From: an uncultured Hyphomicrobiales bacterium
Lineage (GTDB): Bacteria; Pseudomonadota; Alphaproteobacteria; Rhizobiales; Beijerinckiaceae
Length of the DNA: 64,000 nucleotides
Direction: 5' to 3'
Assembly (NCBI GenBank): GCA_903930675.1
Contig: CAIYZJ010000078.1
Location: forward strand, 1-64,000
In this document: positions 1-64,000 of the stretch, in pieces
Position numbering within the stretch: position 1 is the stretch's first letter
Layout of the letters: each line of letters begins with the position of its first letter
Made by a program: the position numbers and the translations under genes
Notes under the pieces: model-generated
What the model was told of the DNA's origin: nothing
Database searches by the model: none
The model's input: only the letters and a program-made list of their open reading frames with translations

Positions 1-646
1 CCACCGCACCATCGGGTCGCTGGTCGCGCAGCAAGCGCCAGGCTTGCAAGGCCGCCATCGCCTTTTCGGTCAGCGGCACCAGACGTTCTTTGCCGCCTTT
101 GCCCTTGACCACAATCAGCCGCTCGCGCACCCGCCACAAAGAATCGGGCAGTGCCATCAATTCCGACACGCGCAGGCCGGTGGCATAGATCAATTCCAGC
201 AGTGCCAGCATCCGCGCCGCCCGCCGTCTGGCCGGCAAAGAGGCATCGCTGGCGTCGACACCCGCATCGCGACCGGCCTGATCGAGCAGGCGCGTCACAT
301 CATCGACGCTGAGCACCTTGGGCAAAGGACGGCCCTGCCGCGGGCTTTTGAGCCGTCCGGCGGGGTCATCCGCGCGCAGGCCCTCGCCATACAAAAACCG
401 GTAGAATTGCCGCAAAGCCGAGGTTTTTCGGGCCGTGGTGGCCGCAGAAACCTGTCTTTTCTGCAATGTCTGCAAAAAATCGCGTAAGGCTTCGGTATCA
501 ACCGAGACCAGATCCAGCCCCGCTTTGGCCAGCACCGCACCGACATCCTCGAGATCGGAGCGATAGGCCGACAGCGTATTGACACTGGCCCCGCGCTCGG
601 AAGCCAGCATGTCGAGAAAGCGGCGGATCAGGTCCTGATTGGTCAC
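1..646 (-). CDS. xerD: tyrosine recombinase XerD (C-terminal part off the window)
   Basis: Site-specific recombinase of the phage-integrase family, which resolves chromosome dimers at dif together with XerC. About 215 residues are visible from a GTG start at 646. The N-terminal core-binding domain (about residues 1-90, with FYRFLYGEGL) is followed by the start of the catalytic domain. The first catalytic arginine sits in ATGLRVSEL near residue 159. The HxxR box and the tyrosine nucleophile lie beyond base 1 and cannot be checked. It is divergent from the aroK-aroB fusion across about 135 bp, an alphaproteobacterial gene order that favours XerD over XerC or a mobile integrase. The start could be elsewhere, but AGGG just upstream of the GTG supports it. 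Confidence 0.88.
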   Translation of the reverse strand, partial: MTNQDLIRRFLDMLASERGASVNTLSAYRSDLEDVGAVLAKAGLDLVSVDTEALRDFLQTLQKRQVSAATTARKTSALRQFYRFLYGEGLRADDPAGRLKSPRQGRPLPKVLSVDDVTRLLDQAGRDAGVDASDASLPARRRAARMLALLELIYATGLRVSELMALPDSLWRVRERLIVVKGKGGKERLVPLTEKAMAALQAWRLLRDQRPDGAV

Positions 647-781
647 AAAACACCCTGCTTGCGGTTGATAACCATACTGCGCACTGTCGACGTTTGAGCG
701 GGTGAACTTTCCTGTCAGACTATGCTAAAGAGATCGGGAGAGAGGGGCGCAACGCCTCCATTATATAGTCGGATAACGGGT

Positions 782-2512
782 GTGAACAAGCTATCGGGAG
801 ACAAGCACGGCACCGGAGACAGGGTCGAACGGGTCAAAGCGGCATTGGCCGGACGCTCCGTCGTTCTGGTCGGCATGATGGGTGCCGGCAAAAGTTCGAT
901 CGGACGCAGACTGGCCCAACGTTTGAACCTGCCCTTTGCCGATGCCGACCATGCGATTGAATCGGCTGCTGGCATGTCGATTCCTGAAATCTTTGCCCAG
1001 CATGGCGAGGAAGAATTCCGCAAGGGCGAGCGGCGGGTGATCGCGCGCCTGCTCGGCGACGGACAAACCATCATCGCCACCGGCGGTGGAGCCTTCCAAT
1101 CATCGGAAACCCGCGAGCGCGTGGCCGCCCAGGCGGTGTCGGTCTGGCTCAAAGCCGATACGGATGTGCTGTTGCGCAGGGTGCGCAAGCGTTCCAACCG
1201 CCCGATGCTGCACACCGATGATCCCGAAGCGACCCTCAAGCGTCTGCTGATGGATCGCGCGCCCCATTACGCCACGGCCACCATCACCGTGCAGTCGCGC
1301 GATGTGCCGCATGATGTGATTGTCGACGAATTGCTCGAAACGCTCGACCTGCACATGCAGGGCCAGCAGACGGACGCGGCGACCGAAGCAGGCGCGCAGA
1401 TTGCCACCGTCAGAGTCGGGCTGGAAGAACGCTCCTATCCGATCCTGATCGGTCCCGATCTGATCCGGACGGCGGGCCCGCGCATCCACGAGATTCTGCC
1501 CAATGCCGCCTGCTGCATTGTCACCGACGACAATGTCGCCCCGCTTTATCTGGACGCTTTGCAGGCCAGCCTTGACGCGGCCGGATTGCGCCACGCCCAT
1601 GTCATCGTGCCTGCGGGTGAAAGCTCCAAAAGCTATGCGATGTTCGAACAGGTCTGCGATGCCGTCATTGCCGCCAAAATCGAGCGCGGCGATTGCGTGA
1701 TCGCGCTGGGCGGCGGGGTCATCGGCGATCTGGCGGGCTTTGCCGCCGCTTCGGTGCGTCGCGGTGTACAATTTGTCCAAATTCCGACCAGCCTGCTGGC
1801 ACAGGTCGATTCCTCGGTCGGCGGCAAAACCGGCATCAATTCCAGACACGGCAAGAATCTGATCGGGGCTTTCTACCAGCCCCGTCTGGTGCTGGCCGAT
1901 TCGGGCGCGCTCAACACGCTGTCGGAACGCGAATTCCGCGCCGGTTATGCCGAGGTCATCAAATATGGCCTGATCGACGATGCAGCCTTTTTCACGCTGT
2001 TGGAAACCCAATGGCGGGATCTGTTTGCCGGCGGCCCGACCCGCATTGCCGCGATCGAAACCGCCTGCCGCGCCAAGGCGGCGGTGGTGGCGCGCGACGA
2101 ACGCGAGGAAGGCGACCGCGCTTTGCTCAATCTCGGCCATACCTTCGCCCATGCGTTCGAGCGGCTGGTCGGCTATGACGGCACAAGACTGGTGCACGGC
2201 GAGGCCGTCGCCATCGGGCTGGTCGCCGCCTTCCGCTTTTCGGTGCAATTGGGCCATTGTCCGGGGCAGGATGCCTCCCGTGTCGAAGGCCATTTGCGCA
2301 CGGTCGGCCTGCCCACCGAAATCGGCCAAATTCCGGGCTTTGACGGCACGGCCGAGCAGATTCTGGACGCCATGGCGCAGGACAAAAAGGTCAAACGCGG
2401 ACAGCTGACCTTCATTCTGGCACGCGGCATCGGCGAAAGCTTTATTGCGCGTGGCGTTGAAGCCGGGGATGTGCGTCACTATCTCGAAGGTGCACTGACA
2501 AGGACGGCGTAA
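782..2512 (+). CDS. aroKB: bifunctional shikimate kinase / 3-dehydroquinate synthase (AroK-AroB fusion)
   Basis: Two shikimate-pathway enzymes in one chain of 576 residues. The first 175 or so are shikimate kinase: Walker A GMMGAGKSS at about residues 31-39, then the substrate loop GGGAF. After a short linker, residues from about 205 on are 3-dehydroquinate synthase. Its NAD-binding GGGVIGDLAGF lies near 308 and its metal-site segments are AEVIKYGLI (about 389), GHTFAHAFE (about 452) and HGEAVAIG (about 472). The frame is open throughout with no stop at the junction. The start is uncertain: GTG at 782 gives a normal AroK N-terminus, while ATG at 722 would add 20 residues. Neither has a strong Shine-Dalgarno sequence. 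The next gene starts 3 bp after the stop, so they are probably cotranscribed. Confidence 0.93.
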   Translation: MNKLSGDKHGTGDRVERVKAALAGRSVVLVGMMGAGKSSIGRRLAQRLNLPFADADHAIESAAGMSIPEIFAQHGEEEFRKGERRVIARLLGDGQTIIATGGGAFQSSETRERVAAQAVSVWLKADTDVLLRRVRKRSNRPMLHTDDPEATLKRLLMDRAPHYATATITVQSRDVPHDVIVDELLETLDLHMQGQQTDAATEAGAQIATVRVGLEERSYPILIGPDLIRTAGPRIHEILPNAACCIVTDDNVAPLYLDALQASLDAAGLRHAHVIVPAGESSKSYAMFEQVCDAVIAAKIERGDCVIALGGGVIGDLAGFAAASVRRGVQFVQIPTSLLAQVDSSVGGKTGINSRHGKNLIGAFYQPRLVLADSGALNTLSEREFRAGYAEVIKYGLIDDAAFFTLLETQWRDLFAGGPTRIAAIETACRAKAAVVARDEREEGDRALLNLGHTFAHAFERLVGYDGTRLVHGEAVAIGLVAAFRFSVQLGHCPGQDASRVEGHLRTVGLPTEIGQIPGFDGTAEQILDAMAQDKKVKRGQLTFILARGIGESFIARGVEAGDVRHYLEGALTRTA

Positions 2513-2515
2513 ACC

Positions 2516-3814
2516 ATGGACCATTTCCAAATCGAGGCCAATCCGTGGATTGCTCTCGCAATCGTGTTGTTCTGTCTGGGATTGTCCGCGTTTTTTTCGG
2601 CCGCTGAAACAGCGCTGACCGCCGCCTCGCGGGCGCGGATGCATTCGCTTGAAAAATCCGGCAGCCGCCGTGCCGCCATCGTCAACAGATTGCTGATGTC
2701 CCGGGAAAGACTGATCGGGGCCATGCTGATCGGCAATAATGTGGTCAATATCGGTGTTTCAGCCTTTGCGACCAGTATTTTGCTGGAATTGTTCGGCGGC
2801 GAAGGGGTGATCTATTCAACCATCACCATGTCGATTCTGGTGATTGTCTTTGCCGAAGTCATGCCCAAAACTCTGGCGATCAATTCGCCGGATCGGGCGG
2901 CACTGTTGATGGCACGCCCGGTCGGTGTGGCGGTGGCCCTGTTCGGCCCCCTGACCATGTCGATCGAAGCACTGGTGCGGTTGATCCTGCGGATGTTCGG
3001 TGTCCGCATCGGCGAAAACCAGCCTGTGCTGTCAGCCAATGACGAATTGCGCGGCGCAGTCGATCTGCTGCATCATGAAGGCGGTGTGGCCCGCGATGCC
3101 CGCAATATGCTGGGCGGCTTGATCGATCTGGGCGAGTTGGAAGTCTCGGATGTGATGGTCCACCGCACCAAAATGCGAACCATATCCTCGAGCCTGCCGA
3201 TTCACGAGGTGGTGCGCGAAGTGCTGGCCTCGCCCTATACCCGCATGCCGCTGTGGTCGGGCGAACCGGACAATATCGTCGGTGTGCTGCATGCGAAGGA
3301 TTTGCTGCGCGCACTGGATGCCGCCGATGGCAATGCCGATAAAATCAACCTCGACACCATCGCGCTCGATCCGTGGTTTATCCCTGTCACCACTTCACTG
3401 ACCGACCAGCTCAAAGCCTTTTTGTCCCGCAAAACCCATTTCGCACTGGTGGTCGATGAATATGGCGAAGTGATGGGTCTGGTGACGCTCGAAGATATTC
3501 TGGAAGAAATCGTCGGCGATATCAAAGACGAGCACGATCTGGCCATGCACGGCGTCAGGCCCAAGCCCGACGGCTCGGTCATGGTCGACGGATCGGTGCC
3601 GATCCGCGATCTCAACCGCGCAATGGACTGGAAACTGCCCGACGAGGAGGCCACAACCATTGCCGGTCTGGTGATCCACGAGGCACAAACCATTCCCGAC
3701 GCAGGTCAGGTTTTCACCTTTCACGGCCACCGTTTCGAGGTCAAACGCAAGTCGCGCAACCGCATTATCCAGCTGCGGATCACGCCTGTGGGATCCCGCC
3801 GCAAACCAAGCTGA
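2516..3814 (+). CDS. CNNM/CorC/HlyC-type membrane protein with CBS domains
   Basis: A 432-residue inner-membrane protein of the DUF21 (CNNM) family, related to proteins linked to magnesium and cobalt homeostasis. Residues 1 to about 190 carry the DUF21 membrane part, with hydrophobic helices near 12-32, 65-90, 95-115 and 130-150. A CBS pair follows (about 210-340, including VVDEYGEVMGLVTLEDILEEI). The C-terminus (about 350-428) is the CorC/HlyC transporter-associated domain, with DGSVPIRDLNR. It starts 3 bp after aroKB, a neighbour it often has in this class. The common database label hemolysin is historical; transport substrate cannot be read from the sequence. Confidence 0.9.
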   Translation: MDHFQIEANPWIALAIVLFCLGLSAFFSAAETALTAASRARMHSLEKSGSRRAAIVNRLLMSRERLIGAMLIGNNVVNIGVSAFATSILLELFGGEGVIYSTITMSILVIVFAEVMPKTLAINSPDRAALLMARPVGVAVALFGPLTMSIEALVRLILRMFGVRIGENQPVLSANDELRGAVDLLHHEGGVARDARNMLGGLIDLGELEVSDVMVHRTKMRTISSSLPIHEVVREVLASPYTRMPLWSGEPDNIVGVLHAKDLLRALDAADGNADKINLDTIALDPWFIPVTTSLTDQLKAFLSRKTHFALVVDEYGEVMGLVTLEDILEEIVGDIKDEHDLAMHGVRPKPDGSVMVDGSVPIRDLNRAMDWKLPDEEATTIAGLVIHEAQTIPDAGQVFTFHGHRFEVKRKSRNRIIQLRITPVGSRRKPS

Positions 3815-3817
3815 GCA

Positions 3818-5575
3818 TTATGACGCAGCTGTCATGAATTGCGCCTGCGCCAAAGCGGCAAAGCGGCCTTTTTTGGCAATCAACGCTTCATAACTGCCGG
3901 TTTCGACAATCCGGCCATGCTCCAGAACCACGATCAGATCGACCTGGCGCACAGTGGCCAGCCGATGGGCGATAATGAAGGTGGTGCGGCCGGCCATGAC
4001 TTCTTCCAAAGCCTTTTGCAACCGCGCTTCTGTGCCCGCATCAAGGGCGGCGGTGGCCTCGTCCAGAATCAGCAGGGGCGGATTTTTCAACAAAGCGCGG
4101 GCAATGGCGATGCGCTGGCGCTCGCCGCCCGACAGCGAGCGGCCCCGCTCGCCGACAATGGTTTCCAAACCTTCGGGAGAACGGGTGACGAAATCATCGG
4201 CCTGTGCCCGCGACAAGGCTTGCCAGACGGCATCTTCCGACGCATCGGGCGAGCCGATCAGCACATTGTCACGGATCGAGCGGGCAAACAGCATCGGCTC
4301 CTGAAACACAACCCCGACATTACGGCGCAAGCCCTCGAGCGTCATGGTCCGCAAATCCTTGCCATCGATACGGATGCTCCCCTTTTGCGGGTCAAACGCC
4401 CGATAGAGAAGCGCTAGCGTGGTGGATTTTCCCGATCCCGTCTCGCCCACCAGCGCGATCCGTTGTCCGGCTTTGACATGCAAGGACATATCATGCACCG
4501 CCGGCTCGCGCTCAGCATAGGAGTAGCTGACATGATCGAACTCGACAGTACCCGCCAGCCGTCCAGGATCAACCGCATCGGGATGGTCTGCCACCCCGGG
4601 TCTGGTATCAAGCACCTCGAAAAATTCGGCGAGTTTCGGCACTTGCAAAAACAGATGGTTGATAAAAGCCACCAACTGTTCCATCCGCATCACCAAAAGA
4701 CCCGACAGGCTCATAAAGCCGACCACCTCGCCGACACTGGCCAGACCCTGCTGGTGCAACCGCGCACCGGTGACAAAAATCAGCAGCATCGACAGACTGG
4801 CCGATGCACGCGTGATGATGGAGGCCAAGGCCCACCATGAAAGGACAGGTACCTGGGCCGACAGCAAATCACGGATGGTGGCGCGCAAAGCCGCCGCTTC
4901 CCGTTCGATCCGAGTAAAACTCTGGACAACCGAAATATTGCCCAAGGCATCGGATGCCTGTTCTGCCAATGAGGAATGCAAGGATTCAACGGACGCTTGC
5001 AGCACTTGGGTTTTGTGCAGCACATAGCCGGTCAACAGACTGAAAACCAGCAACAGGCCGAGCAGGATCAATCCCAGATAGAGATTGAGCACCAGTGACA
5101 GCGGTAACAGCACCAGCAAAAGCACCATGGCGGCAAAATGGTCGCGGAAAAACGACAACCAGATCCAAGCCATGCCATTGGTGCCCTCGAACTTGACCTT
5201 CAAAATCCGGCCCGAATGGGTGGCATTGTGGAACGACAGCGGCAAAGCCAGCACATGTTCGAAATATTGGGCCATCACCGCCAACCGCCGCCGATGCGAC
5301 AGGCGATCGGCATGCAAGGATATCAAAACGCCACCGGCAATCGACAGCAAGGCCGCAAGAATCCACAGGCCCATCACGGATTCGACCCCGACAGGCGTAT
5401 CACCGTCACCCGAGGGTTTGCTTTTGGTCAACACATCGACCATGCGTCCGAACAGGATAGGTTCGGCAAATTGGGCCATCGCCACGACAATATTGGCAAG
5501 AGCAAGCACCACTGCCAGCCTGCGCTCCGAACCGAGCATGGAGAGAACGCGGCCATAAAGCCTGAGCATCATCAT
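3818..5575 (-). CDS. ndvA: cyclic beta-1,2-glucan exporter, ABC transporter NdvA/ChvA type
   Basis: A half-size ABC exporter of 585 residues, membrane domain first (about 1-310) and nucleotide-binding domain after (about 335-575). Visible motifs are Walker A GETGSGKST near residue 378, signature LSGGERQR and Walker B LLILDEATAALD. The N-terminus, with EPILFGRMVD, resembles NdvA/ChvA, which export cyclic beta-1,2-glucan to the periplasm. Length matches that family (about 588). I chose ATG 5575 because AGG lies eight bases upstream; GTG 5584 would add three residues. No glucan synthase (NdvB) is present in the window, so the substrate rests on similarity. It lies 66 bp downstream of the CAP lipoprotein gene and is probably in the same transcript. 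Confidence 0.86.
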   Translation of the reverse strand: MMMLRLYGRVLSMLGSERRLAVVLALANIVVAMAQFAEPILFGRMVDVLTKSKPSGDGDTPVGVESVMGLWILAALLSIAGGVLISLHADRLSHRRRLAVMAQYFEHVLALPLSFHNATHSGRILKVKFEGTNGMAWIWLSFFRDHFAAMVLLLVLLPLSLVLNLYLGLILLGLLLVFSLLTGYVLHKTQVLQASVESLHSSLAEQASDALGNISVVQSFTRIEREAAALRATIRDLLSAQVPVLSWWALASIITRASASLSMLLIFVTGARLHQQGLASVGEVVGFMSLSGLLVMRMEQLVAFINHLFLQVPKLAEFFEVLDTRPGVADHPDAVDPGRLAGTVEFDHVSYSYAEREPAVHDMSLHVKAGQRIALVGETGSGKSTTLALLYRAFDPQKGSIRIDGKDLRTMTLEGLRRNVGVVFQEPMLFARSIRDNVLIGSPDASEDAVWQALSRAQADDFVTRSPEGLETIVGERGRSLSGGERQRIAIARALLKNPPLLILDEATAALDAGTEARLQKALEEVMAGRTTFIIAHRLATVRQVDLIVVLEHGRIVETGSYEALIAKKGRFAALAQAQFMTAAS

Positions 5576-5641
5576 TGGCGGCACCTGCCTTCAATCAAGA
5601 TCATAACATCCCTCAAGACCCAGACAAGCCGCCATTGAGCC

Positions 5642-6145
5642 TCAGCCGTCGGTCACCAAAGCCCAATAGACCCTATATTTGGCACCGGGTGCCCGGATCG
5701 CAGCAACGCCCAAAAAGCGGGCCTGCGGCGACAGCATCGCGCGGTCATAAAGGGGCACATCGCGCCAGCCCGAAAAGGCCTCGGCCAAGGTCAGATAACC
5801 CGCCGATAATTTGATATGGGCGGAACGGCCACCCGAGGCGGGCAGTTGCGGCATTTCACCAAAGGTCGAGCGGTCTTCGGCCGCAGCTTTGCCGGCCGAG
5901 ACTTCGGCAGCTTTCATCATATCAGCATCGAGCTGCAAAGGCGGCAAGCCCTTTTTGTTGCGATAGGCATTGATCAACCCCAGAGCCGATACCGGATCAA
6001 GGCTTGTGCCGTTTTGTTCCAGCCGCACATACATCGAGTCAATCGGGCGGTCGGCAGGCGGCGTCGAACAGGAGGACAGCAGCAATCCGGCCAAGAGGGC
6101 ACATATATTCAAGCCAACACCACGCACAGAAGAAAAACGGGACAC
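5642..6145 (-). CDS. CAP-domain (SCP-like) lipoprotein
   Basis: A 167-residue secreted protein. The N-terminus is a lipoprotein signal peptide ending in the lipobox LSSC (Cys about 26), so it should be membrane-anchored. The rest fits the bacterial CAP/SCP-like fold: the opening helix with LINAYRNKKGLPPLQLD and the later YRVYWALV strand. The conserved CAP histidines are not obvious, so an enzymatic role is doubtful. Similar small CAP proteins are common in alphaproteobacteria without assigned function. The GTG start at 6145 is 2 bp after the stop of the MscS-type gene, implying translational coupling. Confidence 0.75.
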   Translation of the reverse strand: MSRFSSVRGVGLNICALLAGLLLSSCSTPPADRPIDSMYVRLEQNGTSLDPVSALGLINAYRNKKGLPPLQLDADMMKAAEVSAGKAAAEDRSTFGEMPQLPASGGRSAHIKLSAGYLTLAEAFSGWRDVPLYDRAMLSPQARFLGVAAIRAPGAKYRVYWALVTDG

Positions 6146-6147
6146 AC

Positions 6148-8661
6148 TCAGGCCTTTTTATCGGTTGGGAGGGAAGCAGGATCCAGCGATGACATGACAG
6201 CCTGTGCCGCCGAAGCCGGTGTTTCGATGGTCAGGACTGTTTTTCCCGAAGGCAGCATGCCCAGGGCCCGGACCTCGCGCCAGATGCTGATCGACAGTTC
6301 GCTCGACACCCGTGCTACAGTATCGACTTCGGCAACAAAAGCCACCAATTCGAAATTCAGGGTGGTTTCCGTGATGAGTTTCAGAAATGCGGCAGGCTTG
6401 GGATCGTTCAGAATATCGGCATGCTTGCTGGTCAATTCGAACAGCAGGCTCGTGAACGCGTCGATATTGATATCGCGCGGCATCGGCAAGGCAATCAGCA
6501 CACGGCCCATGCGGCCGCTATGCACGCGGTTTTTCACTACGCCCGACACCAGATTGGAATTGGGCACGATCACGGTCGAGCGGTCGAAGGTCTCGATTTC
6601 AGTGGCGCGGATATTGATGCGGCGGACATGGCCCTGCTCGTCGCCGACAATGACCAGATCGCCGACCCGCACGGACCGCTCCCAAAGCAAAATCAGGCCG
6701 GAGACGAAATTGTTGACGATGGATTGCAAGCCGAAACCGATACCGACAGACAAGGCCCCCGCGACAATCGCCAGACGGTCGAGGCTCAGTCCCAGACTGG
6801 ACAGCGACAAAGCCGCCGCGCCGACAAAACCGATATAGCCGACGCCGGTGGTCAACGAATTCTTGATGCCGGAATCAAGCTGCGTCTGCGGCAAATAACG
6901 CTGTTTCATCCAGCGCTGCACGGCCCGCGTCATCACAATCGCCAGCACAAACGAGGTCAGCGCCACCACAACAGTGGCAATCGACAAGGTGACATCGCCG
7001 ATGGTCAGCCCGAACACTACTGCCCGCAAGGACGACCACACATCCGCCGACTGGATGCCCCACGGCACCAGTACGATCATCAGTGCCATACCCAGAATCA
7101 GCAATTGCAACAGGCCGGAGGCCAGAACACCCAACTGGTTGAGCGAGCGTTGCGGCAGGCCCACCGTGGTTTCCATCCAGATCAAGGTGCGCGAGCCCGG
7201 TTGCAAAAGGGCCATGATACCCTCCTCCACCAAGCGGCCAGCCAGTACATAGAGCACCAGCACTTCCAATGCGCGGATCAATTGCTCGACCACAAAGGCC
7301 GACAATGCGACATAGCCGAAAAACGCAGCCAGCACCGACAGGACCAGACTGAGCCAGACGACCAGACGGATCACTGCCAGCCATGTGGCCGACAAAAACG
7401 GGCGGCTGCACCAATCCTCCTCGACAGCAACGTGACCGGCAGCCAGATGCTGCAAACCGCGCATCATCACCACCGCAATCAGAACGGCAAAACTGCCGCG
7501 CGTCGCCACTGTCAGCGGCAGTCCGGCGGCAATGGTCTGGATCACCGCTTCCACCACCTGACCGGCCACCAGCAGGCTCATCGTCATCAGCACCAATGTC
7601 CGCAAATCCCCGACCAACCTGGGCGACAGGTTGATCAAGGACCAGACCGGGTGCTTGACCGCCGTCAGGCCGACGACCAGACCACGCGCAAAGCCGATAA
7701 AAGCCAGACCACGCACGAAAGGCAGCACAATGGTTTCCAGACGCGGAGGCACCATGCCGAGGCTGGTAAAAATTTCCAGCATCACAAAGCCCGCCAGCGT
7801 CGGCAGGGCAAAGCCCGTCAGAGCATAGAAGACCGCGCGCAAAGATTTGCGGAAGGGCGAGGGATTGGTATCGGGGAAACGGGCGGCGGCAATCTTGTGG
7901 GTCACATCCAGCGTCAACCACGTAATGACGACCAGCGAGGCAAGGCCGGCCATCAGCAAGGCCAGCCCCAACAATCCGCGGACGTCGATAATCCGGCCCA
8001 GCGTATTGGTGGAGAGGATGACAAAAGCCGACATATCTTTGGGCAGGCCCATCACGACATCGACCCACAAGCCGGGGGCCAGCAGGCTCGAGGTACGCTC
8101 AAACAGATGTGCCTGAAACGCCTCGCGCCGTTTTTCGACCACCAGATCGACCAGCTGGCTCGCCTGCAAGGCGGCCGAGCGGGTGATCTTGATCAGTTCG
8201 TCCACTTCCTTCAGGGCGCGGTCGCGGTCGGCGCGGTCCTTGGCGATTTCGGGGCTTTCGGGCGGCGCTTTGCTGTCGGGCTCCGGTCCCAATTCCTTGA
8301 TGCGGGAGCGCAGTAATTCTGCGCGCGGGTTCAGCTCTTCGCCAAATTTACGCAACTGGATACCGATATCATCGAGCCGCTGGCGTTGTACAACCAGCAC
8401 CTCGGTCGACAAAGCCCGCCGTTCCAGCCCCGCCTCGATCTGGTTCAGCTCCAGTTTCAGCCCTTCGACCTGCGCCTTGACCGCTGCGAGATTGACACCG
8501 GTACCGCCTTCACTTGCCCCCAAAGCGGATTGGGCCAGCGCGAGAGCCGGCAGCCCCAGCAGCAGGCAGACCATCAGCAGCGAGCGCATCATCACGGAGT
8601 AGAAACCGGCACCTGTCTGACCCGCACCCGTCTTGTCCGCCATGAAAAAATGATGAGCCAC
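6148..8661 (-). CDS. large MscS-family mechanosensitive channel with DUF3772 N-terminus
   Basis: An 837-residue membrane channel. A signal-peptide-like hydrophobic stretch (LLMVCLLLGLPALALA) is followed by a periplasmic coiled-coil region (about 50-170). About ten hydrophobic helices come next, and then the MscS core: the pore helix and beta domain around SVGIGFGLQSIVNNFVSG and VIVPNSNLVSG (about 640-730). Such large MscS relatives (MscK/DUF3772 type) release solutes on hypo-osmotic shock. The start is set by GGAGG, which is well spaced for GTG 8661; GTG 8667 is two codons upstream, and ATG 8589 would also give a clean signal peptide. It is first in a leftward group with the CAP lipoprotein and glucan exporter. 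Confidence 0.9.
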   Translation of the reverse strand: MAHHFFMADKTGAGQTGAGFYSVMMRSLLMVCLLLGLPALALAQSALGASEGGTGVNLAAVKAQVEGLKLELNQIEAGLERRALSTEVLVVQRQRLDDIGIQLRKFGEELNPRAELLRSRIKELGPEPDSKAPPESPEIAKDRADRDRALKEVDELIKITRSAALQASQLVDLVVEKRREAFQAHLFERTSSLLAPGLWVDVVMGLPKDMSAFVILSTNTLGRIIDVRGLLGLALLMAGLASLVVITWLTLDVTHKIAAARFPDTNPSPFRKSLRAVFYALTGFALPTLAGFVMLEIFTSLGMVPPRLETIVLPFVRGLAFIGFARGLVVGLTAVKHPVWSLINLSPRLVGDLRTLVLMTMSLLVAGQVVEAVIQTIAAGLPLTVATRGSFAVLIAVVMMRGLQHLAAGHVAVEEDWCSRPFLSATWLAVIRLVVWLSLVLSVLAAFFGYVALSAFVVEQLIRALEVLVLYVLAGRLVEEGIMALLQPGSRTLIWMETTVGLPQRSLNQLGVLASGLLQLLILGMALMIVLVPWGIQSADVWSSLRAVVFGLTIGDVTLSIATVVVALTSFVLAIVMTRAVQRWMKQRYLPQTQLDSGIKNSLTTGVGYIGFVGAAALSLSSLGLSLDRLAIVAGALSVGIGFGLQSIVNNFVSGLILLWERSVRVGDLVIVGDEQGHVRRINIRATEIETFDRSTVIVPNSNLVSGVVKNRVHSGRMGRVLIALPMPRDINIDAFTSLLFELTSKHADILNDPKPAAFLKLITETTLNFELVAFVAEVDTVARVSSELSISIWREVRALGMLPSGKTVLTIETPASAAQAVMSSLDPASLPTDKKA

Positions 8662-8779
8662 GGGCACCCTCCAGTGAAATACGAATCACGCCAATCAGGT
8701 TTAGCGGAAAATATCCCGCCAGTGAGACTGATTTAATCAAAAAGCTGCAAATTTTAGACAAAAATACCGATAAAAACCA

Positions 8780-8803
8780 GATAAGGCCCCGCGGGGCCTT
8801 ATC
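8780..8803 (-). terminator. intrinsic terminator after ppa
   Basis: A perfect 24-bp inverted repeat (GATAAGGCCCCG/CGGGGCCTTATC) lies 35 bp beyond the pyrophosphatase stop. On the minus strand it is followed by CTGGTTTTTATC. A T-containing stretch on the other side is weaker. It most likely ends the ppa transcript. Confidence 0.8.
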
Positions 8804-8838
8804 GTATTTTCCAAAGAGAATGGCCGGATTGTTCCGGA

Positions 8839-9378
8839 TTATTTGTTTTTGGCCTCTTTGGCGCGTTCGACACCTTCGAGGATCAATTTGCGGGCTTCTT
8901 CCGCCGTACCCCAGCGTACGACCTTGACCCATTTGCCGGGCTCGAGGTCCTTGTAACGCTCGAAAAAGTGCTGGATCTGGTCCAGTGTAATCGCGGGCAG
9001 ATCGGTGTAATTGTGGACGTTCTCGTAACGGCGGGTCAATTTGGCGGCCGGAACGGCCAGAATTTTTTCGTCCCCGCCTGCTTCGTCTTCCATGAACAAC
9101 ACGCCGACAGGCCGCACGCTCATGATCGCACCGGGAATGATGGCGCGGGTATTGGCGATGATCACATCGCAAGGGTCGCCGTCATCCGACAATGTGTGCG
9201 GAATGAAGCCGTAATTGCCGGGATAACGCATCGAGGTATAGAGGAAACGATCGACCATCAGCGCGCCGGAGGCCTTGTCCATTTCATATTTAATCGGCTC
9301 GCCGCCAATCGGCACTTCGATAATCACGTTCACTTCTTCGGGTGCATTTTTGCCGAGTGTGACATTGTCGATGATCAT
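8839..9378 (-). CDS. ppa: inorganic pyrophosphatase (family I)
   Basis: Soluble cytoplasmic enzyme hydrolysing pyrophosphate, 179 residues and of normal length for the bacterial family I enzyme. The family signature DDGDPCDV supplies metal-binding aspartates, and [23 protein letters not shown] and KWVKVVRW are further family segments. ATG 9378 (MIIDNVTLG) is preferred; an ATG at 9399 would add seven residues that the family does not need. It is a stand-alone gene closed by a strong terminator. Confidence 0.96.
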
Positions 9379-9588
9379 GGTGCATACCCTTTTCGCCAAT
9401 CGAGATTGTTTGAAGCCTGTTTAGGCACAGCGCGACCCACTAGCAAGCCTACTTTGGTGCGGGTCCGTTATGATCCGTCTGATTGCACTCACGGATGAGG
9501 GCTGTTAAACCGCATCGGGCTGCCTATTGACCGGCCCCGTCAGCAGGACAACCACCTGTTGCACCCGAAACAATGGATTTGAACAACA

Positions 9589-10314
9589 ATGCGCCTGCCT
9601 TCTTTCTCCCGTCAGGATTTGCGCAGCGAGCGCCGCTTGGCCCGCATTGCCCGTTGGGATCGGCCGATCACCGGCTTCTGGCAGCGTATTTATGCCTGGA
9701 CGAATATGATTTTATCCGATCACGGCATTTTCAGATTGTTCTATCTGAATTTCCATCAGGTCACGCCGCAGTTCTGGCGTGCCGCCCAGCCCGCCCCGCA
9801 TGACATCAAGCGGCTGGCCCGTCAGGGCTTGAAAACCATCATCAATCTGCGCGGTGGCCGCGAATTCGGCTCCTGGCCTCTGGAAAAAGAAGCCGCAGGG
9901 CAAAACGGCATCACCATTCTCGATTTCACCTTGCGCTCGCGCGGTGCACCCGAGCGCGAAGCCATGCTGAAAGCGCGGGCGTTTTTCGCCGATCTCGACA
10001 CGCCCGCTTTGATCCATTGCAAATCGGGGGCGGACCGCGCCGGTTTCATGGCCACGCTCTATCTGCTGCTGCATGAAAACCGCCCGCTGGACGAGGCCCT
10101 GCAGCAATTATCGCCGCGTTACGGCCATTTCAAATGGTCCAAAACCGGCATTCTCGATACGTTTTTCGAGCTCTACCGCCGCGACGGACTGGACAAGGGC
10201 CTGACCTTCGAGGACTGGGTCGCCAATCACTATGATCCCGAAGCCCTGCAACGCGATTTTCACGCCGGATTCTGGTCGACTTTGCTGGTCGACCGTCTGT
10301 TGCGGCGCGAATAG
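9589..10314 (+). CDS. tyrosine/dual-specificity phosphatase-like protein
   Basis: A 241-residue cytoplasmic protein with the Cys-x5-Arg phosphatase loop HCKSGADRAG at about residues 143-152. An earlier segment (IKRLARQGLKTIINLRGG) is typical of the bacterial DSP-like phosphatases of the DUF442/PTP-like group. The catalytic Cys and Arg are both present, so it is probably active; the substrate (protein, phosphoinositide or nucleotide) cannot be told. An aspartate general acid is not clear. The ATG at 9589 has no convincing Shine-Dalgarno sequence, so the start is tentative. It converges on the GyrI-like gene with a 3-bp gap. Confidence 0.8.
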   Translation: MRLPSFSRQDLRSERRLARIARWDRPITGFWQRIYAWTNMILSDHGIFRLFYLNFHQVTPQFWRAAQPAPHDIKRLARQGLKTIINLRGGREFGSWPLEKEAAGQNGITILDFTLRSRGAPEREAMLKARAFFADLDTPALIHCKSGADRAGFMATLYLLLHENRPLDEALQQLSPRYGHFKWSKTGILDTFFELYRRDGLDKGLTFEDWVANHYDPEALQRDFHAGFWSTLLVDRLLRRE

Positions 10315-10317
10315 GCC

Positions 10318-11106
10318 TTATATGTTCGGCTGCACATAGATATAGGCCTCGATCGCGGCATCGCCCGATTCCTGACCGAGATTGATATATTCCTCGATCA
10401 GGGTTTCCTTGGCCTCGATGCCTTTGACATCGAGATAGGCGGTAATGGCCTCATAGGTGCTGTCGATCTCGTCATAGGGGCCTTTGTGGACAAAGCGGAT
10501 CGCCTTGCCCTCGGGGGTCGCGCCGAGCCGCATTTCACTTGGCCAGTTGGCAGGTTTTTGCGCAGGCAGCGCGGCGACCGGTAAGACCGCCTCGTAACGG
10601 AAACCGCGATCATCGGTTTCGACAAACACCGCGACGGCGCGTCCGGTGACTTTGATATCGAGCGCCTTGGCCTCGCCGGCCAGACGGGCAAACGAGCCTG
10701 CAAGCTGTGGATAGCCGTCATCCCAAGACGATTGGCCCCGCAGCACAAAGGCAGGACGCGAGACCATCATCACATCTTCGGGATTGTTGGGATCGATTGG
10801 CGGAGGCGCAAGCGTTGTGAATGTCTGTTCGGCATCCGCCACTTTCGGTGCGGGCGTCACCTCGACAGGCGCGGGCAAGGGAGCGGGTTGTTGCGCGGTG
10901 GCTTCCGGTGCGGGTTTGACCGGTTCCAATGTGCTGGATGTCGTGATAGCGGTTTGCGGGGTGTCTGTTTTGGGCGCGTCTATTTTGGGTGCGTCTGGCT
11001 TCTGGGCCACGACCGCCACAGGGGGCTGGATTTGCTGGTTTTCATACCAGAACAGGCCCGCCGCCAAAACGGCAACGCCGGTAAACACCGCAGCGGATAT
11101 ACGCAT
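10318..11106 (-). CDS. membrane-anchored GyrI-like / effector-binding domain protein
   Basis: A 262-residue protein. An N-terminal hydrophobic segment (about 4-20, [17 protein letters not shown]) acts as signal anchor. A Pro/Thr/Ala-rich linker (about 25-115) follows, and then a C-terminal domain resembling the GyrI-like small-molecule-binding fold of AraC/MerR-type regulators, with [18 protein letters not shown] and EAYIYVQP. There is no DNA-binding domain. The protein is therefore predicted to sit outside or on the outer face of the inner membrane and bind a ligand, but function is unknown. Start ATG 11106 has GGA about 11 bases upstream; the upstream extension to 11220 lacks support. Divergent from dapF. 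Confidence 0.7.
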
Positions 11107-11273
11107 CTTCAAAATCCAAAAGGTTGCAGAACAAAAAACGGTTCGAGCGATCAACCGACTCAAACCCGCTATTGGGACAGGGTAGGATGAGTCCCGTGCA
11201 AGGTCGAGTATCAGTAGCACTTTTTTCGCTTCGACGTTATATCTTCGGCAATCTTGCTCAACGAGGCTTTAAT

Positions 11274-12143
11274 GTGAACCCGCTTATCGACCGGCCCTTT
11301 CTGAAAATGAACGGCATCGGCAATGCCATTATCGTGCTCGATTTGCGCGGCACATCGCTAGTGGTGCGGCCCGAAGATGCGCGCGCCATTGCCAAAGGCC
11401 CGCAGACGGGGTTTGACCAGCTGATGGTGCTGTCCGATCCGCAGACCGCGGGCACGGCGGCGTTCATGCAGATTTTCAATTGTGACGGCTCGCTGTCGGG
11501 TGCCTGCGGCAACGGCACGCGCTGTGTCGCATGGGCTTTGCTGGAACACAGCAAAGACGACAGCGTGATGCTGGAAACCCAAGCCGGATTGCTGGCCTGC
11601 CGCCGCGACGGGCCGCTGACCTTCACCGTCGATATGGGCCAGCCGCGTCTGGGCTGGCAGGAAATTCCTCTGTCGGAGAATTTTGCCGATACGCGCTGCA
11701 TCGAATTGATGGTCGGTCCTGCCGACAAACCGGTGCTGGCGGGTCCTGCGGTGGTCAATATGGGCAATCCGCACGCCATCTTTTTCGTGCCCGATTATAC
11801 AGCCATTGATCTGGGCACCATCGGGCCGATGCTCGAGCATCATCCTTTGTTTCCCGAACGCGCCAATATCTCGGTTGCGCAAATGACCTCGCCCTCCTCG
11901 ATGATCCTGCGGGTGTGGGAGCGCGGGGCGGGGCTGACGCTGGCTTGCGGGTCGGCCGCCTGCGCGGCAGCGGTCGCAGCGGTGCGCCGCCGTCTCGGAG
12001 AGCGCAGGATTTCGGTGGAATTGCCCGGCGGCACGCTGGTGATCGAATGGCGGGAGAGCGACAATCACGTGCTGATGACCGGTCTGGTCGAGCTCGAATA
12101 TCGCGGCACGTTCGATGCCGGTTTGTTTGCGGAGACCGTATGA
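11274..12143 (+). CDS. dapF: diaminopimelate epimerase
   Basis: Converts LL- to meso-diaminopimelate for lysine and peptidoglycan synthesis; 289 residues. The two catalytic cysteines are present: the first in [10 protein letters not shown] and the second in [12 protein letters not shown]. The latter is a slight variant of the usual [24 protein letters not shown] near the N-terminus is the conserved opening. I chose GTG 11274 because GAGG lies eight bases upstream and because the opening then matches the family. It overlaps mtaB by 4 bp (ATGA), an arrangement common in alphaproteobacteria. Confidence 0.95.
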
Positions 12144-13393
12144 TGACCGTCGATGTTGTCACCTTCGGTTGCCGTTTGAACATTGTGGAATCGGAATCCA
12201 TGCGCCTGCAGGCGCTGGAGGCCGGCCATGACAATCTGGTGATTTTCAACACCTGCGCCGTGACCGCCGAAGCCACAAGACAGGCCCGACAGGCCATCCG
12301 CCGCCTCAAGCGCGAGCGGCCGGACGCCACCATTGTGGTCACAGGCTGCGCCGCCCAGATCGAACCGGCGATGTTTGCCGGCATGGACGAGGTCGATCGG
12401 GTGATCGGCAACAGCGAGAAAAGCCAGAGCCGGACATGGGCACAGCTGGCTGACCCCGCAGGCGGGCAGGAGCGGGTTCAGGTTGCCGATATCATGGCCG
12501 TGCGCGAAACCGCCAGCCATCTGATCGACGGGTTCGAGGGCCGCACGCGCGCCTTTGTGCAGGTCCAAAACGGCTGCGACCATCGCTGCACCTTCTGCAT
12601 CATTCCTTACGGGCGCGGCCCTTCGCGCTCGGTGGCGATGGGGGCGGCGGTCGACCAGATCAAACGGCTGGTGGATCGCGGCTACAAGGAAGTGGTGCTG
12701 ACAGGGGTTGATATGACCTCGTGGGGGGCCGATTTGCCGGGCACGCCGCGTCTGGGCCAGCTGATGCAATCGATCCTGACCCATGTGCCCGATCTGCCGC
12801 GCCTGCGGCTGTCGTCGATTGATTCCATCGAGGCCGACGAAGCTTTGATCGACGCCCTGGCCAGCGAAAAGCGGTTGATGCCGCATCTGCACCTGTCCCT
12901 GCAGGCGGGTGACGATATGATTTTGAAGCGGATGAAGCGCCGCCATCTGCGCGATGACGCCATCGCCTTCAGCCAGAAAATCAAATCTCTTCGGCCCGAT
13001 ATCGTGTTCGGGGCGGATATCATCGCCGGATTTCCGACCGAAACCGAAGAGATGTTTGCCAATTCACTGGCTCTGGTGCGCGACTGCGGCCTGACCTATC
13101 TGCATGTCTTCCCCTTCTCCCCGCGCGAAGGCACACCGGCGGCAAAGATGCCGCAATTGCCGAAACAGGTGGTCAAGGAGCGCGCCAAACGCCTGCGTGA
13201 AGCCGGTGATCTCGCGCTCGACGCCTATCTGAACAGCCAGCTCGGCACGGTCCAGACTGTGCTGGTCGAACAGGAACATCTGGGACGCGGCGAGGGATTT
13301 GCGACCGTCCGCTTCCGCTCGCCCGTCGAAGCCGGACAGATTGTCCAGGCTCCGATCATAGGCATCGAAGGCCACGATCTGATTGCCGCCTGA
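12140..13393 (+). CDS. mtaB: tRNA t6A37 methylthiotransferase MtaB
   Basis: Radical-SAM enzyme of 417 residues that converts t6A37 of tRNA to ms2t6A. The N-terminal MTTase domain holds the first cluster's cysteines ([22 protein letters not shown]). The radical-SAM core has Cx3Cx2C at C146, C150 and C153 ([16 protein letters not shown]), and the C-terminus is TRAM-like. The opening TFGCRLN and the FCIIPYGRG form fit MtaB better than MiaB. The start ATG at 12140 overlaps the dapF stop; a second ATG follows immediately. Confidence 0.93.
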
Positions 13394-13400
13394 GCGCGGA

Positions 13401-14099
13401 TCAGACCTGTTCGGAATAACCGCAAGCCGTCAAAGCCGCCATCATCGCGGCAGGCACAGGAGCGGTCACGCCAATCGGCGGCTTGTTGCGATAGAGCGGA
13501 ATGGTCACTTCGCGGGCATGCAGATGCAGCGGCGGGCCGCCCTGACGCGGGGCAGAGCCATAGATCGGATCACCCAAAATCGGCCAGCCCATTGCCGCGC
13601 AATGCACCCGCAACTGGTGGGTGCGTCCGGTCAGCGGATCAAGCGCCAGCCAAGTCAGTCCCTCGTGCCGCCCCATCACGGTAAAGCGCGATTGCGAGGG
13701 CAGACCTTCGGGATCAACCTTCATCCACCAGCCGCGCGTGGCATCGCGGCGGCCTAAAGGCAGGTCGATCAGGCCGGTCTCCTCGTCAGGACTGCCTTCG
13801 ACAACCGCCCAATAGGTTTTGTCGATCTTGCCCTTTTTGAACAGGTCGCCGAGCGTTTCGAGCGCCTTGCGGTGGCGGCCCAGCACCAGACAGCCCGACG
13901 TATCGCGATCGAGCCGATGCGCCAGCGAAGGGGAGCGCGGCAGGCCGAATTTCAAAATCCCGAAATAGGCCTCCAGCGCATCATGTTCGCCGAATGCCGC
14001 TTTGGGGCCGCGATGCACGGCAATTCCGGCTGGTTTGTCAATCACCAGCATCAAAGCATCGCGATACAGCAGGCGGGCGAGGAGATCTTCTTCTGTCAT
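13401..14099 (-). CDS. RluA-family RNA pseudouridine synthase
   Basis: A 232-residue pseudouridine synthase with the catalytic aspartate in AHRLDRDTSGCLVLGR and family segments LVIDKPAGIAVHRGP and LTGRTHQLRVHCAAMGWPILGD. It lacks an N-terminal S4 domain, like RluC/D truncated relatives and tRNA-directed TruC/RluA. The exact target position cannot be inferred. Start ATG 14099 gives the expected N-terminus; the reading frame stays open upstream to 14624 but that part overlaps ftsY antisense and is not coding. It converges on mtaB with a 7-bp gap. Confidence 0.9.
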   Translation of the reverse strand: MTEEDLLARLLYRDALMLVIDKPAGIAVHRGPKAAFGEHDALEAYFGILKFGLPRSPSLAHRLDRDTSGCLVLGRHRKALETLGDLFKKGKIDKTYWAVVEGSPDEETGLIDLPLGRRDATRGWWMKVDPEGLPSQSRFTVMGRHEGLTWLALDPLTGRTHQLRVHCAAMGWPILGDPIYGSAPRQGGPPLHLHAREVTIPLYRNKPPIGVTAPVPAAMMAALTACGYSEQV

Positions 14100-14151
14100 C
14101 GCTGACGGATACCCCTTTCTCCGGCGGCGCGAAAGCTGTATCGAAGGTGTG

Positions 14152-15180
14152 ATGACACAGAATGATGAACAAAAAAGAGGTTTTCTGTCGCGGCTGTTTG
14201 GCACCAAACAGAAGGCCGGAAGCGAAAACGCGTCTTTGGAGCCCGACACCCCCGCTGCAAGCGGCGGATCATGGTGGCACAGGCTGAGCAGCGGGCTGGC
14301 GCGCTCGTCTTCCGCACTCGGGCAGGGCATTGCCGACCTGATCACCAAACGCAAGCTCGACAGCGACACGCTGCAGGATTTCGAGGATGTTCTGATTCGT
14401 GCCGATCTGGGCACCACCGTTTCGGCCCGCATCATCGAAACCTTGCGCAAAGGCCGGTTTGAAAAAGACATCGAGGTCGAAGAAGTCCGCGCCATTCTGT
14501 CACGCGAAATCGAGGCCGTGTTGCGGCCCGTGGCCCATCCGCTGGTGATCGACACGTCCCGCAAACCGTTCGTGATTGTCATGGCGGGCGTCAACGGGGC
14601 GGGCAAAACCACGACAATCGGCAAATTGACCGCGAAATTCCGTCAGGAAGGCCGGTCGGTCCTGCTGGCGGCAGGCGATACGTTCCGCGCCGCAGCGATC
14701 GAGCAATTACAGGTCTGGGGCCAGCGCACCGGTGCCGAAGTGATGAGCCGCCCGCAAGGCGCGGATGCGGCAGGACTGGCCTTTGACGCCGTCACACAGG
14801 CCCGCGAGCAGGGCACCGATATCGTGATGATCGATACTGCGGGCCGTCTGCAAAACCGCACCGAATTGATGGCCGAGCTGGAAAAGATCATCCGCGTCAT
14901 CAAAAAGGTCGACGAGACTGCTCCGCATGCGGTGTTGCTGGTGCTGGATGCCACTGTCGGCCAGAACGCGCTGTCGCAGGTCGATCTGTTCAAAAAAGCG
15001 GCGGGCGTGACGGGGCTGGTGATGACCAAGCTCGACGGCACGGCGCGCGGCGGCATTCTGGTGGCGCTGGCCGAAGCGCAAGGTCTGCCGGTGCATTTCA
15101 TCGGCGTGGGCGAAGGGATCGACGATCTCGAACCCTTCGCCGCAGAGGATTTTGCCAAAGCCATTGCGGGTCTGGCTTAA
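14152..15180 (+). CDS. ftsY: signal recognition particle receptor FtsY
   Basis: SRP-receptor GTPase of 342 residues that docks ribosome-SRP complexes at the inner membrane. A short acidic/variable N-terminus (about 1-40) is followed by the N domain. The GTPase G domain has P-loop GVNGAGKTT (about 146-154), the DTFRAAAIEQL motif, DTAGR and TKLDGTARGG. The A domain is short, as usual in alphaproteobacteria. GAAGG precedes GTG 14149/ATG 14152, so the start is set to within one codon. In many relatives ftsY follows mtaB directly; here a pseudouridine synthase gene on the opposite strand is interposed. Confidence 0.96.
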   Translation: MTQNDEQKRGFLSRLFGTKQKAGSENASLEPDTPAASGGSWWHRLSSGLARSSSALGQGIADLITKRKLDSDTLQDFEDVLIRADLGTTVSARIIETLRKGRFEKDIEVEEVRAILSREIEAVLRPVAHPLVIDTSRKPFVIVMAGVNGAGKTTTIGKLTAKFRQEGRSVLLAAGDTFRAAAIEQLQVWGQRTGAEVMSRPQGADAAGLAFDAVTQAREQGTDIVMIDTAGRLQNRTELMAELEKIIRVIKKVDETAPHAVLLVLDATVGQNALSQVDLFKKAAGVTGLVMTKLDGTARGGILVALAEAQGLPVHFIGVGEGIDDLEPFAAEDFAKAIAGLA

Positions 15181-15190
15181 TTTTTCCGGC

Positions 15191-15895
15191 TCAGACGACT
15201 TTCAGGCTCATTTCGCCCAGATGCTCGATTTCGCACAGCATGGTCTGGCCACGGGTGACGGGGCCGACCCCGTCCGGCGTGCCGGAAAAGATCACATCGC
15301 CCGCTTCCAGATGATAGGCCTGTGACAGGATCGAGATCTGCTCGGCCACCGACCAGATCATGTCGGAAATATCGCCTTTCTGCTTGACGATGCCGTCCAC
15401 CGAGACGCGGATAAAGCCTTTTGCCAGATGGCCGACCTGCGACACCGGATGGATCGGGCCGCACGGCCCCGAGAGGTCCGAGCTTTTGCCGCTGTCCCAC
15501 GGACGGCGCAACTGCTTGGCCTCGTCCTGCAAATCGCGGCGGGTCATATCGAGACCGATCGCATAGCCGAACACATGATCCAGCGCCTTTTCGACAGGAA
15601 TATGCATGCCGCCGCTTTTGAGCGCGACAACCATTTCGATCTCGTGATGGTAGTTGTGGGTCAGGGTCGGATAGGGATGATGCACCGTCACGCCGGTCGG
15701 CACGGGCTGCAGGCAATCGGCGGATTTCTGGAAGAAGAACGGCGGTTCGCGGGTCGGATCACCGCCCATTTCGCGGGTATGGGCGGCATAGTTGCGGCCG
15801 ATGCAATAGGCGCGCCGCACCGGAAAAACCGCTTCTGTCCCGACAACCGGCAGCGTCGCGCGCGAGGCGGGGGTGATCACATATTCGACACTCAT
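15191..15895 (-). CDS. fumarylacetoacetate hydrolase family protein (fumarylpyruvate hydrolase-like)
   Basis: A 234-residue FAH-fold hydrolase. Metal-binding residues are visible in YHHEIEMVVAL (Glu pair) and the downstream GLDMTRRDLQ (Asp). The N-terminal CIGRNYAAHTREMG and FFFQKSAD are like fumarylpyruvate hydrolases (gentisate pathway) and acylpyruvases. No other aromatic-degradation gene is nearby, so it may instead be a general acylpyruvate or oxaloacetate-type hydrolase. ATG 15895 is preferred over the TTG one codon upstream. It lies 108 bp downstream of the EVE gene on the same strand and converges on ftsY. Confidence 0.85.
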   Translation of the reverse strand: MSVEYVITPASRATLPVVGTEAVFPVRRAYCIGRNYAAHTREMGGDPTREPPFFFQKSADCLQPVPTGVTVHHPYPTLTHNYHHEIEMVVALKSGGMHIPVEKALDHVFGYAIGLDMTRRDLQDEAKQLRRPWDSGKSSDLSGPCGPIHPVSQVGHLAKGFIRVSVDGIVKQKGDISDMIWSVAEQISILSQAYHLEAGDVIFSGTPDGVGPVTRGQTMLCEIEHLGEMSLKVV

Positions 15896-16003
15896 CAAAG
15901 CGTTCCTATCTGTAACAGTTTCTGATTGCGGGGTGATGATCAGCCCGATTGTACCCCTTTTGCCGCACCCGTCGAGCGCGAATTGAGGGGCAAACCGATT
16001 GGG

Positions 16004-16420
16004 TCAGATACCGCCCATCCGGCAGACGATGTCCCATTCCTCGTCCGTCACCGGCTGCACCGACAGGCGCATCGAGGTGACCAGAGCCATTTTGGACAGG
16101 GATTCGGTGGCCTTCACCTGCGCCAGCGTGACGGGTTTTGGCAGCGGTTTGATCGCTTTGAGATCGACCACCACCCATGGCTCGCCCGGTTCGGCGGTCG
16201 GGTCGGGATAGGCCTCGCGGATCACCTCGACAAGGCCGACAATTTCTTTGCCTTCGTTGGAATGATAGAAAAAGCCGCGATCGCCCAGCGTCATCGCCTG
16301 CATGTGCTTTTTGGCCAGATGGTTGCGCACGCCGTTCCAGAACGTACCCTCTGCTCCGGCTTCGACCTGCTGCTGCCAGGACCATTTGAACGGTTCGGAT
16401 TTATAAAGCCAATAGGCCAT
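16004..16420 (-). CDS. EVE domain-containing protein
   Basis: A 138-residue single-domain EVE (PUA-like fold) protein. MAYWLYKSEPFKWSWQQQ and the later GFFYHSNEGKEIVGLVEV and TSMRLSVQPV are typical. Members are thought to bind modified bases in DNA or RNA. ATG 16420 is favoured by GGAG eight bases upstream; the upstream ATG at 16432 lacks one. In alphaproteobacteria it is commonly found behind tsaD-gpsA, as here (83 bp after gpsA), so it is not evidence of a restriction or defence locus. Confidence 0.92.
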   Translation of the reverse strand: MAYWLYKSEPFKWSWQQQVEAGAEGTFWNGVRNHLAKKHMQAMTLGDRGFFYHSNEGKEIVGLVEVIREAYPDPTAEPGEPWVVVDLKAIKPLPKPVTLAQVKATESLSKMALVTSMRLSVQPVTDEEWDIVCRMGGI

Positions 16421-16503
16421 TGCACACTCCACCTTGTCCCACGCGTTACCCGGAAAATGGGGCGGAACGGATGATCCGTAAAGCCCCGCTTGCCGTTAAG
16501 CTC

Positions 16504-17505
16504 TCAGTGTTCGGCCTTCAACGGGCGCGACATCAGGCCCGCGACGGCCTCGTCAATGCCGCAACGCCCTTCCAGCACCGCATTGACCGCCTCGGCAATC
16601 GGCATATCGACGCCCTTGCTGCGGGCCATGCCGACCAGAACGGCGGCGGTCAGGGCGCCTTCGGCCAATTTGCCGCCCGAAGCCTGTTCGACCGAAGCCC
16701 CGCGGCCCAGGGCCAGACCGAAGGCGAAATTGCGCGATTTGTCGGAGGCACAGGTCAGCACCAGATCACCCAGACCCGACAGGCCCATCAAGGTCTCGGG
16801 ACGCCCCCCGAAGGCGTGCGAGAAGCGCAGCAATTCGGCAAAGCCGCGCGCCGTCAAAGCCGCCCGCGCGCTTTCGCCCAAACCGCGACCCGCGACAATG
16901 CCGGCGGCAATCGCCAAGACGTTTTTGGCCGCGCCGCCGATCTCGACCCCGCGCACATCATTGCTGTGATAGACGCGGAAGCTTGGTGAAGACAGTGTGC
17001 CGGCCAGCGCCTTGCACGCCGCCTCGTCGCGTCCGGCCAGCACCACCGCGGTGGGCAGGCCAAGGCCGACATCGAGCGCGAAACTCGGGCCGGACAGCAC
17101 CATCACCGGCACACCCGCCAAGGCCTGTTGGACCACCTCGCTCATGAAATGGCCCGAGGCACGGTCGATCCCCTTGGCGCAGATGATGACCGGCACGCCG
17201 TGCGGCAACACGGGCTGCAGGGCTTTGGCCAGTTGGGCCACCGTCTGGGCGGGCACCACCAGCAAGACGGCCTGCGCGTCGGCCACCGCCGCCTGCAACG
17301 AGGCTTCCGGTGTGACCCTGTCATGCAAGGGCACATCGGGCAAACGAGCCTGATTGCTGCGCTCGCGCCGCATATTTTTAATCTGGGCGGCATCGCGCGC
17401 CCATAGCGTGACACGGCATCCCGCCACCGCAGCCGCATTGGCCAAAGCCGTGCCCCATGCTCCGGCACCGATCACCGCAATCGAAGGCTCGGACTGTTGC
17501 GTCAT
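16504..17505 (-). CDS. gpsA: glycerol-3-phosphate dehydrogenase [NAD(P)+]
   Basis: Makes sn-glycerol 3-phosphate from dihydroxyacetone phosphate for phospholipid synthesis; 333 residues, normal length. The N-terminal Rossmann motif [14 protein letters not shown], the segment [16 protein letters not shown] and the C-terminal catalytic stretch [16 protein letters not shown] with its lysine are present. GLGDLVLTC is a further family signature. The start ATG overlaps the tsaD stop by 4 bp, so the two are translationally coupled. Confidence 0.96.
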
Positions 17506-18575
17506 GCGGCAGTCTCCGGCGTGGCGGTGTCGGGAAGGTCGGACAATTTGGCCATCAGCGGCCAGCGCGGCTTGGGCGGCGTGTCGAGCGGATCAACCAG
17601 CCCCAACCGCAACCGCTCGATCCCCGCCCAGGCGATCATCGCGCCATTGTCGGTGCACAATGCCAGAGGCGGCGCCACAAGGTTCAACCCGCTCTCGGAG
17701 GCCAGACGCTGCAAGGCCCGCCGCAGCGTCATATTGGCCGCCACGCCACCGGCCACCACCAGCGCATTGGGCGTGCCGATCGAGGTGCGAAACAGCCGCA
17801 GCGCGGCCCGCGTCCGGTCCACCACCACATCGGTGACAGCGGCCTGAAAGCCCGCGCAGAGATCGGCAATATCGGTATTGGTCAGCGGAGCAATGCGTTC
17901 GGCCTCGATCCGCACGGCGGTTTTCAGACCCGACAGCGAGAAATCGGCTCCGGCGCGGCCCAGCATCGGGCGCGGCAGCGCGAAACGTTCGGGATTGCCG
18001 CGCTCGGCCTCGCGCTCGACCGAGGGGCCGCCCGGATAGGGCAGACCCAGCATTTTGGCGGTTTTATCAAAGGCTTCACCGATGGCGTCATCAATGGTGG
18101 TGCCGAGACGGACATAATCATCGACCCCGCGCACCGCCAACAATTGCGAATGTCCCCCCGAGGCCAGCAGCAACAGATAGGGAAAATCCACCCCGTCGGT
18201 CAGCCGCGGCGACAAAGCATGCGCCTCCAGATGGTTGACCGCGAGAAACGGCTTGTCGGTGACCAGCGCCAGCGTTTTTCCGGTCGTCAGCCCGACAATC
18301 ACCCCGCCGATCAAACCGGGACCCGCCGCGGCGGCAATGCCGTCGAGATCCTTGAAGGAGACTTGGGCGCGGGCCATGGCGCGGCTGATCAAGCCGTCGA
18401 GTGCGGTGACATGGGCGCGTGCGGCAATTTCGGGGACAACACCGCCATAGGGCGCGTGCTCTTCGATCTGGCTGAGGATCTCGTTGGACAGAATATGGCC
18501 GCGCCCGTCACGCTGCAACGCCACGACGCTGGCGGCCGTTTCATCACAGGTGGTCTCGATCCCAAGAACAATCAT
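17502..18575 (-). CDS. tsaD: tRNA threonylcarbamoyltransferase subunit TsaD
   Basis: Catalytic subunit for N6-threonylcarbamoylation of A37 in ANN-decoding tRNAs; 357 residues. The N-terminal ATP-fold strand [16 protein letters not shown], the metal-binding HLEAH (about 112-116) and [11 protein letters not shown] are visible. ATG 18575 starts exactly at the family's conserved N-terminus; an upstream extension to 18608 is unneeded. The product feeds the same modification that MtaB, encoded earlier in the window, extends. Divergent from hemD with 163 bp between. Confidence 0.96.
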
Positions 18576-18738
18576 GCGTTTGTAACGATCATGCGGTTTT
18601 CGCTCCACAATCCACTACCGGACCAGCCTTTTATCAGCTTTATGGCAATGGCGTTTCTTTTCGACCCTATCAAGCCAGAGTGCTACTCCCTATAATCGGA
18701 GTTTGACAAGAGGCAAGGACTTCACAACAGGGGCATCC

Positions 18739-19458
18739 ATGCAGGTGATCATCACCCGTGCCGGGGACGATGCGCACGCCACCGCCCGTCAGGTGGCGGA
18801 TCTGGGCTGCACGCCTGTGCCCGCCCCGCTTGCGACACGCCTTGCCATGCCTGTGACAATCCCCGACCAAGCCTTTGACGGTATTATCATCACCAGCCGC
18901 GCCGGGCTGGCCATGCTGGATCAGGCGCAACGCGCGCCCTTGCTGTCCATTCCGGTGTTTTGCGCAGGCGATGCCAGCGCCGCACTGGCGCGCCAAGCCG
19001 GATTTGCCACGGTTTTGTCTGCCGCCTCCGATGTGGCCGGACTGATCGACCTCATCAATCACACACTGCCGCAAGGCCGCTCACTGCTTTATCTGACCGG
19101 CGAACCGCGCAAACCCGATATCGAACAGGCTTTCGCGGGCACGATGAGGCTCACCACGCTTGTCACCTACATGATGCAGACAGCGCGTGTTTTTCCGCCG
19201 GAGGCGCTGGCCCTGCTGGTTGATCCGCATCCGGTCTGGCTGCATTATTCGCAACAATCGGTGGTTCGCGCGGCCGCTTTGGCGGCGGCCAGCCCTCAGC
19301 CCGATCTGTTCGGCCGTGCGCGGCATCTGCTGATCTCGGCGGCCTTGAAGGAACATGTGACATCCGCAGGCGGCCGCGACATCACCATCGCGGCCCGACC
19401 CGACCAGCAGGCGATGCTGGACAGTCTGTTAACGATGCGAAAGGCATTGACGCTGTAA
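18739..19458 (+). CDS. hemD: uroporphyrinogen-III synthase
   Basis: Cyclises hydroxymethylbilane to uroporphyrinogen III in haem synthesis. The 239-residue protein has the weakly conserved HemD pattern: start MQVIITRAGDDAHATARQV, then FDGIIITSRAGL and the C-terminal HLLISAALKEHVTSAGG followed by IAARPD. The family is low in similarity, so support comes mostly from position: it is followed by mitofilin and hemY genes and is divergent from tsaD, as in other alphaproteobacteria. hemC, which normally precedes it, is not present here. Confidence 0.88.
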   Translation: MQVIITRAGDDAHATARQVADLGCTPVPAPLATRLAMPVTIPDQAFDGIIITSRAGLAMLDQAQRAPLLSIPVFCAGDASAALARQAGFATVLSAASDVAGLIDLINHTLPQGRSLLYLTGEPRKPDIEQAFAGTMRLTTLVTYMMQTARVFPPEALALLVDPHPVWLHYSQQSVVRAAALAAASPQPDLFGRARHLLISAALKEHVTSAGGRDITIAARPDQQAMLDSLLTMRKALTL

Positions 19459-19470
19459 ACTATCGAAATT

Positions 19471-20565
19471 GTGGCTTACTATCGTCCGCGCGGACAAGAG
19501 GTGACTATTTTGGATCCAAACACCAAACCGGCCCCATCGGCACCCGAAACAACCCCGCCGGCCACGGACGAGGCCAGTCATTTCGTGCCGCAGCCCGACA
19601 ATACGCCTGTTCCGCCTGCTGCCCCTGCCTCGTCGCATGCGCCCGCACCAAGCCTGATGCGCCCGCTGCTTGCCGGATTGGCAGGCGGAGCGGTGGCCTT
19701 CGGGATCTTTTTCGGCCTGTCACAACTTTTGAACCCGCTAGGGGATATGGCGGATCGTCTCGCAGTCGCAGAAAGCAACATCGCCGCTGCCGCTACCCGC
19801 CGTGCTCTGGAAACCACCGATAAACGTCTGGCCGCACTCGAAGCGCGGTTTGACCCGCTGCGCAGCGATCTCGAAACCATCAACCGCACCCTCAACGGAG
19901 CCGGAACGGTCGATGTCACCCCGCTGGTGCGCCGCCTGTCGACGCTTGAAAACGCCATGGCTCTGCTCAAGCAGGATACGCAGACCGACAAGCCTGCGGC
20001 AACCGGCCCTGTCGCCACAAGCACGCTTGGCTTCGAGACAGCCAAATTGTCGCTGGCTTTGCTGATCAGCGACAGGCTGGAAGCCGGACAGGCTTTCGTG
20101 TCGGAATTGGCCGCGCTGGAACTCATCGGCGTTGATGCCTCGATCCAGCCTTTGCTGCATGACACCGTCAACGGCAACCCGTCGCAGGTGCAACTGCTTG
20201 GCCAATTTGCCGGCCTGATTCCGACCTTGCGCAAGGTGATTCCGGCGCCTGCCGATCAAGGCTGGTCGGGTAAAATCTGGCATAGCCTGAGCACGCTGGT
20301 CCGCATCCGGCGGCTGGATGACACACAGGCGACCGATCCCGAAAGTCGCCTGCATCTGATCACGCTGGCATTGCAGGCCGCACGGACCGACGAGGCACTC
20401 AAGCATTTCAACCTGTTGCCAGGCACGATGCGCGCGCAGGGCCGCGAATTCGAGGCGCAATTGCACAAGCGGCTGGCGGCTGTCATGGCGGGTGAAGCCT
20501 TGCTGAAATCGGCCTCCGAAGATCTGCTGGCGGCCAGCCGCACCGCAAAAGGCGGCAGCAAATGA
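19471..20565 (+). CDS. mitofilin/Mic60-like inner-membrane protein
   Basis: A 364-residue protein found between hemD and hemY in alphaproteobacteria and related to mitochondrial Mic60, which shapes inner-membrane structure. A Pro-rich cytoplasmic N-terminus (to about 62) leads to one transmembrane helix (about 64-85, LLAGLAGGAVAFGIFFGL). A coiled coil follows (about 90-165), then a helical C-terminal mitofilin domain (about 190-345). The start is uncertain: GTG 19471 gives the full frame, but AAGAGG is better placed for TTG 19510, which would remove 13 residues. Its 3' end overlaps hemY by 4 bp. Confidence 0.82.
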   Translation: MAYYRPRGQEVTILDPNTKPAPSAPETTPPATDEASHFVPQPDNTPVPPAAPASSHAPAPSLMRPLLAGLAGGAVAFGIFFGLSQLLNPLGDMADRLAVAESNIAAAATRRALETTDKRLAALEARFDPLRSDLETINRTLNGAGTVDVTPLVRRLSTLENAMALLKQDTQTDKPAATGPVATSTLGFETAKLSLALLISDRLEAGQAFVSELAALELIGVDASIQPLLHDTVNGNPSQVQLLGQFAGLIPTLRKVIPAPADQGWSGKIWHSLSTLVRIRRLDDTQATDPESRLHLITLALQAARTDEALKHFNLLPGTMRAQGREFEAQLHKRLAAVMAGEALLKSASEDLLAASRTAKGGSK

Positions 20566-22079
20566 TCCGCGCCCTGATCACTCTCATCCTGCTGGCCGCC
20601 ACCGCCACCGGTCTGGCCTGGTTGATGGATCTTCGCGGTGGTTTGCTGGTCAATCTCGGCCCCTACCAGTTGGAAACCTCGCTGGCGGTGGCCGCTGTCG
20701 GCACGCTGGCATTGGCTGTCGTGCTGGCCGTGATCTGGGCTTCAATCCGGTTTGTAATTAATATTCCGCACGCCGTGAGCCATTATTATTCCGGCCGCAA
20801 GCGTGACAAGGGCTATCAGGCCGTGGCGCGCGGCATGATGGCGATCGGTATGGGCGACCGCAAAACTGCGGAACGCTCGGCAAGGGATGCCCATAAATTC
20901 CTGGGTGCCGAGCCACTGGTTTTGTTGTTGCAGGCCCAATCCGCCCAGTTGAGCGGCGACAAACAGGCCGCAGACCGCGCCTTCCGCACCATGCTGGACA
21001 ACGAGGACGCCAGAACGCTCGGCCTGCGCGGCCTGTTTATCGAGGCGCAACGGCGCGGTGACCCCGACGAGGCCCTGTCTTTTGCCCGTCAGGCGCAACA
21101 GGACCAACCCGCACTGGCCTGGGCCAACGAAGCGCTGCTGGAATGGCATTGCCGGCAACAGAATTGGTCACAGGCGCTCGCGCTGCTGCAACGCATGCAG
21201 AAGCAGATGGACAAGCCGCTTTATCGCCGCCAGCGCGCGGTGTTGCTGACGGCCTATGCCACAAGCCTGCACAAAACCGATGCCGAAACCGCGTTTGATC
21301 TGGGCCATGAAGCCGTCAAACTGGCCCCTGATCTGGTGCCAGCCACGGTGCTGGTCGCGCAGTTGCTGATCTCGCGCGAGGATTTTCGCAAGGCCAGCCG
21401 TTTGCTGGAAGCCTGTTGGGCACTCGCCCCGCATCCCGATCTCGCCCATGCCTATATCCATCTGCGCCACGGCGATTCCCCCGTTGACCGGCTCACACGC
21501 GCCGAAGTGCTGACGCGACAGAATGCCGATCTGCCCGACAGCCGTTACGCACTGGCCAATTGTGCGCTGGATGCCCGCGATTTCACCCGCGCCCGCCAGC
21601 TGCTGGCTCCCGTCATCGCCAACCGGCCCACTACCCGTTTCTGCCTGTTGATGGCGCGTCTGGAGCAGCTCGAACATCACGATCCTTCGGCCGCACAAAT
21701 CTGGCTGGCCCGCGCCTCGCGCGCCCCGCGTGATGCGGCATGGATTGCCGACGGTCTGGTATCCGATCACTGGGCTGCCGTGTCTCCTGTGACAGGCCGG
21801 CTCGATGCCTTCCTGTGGATGTATCCGCAAGAATCCATCTCTTACACCGACCAGCCCAATGGAGATGCAGCCGGGTCTGCACCCATCAGGTTGCCCCCTG
21901 CACCCGTTGCGGCCAGGGTCGTACAGGACAGCAAGAGGCCGATGCAGAAAACGGCTACATCGGTGGTGTTTCCACTGGTGACATCGCCCGATGATCCCGG
22001 CCCGATGGATGCAAGCGGCGATGATGAGGGCTCCCAAACCGGCAAACCGGCCAAACCGGTTCATCTGTTCGGCGGTTAG
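20562..22079 (+). CDS. hemY: HemY-like TPR membrane protein
   Basis: A 505-residue inner-membrane protein of the HemY_N/TPR family encoded with haem-synthesis genes. Two N-terminal transmembrane helices (about 2-22 and 40-62) are followed by the family segment RKRDKGYQAVARGMMAIGMGD. Helical repeats fill the middle (about 90-400), ending in a Pro-rich C-terminus. Members are thought to organise haem-synthesis enzymes rather than catalyse; this is not protoporphyrinogen oxidase despite the shared symbol in Bacillus. Start ATG overlaps the mitofilin stop (ATGA). Confidence 0.88.
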   Translation: MIRALITLILLAATATGLAWLMDLRGGLLVNLGPYQLETSLAVAAVGTLALAVVLAVIWASIRFVINIPHAVSHYYSGRKRDKGYQAVARGMMAIGMGDRKTAERSARDAHKFLGAEPLVLLLQAQSAQLSGDKQAADRAFRTMLDNEDARTLGLRGLFIEAQRRGDPDEALSFARQAQQDQPALAWANEALLEWHCRQQNWSQALALLQRMQKQMDKPLYRRQRAVLLTAYATSLHKTDAETAFDLGHEAVKLAPDLVPATVLVAQLLISREDFRKASRLLEACWALAPHPDLAHAYIHLRHGDSPVDRLTRAEVLTRQNADLPDSRYALANCALDARDFTRARQLLAPVIANRPTTRFCLLMARLEQLEHHDPSAAQIWLARASRAPRDAAWIADGLVSDHWAAVSPVTGRLDAFLWMYPQESISYTDQPNGDAAGSAPIRLPPAPVAARVVQDSKRPMQKTATSVVFPLVTSPDDPGPMDASGDDEGSQTGKPAKPVHLFGG

Positions 22080-22143
22080 GGACTAAAAAAGTCGGCGGCA
22101 GGGATGGAAATCCGCCCCGTCCTGCTGTATGACCTCAACCGTT

Positions 22144-22219
<76 letters not shown>

Positions 22220-22634
22220 CTTTTTCCATAGATAACATCATGACAGGCATGGTCAGCCACATTGATGGCGTGTGTCTCTGTGACGGTTTCAATCGTATCC
22301 GGCAGGTAGCGATCGCACCCTCTGCACCCATTTGCTTTGACATTGCACCTGAGCGGATCAAACGCATCCCGATCAGGCGATACAATCAGCTGTTTATCAT
22401 CACAATTTACCCGCCGCTTATGCTAATTTGCGATTGCTTAAACTTTAAAGTGTGACAAAAAGATCATGCACCTTCGCAACTGGGTCTGATCTTGCATTTT
22501 TTCCTTCAGGATACTCTTAATCAGAAACAATTTCGTTGATTGCAACCACAAGATGAGATTAAAGGCTTGTCAGTGTTGGGCTTGCGACTAGTCCGGTAGG
22601 CAAGCAACACGCGTTTTCGGGTTGGGGTTCTTGC
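22220..22634 (+). other. 415-bp AT-richer spacer with no convincing gene
   Basis: Between tRNA-Thr and the YkgJ-type gene. A 71-codon frame at 22240-22455 has no ribosome-binding site and no protein-like composition. The stretch is visibly richer in A/T than its surroundings. It holds a perfect 10-bp palindrome ACTTTAAAGT at 22442-22451. It may contain the promoter of the following operon, but no clear -35/-10 pair stands out. Confidence 0.5.
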
Positions 22635-23084
22635 ATGTTGTTTGACCACTGTGCTCAATGCCAGCAATGCTGCACGATTGATGCCGGTCATCCACCGCTT
22701 GAAGTCAGTTTGACACAAACAGAAACTGCCCGCCTCGGCTCGGTTTGCATCGAAGACAATTGCGCCAATCTGGGAGCCAACGGCTGCCAGCTCGATGATG
22801 ACAAACCCTTTGGCTGCACGCTCTATCCGCTGTCCTATAATCCCCATTCGCGGGATTTCTTCTTTGACAGCGAATGCCCTTTGATGCCCACCTATATCGC
22901 GCAACTGGCAGACGCCTCCAGCGAGGCCTCGCAGCACCTTGCCCAGATGCGCCAGACCATTACCGAGCTCGAACAAAAAGAGCCCGCTTATCTGTTGCAC
23001 AATCACATGGTCGATATCGATTATTTCGACCTGCTGAAACTTCCTGTTCAAGCCCCACCTCCATCACAGAGCCAGCGTAAATGA
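22635..23084 (+). CDS. YkgJ-family cysteine-cluster protein
   Basis: A 149-residue protein with a CxxCC-type cluster. Eight or so cysteines occur in the first half: CAQCQQCC at the start, CIEDNC and CQLDDDKPFGCTLYPL, then SECPLM. This matches the YkgJ/UPF0153 putative zinc- or iron-binding family, whose function is unknown although members are often next to modification enzymes. The C-terminal third is helical with no cysteines. ATG 22635 has TGGGG eight bases upstream. It overlaps the following transferase gene by 4 bp (ATGA), so the two products probably act together. Confidence 0.8.
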   Translation: MLFDHCAQCQQCCTIDAGHPPLEVSLTQTETARLGSVCIEDNCANLGANGCQLDDDKPFGCTLYPLSYNPHSRDFFFDSECPLMPTYIAQLADASSEASQHLAQMRQTITELEQKEPAYLLHNHMVDIDYFDLLKLPVQAPPPSQSQRK

Positions 23085-23968
23085 ATACTATGAAGCATCA
23101 GCTTGGTGACGTTGAACCGCTGGCCAAGCCATTGGGTGTCAATCTTGCACCCACACCCCTCATCAATCGTGTCGGCTATCAGACATGGACAGACGAAAAC
23201 CTGTTTGTCGAAAGCAACCACAACGATATCCGCTATTATACATCGCGCTGGGATGCCTTATGCCCCTATATCGATGTCAGCGAAGACATGCTGGAGCGGG
23301 CACCCAAGCCGTTCATTGTCTATGCACTGCCACCCGATTGCGCCTTCGGCGTGCCGATCAATGACCAGTACGGCATGGTGGACACCCAGTCAGAGGAATT
23401 CTGGAACGAGCCACGCCGCGCCCGCAAATTCCGCGAATATGACAAGCTGTTCAAACGCTTCACCCACACCGAAGATGTCATCTCCGGCTCGAGCCTTACC
23501 GTCGAGGATATCTATGACATGGGCGGCGAGCATTTTGCCACTTGCGAGATCGATGCCCGCGAAGTTGCCGGATTCGTCGATTATATCCAGACACTCGATG
23601 TTCTGCTGTTGAAGGTTTCAGATCCGGCGGGAGAGCTGGTGCTGACCGAAGTGGCGATTATCCTGCCCGATTACAACCAGCTCTATGGCAGCTTCTGCCA
23701 ATGGAACCGCGCCTATAAAAACCGCTCGCCCGGCATGTATGCCTGCCTGCTGGCCAGCCGCTGGGCCCGCAAAAACGGCCTGCGCTATTACAATCTCGGC
23801 CCTGTCGGCGATTATAATTACAAGTCACTGTTCGTGACCACGCTGGAGCCGATCTATTCGCTGGCTTTGACTGATCCCGAGCATCCGCTGGCGCTTGATC
23901 CGACATCGCCTTTGCACACCGATTTCAAGGTCGAACACTGGAACAAGATTTATCGTACAGCGAAATAG
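23081..23968 (+). CDS. GNAT-fold transferase, ATE/BioF2-like
   Basis: A 295-residue protein I place in the GNAT superfamily. The C-terminal half carries SPGMYACLLASRWARKNGL followed by YYNLGPVGDYNYKSLF. This is the pattern of arginyl-tRNA-protein transferase C-domains and BioF2-like acyltransferases: a helix after a Gly/Met turn, a YY.LG strand and a YK.LF motif. The N-terminal half (about 1-150, with YTSRWDALCPYIDVSEDM) is not recognised and lacks the four-cysteine N-domain of true Ate1. The cysteine-cluster protein encoded just upstream with a 4-bp overlap could supply that missing part, but this is a guess. Substrate unknown. Confidence 0.62.
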   Translation: MNTMKHQLGDVEPLAKPLGVNLAPTPLINRVGYQTWTDENLFVESNHNDIRYYTSRWDALCPYIDVSEDMLERAPKPFIVYALPPDCAFGVPINDQYGMVDTQSEEFWNEPRRARKFREYDKLFKRFTHTEDVISGSSLTVEDIYDMGGEHFATCEIDAREVAGFVDYIQTLDVLLLKVSDPAGELVLTEVAIILPDYNQLYGSFCQWNRAYKNRSPGMYACLLASRWARKNGLRYYNLGPVGDYNYKSLFVTTLEPIYSLALTDPEHPLALDPTSPLHTDFKVEHWNKIYRTAK

Positions 23969-23979
23969 ACCAAAACACA

Positions 23980-24015
23980 GGGAGAGCGCGGTCATTTTCC
24001 CGCGCGCTGTCTCCC
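23980..24015. terminator. hairpin between convergent genes
   Basis: An 11-bp stem (GGGAGA + GCGCG pairing with CGCGC + TCTCCC, with a two-base bulge) lies midway between the convergent transferase and SET genes. Neither side has a strong T-tract; the minus-strand side reads CTGTGTTTTGG. It could act as a two-way terminator. Confidence 0.45.
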
Positions 24016-24033
24016 GCACCATGTCGGGTCCCT

Positions 24034-24471
24034 TTATTCGAAAATATGCACGCCGTCGAAGCTGTGGTCGTAATCCATCATCAGCTCTTCGCCGGTCTTG
24101 ATGTTGCGCAGCACCTCGCAGGAGCCGTCTTTGTTGAACCGTATATTCGGGGTCTTGGAGTGGTTGAGATAGACCGCGAAATCCATGGTGTTCAATCCCA
24201 TGGTTGAAACCAGCACTTCATCATCGTCATAATAACAGAACATTTTGATCTGCTTGCGGACGCCCCTTGGCAGGCTTTTCAGCTCGGCATGGGTAAAGGA
24301 AATCTCGCGGTGCTTGACGCGGCTTCGCAAAGGATTGGTTCCTTTGGGAATGGGCCGCACGGCAAACACGCCAATACCATGCACAGGTGAAATACCCAGA
24401 TGGCAATACACCTCGTTGGCGAGATGGTTCATGATGGTTTCTTTAAGCGATTTTTTGTTTTTTTCAGACAT
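24034..24471 (-). CDS. small SET-domain protein (putative protein-lysine methyltransferase)
   Basis: A 145-residue protein that is almost entirely a SET domain: GIGVFAVRPIPKGTNPL at the start, the cofactor-site motif LNHSKTPNIRF in the middle and TGEELMMDYD near the end. These match the SET consensus (GxG, NHS, GEELxxDY), so S-adenosylmethionine-dependent lysine methylation is plausible. The post-SET cysteines are absent. Start choice is open: ATG 24471 or ATG 24432, neither with a good Shine-Dalgarno sequence. It faces the YkgJ/transferase pair, separated by 65 bp. Confidence 0.82.
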   Translation of the reverse strand: MSEKNKKSLKETIMNHLANEVYCHLGISPVHGIGVFAVRPIPKGTNPLRSRVKHREISFTHAELKSLPRGVRKQIKMFCYYDDDEVLVSTMGLNTMDFAVYLNHSKTPNIRFNKDGSCEVLRNIKTGEELMMDYDHSFDGVHIFE

Positions 24472-24697
24472 TTCAGACCACAATTTTGGAACAACAGTCA
24501 TCGACCTCAAACTCGGCGGACTTTCACTGTTCCGGATGCCGCTGTCAAAGTGATATTTGGATCGGGGACAACTTTTCCGGTCCTGTTGCACAGCTGCTCC
24601 CCTGTTGCAGCCCTAGCACAAGGCAGGGCCTTGGCTCTAGAATGGATTCCATCAATCCATGTCTGCCCTGACGACCAGAGGTTCGGATCGCACCATT

Positions 24698-25945
24698 ATG
24701 ACACAGGCTCCCGATCAAGCGCCCGCAGTCTCGCACTGGATGACACCGCTTTTGCTGACGCTGGCTGTGCAAATCGTGTCATCCTTTCTGCAACGCATGC
24801 CGCCTGCCATCGCGCCCGCTTTGACGGGCACTTATAATCTCTCGCCCGAATCCATCGGCTATCTTTCGGCCAGCAATGTGGTCGGGGCGATCCTGTTTCT
24901 ATTTCTCGGGGCGCCTTTGTTGCGGCGGTTGGGATCGGTACGTTCGTTGCAGGTCGGCTTGTTGCTGGGCGCGCTCGGCGCGCTGCTGTTTGCATTGCCT
25001 GCCCCTGCGACTTTGCTGATCGCGACTTTGATGATGGGCTTCGGCTATGGTCCCTCCACACCGGCAGGCAGCGACATTCTGCAACGCCATGCCCCGGCCA
25101 GACACCGTTCGCTGATTTTCTCGGTCAAGCAGGCGGGCGTGCCGGTTGGCGGTATTCTGGCGGGATTGATTCTGCCTTATCTGGTCGAATTGGGCGGGCT
25201 GTCCCTGTGCCTCTGGTTTGCTGCCGGTTTTGCCGCGCTGACGGCTTTTCTGATGCAACCCTATCGTGCGGCCATCGATTATGAACGCGACCGCAGCCAG
25301 AGTCTGCATCCGCGGCAATTTCTCAGTTTCGGCAACATCTCCAAACCCATCAATGCCCTGCGCGAGACACCGCAACTGATGCAGGTGGCGATGAGCGGCA
25401 CCTGTCTGGCGGTCGGACAAGGGGTCTGGATCAGTTTTCTGGTGACCATCCTGGTCAACAAGATGTCTATGAGCCTGACCATGGCTGGCCTCTATTTTGC
25501 GATCATGCAAGGGGCAGGCGTATTTGGCCGTGTCCTGCTCGGCTGGGCGTCCGACCGTCTTGGATCGGGCCGCCTGACCCTACGGCTGGCCATGATCTGT
25601 TCGGCTCTGACCACGCTGTGCCTGCCCTTTGTCACGCCCGAATGGTCACTGTTGGGCATCACACTCTTGTGCATCGTGGCGGGCATTACCGTGACGAGCT
25701 GGAACGGGGTGCAAATTGCCGAAATCGCCCAACTCGCGCCATCGCATCAGGTTCACGAGGCGTCCTCGGGAGCCACTCTGGTGTTGTTTGTCGGCTATGT
25801 CGCGGGTCCGGCGGGATTTGCGCTGTTGACCTCGCTGACCGGCTCGATCCCCTTCGGTCTTTATGTCACCAGTATCATCATCGCCTGCGGATTGTTGATC
25901 CTGCCCGCCAAACGGCCCGCAAAGCCAGCGGATGGACGCGTATAA
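24698..25945 (+). CDS. major facilitator superfamily transporter
   Basis: A 415-residue carrier with about twelve hydrophobic helices. Visible loop motifs are GAPLLRRLGSVRSL after helix 2 and GWASDRLGSGRLTLR between helices 8 and 9, both of the standard MFS GxxxDRxGRR type. The closest style is the NNP/CynX-like or YfcJ-like small-acid carriers, but the substrate is not predictable. ATG 24698 is chosen; ATG 24659 would add 13 polar residues. Convergent with the following dehydrogenase gene. Confidence 0.85.
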   Translation: MTQAPDQAPAVSHWMTPLLLTLAVQIVSSFLQRMPPAIAPALTGTYNLSPESIGYLSASNVVGAILFLFLGAPLLRRLGSVRSLQVGLLLGALGALLFALPAPATLLIATLMMGFGYGPSTPAGSDILQRHAPARHRSLIFSVKQAGVPVGGILAGLILPYLVELGGLSLCLWFAAGFAALTAFLMQPYRAAIDYERDRSQSLHPRQFLSFGNISKPINALRETPQLMQVAMSGTCLAVGQGVWISFLVTILVNKMSMSLTMAGLYFAIMQGAGVFGRVLLGWASDRLGSGRLTLRLAMICSALTTLCLPFVTPEWSLLGITLLCIVAGITVTSWNGVQIAEIAQLAPSHQVHEASSGATLVLFVGYVAGPAGFALLTSLTGSIPFGLYVTSIIIACGLLILPAKRPAKPADGRV

Positions 25946-25975
25946 CCGCATCGCTCCGCTTGGCCGATTACAGGG

Positions 25976-26743
25976 TCACAGCACCGAGATCATGCCGCCG
26001 TCGACATAGATGACCTGACCATTGACATAATTGGAGGCGGGAGCCGCCAGAAACACCGCCGCGCCGACCAATTCTTCCGGCATGCCCCAGCGTTTGGCTG
26101 GCGTGCGGCCCTTGACCCAGGCATCGAAGGCAGGATTGTCAATCAGAGCCTGATTCATATCGGTGATCATATAGCCCGGACCGATCGCATTGGCCTGCAA
26201 TCCGCTCGCCGCCCATTCAGCCGCCATCGCCTTTGTCAGCAATTTGATGCCGCCTTTGGAGACGGTGTAGGGCGCCACCGTGGCGCGCGCCAGTTCCGAG
26301 GTCAGCGAAGCAATATTGATGATCTTGCCATAGCCGCGCGGGATCATGCGCTTGGCGGCTTCGCGGCCGATCACGAAGGCGCTGGTCAGATTGGTTTCGA
26401 GGACCGAGCGCCATTCCGGCGTGGTCAGTTCCACCATCGGCTTGCGCAGCTGGATACCGGCATTGTTGACCAGAATATCGACATGCACGCCTGCCGCATC
26501 CAGCGTATCGAAGGCTTTGGTAATGGCGGCTTCATCGGTGACATCGAACACGCAGGCCCGCGCCTGATGACCCTTGGCCACCAATTCGGACACCGCCTGA
26601 TCGACCCGCCCCGCCGTGGTGCCGTTGATGATGACGGCTGCACCCGCATCGGCCAGACCTTCGGCAATGGCCCGCCCCAAACCGCGCGACGAGCCGGTGA
26701 CAAGCGCCGTGCGGCCCGTCAGATCAAACAGGGGATTGGTCAT
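25976..26743 (-). CDS. SDR oxidoreductase, gluconate 5-dehydrogenase-like
   Basis: A 255-residue short-chain dehydrogenase. It has the cofactor motif TGSSRGLGRAIAEGL, NNAG, the catalytic Ser in INIASLTSE and YTVSK (Tyr and Lys). The segments AMAAEWAASGLQANAIGPGY and FDAWVKGRTPAKRWG closely follow gluconate 5-dehydrogenase (Gno/IdnO), which interconverts gluconate and 5-ketogluconate. Start ATG 26743 has GGAAGGAAA upstream. No gluconate kinase or permease is adjacent, so the sugar acid could differ. Confidence 0.88.
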   Translation of the reverse strand: MTNPLFDLTGRTALVTGSSRGLGRAIAEGLADAGAAVIINGTTAGRVDQAVSELVAKGHQARACVFDVTDEAAITKAFDTLDAAGVHVDILVNNAGIQLRKPMVELTTPEWRSVLETNLTSAFVIGREAAKRMIPRGYGKIINIASLTSELARATVAPYTVSKGGIKLLTKAMAAEWAASGLQANAIGPGYMITDMNQALIDNPAFDAWVKGRTPAKRWGMPEELVGAAVFLAAPASNYVNGQVIYVDGGMISVL

Positions 26744-26928
26744 GGTGTTTCCTTCCGGTGTTTTTATAAATGATGCATGTGCGATGATGACCGGACGTTC
26801 GGGCAGGAACCTTTCATTGTCAACACAAGGCCATGCAGGACAGCGTCGACACCGTATCCGCTCCCGACCAGACCGGACACCGACAAATGGCCTAAGCCAT
26901 AAAGCCAGCATTGTTTTGCAACGCACAA

Positions 26929-26942
26929 TTGATCCAGATCAA
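26929..26942 (+). promoter_or_regulatory. FNR/Anr/FixK-type binding site
   Basis: TTGATCCAGATCAA is an exact match to the consensus TTGAT-N4-ATCAA for FNR/FixK/Anr proteins. Its centre is 66 bp upstream of the ATG of a 36-codon gene on the plus strand. This leaves room for a class II promoter with transcription starting near 26977; TAATCC at about 26960-26965 is a possible -10. It predicts induction at low oxygen. Confidence 0.75.
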
Positions 26943-27001
26943 AGCATGCCCTTTTTCAATAATCCTAAATCATGGCATCACGCTGTACAGGGGAGGATCG
27001 C

Positions 27002-27112
27002 ATGTCAGCCGGAGAACAAGCCTATCTCATTATCGCCATCGGTTCTTTTTCGTTGTTTGCTTTGACTGTGTTCTATTTCGATCTGACCACCAACCGCAAC
27101 TCGTCCAAATAG
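27002..27112 (+). CDS. 36-residue single-helix membrane peptide under FNR-type control
   Basis: A short gene with an excellent ribosome-binding site, GGGGAGG five bases before the ATG. The product begins MSAGEQAYLIIAIGSF, has one transmembrane helix (about 8-27) and ends in a short polar tail, TTNRNSSK. It has its own promoter-type signal (a perfect FNR box upstream) and its own terminator downstream, so the transcript seems to be monocistronic. Size, topology and regulation resemble small subunits of terminal oxidases (CcoQ-, CydX-like), but no oxidase gene is near. I do not recognise a named family. Confidence 0.8.
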   Translation: MSAGEQAYLIIAIGSFSLFALTVFYFDLTTNRNSSK

Positions 27113-27169
27113 GCCCGCTTGCGTCTGTCTATAGCCGGACGTGCTGATGGATTGTTCGCGCCTGCCTGA

Positions 27170-27202
27170 CCTGACCAAGCCCCGTGCTTGTCAGGTCTTT
27201 TT
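27170..27202 (+). terminator. intrinsic terminator after the 36-codon gene
   Basis: CCTGACCAAGC pairs with GCTTGTCAGG (one unpaired base) around a short CCCGT loop, followed at once by TCTTTTTT. It sits about 60 bp after the small gene. Confidence 0.85.
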
Positions 27203-27306
27203 TATGGCGCAGGGCTGAATGCGGGACGCACGAAAGCGCGATGATTGTTTTGCGCAAAAAAGCCTGTTACGCCTGATCGTGTTACTCATTGCGCAGGGCC
27301 TTTGTG

Positions 27307-27948
27307 ATGCAATCCACTCCGGTGATCCTTTTCGATCTTGACGGCACCCTGACCGACCCGAAAGCGGGCATTACCCGCTCGTTTCAATATGCGCTGGAAT
27401 CAATGGGCCAGCCTGTGCCTTCCGAAGATGATCTGGAATGGGTGATCGGCCCCCCGTTGCGCGCCAGTTTTGTGACCCTGGTGGGCGAACAGCTGGCCGA
27501 TGACGGCGTCCGGCTCTATCGCGAGCGTTTCGGCGTGACCGGCCTGTTTGAAAACGAGCTGATCGACGGCATCCCGCAACTGCTCGAACAGTTGCAGGCC
27601 GACGGCAAGTACATGTGTGTTGCCACCTCGAAACCGGAGGTTTTTGCAATCCGCATCGTCGAACATTTCGGATTGAGCCGGTTTTTTGGCCGCGTTTATG
27701 GCTCGGAACTCGACGGCACCCGCGTCGACAAGCGCGATCTGCTGCCCTATGTCCAGCAACAAGAGGGCTTTGCCTCTCATCAGGCGGTGATGATCGGCGA
27801 CCGCAAACATGATGTGATCGGTGCAAAATCCATCCATGTGCCGACCGTCGGCGTGCGCTGGGGTTATGGCTCGGATGAGGAGCTCGTGGCTGCGGGCGTG
27901 CATCGTCTGGTTGACCACCCTTCCGAAATTGCCACGCTGGTGCTGTGA
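27307..27948 (+). CDS. HAD-superfamily phosphatase (phosphoglycolate phosphatase-like)
   Basis: A 213-residue HAD hydrolase. Motif I is LFDLDGTLTD (nucleophile and acid aspartates), motif II the threonine in VATSKPE and motif IV MIGDRKHDVIGA. The helical cap lies after GITRSFQYAL, as in Gph/PpaX-type subfamily IA phosphatases. The substrate may be phosphoglycolate, pyrophosphate or a nucleotide. ATG 27307 is preferred, with GTG 27304 just before it. It precedes the LVIVD gene by 136 bp. Confidence 0.87.
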   Translation: MQSTPVILFDLDGTLTDPKAGITRSFQYALESMGQPVPSEDDLEWVIGPPLRASFVTLVGEQLADDGVRLYRERFGVTGLFENELIDGIPQLLEQLQADGKYMCVATSKPEVFAIRIVEHFGLSRFFGRVYGSELDGTRVDKRDLLPYVQQQEGFASHQAVMIGDRKHDVIGAKSIHVPTVGVRWGYGSDEELVAAGVHRLVDHPSEIATLVL

Positions 27949-28043
27949 GCGGCATTGCGGCCTTGCAATAATAGATGGACAGAACCCGCTTTTTTGGTGG
28001 ACGCGGGCCGATTTCTATTCAGAAATATCAGCCATAAATCATC

Positions 28044-28059
28044 CGTGCCGCGTGGCACG
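28044..28059. promoter_or_regulatory. inverted repeat upstream of the LVIVD-cobW pair
   Basis: CGTGCC-GCGT-GGCACG lies 25 bp before the LVIVD start codon: a perfect 6-bp inverted repeat with a 4-bp spacer. It could be a repressor operator in the leader. It does not match the Zur or Fur consensus I know. Confidence 0.35.
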
Positions 28060-28084
28060 CGGAATAGACATTCGGGGGGATACA

Positions 28085-29296
28085 ATGGCCGCACTTGAAG
28101 CCTATGGCATGAAACTGATCGCACACGACCTGCTGGACGGCTGGGGCGGGATCGGCGAAGGCATGTCGATCCAGAAAACCCGTGACGGCCGCCGCATCAT
28201 GTGGCTGGCGCATGAAGGCCCGCCGAAAAACTTTACCGGCGTCGACGTGACTGATCCGCGCCATCCCAAAGTGGTTGTGCAGACCGAATTGCCGCATATG
28301 AAAGTGCGCTCCAACTCGCTCGAAGTGTGCGGCGATATCATGGCGGTGGCCTATCAGACGCTCGAACATGGCTTGCAGCCTGCGGGCTTCGAGCTGTTCG
28401 ATGTGTCCGTGCCAGAAAATCCGCGCTCGATCAGCTTTTTCGATTGTTCCGGCCCGCTGTCGCGCGGCGTGCATCAGGTCTGGTTTGTCGATGGCCGCTA
28501 TGTTCATTTTGCAGGCGGTGCGGCCGATTTCATGCCCCATAACGGGCTGGATGACCAGGCCTATCGCATTGTCGATGTCGGCAATCCGTCCAAGCCGGTC
28601 GAAGTGGGCCGCTGGTGGATGCCGGGCACCAGACAGGGCGACAAGGAACCGCAACCCACCCGCCTGCCGATCGATTCGGGCTTTCGTGCCCACAACACCA
28701 ATGTATTTCCGCAACGGCCGGACCGTGCCTATGTGGCCTATCTGGATGGCGGCGGCTTCGTGCTCGACATCAGCGACATGGGCAGTCCCAAAGTGATCTC
28801 GAACTTCAACCCGCATCCGCCCTATCCGGGGTTCACCCATACGGTGCTGCCGCTGTTCAGCCGCGATCTGCTGGTGGTGTCGGATGAATGCGTCAAGGAC
28901 AATGGCGAGGACTGGCCGAAGCTGACCTGGATTCTCGATGCCCGCAACGAGACCAATCTGGTGCCGGTCAGCACCCTGCCGATGCCGCCGTTTGAAAAAT
29001 ACGGCCATGCCGGTGGCCGCTACGGCTCGCACAACCTGCATGAAAACCGGCCCGGCGAGACATCGTTCAGATCGGACACGCTGATTTTCTCGACCTTCTT
29101 CAATGCGGGCGTGCGGGCTTATGATCTGTCCAATCCTTTGCAACCCAAAGAAGTGGCGGCCTATGTGCCCGAGGGTCCGAAAGGCTCGCGCGTGCCGACC
29201 ATCCAGATCAATGATGTGTTTGTCGATGAAAATGCCATTGTCTATGCCGTCGACCGGCACAGCGGCGGCCTTTACATTCTCGAACTCGATCTGTGA
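28085..29296 (+). CDS. LVIVD-repeat beta-propeller protein
   Basis: A 403-residue protein built of repeated strands of LVIVD type: VDVTDPRHPKVVVQTE, LFDVSVPENPRSISFF, RIVDVGNPSKPVEVGRW, LDISDMGSPKVIS and YDLSNPLQPKEVAAY. These give a beta-propeller without a signal peptide, so it is probably cytoplasmic. Conserved His, Asp and Cys residues occur between blades (GFRAHNTNVFP, GSHNLHENRPGE), which would suit a metal site. The start is set by a run of G nine bases or fewer upstream. The next gene (CobW family) begins inside its stop codon, so the propeller may be the client of that metallochaperone. Confidence 0.8.
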   Translation: MAALEAYGMKLIAHDLLDGWGGIGEGMSIQKTRDGRRIMWLAHEGPPKNFTGVDVTDPRHPKVVVQTELPHMKVRSNSLEVCGDIMAVAYQTLEHGLQPAGFELFDVSVPENPRSISFFDCSGPLSRGVHQVWFVDGRYVHFAGGAADFMPHNGLDDQAYRIVDVGNPSKPVEVGRWWMPGTRQGDKEPQPTRLPIDSGFRAHNTNVFPQRPDRAYVAYLDGGGFVLDISDMGSPKVISNFNPHPPYPGFTHTVLPLFSRDLLVVSDECVKDNGEDWPKLTWILDARNETNLVPVSTLPMPPFEKYGHAGGRYGSHNLHENRPGETSFRSDTLIFSTFFNAGVRAYDLSNPLQPKEVAAYVPEGPKGSRVPTIQINDVFVDENAIVYAVDRHSGGLYILELDL

Positions 29297-30399
29297 CGGG
29301 TTCGCATTCCGGCATGTCCGATCCGTCAACACCCGCCGCCGCACCCATCCCCGTCACCATTCTGACGGGGTTTCTGGGCAGCGGCAAAACCACCGTGCTC
29401 AACCATGTGCTGCGTGCCCCCGATATGGCGGATACGGCGGTGATCATCAATGAATTCGGGGAAATCCCGATTGATCATCTGCTGGTCGAGCAGGCGATCG
29501 AGAACACGGTAGTGCTGCAAAACGGCTGCATCTGCTGCACGGTGCGCGGTGATCTGGTCGATACTTTGCTCGATCTGGTGCGCCGCTCGCAACAGGGCGA
29601 GTTGCCTCCCTTCTCGCGGGTGGCGATCGAGACCACGGGACTGGCCGATCCGACCCCGATCATCCAGACTTTGGCCAAGGACCGGATGATCGCGCCCTTG
29701 TTCACACTGCACCGCGTGGTGGCCACGCTGGATGCCGTCAACGGCCTGTCGACCCTTCAAGACTATCCCGAAGCGGTCCAGCAATTGACGGCGGCCGATT
29801 GCGTGTTGATCACCAAAAGCGATCTGACCGATGCGCAGGGTTTGGCGGGTGTAAAAGCAGGCTTGCAGCGCATCAATCCGACCGCGCACAGCCAGCTGGT
29901 CATTCAGGGCGAGATCACAACCGATCTGGTGTTCGGCGCACCCGATGCCCATAGCCACCAGCCGCATGGCGATATCAACCGCTGGCTCGGTGACGGGAGC
30001 GTGCATCAGCACGATCATGAAGGGCACCACGATCACGGGCACGCGCATGAACACAGCCACGATCACACCCCTAACGACCCCAACCGCCACAATGCCCATG
30101 TGCGGGCCTTCTGCATGCGCACAGCGCAACCGATTGCGGCCAAGGCACTGGAACGCTGGCTCAACTCGCTATTGTCCCTGCGCAGCAAGGATTTGTTGCG
30201 GATCAAAGGCATTGTCCATGTCGCAGGCCGCCCCGGTCCGGTGATCATCCAGGCTGTGCAACATCTGCTGCATCCACCCACCAGTCTGGCGGACTGGCCC
30301 GATGACGATCACGACACGCGGATCGTGTTTATCACCCGCGACATTGCCCCTGCGGCCATCGAGGCCAGTCTGGACCTGTTGCGCAACTCCCGAACCTAG
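29293..30399 (+). CDS. CobW/ZNG1-family GTPase (putative metallochaperone)
   Basis: A 368-residue G3E P-loop GTPase. The P-loop is GFLGSGKTT at about residues 26-34, the metal-binding motif GCICC at about 78-82 and the base-recognition loop is TKSD. A strongly histidine-rich insert spans about 219-267, between the GTPase and the C-terminal CobW_C domain, and would bind Zn, Co or Ni. Members hand metal to client enzymes. GTG 29293 overlaps the LVIVD stop by 4 bp; ATG 29314 is an alternative. Its 3' end overlaps the convergent gene at 30396. Confidence 0.92.
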   Translation: MTGSHSGMSDPSTPAAAPIPVTILTGFLGSGKTTVLNHVLRAPDMADTAVIINEFGEIPIDHLLVEQAIENTVVLQNGCICCTVRGDLVDTLLDLVRRSQQGELPPFSRVAIETTGLADPTPIIQTLAKDRMIAPLFTLHRVVATLDAVNGLSTLQDYPEAVQQLTAADCVLITKSDLTDAQGLAGVKAGLQRINPTAHSQLVIQGEITTDLVFGAPDAHSHQPHGDINRWLGDGSVHQHDHEGHHDHGHAHEHSHDHTPNDPNRHNAHVRAFCMRTAQPIAAKALERWLNSLLSLRSKDLLRIKGIVHVAGRPGPVIIQAVQHLLHPPTSLADWPDDDHDTRIVFITRDIAPAAIEASLDLLRNSRT

Positions 30400-31124
30400 A
30401 TATTGAACGCTGTGGGGGCGAAGGGGCCTTGCGGGATCGGATCGGCCTGCCAGAAGGCGGTACCTTCAATCTCGACAATCCGGTCGATCAACCGGATGAC
30501 AGCCGCCGTGCCGCCGCTGCTGTCGAGCTGCAACACCTCGATCTCCTGCGCCTCCAGCCGGCTGCGTTTTTGCCGTGCCGCCTTGGGCGTCGGCGCACTG
30601 GCTTCGGTCAGAATCGCGACAAAGCGGCCCTTGATGCGCATTGCCATGGCGACCTGCACAAAGTCACTTTCGCTGACCGGTTTGGCAGGCCCGAAATCGG
30701 GCGCGAACAGATGCGCGCGCGGCAATATTGCGGGCGCGGAAAACAGCCAGTCCTGCCAGTGATACAATCCCGACAAGGCTTGCGCCGCCGCCTGCAAGGC
30801 CTGATCCCGGGACAGCCGCTGTTCGATTTCCTGAAAATAGACGGTCAGAAACAACCGGCTCGGCCCGTCCCACGGCGAGCACAGCGCGTGCAGGCTGCGC
30901 AGGATCAGATCGGCGGTTTTTTCATTGCTGCTGGTCCCTGCCACTCCTGCAAAATGATAGCGCAACTGGTGCAGCCGCAAGGTCCCGGGCCCGACAAAGA
31001 CAAACGGATTGACCGCAGAAAATACCAGACCGCGCCCCGAAAACGCAGCCAGCCGGATATCGGCCATCTGCCAATGGTCCATCCCATAGGGCACACACTG
31101 CAGATCACTGACCCGCAAATCCAT
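30396..31124 (-). CDS. unrecognised protein at the end of the ABC importer operon
   Basis: A 242-residue protein of no family I recognise. No signal peptide or membrane helix is evident. The C-terminal part has alternating strands (FVAILTEAS, EIEVLQLDSSGGTAAVIRLIDRIVEIEGTAF) and the N-terminus reads MDLRVSDLQCVPYGMD. ATG 31124 follows GAAGGA; a TTG at 31142 would start inside the same leader. It begins 33 bp after the stop of the second permease gene on the same strand, so it is probably the last gene of that operon and could process or sense the imported compound. Codon use looks like its neighbours. Confidence 0.7.
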   Translation of the reverse strand: MDLRVSDLQCVPYGMDHWQMADIRLAAFSGRGLVFSAVNPFVFVGPGTLRLHQLRYHFAGVAGTSSNEKTADLILRSLHALCSPWDGPSRLFLTVYFQEIEQRLSRDQALQAAAQALSGLYHWQDWLFSAPAILPRAHLFAPDFGPAKPVSESDFVQVAMAMRIKGRFVAILTEASAPTPKAARQKRSRLEAQEIEVLQLDSSGGTAAVIRLIDRIVEIEGTAFWQADPIPQGPFAPTAFNI

Positions 31125-31157
31125 GTTCACATGTTCCTTCAAGCTCGGCGCAGGCGG

Positions 31158-31940
31158 TCAATGCGCCCGGTTTTCAGGATGCCAGACCAGCAGACGCGCC
31201 CGCAACCGATCGAGGGCGCGGATGACAACCATGCCCAATATAGCGATTTCCATAATGCCCGCAAACACGCCGACGGAATCGGCAAAGCGTCCCGCCGCGA
31301 TCATCGCCCCGCCGACGCCCGATCCGCCCATCAGCATTTCGGTAACGATGGTGGTGATCATGCCGACCGGCAGGGCGATCTGCAAGCCGGTCAGAATGGA
31401 GGGCGCAGCCAGCGGTAAGATGATCTCGCGCAGCAACTGGTTTTCACTGGCGCCGAGCGAACGGGCCGACCACAACGGCCATTTGTCGATATGGCTGGTA
31501 CCGGAATAGGTGGCGGTGACAATCGGGAAAAAACACGAAAACGTGATCATGATCACTTTCGACGTGTCATAAATATCGAACCACAAAATGAAAATCGGTA
31601 CGAAAGCGATTTTGGGCATCGGAAAGCCGATGGAGATCAAGGGATCGAAAAACCACTGCACTCCGCGCTTCCGCGCCATCAGAATTCCCAGCGGAACCGC
31701 AAGCACAGCGGCAATCACAAAACCCGTCAGCGCGCGGTAAAGCGTCAGGCCGAGATCGACAAACACTGCCCCGCTCTGCATATCCGTGAACAAACGAACC
31801 AGCACATCGCTGAGCGGCGGCAGCAAAAACGGATGCACCCATCCGGCGCGGCTGCTCGCCTCCCACACCAGTGCCAGACCCGCCAGCACCAGCGCTTGCA
31901 TCAGGCCCTCGCGTTTGAGCAATGCGGAGAGCGTGCTCAT
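31158..31940 (-). CDS. ABC transporter permease, NitT/TauT (SsuC) type
   Basis: A 260-residue inner-membrane permease with about six helices. The EAA-like loop contains ARSLGASENQLLREIILP, typical of permeases for nitrate, taurine, sulfonates and pyrimidine precursors. It overlaps the preceding permease gene by 4 bp. It is a distinct sequence from that permease rather than a duplicate, which implies a heteromeric channel. Substrate unknown. Confidence 0.92.
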   Translation of the reverse strand: MSTLSALLKREGLMQALVLAGLALVWEASSRAGWVHPFLLPPLSDVLVRLFTDMQSGAVFVDLGLTLYRALTGFVIAAVLAVPLGILMARKRGVQWFFDPLISIGFPMPKIAFVPIFILWFDIYDTSKVIMITFSCFFPIVTATYSGTSHIDKWPLWSARSLGASENQLLREIILPLAAPSILTGLQIALPVGMITTIVTEMLMGGSGVGGAMIAAGRFADSVGVFAGIMEIAILGMVVIRALDRLRARLLVWHPENRAH

Positions 31941-32749
31941 GCCTGTTCTTTCCAGCGCAAGCAGTGATTGACAAAACTGCCGAACAGCCGGTCGGCCACA
32001 AAGCCGGTCCCCGCCACCGTCAAAATCACCGCAAACATCGCGGGATAATTGCCGCCGTCACCCAGACTGCCGATCAGAAAACCCAAGCCGTCCTTGGCAA
32101 TCACGAATTCCGAACTCACCATCAGAATGAAGGAAAAGGCCAAAGCCGTGCGGCAGCCTGCCAGAATATCGGGCAAGGCGGCGGGCAGAATGATCTCGCG
32201 CAACACCTCCTCCTTGCTGGCGCCCAGACTGGTGGCCGACCAGATGACGAAGGGGTTGACCCCGCGCGCGCCATGATAGGCGCTGACAATCACCGGCAGC
32301 AGGCAGCCCAGAAAAATCAGAAAAATTTTCGACGCATCGCCCAGCCCGAACCAGATCATCACCAGCGGGATCAAAGCCGATTTCGGCATCGGGTAAAGGA
32401 TGCGCACAATCGGATTGATGACATTGCGAAACAGCGGCCGCGTCGCCATCAACAGCCCGATCGCCATGCCGATGATCACCGCCAATCCCAACCCCGCTGC
32501 CGCGCGGGACAAAGACCGCCACGCATTGATGACCAATTCACCGCTTTGCAGCAGATCGAAAAAGGCGGCAGCAATCGCACCGACGCCGGGCAGCATCTGT
32601 TGCGAGACCAGACCGGACCGTCCGGCCAGTTCCCACACCGCCATCATGATCAGCAATGGCAGATAGCGCACGCAGACAGCCACCACCTCGACAAACGAGC
32701 CGTGCCCTGCGGTAGCGGAAGCGGGGCGCAGGTCGCCGCCCGCCATCAC
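31937..32749 (-). CDS. ABC transporter permease, NitT/TauT (SsuC) type
   Basis: A 270-residue permease of the same family as its downstream partner. About six helices are present, and the coupling loop reads ATSLGASKEEVLREIILP. The N-terminus is longer and polar (about 1-20). Start overlaps the ATPase gene stop by 4 bp. Pairing of two different SsuC-type permeases with one ATPase is less usual in this family, where a homodimer is the norm. Confidence 0.92.
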   Translation of the reverse strand: MMAGGDLRPASATAGHGSFVEVVAVCVRYLPLLIMMAVWELAGRSGLVSQQMLPGVGAIAAAFFDLLQSGELVINAWRSLSRAAAGLGLAVIIGMAIGLLMATRPLFRNVINPIVRILYPMPKSALIPLVMIWFGLGDASKIFLIFLGCLLPVIVSAYHGARGVNPFVIWSATSLGASKEEVLREIILPAALPDILAGCRTALAFSFILMVSSEFVIAKDGLGFLIGSLGDGGNYPAMFAVILTVAGTGFVADRLFGSFVNHCLRWKEQA

Positions 32750-33549
32750 AAGCCCCCGCGGCTGGCCAGCACCGCCTGTTCGCGCACCAGCCGCCAGATC
32801 TGTTCGCCCAATTCGACAAAACGGCGATCGGTCAGCGTGCTTTCGTCCCGCTCGGGTCCCAATCCGGTGTCGATCTGGTGTTCGATCCGCCCCGGCCGCG
32901 CGCTCATGATCGAAATACGGTCGGCCAGAAACACCGCCTCATGCACATCATGGGTGACGAATACCACGGTTTTGGGCCGTTTTTTCCAGATCATCCGCAA
33001 TTCTTCCTGCATGACCCGCCGCGTCTGGGCATCGAGCGCACCGAAGGGCTCATCCATCAGCAGGATATCGGGATCAACCGCCAGCGTGCGGGCAATGGCG
33101 GCGCGCTGCTGCATGCCGCCCGACAATTGCGAAGGATAGGCCTGCTCGAAACCACCCAATTGCACCAGTTTGATATGGGCTTGCGCGATCTCGCGGCATT
33201 CGGCCTCCGGCAGGCCTTTTTTCTGGAGACCGTACATCACGTTTTCGAGCACGGTTTTCCATGGAAACAGGGCAAAGTTCTGGAACACGATGCTGCGGTC
33301 GGGACCGGGTGCCGTGACGGGCCCCTTTTGCGTGCTGATGGAGCCGGTTTGCACCGGAATAAACCCGCCGATCAGATAGAGCAGCGTTGACTTGCCGCAG
33401 CCGGACGGGCCGAGCAAAGCATGGAATTCATGATGGCCGATCAGCAGGTCCGTTTGCTTCAGCGCGAGCGTGCCGGAAGCGAGCCCGCTTTGCCCGCCGC
33501 CATAGGCATGGGACACGCCCTCGATCTTGATCCCGAAATCCGCTGTCAT
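32746..33549 (-). CDS. ABC transporter ATP-binding protein, NitT/TauT type
   Basis: A 267-residue ATPase with Walker A GPSGCGKST near residues 50-58, Q-loop FQNFALFPWKT, signature LSGGMQQR, Walker B ILLMDEPFGALD and switch histidine in VTHDVHEA. These are the hallmarks of SsuB/TauB/NrtD-type importers. It follows the binding-protein gene with a 62-bp gap that contains short tandem repeats. Confidence 0.94.
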   Translation of the reverse strand: MTADFGIKIEGVSHAYGGGQSGLASGTLALKQTDLLIGHHEFHALLGPSGCGKSTLLYLIGGFIPVQTGSISTQKGPVTAPGPDRSIVFQNFALFPWKTVLENVMYGLQKKGLPEAECREIAQAHIKLVQLGGFEQAYPSQLSGGMQQRAAIARTLAVDPDILLMDEPFGALDAQTRRVMQEELRMIWKKRPKTVVFVTHDVHEAVFLADRISIMSARPGRIEHQIDTGLGPERDESTLTDRRFVELGEQIWRLVREQAVLASRGGL

Positions 33550-33585
33550 CGGACGGCCTTTCCCGCTCCCTTACCCTTGCGGCAA

Positions 33586-33618
33586 GAGTGTATTTCGAGT
33601 GTATTTCAAGTTTATTTC
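33586..33618. repeat. three tandem 11-bp repeats at the end of the binding-protein gene
   Basis: GAGTGTATTTC, GAGTGTATTTC and AAGTTTATTTC follow one another with a period of 11. On the coding (minus) strand they begin within the last codons and stop of the substrate-binding protein and run into the gap before the ATPase gene. Confidence 0.75.
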
Positions 33619-34646
33619 TTGCCTTCGATCCGGCGCTTGGCTTCCTCGACAAAGCTCAGATCGACATATTTCGGCTCGAGCTGGATGATGTTGGGGGCCA
33701 ATTCGACATCCTTGATCACTGCCAGACTGTCCTGCAGCGTGCGGATGTTGGGAAACAGGAACGGATCACGATAATAATCGGTCTTGGTGAACATATGGCC
33801 GAGCTTGTCGGGCGATTGTTTCATGAAGGTGCCGATGATCTGCAATGCCTCGGTCCGGTTGGCGGGATCGGTAAACCAGCGCATGGCGCGCACATGATCC
33901 TCGAAAAAATCCATCACTTGCGGGCGGTTCTTGGCGAGAAATTCACCGCGTCCGGCCAGAAACACCAGTTGCGAGGGACCAACCGCATCCTTGGCGCGGA
34001 ACAGGACCTCGTATTTGCCCGTGGCAATCAATTGATCGGACATCGGTTGCAGCACCGTGCCCATATCGATTTTGCCTTCATCCAGCATCACCGGAATATT
34101 GGGGAAGGCGACTTCGAGCACGGTATAATCGCGCTTGTCGATCATGCCGTTTTTCTTGAACATCGCGCGGATTGCCGTATCGGAGGCCGAACCGATCGCA
34201 TTGCTGCCGATCCGTTTGCCTTTCATATCGGCGATGGTCTTGATGCCGGACTCCTTGCGCACCAGAAAGGTTTCGGAATGCTGGTCGCCGACCCCGTCCT
34301 GAATGATATCGGCCAGCACTTTCACATCCTGCCGCGCATTCAGCACCGCCAGATTGAGCGCGAGCGCCGAAAAAGCCGCCATGTCGATTTCACCCGCCGC
34401 CATCGCGGTGATCTGCGGCGAGCTGCCGCGGAACAGGATCGGCTCCACGGTATAGCTCTTGCCGTAATATTTGAGAATTTCCGGTTTTGAATAAAGAACC
34501 GGGATCATATGGCCCGGCATGGTCGACCAGCCGATGCGGATTTTCACCGGCTCGGCCCGCACCGAGAGGGGAGTAAACGCGGCAAGCACCGCAACCACAA
34601 TACCCGTCACGCCCGAAAGCCATCGACCCGAAAAGCCTGCCCGCAT
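33612..34646 (-). CDS. ABC transporter substrate-binding protein, NMT1/NitT-TauT type
   Basis: A 344-residue periplasmic protein. A signal peptide (about 1-30, GVTGIVVAVLAAFTPLSVRA) is followed by a type II binding-protein fold of the NMT1/SsuA group (KIRIGWSTMPGHMIPVLYSK near the mature start; later MKGKRIGSNAIGSASD). ATG 34646 has GGGAGAAA upstream; the frame remains open to 34718 but that part is not needed. Members bind nitrate, sulfonates, thiamine precursors or riboflavin. Nothing here fixes the ligand. First gene of the leftward importer operon. Confidence 0.9.
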   Translation of the reverse strand: MRAGFSGRWLSGVTGIVVAVLAAFTPLSVRAEPVKIRIGWSTMPGHMIPVLYSKPEILKYYGKSYTVEPILFRGSSPQITAMAAGEIDMAAFSALALNLAVLNARQDVKVLADIIQDGVGDQHSETFLVRKESGIKTIADMKGKRIGSNAIGSASDTAIRAMFKKNGMIDKRDYTVLEVAFPNIPVMLDEGKIDMGTVLQPMSDQLIATGKYEVLFRAKDAVGPSQLVFLAGRGEFLAKNRPQVMDFFEDHVRAMRWFTDPANRTEALQIIGTFMKQSPDKLGHMFTKTDYYRDPFLFPNIRTLQDSLAVIKDVELAPNIIQLEPKYVDLSFVEEAKRRIEGKK

Positions 34647-34765
34647 TGCCGTTTCTCCCTGTCCGATCCTGTCAGGGCTTGATGCGCCCGCCGGATTGTT
34701 TTTGCTTTTAATTATCACTCGATCATTCCACGCCTTTCACCCCCTGATGTCAACCATCCCTCAAT

Positions 34766-34790
34766 GAAAATGGCCCCGAAACGGGGCCAT
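34766..34790 (-). terminator. intrinsic terminator after the deoxyarabonate dehydratase gene
   Basis: ATGGCCCCG-AAA-CGGGGCCAT makes a perfect 9-bp stem. On the minus strand it is followed directly by TTTTC. It closes the dehydratase transcript 32 bp after its stop. Confidence 0.8.
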
Positions 34791-34822
34791 CCTCGGTGTT
34801 GTCTTTTTACGCATGCAAAGGC

Positions 34823-35752
34823 TCATTTGCCCCAATGCAGAACCAGCGGATTGACCTCGCGTGCCAGCTCCAGCAAACCGGCGCGGGTCTGGGGATGCAA
34901 TGGCTCGAGCGGGTGGCGGACCGTCTCGTGTTTGATCACGCCGCCTTCGGCCATCATCGCCTTGGTGGCGCGCAAGCCGCATTGGCGGTTCTCGTAATTG
35001 ATCAAAGGCAGGATGCGCGCATATTGGCTGGCAGCCTCGGAACGGCGGCCGGCCAGATAGTCGATCACCACCGGACGGATCAGGTCGGGCAGCAAGGCGC
35101 TGCACATGGTGCCGGTGGCTCCTGCGTCAAGATCGGCCATCAAGGTGATGGATTCCTCGCCGTCGAACGGCCCGAGGATCGAGGCCCCGCCGGCCGCGAT
35201 CAGCCCGCGCAATTTGGCGGCGGCCTGTGCGGTTTCGATCTTGAAATATTGCACCAGCGGCACTTCCCTGGCGAGCCGCACGAGGAAGGACACCGACAAT
35301 GTCACCCCGCTCAACGGCGCGTCCTGCACCATGATCGGCAGGTCGGATGCTTTGGCGATAGCGGCGAAATGTTCGACTATACCGTTTTCATCGGCCCGCA
35401 AGCCGGTGCCGTGATAGGGAGGCATCAGCATCAGCATGGCCGCACCGGCCTTTTTGGCCTTGGCGGCGCGCTCGCTGGCGATGCGGGTGCTGAAATGGCT
35501 GGTGGTGACAATCACCGGCACGCGACCGGCGACATGGTCGAGGCAGAGATCGGTCAACAGATCGCGCTCGGCATCGGTCAAGAGAAACTGTTCGGAATAA
35601 TTGGCGAGGATACAAATGCCGTCGACGCCCTGATCGATCATGCAATCAAGAACGCGCCGCATCCCGTCGAGGTCGAGATCGCCGTTTTCAAGAAATGGTG
35701 TCGGGGCAATCGGATAGATGCCGGTATAGACTGATGCGTGCTGCGTGCTCAT
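34823..35752 (-). CDS. L-2-keto-3-deoxyarabonate dehydratase (DHDPS/NAL superfamily)
   Basis: A 309-residue class I aldolase-fold enzyme. It follows the Azospirillum L-2-keto-3-deoxyarabonate dehydratase closely: ILANYSEQFLLTDAERD replaces the usual GTTGE motif, then VTTSHFSTRIA, IMVQDAPLSG, the Schiff-base lysine in YFKIETA (about 169) and GPFDGEESITLMADLDAGA. It would convert L-2-keto-3-deoxyarabonate to alpha-ketoglutarate semialdehyde in non-phosphorylative L-arabinose breakdown. No other gene of that route lies in the window. ATG 35752 is preferred to the open frame up to 35842. Closed by an intrinsic terminator. Confidence 0.85.
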   Translation of the reverse strand: MSTQHASVYTGIYPIAPTPFLENGDLDLDGMRRVLDCMIDQGVDGICILANYSEQFLLTDAERDLLTDLCLDHVAGRVPVIVTTSHFSTRIASERAAKAKKAGAAMLMLMPPYHGTGLRADENGIVEHFAAIAKASDLPIMVQDAPLSGVTLSVSFLVRLAREVPLVQYFKIETAQAAAKLRGLIAAGGASILGPFDGEESITLMADLDAGATGTMCSALLPDLIRPVVIDYLAGRRSEAASQYARILPLINYENRQCGLRATKAMMAEGGVIKHETVRHPLEPLHPQTRAGLLELAREVNPLVLHWGK

Positions 35753-35869
35753 GATTGTTCTGGTCCGTCCCTTGGTGATTGTTTGTGATCTTGGCTGCGA
35801 CTGTAAAACAATTCGCAACGCATATGAAGCAGCCAAGCCCAAACAGGGATGCGGGTCTGCCTTGCCCGT

Positions 35870-37030
35870 TTACCGCTTGTGATGCGCCAGCATGATCAGC
35901 AACAGGCCCGCAACCGCAAAGGGGATCATGCCGAAATAGGCCTTGATGCCCCAAGCCTGCACCAGCGGCCCTGCCAATACAGTGACCAGCGCGAACATCA
36001 GGGCATTGGCGGCGGAAAACAGGCCCTGCACATGGGCACGCCGCACCACAGGGGCCAGAGCCGCCACCATCCCCAAGGCCCCGAGATGGAACAGCGCGAA
36101 GCTCAGGGCATGCAGGGTCTGCAAAATACCGATCCCGACGACATCGGGGGCCAGCCCCATCAGCAACCAGCGCATAACCGCCGCGCTGCCACCGATCATC
36201 AGATAGGTATAGGCCTTATCGACATCCCTGCTGCCGCCCAACCGCCAGAACACGACGATCTCGACAACAACGGAACAGGCCGTCAACACGCCGATCTGCC
36301 ACGATTGAATCCCCTGCTGTACCCAAAGAACAGGTCCGAAACCGTTCAGCACGGCATTGGAAGAGCCGACCAGACCGGTGCCGAGCAACAACAGATAGAG
36401 CCGCACCGGCACCTTCTGGGCGGCCTGATCCGGCGTACCGGCATCGGGGGGCTCGAGATGGCGGGCAGGAATGAACATGCCCGTGCGCATCCACAAGGCC
36501 ACGGCGGTGGTGCCGAAAGAAAACACCGCCATCACCGCAGGCACGATGGCCACTGCCAGCCATGAGACCAAGAGGCCCGCCAGCAAGGTGACCAGCATGA
36601 AAGCGATGGAGCCCCAAACCCGCACGCGTCCGTAAACCAGAACGGGATTGTCACGCAATGCATCGAGCGTGATGATATCTCCGAGTGGGATCGGGGCAAG
36701 CATCATGGTCACCGTCAAGGTGACAACCAGCAACAGGACCGGAAAATCGGGACTGAATGGCATCACCAGCCAGCCGCAACCGGCCAGTCCGCCCACCACC
36801 GCCAGCAAATGGCGCGGCGCGATATAGCGGTCGGCCAGTCCGGTGATCCACGGGCCGACAAAGGCACGCAGAAAAATCGGCACGGACAGAATCAGGCCGA
36901 TCTGCTCGGCCGACAGGCCGCGCGTCGCCAGCCAGATCGGAAAAAACGGCTGGTGCAAACCCAGCATGGCAAAGCTGGTGGCCGACAGGACCGACAGTTC
37001 AAGCACAAGCCGGTTATGGGAAGGGCTCAC
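35870..37030 (-). CDS. MFS transporter, HcaT/3-phenylpropionate carrier-like
   Basis: A 386-residue carrier with about twelve helices. The N-terminal FAMLGLHQPFFPIWLATRGLS and the loop YGRVRVWGSIAFM are typical of the MFS_1-like/HcaT group, also related to LacY-type permeases. A second family motif is GLFSAANALMF. Substrate is unknown; distance to the dehydratase gene (117 bp, same strand) allows cotranscription, which would suit a sugar-acid carrier, but that is inference. Confidence 0.85.
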   Translation of the reverse strand: MSPSHNRLVLELSVLSATSFAMLGLHQPFFPIWLATRGLSAEQIGLILSVPIFLRAFVGPWITGLADRYIAPRHLLAVVGGLAGCGWLVMPFSPDFPVLLLVVTLTVTMMLAPIPLGDIITLDALRDNPVLVYGRVRVWGSIAFMLVTLLAGLLVSWLAVAIVPAVMAVFSFGTTAVALWMRTGMFIPARHLEPPDAGTPDQAAQKVPVRLYLLLLGTGLVGSSNAVLNGFGPVLWVQQGIQSWQIGVLTACSVVVEIVVFWRLGGSRDVDKAYTYLMIGGSAAVMRWLLMGLAPDVVGIGILQTLHALSFALFHLGALGMVAALAPVVRRAHVQGLFSAANALMFALVTVLAGPLVQAWGIKAYFGMIPFAVAGLLLIMLAHHKR

Positions 37031-37246
37031 AAATTCATCCGGACAAAACCATCAAGGAGCCGCAATTTGGCGCAACAAATGATTCACGACAACCTTGTCC
37101 CGTTAAGGCTTTGGTAAGCATAAGCAGAAAAACAACACCCGCCCGTGTGGCAGGCAGGCGCCCATGAGGCTATAAAAGACATGATAGGTGCCTTTTGTTA
37201 CGCACTGGATCAATCGCGCCCTATCGGTATTTTCAAGGATTTTGAT

Positions 37247-38350
37247 TTGACCCAGCACTCTGACGGCCCAGTCAACCCGCTTGCCGGACAGGTTCTCCCT
37301 TCCTGCCAGCCGATCAGGAGCCGGACCGCGTCTGGCTGGCTTCGGCCTGCAGCGGTGATCATGCTGGGCCTGCTGGTCGCCAATTGTGCTACACCTCCGA
37401 CCAAGACCGCCTCGGGCAACAAATACGGCGTCAAAGCCAGCCCGAAAGTCATTGCCGACGGCGAGCCGATTCCCAAAGGCGGCGGCTATGACATGGTGGG
37501 CAAGCCCTATACCGTAGCCGGCAAGCTCTATGTGCCGCGCGAGGACAAGAATTACAGCGCAGTCGGAACGGCCTCCTGGTATGGCCCGTCTTTCCATGGC
37601 CGCATGACCGCCAATGGCGAAGTGTTCGACCGGGAATCGATTTCGGTGGCGCATCCGACGATGCCGCTGCCCAGCTATGTGCGCGTGACCAATACGCTGA
37701 ACGGCCGCTCGATCATCGCCCGCGTCAATGATCGCGGTCCCTATCACGATGACCGTCTGGTCGATGTGTCCGAACAGGTCGCCACCAGCCTGAATTTCAA
37801 ACATCTGGGCACCGCACGCGTCAAGGTCGACTATATCGGCCGCGCTCCGATGGAAGGCGACGATGACAAGGTCTTGCTCGCCACCTTGCGCACAGACGGC
37901 CGTCCCGCGCACCTGAACCGCCATGCGGCCCCTGCCCAGGTTGCCAGCATCGCGCCCTTCATGCCGCAAGCCGCTGCCGAACCTGCAAAACCATCTACAG
38001 CCAATCCGGTCAAAACGGCAGCACCCGCTGTCGTGCCCTTGCCTGCCGCCAAAGCCACGCCATTGCCCCACGCCAAAGTCGCTCTGATGACGGCCAAGCC
38101 AGTGGCCGGTATTGCGGGTAAATCAGGCAAGCCTGCGCCGGTTGCCACGCTCGCCAAGCCGCAAGCCGGCAAACCTGTTGACACAAAGCCTGCAGCCAGC
38201 AAGCCTGTGACCGGCAAAGCAGAACCGTTGAAAGCAACGGCGACCAAAGCAGCGCCTGCTGCAAAGCCTGTGGCAGCCGCCAATAAAAAGCCGCCTGCCA
38301 AGCCGCAAACGGCATCGTTGGCACCGCCCCGCAAAAATGACGGTGGTTGA
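37247..38350 (+). CDS. rlpA: RlpA-like lipoprotein with Ala/Lys/Pro-rich tail
   Basis: An RlpA-family protein of 367 residues. A hydrophobic stretch ending in the lipobox LVANC (Cys about 47) makes it a lipoprotein. The double-psi beta-barrel domain (about 103-200) includes GTASWYGPSFHGRMTANGE and RVNDRGPYHDDRLVDVS; RlpA acts on glycan strands lacking peptide stems at division sites. The usual C-terminal SPOR domain is missing. Instead about 130 residues rich in Ala, Lys and Pro follow (from about 235). Start: TTG 37247 has AAGGA seven bases upstream; ATG 37181 or GTG 37145 would lengthen the N-terminus. Confidence 0.87.
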   Translation: MTQHSDGPVNPLAGQVLPSCQPIRSRTASGWLRPAAVIMLGLLVANCATPPTKTASGNKYGVKASPKVIADGEPIPKGGGYDMVGKPYTVAGKLYVPREDKNYSAVGTASWYGPSFHGRMTANGEVFDRESISVAHPTMPLPSYVRVTNTLNGRSIIARVNDRGPYHDDRLVDVSEQVATSLNFKHLGTARVKVDYIGRAPMEGDDDKVLLATLRTDGRPAHLNRHAAPAQVASIAPFMPQAAAEPAKPSTANPVKTAAPAVVPLPAAKATPLPHAKVALMTAKPVAGIAGKSGKPAPVATLAKPQAGKPVDTKPAASKPVTGKAEPLKATATKAAPAAKPVAAANKKPPAKPQTASLAPPRKNDGG

Positions 38351-38353
38351 GGC

Positions 38354-38611
38354 CTAGCGGATCCGCTCGTCGAGCCGCGCATTCAACCGGCCATGCAGGC
38401 GTTGCATGAGCGGTGACAGGCCGATCTGTTGTGAAAACACGTCCACGCTCTCAAAAACCGGCATGATCGCTTGCGGCAGCAATCCTTGCGCGGCCCGCTC
38501 GGATGCCCAATCGCGCACCGGACCCGGAAAAGCCAGCCAGCCGATCAGCAAAGCCGGATAGATCACCCCCATCGCCCGCCTGATCGAAGTTGTGTGAACT
38601 GGCTGTTCCAT
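38354..38611 (-). CDS. small single-helix membrane protein at the end of the acylation cluster
   Basis: An 85-residue protein starting MEQPVHTTSIRRAMG, with one hydrophobic helix (about 15-31, VIYPALLIGWLAFPGPV). A soluble tail ends in Arg-rich LHGRLNARLDERIR. ATG 38611 follows GAGG that overlaps the stop region of the MBOAT gene, only 7 bp upstream, so it is surely cotranscribed and probably coupled. It could be a partner subunit of the acyltransferase. No family recognised. Confidence 0.75.
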   Translation of the reverse strand: MEQPVHTTSIRRAMGVIYPALLIGWLAFPGPVRDWASERAAQGLLPQAIMPVFESVDVFSQQIGLSPLMQRLHGRLNARLDERIR

Positions 38612-38618
38612 CGTGACC

Positions 38619-40037
38619 TCAGAACCGGAAATAGATAAAGGGTGCGGCATTGGTTGGTGCCAAGAGCAGCAAACCCAGCAAAGCCAGTGCGACAAACATG
38701 CTTTGCACGACAAGCGGTTTTTGTTCGAAAGCCTGCGCCAGACCCGACCAGACCGTTTTTGGAATGATTTGCGTCAGCGCTCCCAAAGCCAGAAGAAGTT
38801 GAAGTGCCAGAGACAATCCACCCGCTGCAACGGGCGCATGCAGCAGGGCATCGAGGAATTGTCCGGCTGTTTCCAGATCGGGCGAGCGGAACAAGACCCA
38901 CAACAGACAGACCGTGTGGAAGGTCAAAACCCATGACACCGCTTGATAGTTGGGGTGATCGCGCCACTTGTGCGCCGTCTGGGTCCGCGCCCAGCCAAAA
39001 TGGACCATCAACGCCACGCCGTGCAGCCCGCCCCACAGGATGAAGGTGCCGCTGGCTCCGTGCCAGAGACCGCCGAGAAACATGGTGATCATCAGATTGC
39101 GCATGGTCAGCCAGCGTCCGAGCCGGTTGCCGCCGAGCGGAATATACAGATAATCCCGCAGCCAATGTGACAGCGTGATGTGCCAGCGGTTCCAGAAATC
39201 CTGCACCGACAGCGCGCGATAGGGCTGATCGAAATTTTGCGGAAAGCGGTAGCCGAACAGGCTGGCAATGCCGATGGCAATATCGGTATAGGCGCTGAAA
39301 TCGCAATAGATTACCAGCGCATAGCCGTAAAAGGCTCCCCATACTTCCTGAAGGGACGCGCGGGAGGGATCGACATAGACCGGATCGACCAAAGCAGTGG
39401 CCAGATAGTTGGCGATCACCACTTTTTTGAACAGCCCGCCGAGGATCAGCGCCAAAGAGGTCCCGAGAGGGATCGGCATCCGGCGCGGGGCCTCGGCCAG
39501 TTGCGGCAGAAACTCGCGGGCGCGCACAATCGGACCCGCCACCAGATGCGGAAAAAAGCTGATATAGAGCGTCAGATCCAGCAGGCTGTCTGATGCTTTG
39601 ATGGTGTTTTTATAGACATCGACCAGATAGGAAATCGCATGGAAGGTGAAAAATGAAATGGCGACCGGCACCGCCACTTCCACCAGATTCAGATCCAGCC
39701 CAAAACCGAGATGATCGGCCAGTTGCATCGACGAGGCAATCAGCAAATCGGCATATTTGAAATAACCCAGCACGGCCAACAAGACGAGAATACCCGCGCT
39801 GGTGATGCTGGCGCGCCGCCGTCGTGCCGTCGTGCGCCCGATCCATTGCCCGCACAGCAACATCATCACCGCCACCGCCAGCAGCATCACGACGAAACGG
39901 GCATCCCATGCGGCGTAAAACAGCAGGCTGGCCAAGGCCAGAAACGCCTTGCGCGCCGTATTGGCCTCGCGCAGCAGCCAGGCGACCGCCCAGACACAGC
40001 CAAAAAACACGGCAAATTCAGTGCTTGGGAACAGCAT
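38619..40037 (-). CDS. MBOAT-family O-acyltransferase (AlgI/PatA-like)
   Basis: A 472-residue polytopic inner-membrane protein. Its catalytic histidine is in LGGLWHGASGTF (about residue 324). Family segments are FKYADLLI, ISFFTFHAISYLVDVY, SFFPHLVAGPIVRA and DFWNRWHITLSHWLRDY. AlgI/PatA proteins move acetyl groups across the membrane to decorate alginate, cellulose or peptidoglycan. ATG 40037 is chosen from GGGAG upstream; its 5' end overlaps the SGNH gene by 20 bp. The acceptor glycan is not indicated. Confidence 0.93.
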   Translation of the reverse strand: MLFPSTEFAVFFGCVWAVAWLLREANTARKAFLALASLLFYAAWDARFVVMLLAVAVMMLLCGQWIGRTTARRRRASITSAGILVLLAVLGYFKYADLLIASSMQLADHLGFGLDLNLVEVAVPVAISFFTFHAISYLVDVYKNTIKASDSLLDLTLYISFFPHLVAGPIVRAREFLPQLAEAPRRMPIPLGTSLALILGGLFKKVVIANYLATALVDPVYVDPSRASLQEVWGAFYGYALVIYCDFSAYTDIAIGIASLFGYRFPQNFDQPYRALSVQDFWNRWHITLSHWLRDYLYIPLGGNRLGRWLTMRNLMITMFLGGLWHGASGTFILWGGLHGVALMVHFGWARTQTAHKWRDHPNYQAVSWVLTFHTVCLLWVLFRSPDLETAGQFLDALLHAPVAAGGLSLALQLLLALGALTQIIPKTVWSGLAQAFEQKPLVVQSMFVALALLGLLLLAPTNAAPFIYFRF

Positions 40038-41298
40038 CTTTGCGCTCCCTGATGGTCCGGTCAATCACAGGCATCACAAATGTTACAAAAGCCTCGGCAC
40101 TCCGGCGATACCCTTCGCCGGTCAGATGGATATGGTCATCGGCCATCAGGCGCGGCTGATCAAGTGTCCATTGATGTCCTGCACAGCTTTGCGGCATGAT
40201 CGCGGACCAGGACCACAGCGGCAAAGTCTGGCTTTGGGCCAATTGGTCCTGCGCCTGCCGCACCTGTGCCAATTTGGGTGGCTCCATCCAGCCGCAGTCT
40301 TGAGCCGTATTGGCTCTGCCCCCAGCGGGAGGCGAGATCAGCGCCAGCTGCGTCTGCGGCAGCAGTTTTTTGAAACGGCCAGCCTGCCGCGCCAGCACCT
40401 GCTGATAGCGCGGCATCGACAGATTGTCGTCAAAGCCCTCATTGGTGCCGAAAGCCAGCACCAGAACATCGGGCTTGAGCTGCTGCAGGGCCTGATCGAA
40501 GCCCGCGCTGTCCAACCGGTCGAGCACCGAAAATGTCGCCCCGGGATAGCCTGTGCTGATCACGCTGATCCCCGATGCCTGCGCTTTGACCAAGACCTGC
40601 AACAGCACAACCGGTCTGGCAGAACGGGTCGCCAGCAACAAGGAGCGAAACGCACCGTCTCCGCCCGCTTTGGGCTGCAAGGGGATCGCCAAAATGCCAT
40701 CGTCGTGCCGCGACAGATCGAATTGACCCAACGTCTCGCCGTCAAGAACAAGCTCGATCTCTCCGGCCTGCGGACCTGTCTGGAACACCAGTTCGATGGT
40801 TTCGAAAGCCAGCGGGCGGCGGCGCGTTTGCCACAACAGGGTCTGGTCCGGCCCGCTTGATTCCGCCAGGGTCCCCGACAGCAGAAAGCGGGAGTCGGCG
40901 GGTGTGTTCATCACCGTCCGATAGGTCCATCCGGCAGAGGCCTGCACACTGACTGCCGCGCTTCTGATCCCCGGATGCGGCTGGCCCAAAGGCAGCAACA
41001 ACCCGTTGCCCTCGCCATAGTTTTGTTGCAGCAAGCTGCGGACATGGCCGGTGAACAGATCGGCCGCCATGTGACTATCGCCGATCATGGCCACCACAAT
41101 CGGCGCGGTTTGTGTGTTTTGGGCGGGCGCGACCTGTGGCTCTTCTTGCTCCGACAGCAGTGTCGAGAACCAAGTACCGATCCCTTCGGGATGCCCGTCC
41201 ATCAGATCTTTGGCGAATTTGAGCACCAGCAGGCTCACCACAACCAGCACCAGAATGACCGGTCCCCAGCCAAACGGCAGCGGGTGGCGCGATCTCAA
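40018..41298 (-). CDS. membrane-anchored SGNH/GDSL hydrolase (third of three)
   Basis: A 426-residue protein. An N-terminal signal anchor (about 11-30) puts the rest in the periplasm. SGNH block I is AMIGDSHMAADLF, block III is FGTNEGFDD and block V is DDHIHLTGEGY. A beta-rich insert (about 130-270) separates blocks I and III. This layout recalls PatB/AlgJ-like acetyltransferases that work with an MBOAT partner. It overlaps the MBOAT gene by 20 bp. The TTG at 41298 overlaps the upstream stop by 4 bp and has no strong Shine-Dalgarno sequence. Confidence 0.85.
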   Translation of the reverse strand: MRSRHPLPFGWGPVILVLVVVSLLVLKFAKDLMDGHPEGIGTWFSTLLSEQEEPQVAPAQNTQTAPIVVAMIGDSHMAADLFTGHVRSLLQQNYGEGNGLLLPLGQPHPGIRSAAVSVQASAGWTYRTVMNTPADSRFLLSGTLAESSGPDQTLLWQTRRRPLAFETIELVFQTGPQAGEIELVLDGETLGQFDLSRHDDGILAIPLQPKAGGDGAFRSLLLATRSARPVVLLQVLVKAQASGISVISTGYPGATFSVLDRLDSAGFDQALQQLKPDVLVLAFGTNEGFDDNLSMPRYQQVLARQAGRFKKLLPQTQLALISPPAGGRANTAQDCGWMEPPKLAQVRQAQDQLAQSQTLPLWSWSAIMPQSCAGHQWTLDQPRLMADDHIHLTGEGYRRSAEAFVTFVMPVIDRTIRERKDAVPKH

Positions 41299-42068
41299 GG
41301 GCAGGGACCCGCAGGCGTCCAGCCCTTGTGTTGCAATACAGCCAGAATGGAGGGCAACAGGCTTTGGGTCAGATAATCATAACCGGCTTGCGTGAAATGT
41401 ACGCCGTCGGAAGCGCGCATCTGCGTCATGCTGCCGCCGATCCTGTCATAGGATTTGAAGGCTTGCGCGCCTTCGGCCGGATCCAGCGGGCTTGGCAGAA
41501 ACACAATCGACGGCTTGCCGAAGGATTTGACCACATCGGCCAGCAATTTGTTTTTGGCCAAAGCATCATCATTGGCCTTGGTCTCGCGCAGCACCGGCAG
41601 GCCCAGAATAACCAGACCCTGATCAGCAGCCACTGCGGCTTCCATCATCTGGGTCAGACGGGTTTTGTAAAACACCGTCCAGTCCTCGCTGCCATAGGGA
41701 ATTCGTGTACGGTCGCCGAACCATGCATCCTGCCGGTCATTCAGGCCGACCGACAGCACGATCACTTTCGGGCTGGCGGTTTTTTGCACGATCGTCTGAA
41801 AATCGCGCACCAGATCGGCCTGATCCATCCGCACCAGTCCGATGCCGTTTTTGCCGTGACGCTCGTAGGATATCGCCGACAGACAGGCATTTTTGGTGGC
41901 CAGACGGATAAAACCGCCCCACAACCCGTCGCTCATCGAATCGCCGATAAAGGCCAGATGCGGCGGTTCGGGCTGTGCAAAGGCAGGGGCGGTCAGGCCG
42001 GATACCGACATCATCACAAAACCTGCCAGCCATGAGGCACGCCATCGCATCCGTTTCGTCAACCTCAT
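41295..42068 (-). CDS. secreted SGNH/GDSL hydrolase, DUF459-like (second of three)
   Basis: A 257-residue protein with signal peptide (about 1-31, ending APAFA). The nucleophile block is AFIGDSMSDGLWGGF, then SVGLNDRQDAW and the C-terminal SDGVHFTQAGYDYL with catalytic Asp and His. This matches the DUF459 branch of SGNH hydrolases. ATG 42068 overlaps the upstream SGNH stop by 4 bp; the longer open frame upstream is antisense-type noise. Confidence 0.87.
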   Translation of the reverse strand: MRLTKRMRWRASWLAGFVMMSVSGLTAPAFAQPEPPHLAFIGDSMSDGLWGGFIRLATKNACLSAISYERHGKNGIGLVRMDQADLVRDFQTIVQKTASPKVIVLSVGLNDRQDAWFGDRTRIPYGSEDWTVFYKTRLTQMMEAAVAADQGLVILGLPVLRETKANDDALAKNKLLADVVKSFGKPSIVFLPSPLDPAEGAQAFKSYDRIGGSMTQMRASDGVHFTQAGYDYLTQSLLPSILAVLQHKGWTPAGPCP

Positions 42069-42730
42069 TTGACCGCACCCGACGATGCGGCAGGTGCCAC
42101 AGCCTTTTTGAGCGGCTTCTTGCGCTTCTTTTTTGGCGGCGCAGCATGGGCTGGCCCGGCATGAACAGGGGCAGACTGCACCACCGGCTTGAAATTGGCG
42201 GCCTCGGCAGCCAGTTGCCACATGATGCGATAGCCCGTCATGGTAAAATGGATGCCATCCTTGGCCCGCACAGCCGGATCACACAAGGCCTGTGCCCGCA
42301 TACTCACATAGGTAATGCCTGTTCGGGCCAGATCGGCGCGCAGGGATTCATCGAGCTTTTTGGCACTCTCGTCCCACGGCTTGAGCACGCAAGGCGGGCC
42401 GATCCAGTAGAGTTTCAGCCGCTGCTCGTGGACAAAGGCCACCAGCCGGTCGAGATCCGGACCGCCTTTGACCAGACTGGACACCGCATCATTGGTTCCC
42501 AGACTCAAAAACACGGTCGAGCCCGCAGGGACCGCGCGCAGCTGCTCGATGATTTTGGGACCGCGGATCGCAATCGAAATCGCTGCCACCGAGGGCAATT
42601 GCGAGACCATGCCGACGCCCATGCCGATGCTGTCGCCGGCAACATAGCTGTCGGCGCGTGCGGCCACGGGCACTGCCACGCTGACCGACAAACCAAAAGC
42701 ACACAGAAGGGCGAGAACGATACGGGACAT
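42065..42730 (-). CDS. secreted SGNH/GDSL hydrolase (first of three)
   Basis: A 221-residue protein with signal peptide (about 1-25, VLALLCAFGLSVSVAVPVAARA). SGNH blocks are YVAGDSIGMGVG, SLGTNDAVSS and KDGIHFTMTGY. The tail (about 185-221) is Lys/Ala/Pro-rich, possibly wall- or polymer-binding. ATG 42730 lacks a clear ribosome-binding site; TTG 42814 is an alternative but gives no better signal peptide. It follows the deacetylase gene by 80 bp on the same strand. Confidence 0.85.
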   Translation of the reverse strand: MSRIVLALLCAFGLSVSVAVPVAARADSYVAGDSIGMGVGMVSQLPSVAAISIAIRGPKIIEQLRAVPAGSTVFLSLGTNDAVSSLVKGGPDLDRLVAFVHEQRLKLYWIGPPCVLKPWDESAKKLDESLRADLARTGITYVSMRAQALCDPAVRAKDGIHFTMTGYRIMWQLAAEAANFKPVVQSAPVHAGPAHAAPPKKKRKKPLKKAVAPAASSGAVK

Positions 42731-42810
42731 GAAATCGGAAATTTTAGAGGTCGGTTCGATCAAATGCGATGATTTCACGCCAAGAGCAATAGTTTTCAGT
42801 GATTTCCGGC

Positions 42811-43623
42811 TCAAACACCGGCGTCGAGTGTTGTAAAGGTAAATCCTTGGTCAACAAGCCGTTTCACAGCGGCGATCACACCCGCCCCGCTCGTGCGATG
42901 CGGCTGGTTGATATGGGCGATGATCACATCTCCGGCCCTGGCCCGCCCGATCCGTGCCGCCACACCTTGCGCGGGCAGACTGGCCCCCGCATCGCCATTG
43001 AGCGAAAAGCCCGCCACCCGATAGCCCCATGTCCCGATCATCGGCAGCAGTGACGGGCTGTAAAGGGCTGTCGCGCCGCGAAACCATTGCGGCCTGACGC
43101 CCGTGGCCTGCTCGATCAACCTGCCGCCTTCCATCACTTCCTGTCGGGCCGCTTCGACCGTCCCCACCGTTTTTTGCCCGTAAACCAGCCGATCACCCAG
43201 CACCATCGCCTGATGGCGCGCCCCGTGATTGCCGAAGCGGAACAAGCGCGGATGCGCCATGATCTGCGCCAGAGCCTGCGGATTACGGGCCAGCCAGATG
43301 CCGGTGACAAAAATGGTGGCAGGCACGTTCCGGTCGATCAGGGCCTGCAGAAGCTGGCCGTCAAAGCCACCCGAACAGGCATCCAGCGTCAGGGCCACGC
43401 GGGGGGCAGCGCTTTGATCGGCCGGCAGCGTCAACACCGGCTCGACAGGATGTTCGCCAGTGGGATGTTCACCAGTGGGATGTTCACCAGTGGCATGGGC
43501 GGGCGACACAAAGCCCATCGCCGCGGCTGCAAAACCGAGCACGGCCCGCCGGTTGATCCCAAAGGGTTTGGAACAACACAGGCAGGTTTGCGCCCCGCCG
43601 CGCCGGTGATTCACACTATCCAT
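42811..43623 (-). CDS. polysaccharide deacetylase (NodB-homology) protein
   Basis: A 270-residue exported protein. The N-terminus has a twin-Arg signal-like segment (NRRAVLGFAAAAMGFVSPAHA, written here only in part: RR then hydrophobic then AHA). A repeated GEHPT linker follows, then the NodB fold: LTLDACSGG (metal and base aspartate), FGNHGARH (His pair) and WFRGATALYS. It probably removes N- or O-acetyl groups from a surface glycan. It starts 20 bp after the dctM stop and leads the SGNH/MBOAT group. Confidence 0.87.
   Translation of the reverse strand: MDSVNHRRGGAQTCLCCSKPFGINRRAVLGFAAAAMGFVSPAHATGEHPTGEHPTGEHPVEPVLTLPADQSAAPRVALTLDACSGGFDGQLLQALIDRNVPATIFVTGIWLARNPQALAQIMAHPRLFRFGNHGARHQAMVLGDRLVYGQKTVGTVEAARQEVMEGGRLIEQATGVRPQWFRGATALYSPSLLPMIGTWGYRVAGFSLNGDAGASLPAQGVAARIGRARAGDVIIAHINQPHRTSGAGVIAAVKRLVDQGFTFTTLDAGV
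43449..43493. repeat. three in-frame 15-bp tandem repeats in the deacetylase gene
   Basis: GATGTTCGCCAGTGG followed by two copies of GATGTTCACCAGTGG. On the coding strand they encode the pentapeptide GEHPT/GEHPV in a linker between signal peptide and catalytic domain. Copy number could vary without breaking the frame. Confidence 0.9.
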
Positions 43624-43643
43624 CCGCCTGTTTACACCGAAAC

Positions 43644-44924
43644 TCAGAAATAAAGCGAGGGCAACCACAGGGTCAGCGGCGGCCAGATGGTGATGGCCAG
43701 CAACACCACCACCAGCGGGATCAACCATGGCAGAATGGCACGCGACATGGTTTCAAACGACACATCGGCAATACGGGTGACCACAAACAGCACCACCCCG
43801 ATCGGCGGATGGATCGTGCCCAAGATCAGGTTCAGCACCATCACCACCCCGAACTGCACCGGATTGATGCCGAAACTGATGGCGGCCGGCACGAGGATCG
43901 GGATCAGGATCAGCATCGCCGCCAAGGCTTCCATGAAACAGCCGATCAGCAGCATCAGCAGGTTGGCCATCAGCAAAAAGACCAGCGGATCCTTGATCGT
44001 CTCCAGAATCATCGGGGTCAGGGTTTGCGGCAGCCTCGAGATGGAAATGCACCAGCCCAACGCCCCCGCAGCCATCACCAGCACCAGCACAAGACCGGTG
44101 GTTTCGGCCGTTTCGGCCAGAATCGGGCCGATATGCTCCCAAGTCAGGGTGCGATAGACCACAAAGCCCAGAAACAATGCATAGAGACAGGCCACGGCAG
44201 CCGCCTCGGTCGGTGTGAAAAAGCCGCCGAAAATGCCTCCCAAAATCACCGCCGGGGTCATTAAGGCAAAAAAGCCGTTCAGAAAGGTTTTTCCCACCAC
44301 TTTGAAGCCGACAAAGGCCTTGCGCGTCATGCCTTCGCGCCGCGCCACCAGCGACACCATCACCATCAGGGCCAGACCCATCAACACACCCGGAATAACC
44401 CCGGCAAGGAACAATTTGCCGATCGAGACATCCGCCGTTACCCCGTAAATCACCATCGGCAACGAGGGCGGAATGATCGGGCCTATGGTAGCCGCCGCCG
44501 CCGTGATCGAAGCCGCGGTTTCGGGCCGATAGCCCGCCTTGCGCATCGCGCGCACTTCGATGGCGCCCGCGCCCGCCGCATCGGCCACGGCAGAACCGAC
44601 CATGCCGGCAAAAATCATGCTGGTCAGGATGCTGGCATGGGCATAACCGCCGCGCACCCAGCCGATCACGGCACTGGCAAAGGCGACGATTTTATCGGTG
44701 AGTTGCGCGGCCGCCAGAATATTGCCCATCAGAATGAACAAAGGCGCGGCGATGATCGGGAAGGAATTGATCGACCCCGCCATTTTTTGCGGCAGCACCG
44801 TCACGGGCATTCCGGCGATCAACAGAAACGCCAGACAGGCCAGCCCCATCGACACGAACAGCGGCAGACCCGCCAGTATGGTGATCAACCAGACACCGGC
44901 GATTTTCAACATCATGGCAGTCAT
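43644..44924 (-). CDS. dctM: TRAP transporter large permease DctM
   Basis: A 426-residue inner-membrane protein with about twelve helices. Family signatures are MVGSAVADAAGAGAIEVRAM, IIPPSLPMVIYG and GCFMEALAAMLILIPIL near the end. It forms the ion-driven channel of a tripartite carboxylate importer. ATG 44924 overlaps the dctQ stop by 4 bp. Confidence 0.95.
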   Translation of the reverse strand: MTAMMLKIAGVWLITILAGLPLFVSMGLACLAFLLIAGMPVTVLPQKMAGSINSFPIIAAPLFILMGNILAAAQLTDKIVAFASAVIGWVRGGYAHASILTSMIFAGMVGSAVADAAGAGAIEVRAMRKAGYRPETAASITAAAATIGPIIPPSLPMVIYGVTADVSIGKLFLAGVIPGVLMGLALMVMVSLVARREGMTRKAFVGFKVVGKTFLNGFFALMTPAVILGGIFGGFFTPTEAAAVACLYALFLGFVVYRTLTWEHIGPILAETAETTGLVLVLVMAAGALGWCISISRLPQTLTPMILETIKDPLVFLLMANLLMLLIGCFMEALAAMLILIPILVPAAISFGINPVQFGVVMVLNLILGTIHPPIGVVLFVVTRIADVSFETMSRAILPWLIPLVVVLLAITIWPPLTLWLPSLYF

Positions 44925-45424
44925 GATTCTGCCCCCGCTTCGCCATTCCAATGCCGACAGAAATCAACCAGAGCCTGACCTGCCGTCACCGCACCCGCAG
45001 GCAGCAGCGGCACATACAGCCATGCCGCCGAAATCGGCATGCTGGTGGCTTCGATATCCGAATTGACCATGATCAGATGCACGCTTTTGGCGGCCACAAA
45101 TGAGCCGAACACAAACACCATCAACTCGATCAGCAACAAGCAGGGCTCGCGCATCGACTTGGGCATGTGATCTTGAAAAAAGCGGATATGGATATGGGCA
45201 TGGCGGCGCGTGGCCATCATCCAGCCCAGACAAGCCGTCCAGACCATCAGATAACCGCTGGCCTCATCCGTCCAGCTCAGGGGATAGCCGAAAGCACGCC
45301 AGAATACGCCCGCCAAAACTGTTGCCAACAGGGCAACGACAAACAGCTTGGCCAAGCCGACAATCCATGAGTCCAACACTGCCATGGCCCGTTCAAGACC
45401 GGCAAAAATAGACCGAAGCGTCAT
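44921..45424 (-). CDS. dctQ: TRAP transporter small permease DctQ
   Basis: A 167-residue protein with four helices, typical of DctQ. The signature region is WTDEASGYLMVWTACLG followed by ATRRHAHIHI. AGGGGA precedes ATG 45424, just behind a strong hairpin in the leader; the frame remains open upstream but overlaps dctP in antisense-unlikely fashion and is not used. Confidence 0.93.
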   Translation of the reverse strand: MTLRSIFAGLERAMAVLDSWIVGLAKLFVVALLATVLAGVFWRAFGYPLSWTDEASGYLMVWTACLGWMMATRRHAHIHIRFFQDHMPKSMREPCLLLIELMVFVFGSFVAAKSVHLIMVNSDIEATSMPISAAWLYVPLLPAGAVTAGQALVDFCRHWNGEAGAES

Positions 45425-45437
45425 CGCAATCCCCTTT

Positions 45438-45459
45438 TGCGGGGCCAAACAGCCCCGCA
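45438..45459 (-). promoter_or_regulatory. intercistronic hairpin between dctP and dctQ
   Basis: TGCGGGGC and GCCCCGCA form a perfect 8-bp stem with a 6-base loop, in the 56-bp gap after dctP. On the coding (minus) strand it is followed by AAAAGGGG, not a T-run, so it is not a classic terminator. It probably protects the dctP message so that more binding protein than permease is made. Confidence 0.7.
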
Positions 45460-45480
45460 CAGTCTGCTTGTGACCAGCCC

Positions 45481-46473
45481 TTACAGGGCTGCCAGCCCGT
45501 CGAACGTGCCTTTGCCCCAGCGTTCTTCGAATTTTTTCGGCACTGTCGCCATCACAGGCTTGCGCCAATCGTCGACCTTCGCCTCGACCACCGTCATGCC
45601 CTGACCCTTGAGCGTGCTGACAAGACTGGCTTCCTGCGAGAGCAATTCCTTGTCCTGCCATGCCGCACCGGCATTAAACGCTGCTTCGACAATGGCACGG
45701 TCAGCGGCAGGCAGGCCCTTCCAGAAGGCATCGTTCACGATGATCATGCGCGGGGTAATGATATGTTCGGTCAGGACCAGATATTTCTGGACCTCGAACA
45801 GTTTGGCGCTCTGGATGGTCGGAAGCGGGTTTTCCTGCCCGTCAACCGCACCCTGCGACAGGGCCAGATAGAGTTCGGGAAAGGCAATCGGTGTGGCGCG
45901 CGCCCCCCATGCCTCGGCCATCGCCAAAAACACATCGACCGCCGGAACCCGCAATTTGAAGCCCTTCATATCGTCGGGGGATTGCACATTCTTGCTGCCC
46001 GATGTCAGGTGCCGCTTGCCGTAATAGGTGACATTGAGCATGCGCATGCCGCGCTTGGCAACCAGCTCGGTATTGAGCTTTCCCATCAAAGGCGACTGGT
46101 TGATTTTGGCGAGATGGGCGGCATCGCGCCACAGATAGGGCGCCTCGATCACCGACAATTGCGGCAGAAAGGCACTGAGCGCCCCCGCCCCGTCGGTGGT
46201 CAGATGCAGGGCACCGGCAGAGACGGATTCGATCATGTCCTTGCCCGAACCCAGCTGGCCATTGGGGAACAGCTGGATATCGATGCGCCCGCCGGATTTT
46301 TCCTTGACCTCTTTGGCGATGCGTTCGGCCATTTGCACTTGCGGATGGGTATTGGCGAGCAATTCGCCCCAGCGGATCACAGTGGCTTGCGCCCGTGCGC
46401 CGATCGACGGCATCGCCAAAGCCGCACTGGCGGCACCCAAGGTAAATACGCGACGTGAAACTGAAGTGGTCAT
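45481..46473 (-). CDS. dctP: TRAP transporter substrate-binding protein DctP
   Basis: A 330-residue periplasmic binding protein. The N-terminus has a Tat-type signal (SRRVFTLGAASAALAMPS). Family segments are LFPNGQLGSGKDMIESV, FKLRVPAVDVFLAMAEAWGA with the substrate-binding Arg in KLRVP, and GAVDGQENPLPT. Ligands of this DctP group are mostly C4-acids or sugar acids. ATG 46473 follows GGGAGAG. It is the first gene of a leftward TRAP operon. Confidence 0.93.
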   Translation of the reverse strand: MTTSVSRRVFTLGAASAALAMPSIGARAQATVIRWGELLANTHPQVQMAERIAKEVKEKSGGRIDIQLFPNGQLGSGKDMIESVSAGALHLTTDGAGALSAFLPQLSVIEAPYLWRDAAHLAKINQSPLMGKLNTELVAKRGMRMLNVTYYGKRHLTSGSKNVQSPDDMKGFKLRVPAVDVFLAMAEAWGARATPIAFPELYLALSQGAVDGQENPLPTIQSAKLFEVQKYLVLTEHIITPRMIIVNDAFWKGLPAADRAIVEAAFNAGAAWQDKELLSQEASLVSTLKGQGMTVVEAKVDDWRKPVMATVPKKFEERWGKGTFDGLAAL

Positions 46474-46601
46474 GTTGGTCTCTCCCTGTTCTAGGGCCGG
46501 ATTGATCATCCGACGCGTGATTGAGGGTCAGCCTAGCCGCAGTTTGCGTGCCCGTCATTCATCTTTTTCAAGATTTATTGCTTTTAAGGGCACAAAAGCC
46601 G

Positions 46602-47090
46602 TTACGGACAAACCCAGCGGCGAAACGGCTGTCCGCGCCCGTCCATCCATGTTTCAAGCTGGCATTGCGGGCCGGGCTGGACCCAATATTGCCCGCGCAG
46701 GATGATGCGCTGGCGGTCCCAGCCGGGAATCACCGGCTCCGCCCAGTTCGGCTCTGGCTGGTAGGACGGCGAGGGGCGGTTGTCATAAGGGGGCCGCGAC
46801 CTGTTGGGATCGATGATGATGACCGGCTGGCCGTTCTGGCGTTGCTGCTCGATCCATTCCTCGCGGCGGCGGCGTTCGTCCTGTTCGCGGCGGTAGCGCT
46901 CTTCCTCGCGCTGCTGGTCCTGCACGCGCTGCTCGATCTCGCGGCTGCGCTCCTGGATCTGGCGTTGCTGGTTCTGGATATCCTGATTGAGCTGGCGACG
47001 GGAATCAGGCGTGGTTTGGGCAAAACCGGTTTGCAACCCAGCCAGCGCCGTGATGACCAAAAAAGCAAACACCACCATACAACGAGCCAT
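46602..47090 (-). CDS. secreted Gln/Arg-rich coiled-coil protein, function unknown
   Basis: A 162-residue protein with a signal peptide (about 1-24, ending GFAQ). A Gln/Glu/Arg-rich helix (about 30-85) is a likely coiled coil. The Pro-rich linker with VIIIDPNRSRPPYDN is followed by a C-terminal unit holding Cys pairs (CQLETWMDG, RRWVCP). No family recognised. GTG 47093/ATG 47090 follow AAGGG. It lies 87 bp after the SdhAF4-like gene on the same strand. Confidence 0.68.
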   Translation of the reverse strand: MARCMVVFAFLVITALAGLQTGFAQTTPDSRRQLNQDIQNQQRQIQERSREIEQRVQDQQREEERYRREQDERRRREEWIEQQRQNGQPVIIIDPNRSRPPYDNRPSPSYQPEPNWAEPVIPGWDRQRIILRGQYWVQPGPQCQLETWMDGRGQPFRRWVCP

Positions 47091-47177
47091 CACAACACCC
47101 TTTCAACGCCACAACGCGGTTCAGAATATCAGAAACACAGGGCGGTTGAAATATTGTGCGTATCCAATCGACTTCGG

Positions 47178-47417
47178 TTAAAAATCGCTGGCAATGCCCT
47201 TCACTTCCCAATCGCCGTATCGCACGGCCTCGGGGCCATCGCGGCCGTTGATTTCGCGGATCGGGGCAGCGGAAGCGGCTTGCCGGTCGTAGGCGTGGCG
47301 GCGGGCTTCGGCCTCGGCCAGCGCGCGTTGGGCGGCGGGGGTCAGGATTTTGGGTGGGGCCGTTTCGGCACCGGGTTGCCCATTGGCTGTGTCCGGTGCG
47401 GATGGATCTTGGCTCAT
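47178..47417 (-). CDS. DUF1674 / succinate dehydrogenase assembly factor 4-like protein
   Basis: A 79-residue protein whose C-terminus, INGRDGPEAVRYGDWEVKGI followed by ASDF, matches the DUF1674 signature (G-PEP-RYGDWE-KG--DF). The mitochondrial member SdhAF4/Sdh8 chaperones the flavoprotein subunit of succinate dehydrogenase. The N-terminal half is Ala/Pro-rich and disordered. ATG 47417 follows GAGGGAG. Divergent from rsmB with 134 bp between, an arrangement seen in other alphaproteobacteria. Confidence 0.88.
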   Translation of the reverse strand: MSQDPSAPDTANGQPGAETAPPKILTPAAQRALAEAEARRHAYDRQAASAAPIREINGRDGPEAVRYGDWEVKGIASDF

Positions 47418-47551
47418 GCGGCACTCCCTCAACTCGGCAAAAGGACCCTTTGACGATCTCTGCCAATTCTATCCTTGCCAATATCCGGCTGAAAAGGCGA
47501 TACACAAAGAGTACAGATGGTTATTCTGACCGTCCCGTCAAGGACCGACCG

Positions 47552-48928
47552 ATGACAAGCAATTCCGACGCGCCCGCAGCCCGCGCTGCCGCCCCCAAAA
47601 AGCCGGTCCGCCGCAATGACACCAACGCCCCCGGTCTGGCGGCACGGCGCGTGGCCTGTCAGGTGTTGTGGGACGTGCTGCACCGGCGGCTGCCGCTCGA
47701 CGAGACACTCGACAAAGCGCTGGGCGATGACCGCGTGCCCGAGCGCGACCGTGGCTTGACCCGCGCTCTGGCCACCTCGGCCATCCGCCATCTGGGCACG
47801 ATCCGCAAGGCGATCAATGAGCGGTTGAGCGACAACAAACTGCCCGCCAAGGTCGCCGAGCTCGAGCCTTTGCTGATGATCGGGGCGACGCAATTGCTGT
47901 TTCTGGATGTGCCCGACCATGCCGCTGTCGATATGATGGTGCGCGCAGCGCGCGATAACCAGCGCACTCTGCCCTATGCCAAGCTGGTCAATGCGATCTT
48001 GCGGCGGATTTCACGCGAGAAAGAGGATATTCTGGCGGAAATGACGCCGTTTCTCGATCTGCCGGACTGGCTGGGCCAACGCTGGGTGCGCCATTACGGA
48101 GAAGAGAAGGCCGCCCTGATCGCCGCCGCCTGCCGTCGCGAGGCCTCGATCGATCTGACCGTCAAAGCCGATCCGGCCCATTGGGCCACCGAGCTGTCGG
48201 CCCATCTGCTGCCCAATGGCAGCCTGCGTCTGGCCGACCGCAGCCCGATCGGCACCCTGCCCGGCTATGCGGAGGGAGCATGGTGGGTTCAGGACATGGC
48301 CGCCAGTCTGCCTGCCCGCCTGCTGCAAGTGAAAGCAGGAGAACAGGTCGCCGATCTGTGCGCGGCACCGGGTGGCAAGACCGCACAACTGGCGGTCTCG
48401 GGCGCGGATGTGCTGGCAGTCGACCGCTCGGCCGCCCGTCTGAAAGTGCTGGAGACCAATTTCTACCGGCTCGGCCTCAAGACCGACATCAAGGTCCATG
48501 ATGCGGCAACACTTGAGGCCGGACCCTTTGATGCCATTTTGCTGGATGCGCCCTGTTCGGCCACCGGCACGCTGCGCCGCCATCCCGATGTGGCCTGGAC
48601 CAAAACCTTTATGGACATCGGCAAATTGGCCGAGTTGCAAAAACGTCTGCTCGACCATGCGCTGACCTTGCTCAAACCGTCGGGCCGACTGGTCTATTGC
48701 ACATGCTCGCTGGAGCCCGAAGAAGGCGAGGCGCAGATCGAAGCTTTGCTCAAACGCAATCCGCGTGTGGCGCGCTGGGCTTTTACCGCTGATGATGTTC
48801 CCGGTCTTGCGCAAGCGCTGACCCCGCAAGGCGATTTGCGGATACTGCCCTTTATGGGGGATTTCGGACCGGATACCGCGACAGGAATCGACGGTTTCTT
48901 CATCGCCCGTTTACGTTCTCTGGACTAA
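47552..48928 (+). CDS. rsmB: 16S rRNA (cytosine-967-C5)-methyltransferase RsmB
   Basis: A 458-residue enzyme. The N-terminal NusB-like RNA-binding domain spans about 30-165, and the SAM-dependent methyltransferase domain about 235-455. SAM motif is LCAAPGGKTAQLA. The two catalytic-loop cysteines occur in DAPCSATG (C335) and YCTCS (C385). ATG 47552 follows AAGGA with 7-bp spacing. It begins the rsmB-heparinase-purH group. Confidence 0.93.
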   Translation: MTSNSDAPAARAAAPKKPVRRNDTNAPGLAARRVACQVLWDVLHRRLPLDETLDKALGDDRVPERDRGLTRALATSAIRHLGTIRKAINERLSDNKLPAKVAELEPLLMIGATQLLFLDVPDHAAVDMMVRAARDNQRTLPYAKLVNAILRRISREKEDILAEMTPFLDLPDWLGQRWVRHYGEEKAALIAAACRREASIDLTVKADPAHWATELSAHLLPNGSLRLADRSPIGTLPGYAEGAWWVQDMAASLPARLLQVKAGEQVADLCAAPGGKTAQLAVSGADVLAVDRSAARLKVLETNFYRLGLKTDIKVHDAATLEAGPFDAILLDAPCSATGTLRRHPDVAWTKTFMDIGKLAELQKRLLDHALTLLKPSGRLVYCTCSLEPEEGEAQIEALLKRNPRVARWAFTADDVPGLAQALTPQGDLRILPFMGDFGPDTATGIDGFFIARLRSLD

Positions 48929-49007
48929 GGTAGAGACTGGCAGAGGCTGTTTGGCGTGGTTTTGCGTCCGATCGGGCTTTGCCGTTGGCAGATAAGAGGA
49001 TGATGCT

Positions 49008-50705
49008 TTGAAGACAACAGCCGAACAACGCGGCTGGAGATACCGGGTTTTTCAAAGTCGTGAACAGGCGCTGACAGTCTGGTTCTGGCTCACTCATCCT
49101 TTTGCCTTTTTGCGTGGTTGGCCCCGTCTGGGTGCGATCAACCGGATTGTGATTGCCCCGCAGGATCTGCGCACCAGCGATCCCACCGCTGCCACCGATA
49201 TTTATTCGGGCTATTTTTCCTTTGCAGGCAAAGCCTTGAGTTCGGGTGGCCGCTCGCCTTTCTCGCTTGCCGCTGTGCCGATCGGCTGGTCGGAAGAATT
49301 GATGGGCTTTGGCTGGCTGCGGCATTTGCGTGCCGCCGATTCCGCCCTGACGCGCGCCAATGCCCGCGCCCTGATCGACGACTGGATCTTGCTGTGCAAG
49401 CCATCGAATGCTCTGGCGTGGGAAACCGGCATCACCGCACGCCGGTTGATGTCATGGATCAGCCAATCACCATTCGTGCTCGAAGGGGCGGATCAGGAAT
49501 TCTACAAACGGTTTGTCAAAAGCATCCGCAAGCAGAGCGATTATCTGTCCAAATTCATCCATGAATGCCGCTCGCCCGAACGGCGTCTGCGGGCCTGCAT
49601 CGCTTTGTGCTATGTCGCTTTGTCGACCCAAGCCTCGACGCGCCATCTCAACCGCGTCTCGCGTCAGATGGGGCAGGAACTCAACCGCCAGATTCTGGCC
49701 GATGGCGGCCATATCAGCCGCAATCCGGCTTTGCTGATCGAATTGCTGGCCGATTTGCTGCCCTTGCGACAGGTCTATGCCTCGCAAAATGTCACGCCGC
49801 CGCAGGCTTTGTTGAACGCCATCGACCGGATCGGCCCGATGTTGCGGCTGTTTCGCCATATGGACGGCAATCTCGCCCTGTTCAACGGCATGGGCTCTAC
49901 CCCGACCGATCTTGTGGCCACGCTGATTGCCTATCAGGATGCGCTGGCCCATGCGATGGAAAATGCCGAACCGTCGGGATATCAGCGCCTGCAAACGGGT
50001 CCGCATGTGCTGATGATGGATTGCGGGCCGGTGCCTGCGGTGACCTATGCCGGATTTGCCCATGCCGGTTGCCTATCCTTCGAATATTCGGACGGTTCCC
50101 AACGCCTCATCATGAATTGCGGGATGCCGCTGCAGGACAATGACGAGTGGCGGAGTGCGGCGCGGTTGACACAGGCCCATTCGACGGTGGGAATCGGTTC
50201 GGCCTCCTCCGCGGCTTTTGCTCCCGGTTCCAGCGTTGACTGGCCGCGCTCGCCACCATTGTTGAGTGGCGCAGAACATGTGTCGGTTGTGCGCGGGCAA
50301 AACGACGACGGATTGACGCTGACTGCCCGTCACGACGGCTATCGCCGCTCATATGGCATTGATCACCAGCGAATCATCACCCTGTCAGAGGCCGGAACCC
50401 TGTTCGGCGAGGATCATCTTCTCATCCATTCGGCCAATCGCGCCCATAAAATGGATGATGAATATCATGTGCGTTTTCACTTGCACCCTGCGCTCGAGGT
50501 CATCCTCGATGCCTCATTGCATCAGGCCACCTTGCGCGGGCCCGACAGCCGCCGTTGGGCGTTTATCAGTGCCGATGCGCCGATTTATGTCGAGGAAAGC
50601 ATTATTTTTGCAACGCCGGACGGCGGGCGGCGCTCGTTGCAACTGGTTATGCGCGGGCGTTTCCGGGATACGGCCGTGATGCGCTGGGAATTGCGCAAGG
50701 TCTGA
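49008..50705 (+). CDS. heparinase II/III family protein
   Basis: A 565-residue protein found between rsmB and purH in many alphaproteobacteria. The N-terminal alpha/alpha toroid (about 1-330) contains [16 protein letters not shown] and [17 protein letters not shown]. The C-terminal beta-sandwich heparinase II/III-like domain (about 360-560) contains [19 protein letters not shown] and [10 protein letters not shown]. There is no signal peptide, unlike secreted lyases, so its polysaccharide substrate is unclear. TTG 49008 is supported by AGAGGA six bases upstream; no in-frame ATG is near. Confidence 0.88.
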
Positions 50706-50859
50706 GATAGGGCCCGCCCGTCAATCAGTTCCACCCTTGCCCTTCACCAGTCAAGCGGCAGCCATACAGCAAAGCGGGGTCTTGAACCCTTTGACCCCAA
50801 GTCAGGTCGTGCTATGCCCCTGCCAGTTCGATATTCGCCTGTTTGCAGGAATGAGCCTT

Positions 50860-52452
50860 ATGCCTCTGGATCTTCGTCGCGTCACCCGTGCCATGCTGTC
50901 GGTTTCCGACAAAACCAACCTGATCCCTTTTGCCCGGGCTCTGCATGATCATGGCATCGAGCTGATCTCGACCGGCGGAACCTGTCAGGCGATCAAAGAG
51001 GCCGGATTGCCGGTGCAGGATGTATCGGATATCACCGGTTTTCCCGAAATGATGGACGGGCGGGTCAAAACCCTGCATCCGAAAATCCACGGCGGTCTGT
51101 TGGCCATTCGTTCCAACCCCGTGCATCAGGCCTCGATGCTGGCCCACGGCATCGGTGCCATCGACCTGTTGGTGGTCAATCTCTATCCGTTCGAACAGAC
51201 GGTCAAAGCGGGCAAGCCCTATGATGACTGTATCGAAAACATCGATATCGGCGGTCCGGCGATGATCAGAGCCGCCGCCAAAAACCATCCAGATGTCGCC
51301 GTTGTGGTGGAAGCAAACGATTACGACAAGATTCTGGCCGAATTGGCGGATCATGACGGATCGACCAGCCTGCCTCTGCGGCGTGCCCTTGCCGCCAAGG
51401 CCTATGCCCGCACCGCCGCCTATGATGCCGCCATTTCCAACTGGTTCGCCAATGAATTGGGCAATGAAACTCCCGATTACCGCGCATTCGGCGGCCATCT
51501 GTCCGAGGTGATGCGCTATGGCGAAAATCCGCATCAATCGGCGGCTTTCTACCATGCGCCCGAACAGCGTGCCGGTGTGTCGACGGCCAGACAGGTGCAG
51601 GGCAAGCAGCTCTCCTACAACAATATCAACGATACAGACGCCGCATTTGAAGCGGTTTCCGAATTCAACCCCGCCCGGGGTCCGGCCGTGGTCATCGTCA
51701 AACATGCCAATCCCTGTGGCGTCGCCATCGGCCCCTCGTTGCGCGAGGCCTACCAGAAGGCACTGGCCTGCGATCCGGTCTCGGCCTTTGGCGGCATCGT
51801 CGCCCTCAATGGCCGTCTCGATGCGGAAGCCGCAAGAGCCATTGTCGAGATTTTCACCGAAGTGATCATCGCCCCCGAGGCCGATGACGAGGCGATTGCG
51901 CTGATTGCCGCCAAAAAGAATTTGCGGCTGTTGCTGACCGGCGGTCTGCCCGACCCGCGGGCCAAGGGTCTGGTGTTGCGCAGCGTGGCGGGCGGTTTTC
52001 TGGCGCAGGCCCGCGACAATGCCGTGGTCGATGACATGACCTTGAAGGTCGTCACCAAACGCGCCCCGAGCGAGCGCGAACTGGCCGATCTGCGCTTTGC
52101 CTTCCGTGTCGCCAAGCACGTCAAATCCAACGCGATCGTCTATGCCAAAGACGGTGCGACGGTCGGTATCGGCGCGGGACAGATGAGCCGCGTCGATTCC
52201 TCGCGCATTGCCGCGTGGAAAGCCGGTGAAGCGGCCCGCAATGCCGGACTGTCCGAATCGCTGGCCAAGGGTTCGGTTGTCGCCTCCGACGCATTCTTCC
52301 CCTTTGCCGACGGCCTGCTGGCCGCCGCCGAAGCGGGTGCGACAGCGGTGATCCAGCCGGGCGGCTCGATGCGCGACGACGAAGTGATCAAGGCCGCCGA
52401 TGATGCAGGGCTGGCGATGGTGATGACCGGCTTCCGGCATTTCCGCCACTAA
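50860..52452 (+). CDS. purH: bifunctional AICAR transformylase / IMP cyclohydrolase
   Basis: Catalyses the last two steps of IMP synthesis; 530 residues. The N-terminal cyclohydrolase domain (about 1-155) has the MGS-type pocket ISTGGT and [15 protein letters not shown]. The formyltransferase domain (about 175-530) has the catalytic KHANPCGVA and [15 protein letters not shown] 50860 has AGGA nine bases upstream; ATG 50851 and the open frame to 50737 are less likely. Confidence 0.96.
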
Positions 52453-52506
52453 ACTGTTTGCGCCAGATCATTGCAGCAAAACGTTTGCAGGTTTAGAATT
52501 GCCCCT

Positions 52507-53238
52507 ATGTTGCGCTTCGCCAATCCCACGCTGTTTCTCAAACTTGTCCGCTGGCTGATACCGCTGGCAGCGGGTGCGAGTGCCGTTTTGCTGGCTTGGG
52601 GGCTGTATCTGGTGTTTGCTGTTTCGCCCGAGGATTACCAGCAGGGCGCGACCGTACGGATCATGTATATCCATGTGCCCGCCGCATGGCTGGCATTGTC
52701 GTGCTATTCGCTGATGGCGCTGTCGTCGGTCGGTTCGCTGGTCTGGAAACATCCGCTGGCCGATGTCTCGGCCAAGGCGCTCGCGCCGATCGGCGCGGCT
52801 TTTACCTTTTTATGCCTTGTCACCGGTGCGCTGTGGGGCAAACCCATGTGGGGCACATGGTGGGTGTGGGATGCGCGTTTGACCTCTGTACTGGTCCTGT
52901 TTCTGGTCTATTGCGGCATTATGGCGCTGTGGACCGCCTTTGACGATCCGGCGCGCGCCGCGCGCCCCGTGGCCATTCTGACCCTGTTCGGCTTTATCAA
53001 TGTGCCGATTGTCAAATTCTCGGTCGATTGGTGGAACACCCTGCACCAACCTGCCAGCGTGTTCCGCTTGGGCGGGCCCAGCATCGATCCGAGCATGCTG
53101 ACGCCGCTGTTTGTGATGGCGGGGGGTGCCACCGCGCTGATGCTGGCCTTGCATCTGGCAGGCATGCGCACCGAGATCATGCGCCGCCGCGTGCGAAACC
53201 TCTCGCAGCAACTGGCCCGACAGGACGGCGGGTCATGA
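52507..53238 (+). CDS. ccmC: haem exporter/handling protein CcmC
   Basis: A 243-residue inner-membrane protein with six helices. The tryptophan-rich motif WGTWWVWDARLTS (from about 116) and flanking histidines (HVPAAW, about 58) are the haem-handling site. CcmC loads haem on CcmE during cytochrome c maturation. No Shine-Dalgarno sequence is clear before ATG 52507. It is followed without gap by ccmD and ccmG; ccmA and ccmB do not precede it. Confidence 0.95.
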   Translation: MLRFANPTLFLKLVRWLIPLAAGASAVLLAWGLYLVFAVSPEDYQQGATVRIMYIHVPAAWLALSCYSLMALSSVGSLVWKHPLADVSAKALAPIGAAFTFLCLVTGALWGKPMWGTWWVWDARLTSVLVLFLVYCGIMALWTAFDDPARAARPVAILTLFGFINVPIVKFSVDWWNTLHQPASVFRLGGPSIDPSMLTPLFVMAGGATALMLALHLAGMRTEIMRRRVRNLSQQLARQDGGS

Positions 53239-53411
53239 TGGACACACCGCATGCAGGCTATATTCTGGCATCCTATCTGCTCGCCGGTGTGATTGTTGCC
53301 GGATTGGTGCTGCTGGCCGTTCTCGATGACCGCGCCCAGCGCAAAGCTCTTGAAAAGCTCGAAGCGCAGGGTCTGCGCCGCAGATCGTCCGGCCAAACCG
53401 GGGTGCAGTGA
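53235..53411 (+). CDS. ccmD: haem exporter subunit CcmD
   Basis: A 58-residue single-helix protein (helix about 9-30) beginning MMDTPHAGYILASYLLAG, followed by a charged RAQRKALEKLEAQG tail. This is the standard CcmD pattern. CcmD stabilises the CcmC-CcmE complex. Its ATG overlaps the ccmC stop and its stop overlaps the ccmG start (TGATG), so all three are coupled. Confidence 0.92.
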   Translation: MMDTPHAGYILASYLLAGVIVAGLVLLAVLDDRAQRKALEKLEAQGLRRRSSGQTGVQ

Positions 53412-54010
53412 TGGAAAACGACACGCCTTCCACACCCCGCAACCGGATCTGGCTGTTTGTGCCGGTGCTGTGCTTCATGGCGCTGGCCGTGATGTTTTAT
53501 GTACGGCTTGATGACAACGGCGATCCGGCGCGCCTGCCTTCGGCTTTGCTCGGTCGATCCATTCCGGTCTTTACCCTGCCGCCTCTTGAAGGGCTGTTGA
53601 TCAACGGCGTGCCCGTGCCGGGCTTTTCCGATCAGGATGCGAAAAACGCCGATCCGAAAGCCGGCATCACCGCCATCAATATTTTCGCTTCATGGTGCGG
53701 GCCGTGCCGCGACGAGCATCCGGTGCTGCTGATGCTGGCACAAGATCCGCGCGTGCGGCTGTGGGGCATCAATTATAAGGACAAGCCCGACAATGCGCGG
53801 CGTTTTCTCGGCGCGCTGGGCAATCCCTATACGGCAGTCGGTGCCGATGTCTCGGGCCGCACGGGCATTGATTTCGGCGTCTATGGCGTGCCCGAAACCT
53901 TTTTCATCGGTCCGGACGGACGCGTGCTCTACAAGCATGTCGGCCCGCTGACGCTCGAGGCCCTGAAGGGGCCGGTCAATGACGTGCTGAGCAAGACCGC
54001 CAGGCGCTGA
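53411..54010 (+). CDS. ccmG: thiol:disulfide interchange protein CcmG/DsbE
   Basis: A 199-residue periplasmic thioredoxin anchored by one N-terminal helix (about 13-32). The redox site is WCGPC with Cys 96 and Cys 99, the cis-proline lies in YGVPETFFI. It reduces apocytochrome c before haem attachment. Family insert YKDKPDNARRFLGALGNPY is present. Convergent with yciB with only 3 bp between. Confidence 0.95.
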   Translation: MENDTPSTPRNRIWLFVPVLCFMALAVMFYVRLDDNGDPARLPSALLGRSIPVFTLPPLEGLLINGVPVPGFSDQDAKNADPKAGITAINIFASWCGPCRDEHPVLLMLAQDPRVRLWGINYKDKPDNARRFLGALGNPYTAVGADVSGRTGIDFGVYGVPETFFIGPDGRVLYKHVGPLTLEALKGPVNDVLSKTARR

Positions 54011-54013
54011 TAG

Positions 54014-54709
54014 TCAGGCTTTGGGTTCCCCGTCCTGCGGCGATTGGTGACGGCCGAGCAAAGGCGTTTGCAAAATTGCAAAAGTCATGGTCAGCGGCAT
54101 GATGCAGAACACCTTGAAATTGATCCATGTATCGGTGCTTTGCGTACGCCAGACCACTTCGTTCAGGCCTGCCAGCACAAAGAAAAACACCCCCCAGCGG
54201 AAGGTCAGCTTGCGCCAGCCTTCTTCATCCAGCGACAGCACGCTTTCCAGCGTGATGCGTAAAAACGAGCGTCCGAACAGCAAGCCGCCCAGGAGGACGC
54301 TGCCGAACAGCACATTGACGATGGTCGGCTTCAATTTGATAAAGGTTTCATCACGCAGATACAGCGTCAAACCGCCGAAAATCAGCACGATCACGCCCGA
54401 CACCAGCGGCATCACGGCGATATGGCGCAACAAGACCCATGACAGCACCAGCGACACCAGCATCGCCACCATAAACCCCGCTGTTGCCATAAACAGCGGG
54501 GTCTGGACCACCTCGTCCATGCCGGTCAGCCCGAACAAAGACAGCAAGGGCTTGAACCATTCGGGGCGTGAATTGGCGGCAAAAAACAGCACCAATGGTC
54601 CCAATTCCAGCAAGGTTTTGATCAAAGCCTTTTGGGAACGCGGCGCAGCAGAGGGATGATCCGGTGTCGGACCGGTCGGTTTTGCGGAATTTTCGATCGG
54701 CTGTGTCAC
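54014..54709 (-). CDS. yciB: inner-membrane septation protein A, YciB/IspZ family
   Basis: A 231-residue protein with about five helices. Family segments are LLELGPLVLFFAANSRP, LRDETFIKLKPTIVN and GLNEVVWRTQSTDTWINFKVF. It belongs to the YciB/IspZ group linked to cell-envelope synthesis and septation. A polar N-terminus of about 28 residues precedes the first helix. GTG 54709 is the only upstream start. It lies near ccm genes as in other alphaproteobacteria. Confidence 0.93.
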   Translation of the reverse strand: MTQPIENSAKPTGPTPDHPSAAPRSQKALIKTLLELGPLVLFFAANSRPEWFKPLLSLFGLTGMDEVVQTPLFMATAGFMVAMLVSLVLSWVLLRHIAVMPLVSGVIVLIFGGLTLYLRDETFIKLKPTIVNVLFGSVLLGGLLFGRSFLRITLESVLSLDEEGWRKLTFRWGVFFFVLAGLNEVVWRTQSTDTWINFKVFCIMPLTMTFAILQTPLLGRHQSPQDGEPKA

Positions 54710-55068
54710 GCGATTGTTCCAAACTCAAGTTGTCGATTTCGGGTCTGTCGGGCGGATGATGGGGCCCGTGCTGGCAAGGGCTCCATCATTGTTTTGTTTT
54801 CGCTCATCGATTCGGCTCAGCAGCGATTTGCTTGCAATGAGCGAACCGACCGTGATCATCCATATCATCATAAAGCCTTACCAACCAAAGTGCGAGCCTT
54901 TGCACCCTTGCCGCTGGGACCGCACCTTGTACAATAGACAGACAAGTGAAGGGCGCAGGTTGCGCTGCGGGCTGTTGTCGGTTCCCGCGGACAGATGCAG
55001 CACGGCACCTTTGTTCATATCTGTTGTGAGCTGTCTCAATAAACAGCCTTTGATCTGGGAGAAAACGC
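54710..55068. other. 359-bp intergenic region upstream of acs
   Basis: Divergent region between yciB and acs. No convincing gene: frames seen on both strands lack ribosome-binding sites and are broken up. TACAAT at 54930-54935 may be a -10 element for acs, without a clear -35 partner. GGGAG precedes the acs ATG. No obvious operator was found. Confidence 0.5.
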
Positions 55069-57012
55069 ATGTCCAAGAAAATTTATGCCGTTTCGGCAGA
55101 GTGGTCGAAACGCGCATGGGTGGACGATGCCCAATACAAGACCATGTACGAACAATCCATCAGCAATCCCGATGCGTTCTGGGGCGAGCATGGCAAACGT
55201 ATCGACTGGATCAAGCCCTTCACCAAAGTGCAGAACGTGTCCTATGCCCCCGGCAAGGTCTCGATCAACTGGTTCGAGGACGGACAGACCAATGTCGCGC
55301 TGAATTGCGTCGACCGCCATCTCGCCAAACGCGCCAACCAGACCGCCATCATCTGGGAAGGCGACGATCCCAATGAATCCAGGCACATCACCTATCAGGA
55401 ACTGCACAGCGAAGTGTGCAAATTCGCCAATGTGCTGAAAGCGCACGGCGTCAAAAAAGGCGACCGTGTCACCATCTACCTGCCGATGATCCCCGAAGCC
55501 GCCTATGCCATGCTGGCTTGCGCGCGGGTCGGGGCGATCCATTCGATCGTGTTCGGCGGTTTCTCGCCCGATTCACTGGCGTCGCGCATCGAGGATGCCG
55601 ATTCAGCCGTGATCATCACCGCCGACGAAGGCCTGCGCGGTGGCCGCAAGGTGCCCTTGAAAATCAATGCCGATCAGGCTGCCGACAAGGCCCCGTGCCT
55701 GAAAACCATGATCGTGGTCAAGCGCACCGGCGGCGATGTCACCATGCATGCCGGCCGCGATGTCTGGTATCACGAGGAAATGGCCAAAGTGTCTGCCGAT
55801 TGCCCCGTCGAGCCGATGAATGCGGAAGATCCGCTGTTCCTGCTCTACACCTCGGGTTCGACAGGCAAGCCGAAAGGCGTGGTCCACACCACCGGCGGCT
55901 ATCTGGTCTATGCCTCGATGACGCATCAATATGTGTTCGATTATCACGAGGGTGATGTCTATTGGTGCACGGCCGATGTCGGCTGGGTCACCGGTCACAG
56001 CTATATCGTCTATGGCCCGCTGGCCAATGGCGCGACCACGCTGATGTTCGAAGGCATTCCGACCTATCCCTCGATCAGCCGCTTCTGGGATGTGGTGGAC
56101 AAGCATCAGGTCTCGATCTTCTACACCGCGCCCACCGCGATCCGTTCGCTGATGGGTGCGGGCGAAGAGCCCGTCAAAAAGACCTCGCGCTCCTCGCTGC
56201 GTCTGCTCGGCTCGGTCGGTGAACCGATCAACCCCGAAGCATGGGAATGGTATTACAAAGTGGTCGGCGACAGCCGCTGCCCGATTGTCGATACATGGTG
56301 GCAGACCGAAACCGGCGGCATTCTGATCACGCCGCTGCCCGGTGCGACAGCCCTGAAGCCCGGTTCGGCAACCCGTCCGTTCTTCGGCGTCCAACCCGAA
56401 ATCGTCGATGCCGAGGGCCATGTGCTCGAAGGTGCATGCGAAGGCAATCTGGTGATCTCGCATTCATGGCCTGGCCAGATGCGCACGGTCTATGGCGACC
56501 ATGCCCGTTTCATGGAAACCTATTTCGCAACCTATCCGAATAAATATTTCACCGGTGACGGCTGCCGCCGTGATGAGGATGGCTATTACTGGATTACCGG
56601 CCGCGTCGATGACGTGATCAACGTATCGGGCCACCGCATGGGGACAGCCGAAGTCGAAAGCGCGCTTGTCGCGCATCCGAAAGTATCGGAAGCGGCGGTG
56701 GTCGGCTATCCGCACGACATCAAGGGTCAGGGCATCTATGCCTATGTCACCCTGATGACCGGCGAAGAGCCAAGTGATGCGTTGCGCAAGGAACTGGTCA
56801 ACTGGGTCCGCAAGGAAATCGGTCCGATTGCCTCGCCCGATCTGATCCAGTTTGCCCCCGGCCTGCCCAAAACCCGCTCGGGCAAGATCATGCGCCGCAT
56901 TTTGCGCAAGATCGCCGAGGATGAATTCGGCAGTCTGGGCGACACCTCGACCCTGTCCGATCCGGGCGTTGTGACTGATCTGATCGAGCACCGCCAGAAC
57001 AAGCGGCACTGA
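55069..57012 (+). CDS. acs: acetyl-CoA synthetase
   Basis: AMP-forming acetate:CoA ligase of 647 residues, normal length. The AMP-binding signature [18 protein letters not shown], the acetate-pocket [25 protein letters not shown] and the C-terminal catalytic lysine K606 in TRSGKIMRR are all present; that lysine is the usual site of regulatory acetylation. ATG 55069 follows GGGAG. It stands alone, closed by an intrinsic terminator. Confidence 0.97.
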
Positions 57013-57030
57013 GCGAGCGGCACTGAGCGA
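57003..57030. repeat. 14-bp tandem duplication spanning the acs stop codon
   Basis: GCGGCACTGAGCGA occurs twice in direct succession. The first copy contains the last two codons and TGA stop of acs; the second lies just after. The coding length is unaffected. Confidence 0.9.
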
Positions 57031-57051
57031 TCGGATTGAAACCCCTCAAAT

Positions 57052-57075
57052 GCGGCCTTCGGGCCGCGTTTTTTT
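57052..57075 (+). terminator. intrinsic terminator after acs
   Basis: GCGGCC-TTCG-GGCCGC stem with a stable tetraloop, followed by GTTTTTTTA. It lies 40 bp after the acs stop. Confidence 0.92.
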
Positions 57076-57209
57076 ATGGGCAATCGTCTGTCCTTGCAGC
57101 ATGATTGCCCCATGACCGGGCATCAATGTGTTGCAAACCGCTCGACCCGCGCCGCGATTCATGCCAGTTTCGCAATTATGCCCTGTCCGGTTGGATCTCT
57201 GTTAGGTCT

Positions 57210-57932
57210 GTGACTGCCTTGTCTCACAACGGTTCGATTGTCATTGTTCTGCATCAGGCCCATTCGACCGCCGGTCGCGTCGGGCGTTTGCTGGTCGAGC
57301 GCGGCTACTCTCTGGATATCCGCCGCCCGCCTTTGGGAGAGGCCCTGCCCGACACGCTCGACGAACATGCCGGTGCCGTGATTTTCGGCGGGCCGATGGG
57401 AGCCAATGACGATCATGACTGGCTGCGCGAGGAAACCGCGTGGATCGGCAAGGTGCTGAAGGCCGGCAAGCCGTTTCTGGGCCTGTGTCTGGGCGCGCAA
57501 ATGCTGGCCAACGAGCTGGGCGGCAAGGTCTATACGCATCAGGAGGGCAAGGCCGAAATCGGCTATTACCCGCTTTATCCGACCGAGGCAGGCAGCCAAT
57601 TCAGCGCACAAACGGGGCTGGCTTGGCCCAAACATGTCTATCAATGGCATCGCGACGGCTTTGACGTGCCCGATTCGGCGCAAAGACTGGCGCGCGGCGA
57701 TATATTTTCCGAACAGGCCTTTGCCTATGGCGAACGCGCCTTCGGCCTGCAATTCCACCCCGAAGTGACCTATGCGATGATGTGCCGCTGGACCACACGC
57801 GCCTATGAGCGCATGGCGATGCCCGGTGCGCGCACCCGCCAGGAGCATCTCGACGGCTGGTTCGAGCACGATCACGCGGTTCACCAATGGATTGACGGTT
57901 TTCTCGGCCATTGGCTGGCGCCGAAATCATAG
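57210..57932 (+). CDS. class I glutamine amidotransferase-like protein
   Basis: A 240-residue stand-alone GATase-1 domain. The nucleophile Cys is in LGLCLGAQMLA and the partner His/Glu are in LQFHPEVTY; GGPMGAND forms the oxyanion strand. It resembles the GMP-synthase-like amidotransferases of unknown substrate (YfeJ group) rather than GuaA or a biosynthetic subunit. GTG 57210 gives the expected start; no strong Shine-Dalgarno sequence. It is followed by tspO after 11 bp. Confidence 0.87.
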   Translation: MTALSHNGSIVIVLHQAHSTAGRVGRLLVERGYSLDIRRPPLGEALPDTLDEHAGAVIFGGPMGANDDHDWLREETAWIGKVLKAGKPFLGLCLGAQMLANELGGKVYTHQEGKAEIGYYPLYPTEAGSQFSAQTGLAWPKHVYQWHRDGFDVPDSAQRLARGDIFSEQAFAYGERAFGLQFHPEVTYAMMCRWTTRAYERMAMPGARTRQEHLDGWFEHDHAVHQWIDGFLGHWLAPKS

Positions 57933-57943
57933 GATCAACGCGC

Positions 57944-58450
57944 ATGAGCGATCTGACAGACCAGCCAAAGCCCGCGACCCGTCCGGTGGTGTTGCTGTTG
58001 TTTGCGATTGCGGTGGTGGCCAGTGCCGGACTGATCGACAATCTGGCGACGATTCCCAATATTCCGGTCTGGTATGCGGGTTTGAACAAGCCCGGCTTTA
58101 CCCCGCCCAATTGGGTGTTCGGCCCTGTCTGGTCGCTGCTTTATGCGATGATGGTGCTGGCCTTCTGGCGCGTGCTGTTGCGCCGCTCGCGCTGGACCAC
58201 TGCCGGATGGCGGGTTGTCGGCGTGTTTCTGGTGCAAATGGCTCTGAACGCCTTCTGGTCGGTGGCCTTTTTCGGCATGCACAACCCCTTGCTCGGTCTG
58301 GTCGTGGTGATCGCGCTGGAATTGATGATCGTGGCCACCATCATCACCTTCAAGCCGATCGACCGCATGGCGGCCTGGCTGTTGGCGCCCTATGCGGTCT
58401 GGGTCGGTTATGCGACAGCGCTCAATGCCGCCATCTTCGGGCTCAACTGA
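57944..58450 (+). CDS. tspO: TspO/MBR family protein
   Basis: A 168-residue five-helix membrane protein. Family hallmarks are WYAGLNKPGFTPPNWVFGPV, WSLLYAMM, NAFWSVAFF and the final helix with LNAAIFGLN. TspO binds tetrapyrroles and in Rhodobacter tunes photosynthesis genes. Start ATG 57944 has AGGA nine bases upstream. It is probably cotranscribed with the amidotransferase gene and converges on hpt. Confidence 0.93.
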   Translation: MSDLTDQPKPATRPVVLLLFAIAVVASAGLIDNLATIPNIPVWYAGLNKPGFTPPNWVFGPVWSLLYAMMVLAFWRVLLRRSRWTTAGWRVVGVFLVQMALNAFWSVAFFGMHNPLLGLVVVIALELMIVATIITFKPIDRMAAWLLAPYAVWVGYATALNAAIFGLN

Positions 58451-58454
58451 CCCT

Positions 58455-59003
58455 TCAGGATACGGTTTCCACCAGCCCGATAAACGGCAATTCGCGGAAA
58501 CTATGGGCCACGTCCATGCCGTAACCCACCACAAACTGATCGGGACAGGTAAAGCCGACAAAATCCGCCTTGACCTGCACGGCGCGCTTGCCGGGTTTTT
58601 CCAGCAGGCAGCAGGTTTGCACCCGCGCGCCGCGGGCGGCCAGCAGATCGGTGGCAAAAGCAATCGTGCGGCCCGATTCCAGAATATCGTCGACCAGCAG
58701 GACATCGCGGTCACGCACATCGCTTTCGACATCGCGCAAAATAGTGACCTGACCGCTGGAGGTCATGCCGGCGCGATAGCTCGACAGATGCATGAATTCC
58801 ATTTGCGGCGCCAGTCCGGCCCGATGCAATTCGCGCATCAGATCGGCGGCAAACATGAAACTGCCTTTGAGAATGGCAACAACCAGCAAATCCTTGGGAT
58901 GGGTGGCGGCAATGGCTTTGGCCAATTCGGAGTTGCGTTTGGCAATCTGCTTTTCATCAAAAAGAATGTTTACACGCCGGTGTTCGATCTGTCTGTGTCC
59001 CAT
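58455..59003 (-). CDS. hpt: hypoxanthine phosphoribosyltransferase
   Basis: A 182-residue purine-salvage enzyme. The PRPP-binding motif is VLLVDDILESGRT; ILKGSFMFAADLMREL and FVVGYGMD are further signatures of bacterial Hpt. ATG 59003 follows AGG; an upstream ATG at 59024 is less likely. Divergent from ftsE with 231 bp between, in which I see no other gene. Confidence 0.95.
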   Translation of the reverse strand: MGHRQIEHRRVNILFDEKQIAKRNSELAKAIAATHPKDLLVVAILKGSFMFAADLMRELHRAGLAPQMEFMHLSSYRAGMTSSGQVTILRDVESDVRDRDVLLVDDILESGRTIAFATDLLAARGARVQTCCLLEKPGKRAVQVKADFVGFTCPDQFVVGYGMDVAHSFRELPFIGLVETVS

Positions 59004-59234
59004 ATCCAACCTGTCTCGTCCCAATCCTGAAAATCCGTCAATAGTCCACGTTGCCTGCGCACGCGCCCGGATGCAAGCGGCTTAGCATCATCTGGTTAAT
59101 GTGCCTCATTTCGGCAATGATTGCATGACACGACTGCTTGGCTCATCATTGCTGCAAGACTTTCTCCTCAATTCGGTTGCGCCATGCTAAAGACAGTGCC
59201 ATCACCCTGCAAATCACCCTGACAAGGATTGGTC

Positions 59235-59897
59235 GTGGTTCGTTTCGAGAATGTCGGCTTGCGCTATGGAATGGGACCTGAAATCCTCAAGGATCTCAGT
59301 TTCACCATTGCACCGCAGTCCTTCCAGTTTCTGACCGGCCCGTCGGGCGCGGGCAAGACGACCTTGCTGCGGCTGATCCTGCTGTCTCTCAAACCGACCC
59401 GCGGCTTGATCAGCCTGTTCGGCTCCGATGTCTCGCAAATCGCCCCCGATGCCTTGACCGCGGTGCGCCGCCGCATGGGCGTGGTGTTTCAGGATTTCCG
59501 CCTGCTCGACCATCTCACCACTTTTGAAAATGTCGCGCTGCCGCTGCGCGTGCAGGGTCAGGACGAGGCGCGTTATCGCTCGGAAGTGATCGAATTGCTG
59601 CGCTGGGTCGGCTTGGGCGACAAAATCGATGCGATTCCGCCGGTTCTGTCGGGCGGCGAAAAGCAACGCGCCGCCATTGCCCGCGCCTTGATCGCCAAAC
59701 CCGACCTGCTGCTGGCCGACGAGCCGACCGGCAATGTCGATCCCTCGATGGCGCAACGGCTGTTGCGGCTGTTTGTCGAAATGAACCGGATGGGCACCGC
59801 CGTGGTCATTGCCACCCATGACATTGCCCTGATGAACCAGTTTGACGATGCCCGCCGTCTGGTGCTGGGTGACGGACGGTTGCATGTCTATGACTGA
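59235..59897 (+). CDS. ftsE: cell-division ABC ATPase FtsE
   Basis: A 220-residue ATPase that drives septal murein hydrolase activation with FtsX. Walker A GPSGAGKTT (about 35-43), FQDFRLLDHLT after the Q-loop, signature LSGGEKQR, Walker B LLLADEPTGNVD and ATHDIALM are all FtsE-like. GTG 59235 is preferred since AAGGA lies six bases upstream; a TTG at 59229 is the alternative. It overlaps ftsX by 8 bp. Confidence 0.95.
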   Translation: MVRFENVGLRYGMGPEILKDLSFTIAPQSFQFLTGPSGAGKTTLLRLILLSLKPTRGLISLFGSDVSQIAPDALTAVRRRMGVVFQDFRLLDHLTTFENVALPLRVQGQDEARYRSEVIELLRWVGLGDKIDAIPPVLSGGEKQRAAIARALIAKPDLLLADEPTGNVDPSMAQRLLRLFVEMNRMGTAVVIATHDIALMNQFDDARRLVLGDGRLHVYD

Positions 59898-60906
59898 TCC
59901 CGATCCGCAAACACCCACACCAGCCCAACGCCTCGCGCAGACACGCGCCACCCTGCTGGCCGGCTGGCGCGAAGGCTGCGCATGGTGCGTGGCGCTGATC
60001 AAAGGCCCGTCCAACAACCTGCCGCTGGTGCCCAGCGAGAACATCGCCGGACGCGCTTTGGTGACGGTGATTGCGATCATGACCTTTCTGGCGGCCCTCA
60101 CAGCCGTCAGCGCGCAGATGATTGCCTCGGCCGCCACCGATTGGCAGACGTCGGTGGCAACAGAGATGACCATTCAGGTCCGGCCCGTGCCGGGACGCAA
60201 TATCGATCAGGATGTCAGCCGCATTGTCAGCCTTGCCTCCGGCTTCAAAGGCATCCGCGAGGTCAAACCCTATTCCAAACAGGAATCCGAGAAATTGCTG
60301 GAGCCCTGGCTCGGCACCGGATTGAGTTTCGATGTCCTGCCGATCCCGCGGCTGATCGTGCTGAAAATCGAAGATGGCGCACTGGTCGACAGTGTGGCTT
60401 TGCGCAAAGCCATCAGTGATCAATGGCGCCATGCCACGCTGGATGACCACCGCGTCTGGATCGCCCGTCTGGCGGCCATGGCGCGCTCGGTGGTGGCTGT
60501 GGCCGTGGCTCTGGTGGGCTTGGTGATGGTGGCCACAGCCCTTGCTGTGGCCTTTGCCACACGCGGCGCCATGGCGGGCAATCGCTCCATCATGGAGGCG
60601 CTGCATTTTGTCGGGGCGACAGATGCCTTTATTGCCCGCGAATTCGAGCGGCATTTCCTGATTTTGGGCCTCAAAGGCGGGGCGCTGGGCGGTTTTCTGG
60701 CTCTGGTGTTTTTCGGCGCGGCGCATCTGTTTGCCGGTGTCTGGCTCGGCAGCCCGGGCGGCGAGCAGATGGAGACGCTGTTCGGCTCCTTTGCCATCGG
60801 CTATGGCGGCTATCTGGCAGTGGTGCTGGTGACCATTATCGTGGCCTTTCTGACCGCTCTGGTCTCGCGTATCACCGTCACCCGCACTCTGGGAACGCTG
60901 ACGTGA
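59890..60906 (+). CDS. ftsX: cell-division permease FtsX
   Basis: A 338-residue four-helix permease. A cytoplasmic N-terminus of about 55 residues precedes helix 1, followed by a periplasmic loop (about 85-185, VSRIVSLASGFKGIREVKP) and then three helices. FVGATDAFIAREFERHFL is the conserved coupling helix. ATG 59890 or 59884 are both possible. Its stop overlaps the following gene by 4 bp. Confidence 0.93.
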   Translation: MTDPDPQTPTPAQRLAQTRATLLAGWREGCAWCVALIKGPSNNLPLVPSENIAGRALVTVIAIMTFLAALTAVSAQMIASAATDWQTSVATEMTIQVRPVPGRNIDQDVSRIVSLASGFKGIREVKPYSKQESEKLLEPWLGTGLSFDVLPIPRLIVLKIEDGALVDSVALRKAISDQWRHATLDDHRVWIARLAAMARSVVAVAVALVGLVMVATALAVAFATRGAMAGNRSIMEALHFVGATDAFIAREFERHFLILGLKGGALGGFLALVFFGAAHLFAGVWLGSPGGEQMETLFGSFAIGYGGYLAVVLVTIIVAFLTALVSRITVTRTLGTLT

Positions 60907-61526
60907 ACAGGAGAAGATCGGTTTTTATCGTCCTGACAGGACTGATTTTGCTGGCCTCCCTCTCGCTCTCTGCATTTATCCCGCTTGCCACCCTCTCACC
61001 CGATCCCCGCATCCCCCAAGCCGATGGCATCGTCGTGCTGACAGGCGGACGCGACCGCATCAATGATGCCGTTGCTTTGTTGATCGAGGGCAAGGGCAAG
61101 CGCCTGCTGATCAGCGGCGTGAATGACAAAACCACCACCGCCGATCTGGTACGGATCGAACCCAAACTGCACCACTGGATGGACTGCTGCGTCGATCTCG
61201 ACCGCAAGGCCACCAATACCATCGGCAATGCGGCTGAAACGAGCCATTGGGCGCACGAAAAGGGCTATGCCTCGCTGATCGTCGTGACCTCGCATTACCA
61301 CATGCCGCGCGCCTTGCAGGAGTTTCACGCCGAAGACCCGCGCCTGCGGTTGATCCCCTATCCGGTGGTGCCGGTCGGGCTGGATTTGCGGCATTGGTGG
61401 ACCGATCCAACCACAATCAGGCTTTTATTTGGTGAATGGATCAAATATCACGGAGCGCGGTTGCGCATCGCTCTCGGCATGGGCGGTGATGCAGTGTCCG
61501 ACAATGGCGAGAGGCAGGACCCGTGA
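60903..61526 (+). CDS. YdcF/ElyC-family protein (DUF218)
   Basis: A 207-residue protein with one N-terminal helix (about 7-28) and a periplasmic DUF218 domain: ADGIVVLTGGRDRINDAVAL, ISGVNDKTT, NTIGNAAETSHWA and VVTSHYHMPRA. Relatives such as ElyC and SanA affect the cell envelope and undecaprenyl-phosphate use. GTG 60903 overlaps the ftsX stop, and its own stop overlaps plsC. Confidence 0.9.
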   Translation: MNRRRSVFIVLTGLILLASLSLSAFIPLATLSPDPRIPQADGIVVLTGGRDRINDAVALLIEGKGKRLLISGVNDKTTTADLVRIEPKLHHWMDCCVDLDRKATNTIGNAAETSHWAHEKGYASLIVVTSHYHMPRALQEFHAEDPRLRLIPYPVVPVGLDLRHWWTDPTTIRLLFGEWIKYHGARLRIALGMGGDAVSDNGERQDP

Positions 61527-62296
61527 GCACCACACACCACCCGCATCCGAAACCGCATTGGTTAATGGCCGCCCGCATGCGGCTGTTCACTGTGCTGGTC
61601 TATCCCGCCTTCTTCTTGTGGATGCTGATCGGCTCGCCCTTCCTGCTGCTGCCGCGCCGCGCACTGATCCGCATGATGTCGGTCTGGGGCAAGGTTTTTA
61701 TCGGTTTTTGCCGGGTTTTTGCAGGCTTGAAGCTCGAAATCCGCGGACGCGAACATCTGCCCGAAGGACCGGTGCTGATTGCCGCCAAGCATCAATCGGC
61801 ATGGGAGACGCTGGCTCTGCTCGGCCTGTTCGACGATCCCTGTTTCGTGATGAAGCGGGAGCTGCAAAAAATTCCGCTGATGGGGCAATATATCATCCGC
61901 TCGCACCAGATCCCGCTCAACCGGCAGGGCGGGCCATCGGATATGAAAAAGCTGATCAAAATGGCCAAGACCGAGGTGCATGCCGGTCAGGGCCGCCAGA
62001 TCATCTTGTTTCCCGAAGGAACCCGCCGTCCGGTCGATGCGCATCCCGAATACCGCAACGGCATTTCGATGATTTACGGCATGCTGGATGTGGCTTGCGT
62101 TCCGCTCGCCCATAATGCGGGCCTGTTCTGGCCCAATGGCTATACGCCGAGTCGCACCGGGACGATCATTGTCGAATTTCTGCCCGCCATTCCGGCAGGC
62201 ATGCCGCGTGACGCGTTCCAGCAGATGATCGAACAGCAGCTGGAAACAGCCTCGTCCCGTCTGGTGGCCGAGGGCCGTCGGGCACAGACCGCTTAA
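61523..62296 (+). CDS. plsC: 1-acylglycerol-3-phosphate O-acyltransferase
   Basis: A 257-residue membrane acyltransferase that makes phosphatidic acid. A hydrophobic N-terminus (about 15-40) is followed by the acyltransferase motifs: [11 protein letters not shown] (HX4E rather than HX4D), the acceptor site IPLNRQGG and FPEGTRRP. The Glu variant is common in alphaproteobacterial members. GTG 61523 overlaps the upstream gene by 4 bp, closing a four-gene chain that starts with ftsE. Confidence 0.92.
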
Positions 62297-62520
62297 TCGA
62301 GCGGGCGGGCTTCTTCGGGCAGCATGATCGGGATGCCGTCGCGGATCGGGTAAGCCAGCCGCGCGCCCTTGCTGATCAGCTCCTGCGCCTCGCGGTCATA
62401 TTCCAGCGTGGCCTTGGTCAGCGGGCAGACCAGAATTTCCAATAATTTGGGGTCGATACTCGTGACATTGACACCGGTAGCGGTGTTTTTGGACCCGAAA
62501 CCCTTCATGCTCTGGTTCAT
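62293..62520 (-). CDS. Trm112-family protein (UPF0434)
   Basis: A 75-residue protein with the Trm112-like core [17 protein letters not shown] and [16 protein letters not shown]. In eukaryotes and some bacteria Trm112 activates methyltransferases. The second cysteine of the zinc knuckle is absent (CPLT instead of CPxC), as in other proteobacterial members. ATG 62520 follows AAGG; a 16-residue unconserved N-terminus precedes the core. Overlaps plsC convergently by 4 bp. Confidence 0.9.
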
Positions 62521-62552
62521 TGTACGACCTTTCAAAATGTGAGCGGTTGGCC

Positions 62553-63224
62553 TCATTGCAAAGGTGCGGAATATCCGTCATCGCGGCGGGCCAATTCCAC
62601 TTCGGTCATCGCCACCAAAATCGCCGCGCGCGCTTGCAAATCGACCGCTTCGAGCAGAGCCTGCTTTTCGCGAGGACCGAACGGGCACATCATTGCCAGC
62701 GCATTGACCAGAGCTTCGGTCGGCGCGGTGTTGACCTCGGACCAGTTGATATCGAGATCTTCGGCTTTCACATAGGCTTTCAGCGTCCGTATCAAATCGG
62801 GGCGGTCCACGTCGCGTTCACCCAGGCCTTCCATGAAATCATCGGTAAAGGCAGAGGCATCAATCCGGCCCTGCCGGAATTTCGTGCGTGAGGCAACCTC
62901 TTCGACCAGTGTGAAACGGCAAAGACCGGTCAGGCTGATCAGATAACGGCCATCACCGGTGTCGGCAAATTGGGTGATACGCCCCGCGCACCCGATCCGC
63001 GACAGGCTGACAGGGGCCGTCTCGTCTGCCTGTTCGCCACCCGGCTGGATCATGCCGATAATCCGGTCGGCTTTCAGCGCGGCATCAACCATATCGAGAT
63101 AGCGCGGCTCGAAAATATTCAGCGGCATTTGCCCGCGCGGCAGCAACAGCGCGCCGGCCAGCGGAAACAGCGGCACGATTTCCGGCATGTCTTTCACCGA
63201 GGAATAGGTTTTTCTGCCAGACAT
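62553..63224 (-). CDS. Lon N-terminal (substrate-binding) domain protein
   Basis: A 223-residue stand-alone LAN/PUA-like domain, without ATPase or protease parts. Features are [36 protein letters not shown] and [17 protein letters not shown]. Its role is unclear. ATG 63224 is the family's start; it lies 10 bp after the thioredoxin gene, and is followed 32 bp later by the Trm112-like gene, an arrangement common in alphaproteobacteria. Confidence 0.92.
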
Positions 63225-63234
63225 CCAACAGGCC

Positions 63235-64000
63235 TTAACGGAACAAAACGGTTGATAATTTGCGGCGGCCCGACTTCGACAACTCGTCCATATGCCCCCA
63301 CGCCTCGAAAAACAGCAGCAATTGGCGGCGTGCACCGTCATCATTCCATGTGCGGTCGCGGCGGATGATCTCGATCAGCTCGTCGGTAGCCCGCTCGCCC
63401 TCTCCATGGGCGGCCAAGGCCAAAGCCAGATCGAAACGGGCCTGATGGTCGTTCGGATTGGCGGCAAGCCGTGCCTCGATCTCGCCGACATCACCGAGCG
63501 CGGCCGACTGGTCGGCCAGATCAATGGCCGCCTGCACACCGCTGACCGCCGTATCCTGACGCTTGTCTTCCGGCACCTGCGCCAGCACGGCGCGGGCCCC
63601 TTCCAGATCGCCATTGACCAGATGCAGCTTGGCAAGCCCTGCCAAAGCCCCCAAATGGGTTGGTTCTTCTGCCAGCACGGACAGAAACAGTTCACTGGCG
63701 GCCGCCGCATCACCGGCTTCGGCCAGTTCAAGCGCCTCGGTGACCATCTGTTCGACGGGAGCGGGGCCGATCGGGCCGATCAGCTTTTCAATGAAGCTGC
63801 GGATCTGGCTTTCGGGCACCACACCCATGAACCCGTCAACGGGTTGTCCGCGCTGGAACGCAATCACCGCCGGAATCGACTGGATGCCGAGCTGGCCGGG
63901 AATTTGCGGATGATCATCGATGTTCAGCTTCACCAAACGTACTTTGGCACCGGCCGCTTCGACCACCTTGTGCAAGACGGGTTCAAGCTGCTTGCACGGG
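63235..64000 (-). CDS. CnoX/YbbN-like thioredoxin with TPR domain (N-terminus off the window)
   Basis: The visible 255 residues begin within the thioredoxin active site (PCKQLEPVLHKVVE, the second Cys of a CxxC). The rest of the thioredoxin domain follows (KLNIDDHPQIPGQLGIQSIPAV with cis-Pro), then helical TPR-like repeats (about residues 95-245). This is the CnoX/YbbN chaperone layout, which protects substrates of GroEL and DnaK from oxidation. The start lies beyond base 64000. It heads the leftward group with the Lon-N and Trm112-like genes. Confidence 0.9.
   Translation of the reverse strand, partial: PCKQLEPVLHKVVEAAGAKVRLVKLNIDDHPQIPGQLGIQSIPAVIAFQRGQPVDGFMGVVPESQIRSFIEKLIGPIGPAPVEQMVTEALELAEAGDAAAASELFLSVLAEEPTHLGALAGLAKLHLVNGDLEGARAVLAQVPEDKRQDTAVSGVQAAIDLADQSAALGDVGEIEARLAANPNDHQARFDLALALAAHGEGERATDELIEIIRRDRTWNDDGARRQLLLFFEAWGHMDELSKSGRRKLSTVLFR

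Follow-up and report, generated by a model that had tools for sequence, protein, structure and literature searches.

A short gene behind an FNR/FixK-type box

The window, that is the whole 64,000-nt stretch of DNA analyzed here, is part of a 65-kb contig from a genome of 3.01 Mb that is 98.4% complete. Between a divergent gene for an SDR oxidoreductase upstream and a gene for a HAD hydrolase downstream, it hosts a compact unit composed of a palindromic box, a ribosome-binding site, a frame of 36 codons and a terminator (Table 1). A preliminary description of this DNA had read these elements as a complete stand-alone unit in which FNR controls the gene of a small one-helix membrane protein. All four elements were confirmed, including the perfect match of the box and the strength of the terminator, and the gene as a whole is supported and conserved in frame.

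Table 1. Positions of the features of the microprotein gene within the window
Feature	Position	Strand	Basis
FNR/FixK-type palindrome TTGATCCAGATCAA (TTGAT-N4-ATCAA)	26929..26942	+	perfect box, 59 nt before the start codon
Putative -10 region and start site, class II FNR promoter	26960..26977	+	spacing only
Shine-Dalgarno-like GGGGAGG	26990..26996	+	read in the sequence; 5 nt before ATG 27002
36-aa one-helix membrane protein MSAGEQAYLIIAIGSFSLFALTVFYFDLTTNRNSSK	27002..27112	+	frame, relatives, helix prediction
Intrinsic terminator, bulged stem and T6	27168..27203	+	folding compared with shuffles

Perfect palindromes of this kind occur 12 times in the genome, while the reversed control pattern does not occur at all. 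As several of these palindromes fall within long frames (on C43, C215 and C235, for instance), a single box is weak proof when taken alone. If transcription starts near 26977, the centre of the box would fall at about -41.5; a sigma-70 scan of the locus found no promoter. Purine-rich stretches, judged by eye, precede the start codon in most relatives of the gene. An alternative reading of 46 amino acids from the ATG at 26972 also exists, and it was rejected because its ten extra residues lie outside the family start and because it would begin upstream of the transcription start that the box implies.

The terminator consists of a stem at 27168-27197 with one bulge, followed by six T, and folds with -18.1 kcal/mol (z-score -3.94); none of 200 shuffled sequences folded equally well. 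A simple terminator scan did not list this hairpin, and a similar hairpin sequence with a T tract is visible by eye in a related genome of the same genus (G002).

Relatives across the Alphaproteobacteria

A search with the single peptide sequence identified relatives in three of the four other genomes of the genus (G001, G002 and G004). Identity to the window peptide is 81% in G002 and 59% in G004, and the copy in G001 is cut by the end of a contig; the fourth genome, G003, which is 85% complete, gave no match. Outside the genus, the same search, whose sensitivity is low, returned a convincing relative in only one of 31 genomes of the family, G032, which belongs to another genus. The window and G002 differ by 5 synonymous and 7 non-synonymous codons out of 36, a weak coding signal by itself. 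By eye, their alignment is best preserved in the box, the ribosome-binding site, the reading frame and the terminator.

We chained profile searches, from a four-row profile run on the order to a 12-row profile (A2) and then a 46-row profile, both run on the class. The first profile (A1) matched 124 of 297 genomes of the order at E <= 1, mostly as noise; 18 matches were inspected and the ten with a short frame and a plausible start were fetched, their boxes having already been seen. A2 matched 54 of 385 genomes of the class at E <= 0.05, our own included, and these matches are not circular because the window's own sequence is the sole row of A2 that comes from the class sample. The 46-row profile matched 93 of 385 genomes at E <= 0.1. 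At E <= 1e-3, the search for the peptide in other alphaproteobacteria that the preliminary description had called for found relatives in 41 of 384 other genomes of the class, with E-values that are partly circular since many of these carriers supplied rows to the profile. Weaker matches, with E-values from 0.001 to 0.1, mostly represent pieces of longer frames and do not count among the 41 carriers; three of them (G330, G562 and G679) were fetched as probable carriers and searched for cydA.

Distant relatives retain the majority consensus M-[ST]-x-[GA]-E-x-x-[YF]-L-x-x-V-x-x-A-F-x-x-F-A-x-x-L-A-[WY], and the frame, its start and the hydrophobic pattern are kept in relatives as distant as other families. 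It is the persistence of this pattern, rather than the codon differences with G002, that makes a strong case for a gene, and we are nearly certain that the frame is really translated.

Beyond the class, eight of the 200 genomes in a phylum sample were matched at E <= 0.01; as listed, this sample holds many genomes from the same order and may include few outsiders. The two matches outside the class (G732 and G856) were discarded, as they lie inside frames of 312 and 353 amino acids. A scan of named genomes for the box together with the motif returned 30 loci, 20 of which we recognized by eye as members and 10 as chance frames from other groups or from an unlabelled bacterium. The members are labelled as Rhizobiales/Hyphomicrobiales, Beijerinckiaceae, Hyphomicrobiaceae, Rhodospirillales, Reyranellaceae, Kiloniellaceae, Acetobacteraceae/Asaia, Aquibaculum (Rhodospirillales), plain Alphaproteobacteria and Proteobacteria. 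Because the box was required by the scan, these loci are no evidence for the box itself. Named carriers include Aquibaculum arenosum CAU 1616 and Skermanella mucosa KEMB 2255-438, which should make the family directly testable.

The tblastn search that had also been proposed, run on plasmids with the window peptide, gave two weak matches, in Skermanella and Shewanella, of which the former was taken further. The Skermanella peptide matched itself and S. rosea, and the peptides of G032, G386 and L089 matched nothing in the plasmids. On S. mucosa pSM-3 (L045:3700-4111) and S. rosea pSR-3 (L250:2687-3111), the box lies 56-57 nt before a first small gene, annotated as hypothetical and encoding about 48-52 amino acids (METFLFVLLG...). 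The family member comes next and is missing from the gene table, so that the two appear to form a two-microprotein operon, beside genes for a sigma factor and a ChrR-type anti-sigma factor. The earlier expectation that gene callers would miss the gene is suggested by these two copies without a listed feature, in a gene table (PLSDB) that is itself incomplete.

Conservation of the box and its candidate regulator

In G002, G004 and G032, the start codon follows a perfect box at a distance of 54-63 nt. To obtain an unbiased set, we relied on the 29 best-scoring of the 53 non-own genomes matched by A2, that is by the protein profile alone. Sixteen of these 29 relatives have a perfect TTGAT-N4-ATCAA in the 160 nt upstream and six more have a box with one mismatch. 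The pattern TTGAY-N4-RTCAA occurs within 150 nt of the start in 23 of them and ends 50-70 nt before it in 22, which bears out the proposal of conserved upstream FNR boxes. It is absent at 50-70 nt from seven relatives and within 150 nt from six. In three of these six (G636, G450 and G337) a box is present in degenerate form, 55-57 nt from the start; one (G424) has a degenerate box further off, and the remaining two (G403 and G671) have nothing close.

When all 59 fetched loci are considered, some of which were picked with the box in view and three of which are doubtful as relatives, TTGAY-N4-RTCAA is found within 150 nt in 41 and at 50-70 nt in 36. The 659 kb around these loci contain 57 such sites, 42 of them in the 150 nt before family genes. 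The positional background over these loci is 2.3e-4 per position for a perfect box at the spacing concerned, and 1.6e-3 when up to one mismatch is allowed. It is this linkage of box and gene across the family that marks the unit of the window as more than chance.

The window genome encodes one HTH_Crp_2 regulator at E <= 1e-6, located on C304 in 5' of ccoN. Its product carries a cysteine cluster, CSHHVKGEDCRLCLIRPLSVC, which we take to be of the kind found in FNR proteins. Similar regulators with such cysteines are encoded in G002 and G004, close before a cbb3-like COX1 gene. Other perfect boxes of the window genome lie in 5' of ccoN, identified by search, and of hemN-like and NarK-like frames, identified by eye, all of which are typical FNR targets. 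The NarK-like transporter frame on C48 (L168:2522-2605) is preceded by two perfect boxes 70 nt apart. On C130 (L170:1047-2504), a perfect box lies just upstream of a 485-aa frame on the minus strand that resembles, by eye, a haem-binding dehydrogenase subunit.

Overall, the sequence makes it very probable that the microprotein gene is under FNR or FixK control. As FNR and FixK have a common target sequence in Alphaproteobacteria, according to an excerpt of PMC2908626, different lineages may rely on different regulators. In G537, the one HTH_Crp_2 regulator found (L236) lacks an N-terminal cysteine cluster and instead has a cysteine-rich tail at its end, CHFCDLEIAKNCSQAGKENCPHC, which is an unusual arrangement.

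A predicted one-helix membrane protein

AlphaFold2 models the peptide as a single helix over residues 3-34 (mean pLDDT 87.5, pTM 0.46), and the best hydropathy over 19 residues is 2.03, at residues 8-26. In 44 of the 46 aligned members (0.957; some rows are shortened) the C-terminus carries a more positive net charge than the N-terminus, which argues for an orientation with the N-terminus outside and the C-terminus inside. Over residues 5-26, conservation is periodic with a maximum near 100 degrees, a modest signal that was equalled in 153 of 5,000 shuffles. Conservation along one face suggests a docking face, and would point to a protein partner rather than to a general effect on the membrane.

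None of the 46 members has a convincing family in Pfam or NCBIfam, where the best E-values are 0.02 and 0.003, respectively, and each family touched concerns only one or two of the members, with unrelated names. The family profile has no match among PDB chains at E <= 10. In the open papers covered by the terms used, we recognized no description of the family; hypothetical genes of the published FnrL regulons, as given in excerpts of PMC4634722 and PMC2908626, could include a relative. The protein family thus appears to be undescribed in the libraries and papers searched, while a low-oxygen microprotein with one helix is, as a kind of thing, known. Excerpts of PMC10117765, PMC9104464 and PMC7876108 mention SEP20, CydP and CcoH, which are other small proteins linked to oxidases.

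Possible role at low oxygen

We propose that, when oxygen falls, the FNR-type regulator encoded beside ccoN would bind the box at its predicted promoter position and switch the gene on, a step that the sequence strongly supports. The peptide would then insert its predicted helix into the membrane with the acidic N-terminus outside and the basic C-terminus inside, as its charges suggest. The conserved face of the helix (E5, Y/F8, L9, V12, F16, F19, L23 and W/Y25) would dock onto a larger respiratory-chain protein of the membrane and adjust the stability or the activity of this partner under low oxygen. The link to respiration derives from the logic of the regulon and from precedent, and the docking from the analogy with YnhF/CydY and CcoM, as far as these are described in excerpts of PMC6853902 and PMC10433244. 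On balance, we favour this FNR-switched, helix-docking respiratory microprotein as the best explanation of the whole. The narrower assignment as a helix-docking modulator of a respiratory membrane complex, argued by analogy, seems to us evenly poised.

The main alternative is a role in feedback or membrane stress, in which a hypoxic peptide would alter the state of the membrane, as YohP does, or restrain a sensor kinase such as FixL. We consider it unlikely, if worth keeping in view. The first frame downstream of the gene in G570 and G649 encodes a PAS histidine kinase; the one in G570 looks by eye like FixL and is followed by a response regulator that looks like FixJ. In G330 and G610 a Crp/FNR gene is the next frame on one side. 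YohP offers a precedent, with reduced membrane potential and metabolic silencing in the account excerpted from PMC12719787. However, relatives of the window-genome FNR occur in only five of 57 neighbourhoods (G649, G330, G610, G570 and G403), and the conservation of one face of the helix speaks for a protein partner.

More generally, clusters of neighbouring proteins are mostly lineage-specific and are not conserved beyond lineages. This clustering left out three weak loci (G465, G674 and G346), the first of which is counted among the 41 carriers by its E-value. A Pfam tally of the nearest neighbours, which covered 107 of 108 frames and left out a 1771-aa frame (L156:6240-11552), revealed no dominant family among the 25 of 97 families shown, with a top count of 6 out of 107. 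The nearest downstream frame within 900 nt lies on the opposite strand in 36 of 54 loci, which fits a stand-alone unit. In G537, the box is flanked by the microprotein gene and by a divergent frame that matches Usp weakly (E = 2.7e-6).

The preliminary description had imagined an accessory subunit of a terminal oxidase encoded elsewhere. This specific claim is weakened by what follows, which leaves room for an A-type oxidase, another core complex or a target other than an oxidase. A subunit specific to cbb3, similar to CcoM of Pseudomonas stutzeri, is in our view clearly improbable. It would agree with the presence of cbb3 in the window genome, where ccoN and the microprotein gene have the same type of box, and with the higher frequency of ccoN in carriers (28 of 41, compared with 101 of the 292 genomes that the profile did not match at E <= 0.1; P-value 5.6e-5, Fisher test, uncorrected for kinship or genome size). 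Yet ccoN is absent at E <= 1e-20 from 13 of the 41 carriers in the class, among them G386, which is 100% complete, and G537, which is 100% complete in one contig. Moreover, a search of the 57 neighbourhoods with CcoN, CcoO and CcoP from the window genome gave no match at E <= 1e-5, and the PDB chains without a match to the family profile include the known cbb3 chains. Among the cases seen, ccoN comes closest to the gene in G330, at about 8 kb, in a genome whose match is weaker and which is not one of the 41 carriers.

An N-terminal stretch of CcoN in the window genome, TWGEGGLAAVMAAFAVFALLIAA (L175:4621-4800, on C304), resembles the peptide with a best domain of 7.1 bits. This candidate link was dropped, as the other 26 CcoN frames reach at most 3.5 bits; four of the 31 CcoN loci (L181, L196, L205 and L206) gave no frame and were left out of the comparison.

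A subunit of cytochrome bd, of the CydX or CydY type, is highly improbable: its size and one-helix design fit and cydA is present in 29 of the 58 genomes searched (our own and 57 carriers or probable carriers), but no cytochrome bd gene (PF01654, E <= 1e-20) was found in the window genome (G000), G002, G004 or G032, which contradicts this role for the window genome unless the gene lies in missing sequence, and no family of bd small subunits is among the Pfam and NCBIfam matches of the 46 members at E <= 1. It is equally hard to believe that the FNR-activated transcript is a small RNA with an incidental frame, as the shortness of the unit and its strong terminator might suggest, given that frame, start and hydrophobic pattern persist in other families and that Rfam has no match at E <= 0.1 in 26700-27400.

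Returning to the helix-docking microprotein, the partner is probably something that all carriers have, for example an A-type oxidase or another core complex, and not cbb3 or bd specifically. Nine of the 41 carriers, the one-contig genome G537 among them, have neither ccoN nor cydA, so that neither oxidase is a necessary partner across the family unless missing sequence holds these genes. In eight of the nine there is a single COX1 homologue, with A-type-like scores (E about 1e-161 to 1e-167, compared with about 1e-116 for cbb3 genes); in the ninth, G636, which is 86% complete, no COX1 homologue was found. The A-type oxidase is common in the class and its presence in carriers is therefore not discriminating. 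A widespread hypoxia-induced helix that would modulate a mitochondrial-type A-type oxidase or another core complex, with an FNR or FixK-type switch depending on the lineage, is in this precise form a tentative and quite doubtful version. It would be a bacterial counterpart of the hypoxic oxidase modulators of mitochondria.

The family deserves attention because of its wide conservation with the switch and of the evidence against a simple cbb3 or bd subunit. Gene and oxygen switch are kept together across many alphaproteobacterial families and the protein is absent from the family libraries searched, which marks a gap in a well-studied regulon. Since the family also occurs in genomes in which no cbb3 and no bd was found, identifying its partner could show how the remaining respiratory chain of Alphaproteobacteria is tuned to low oxygen.

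Comparison with known systems

Among small one-helix proteins, the microprotein resembles CydX, an oxidase subunit, and CcoQ/FixQ, the product of an FNR-controlled operon. It differs from CcoQ/FixQ because a distinct CcoQ-like frame can be seen by eye directly after ccoO in the window genome, and because only one of the 46 members touched FixQ (PF05545, E = 0.14). It differs from CydX, which is encoded in the cyd operon of E. coli according to an excerpt of PMC6853902, in that no such family was matched and no cydA was found in its own genome.

YnhF/CydY, described in the same excerpt as a fourth subunit of the E. coli bd oxidase that is made at low oxygen and encoded away from the oxidase operon, is similar in its one helix, in its production at low oxygen, which for the microprotein is predicted, and in the position of its gene outside the operon of the oxidase (PMC6853902). 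The two differ in that the window genome has no bd gene that we could find and that the Pfam, NCBIfam and PDB searches returned no sequence relation. CcoM, a subunit of the P. stutzeri cbb3 oxidase, also has 36 amino acids and is tied to oxygen-limited conditions in the excerpted text of PMC10433244, whereas the microprotein has carriers without ccoN and no sequence match in the PDB. Finally, YohP, a stress-related membrane peptide of 27 amino acids in E. coli, can be likened to the microprotein by description, and differs from it in being tied to starvation and stationary phase in the part of PMC12719787 that describes it.
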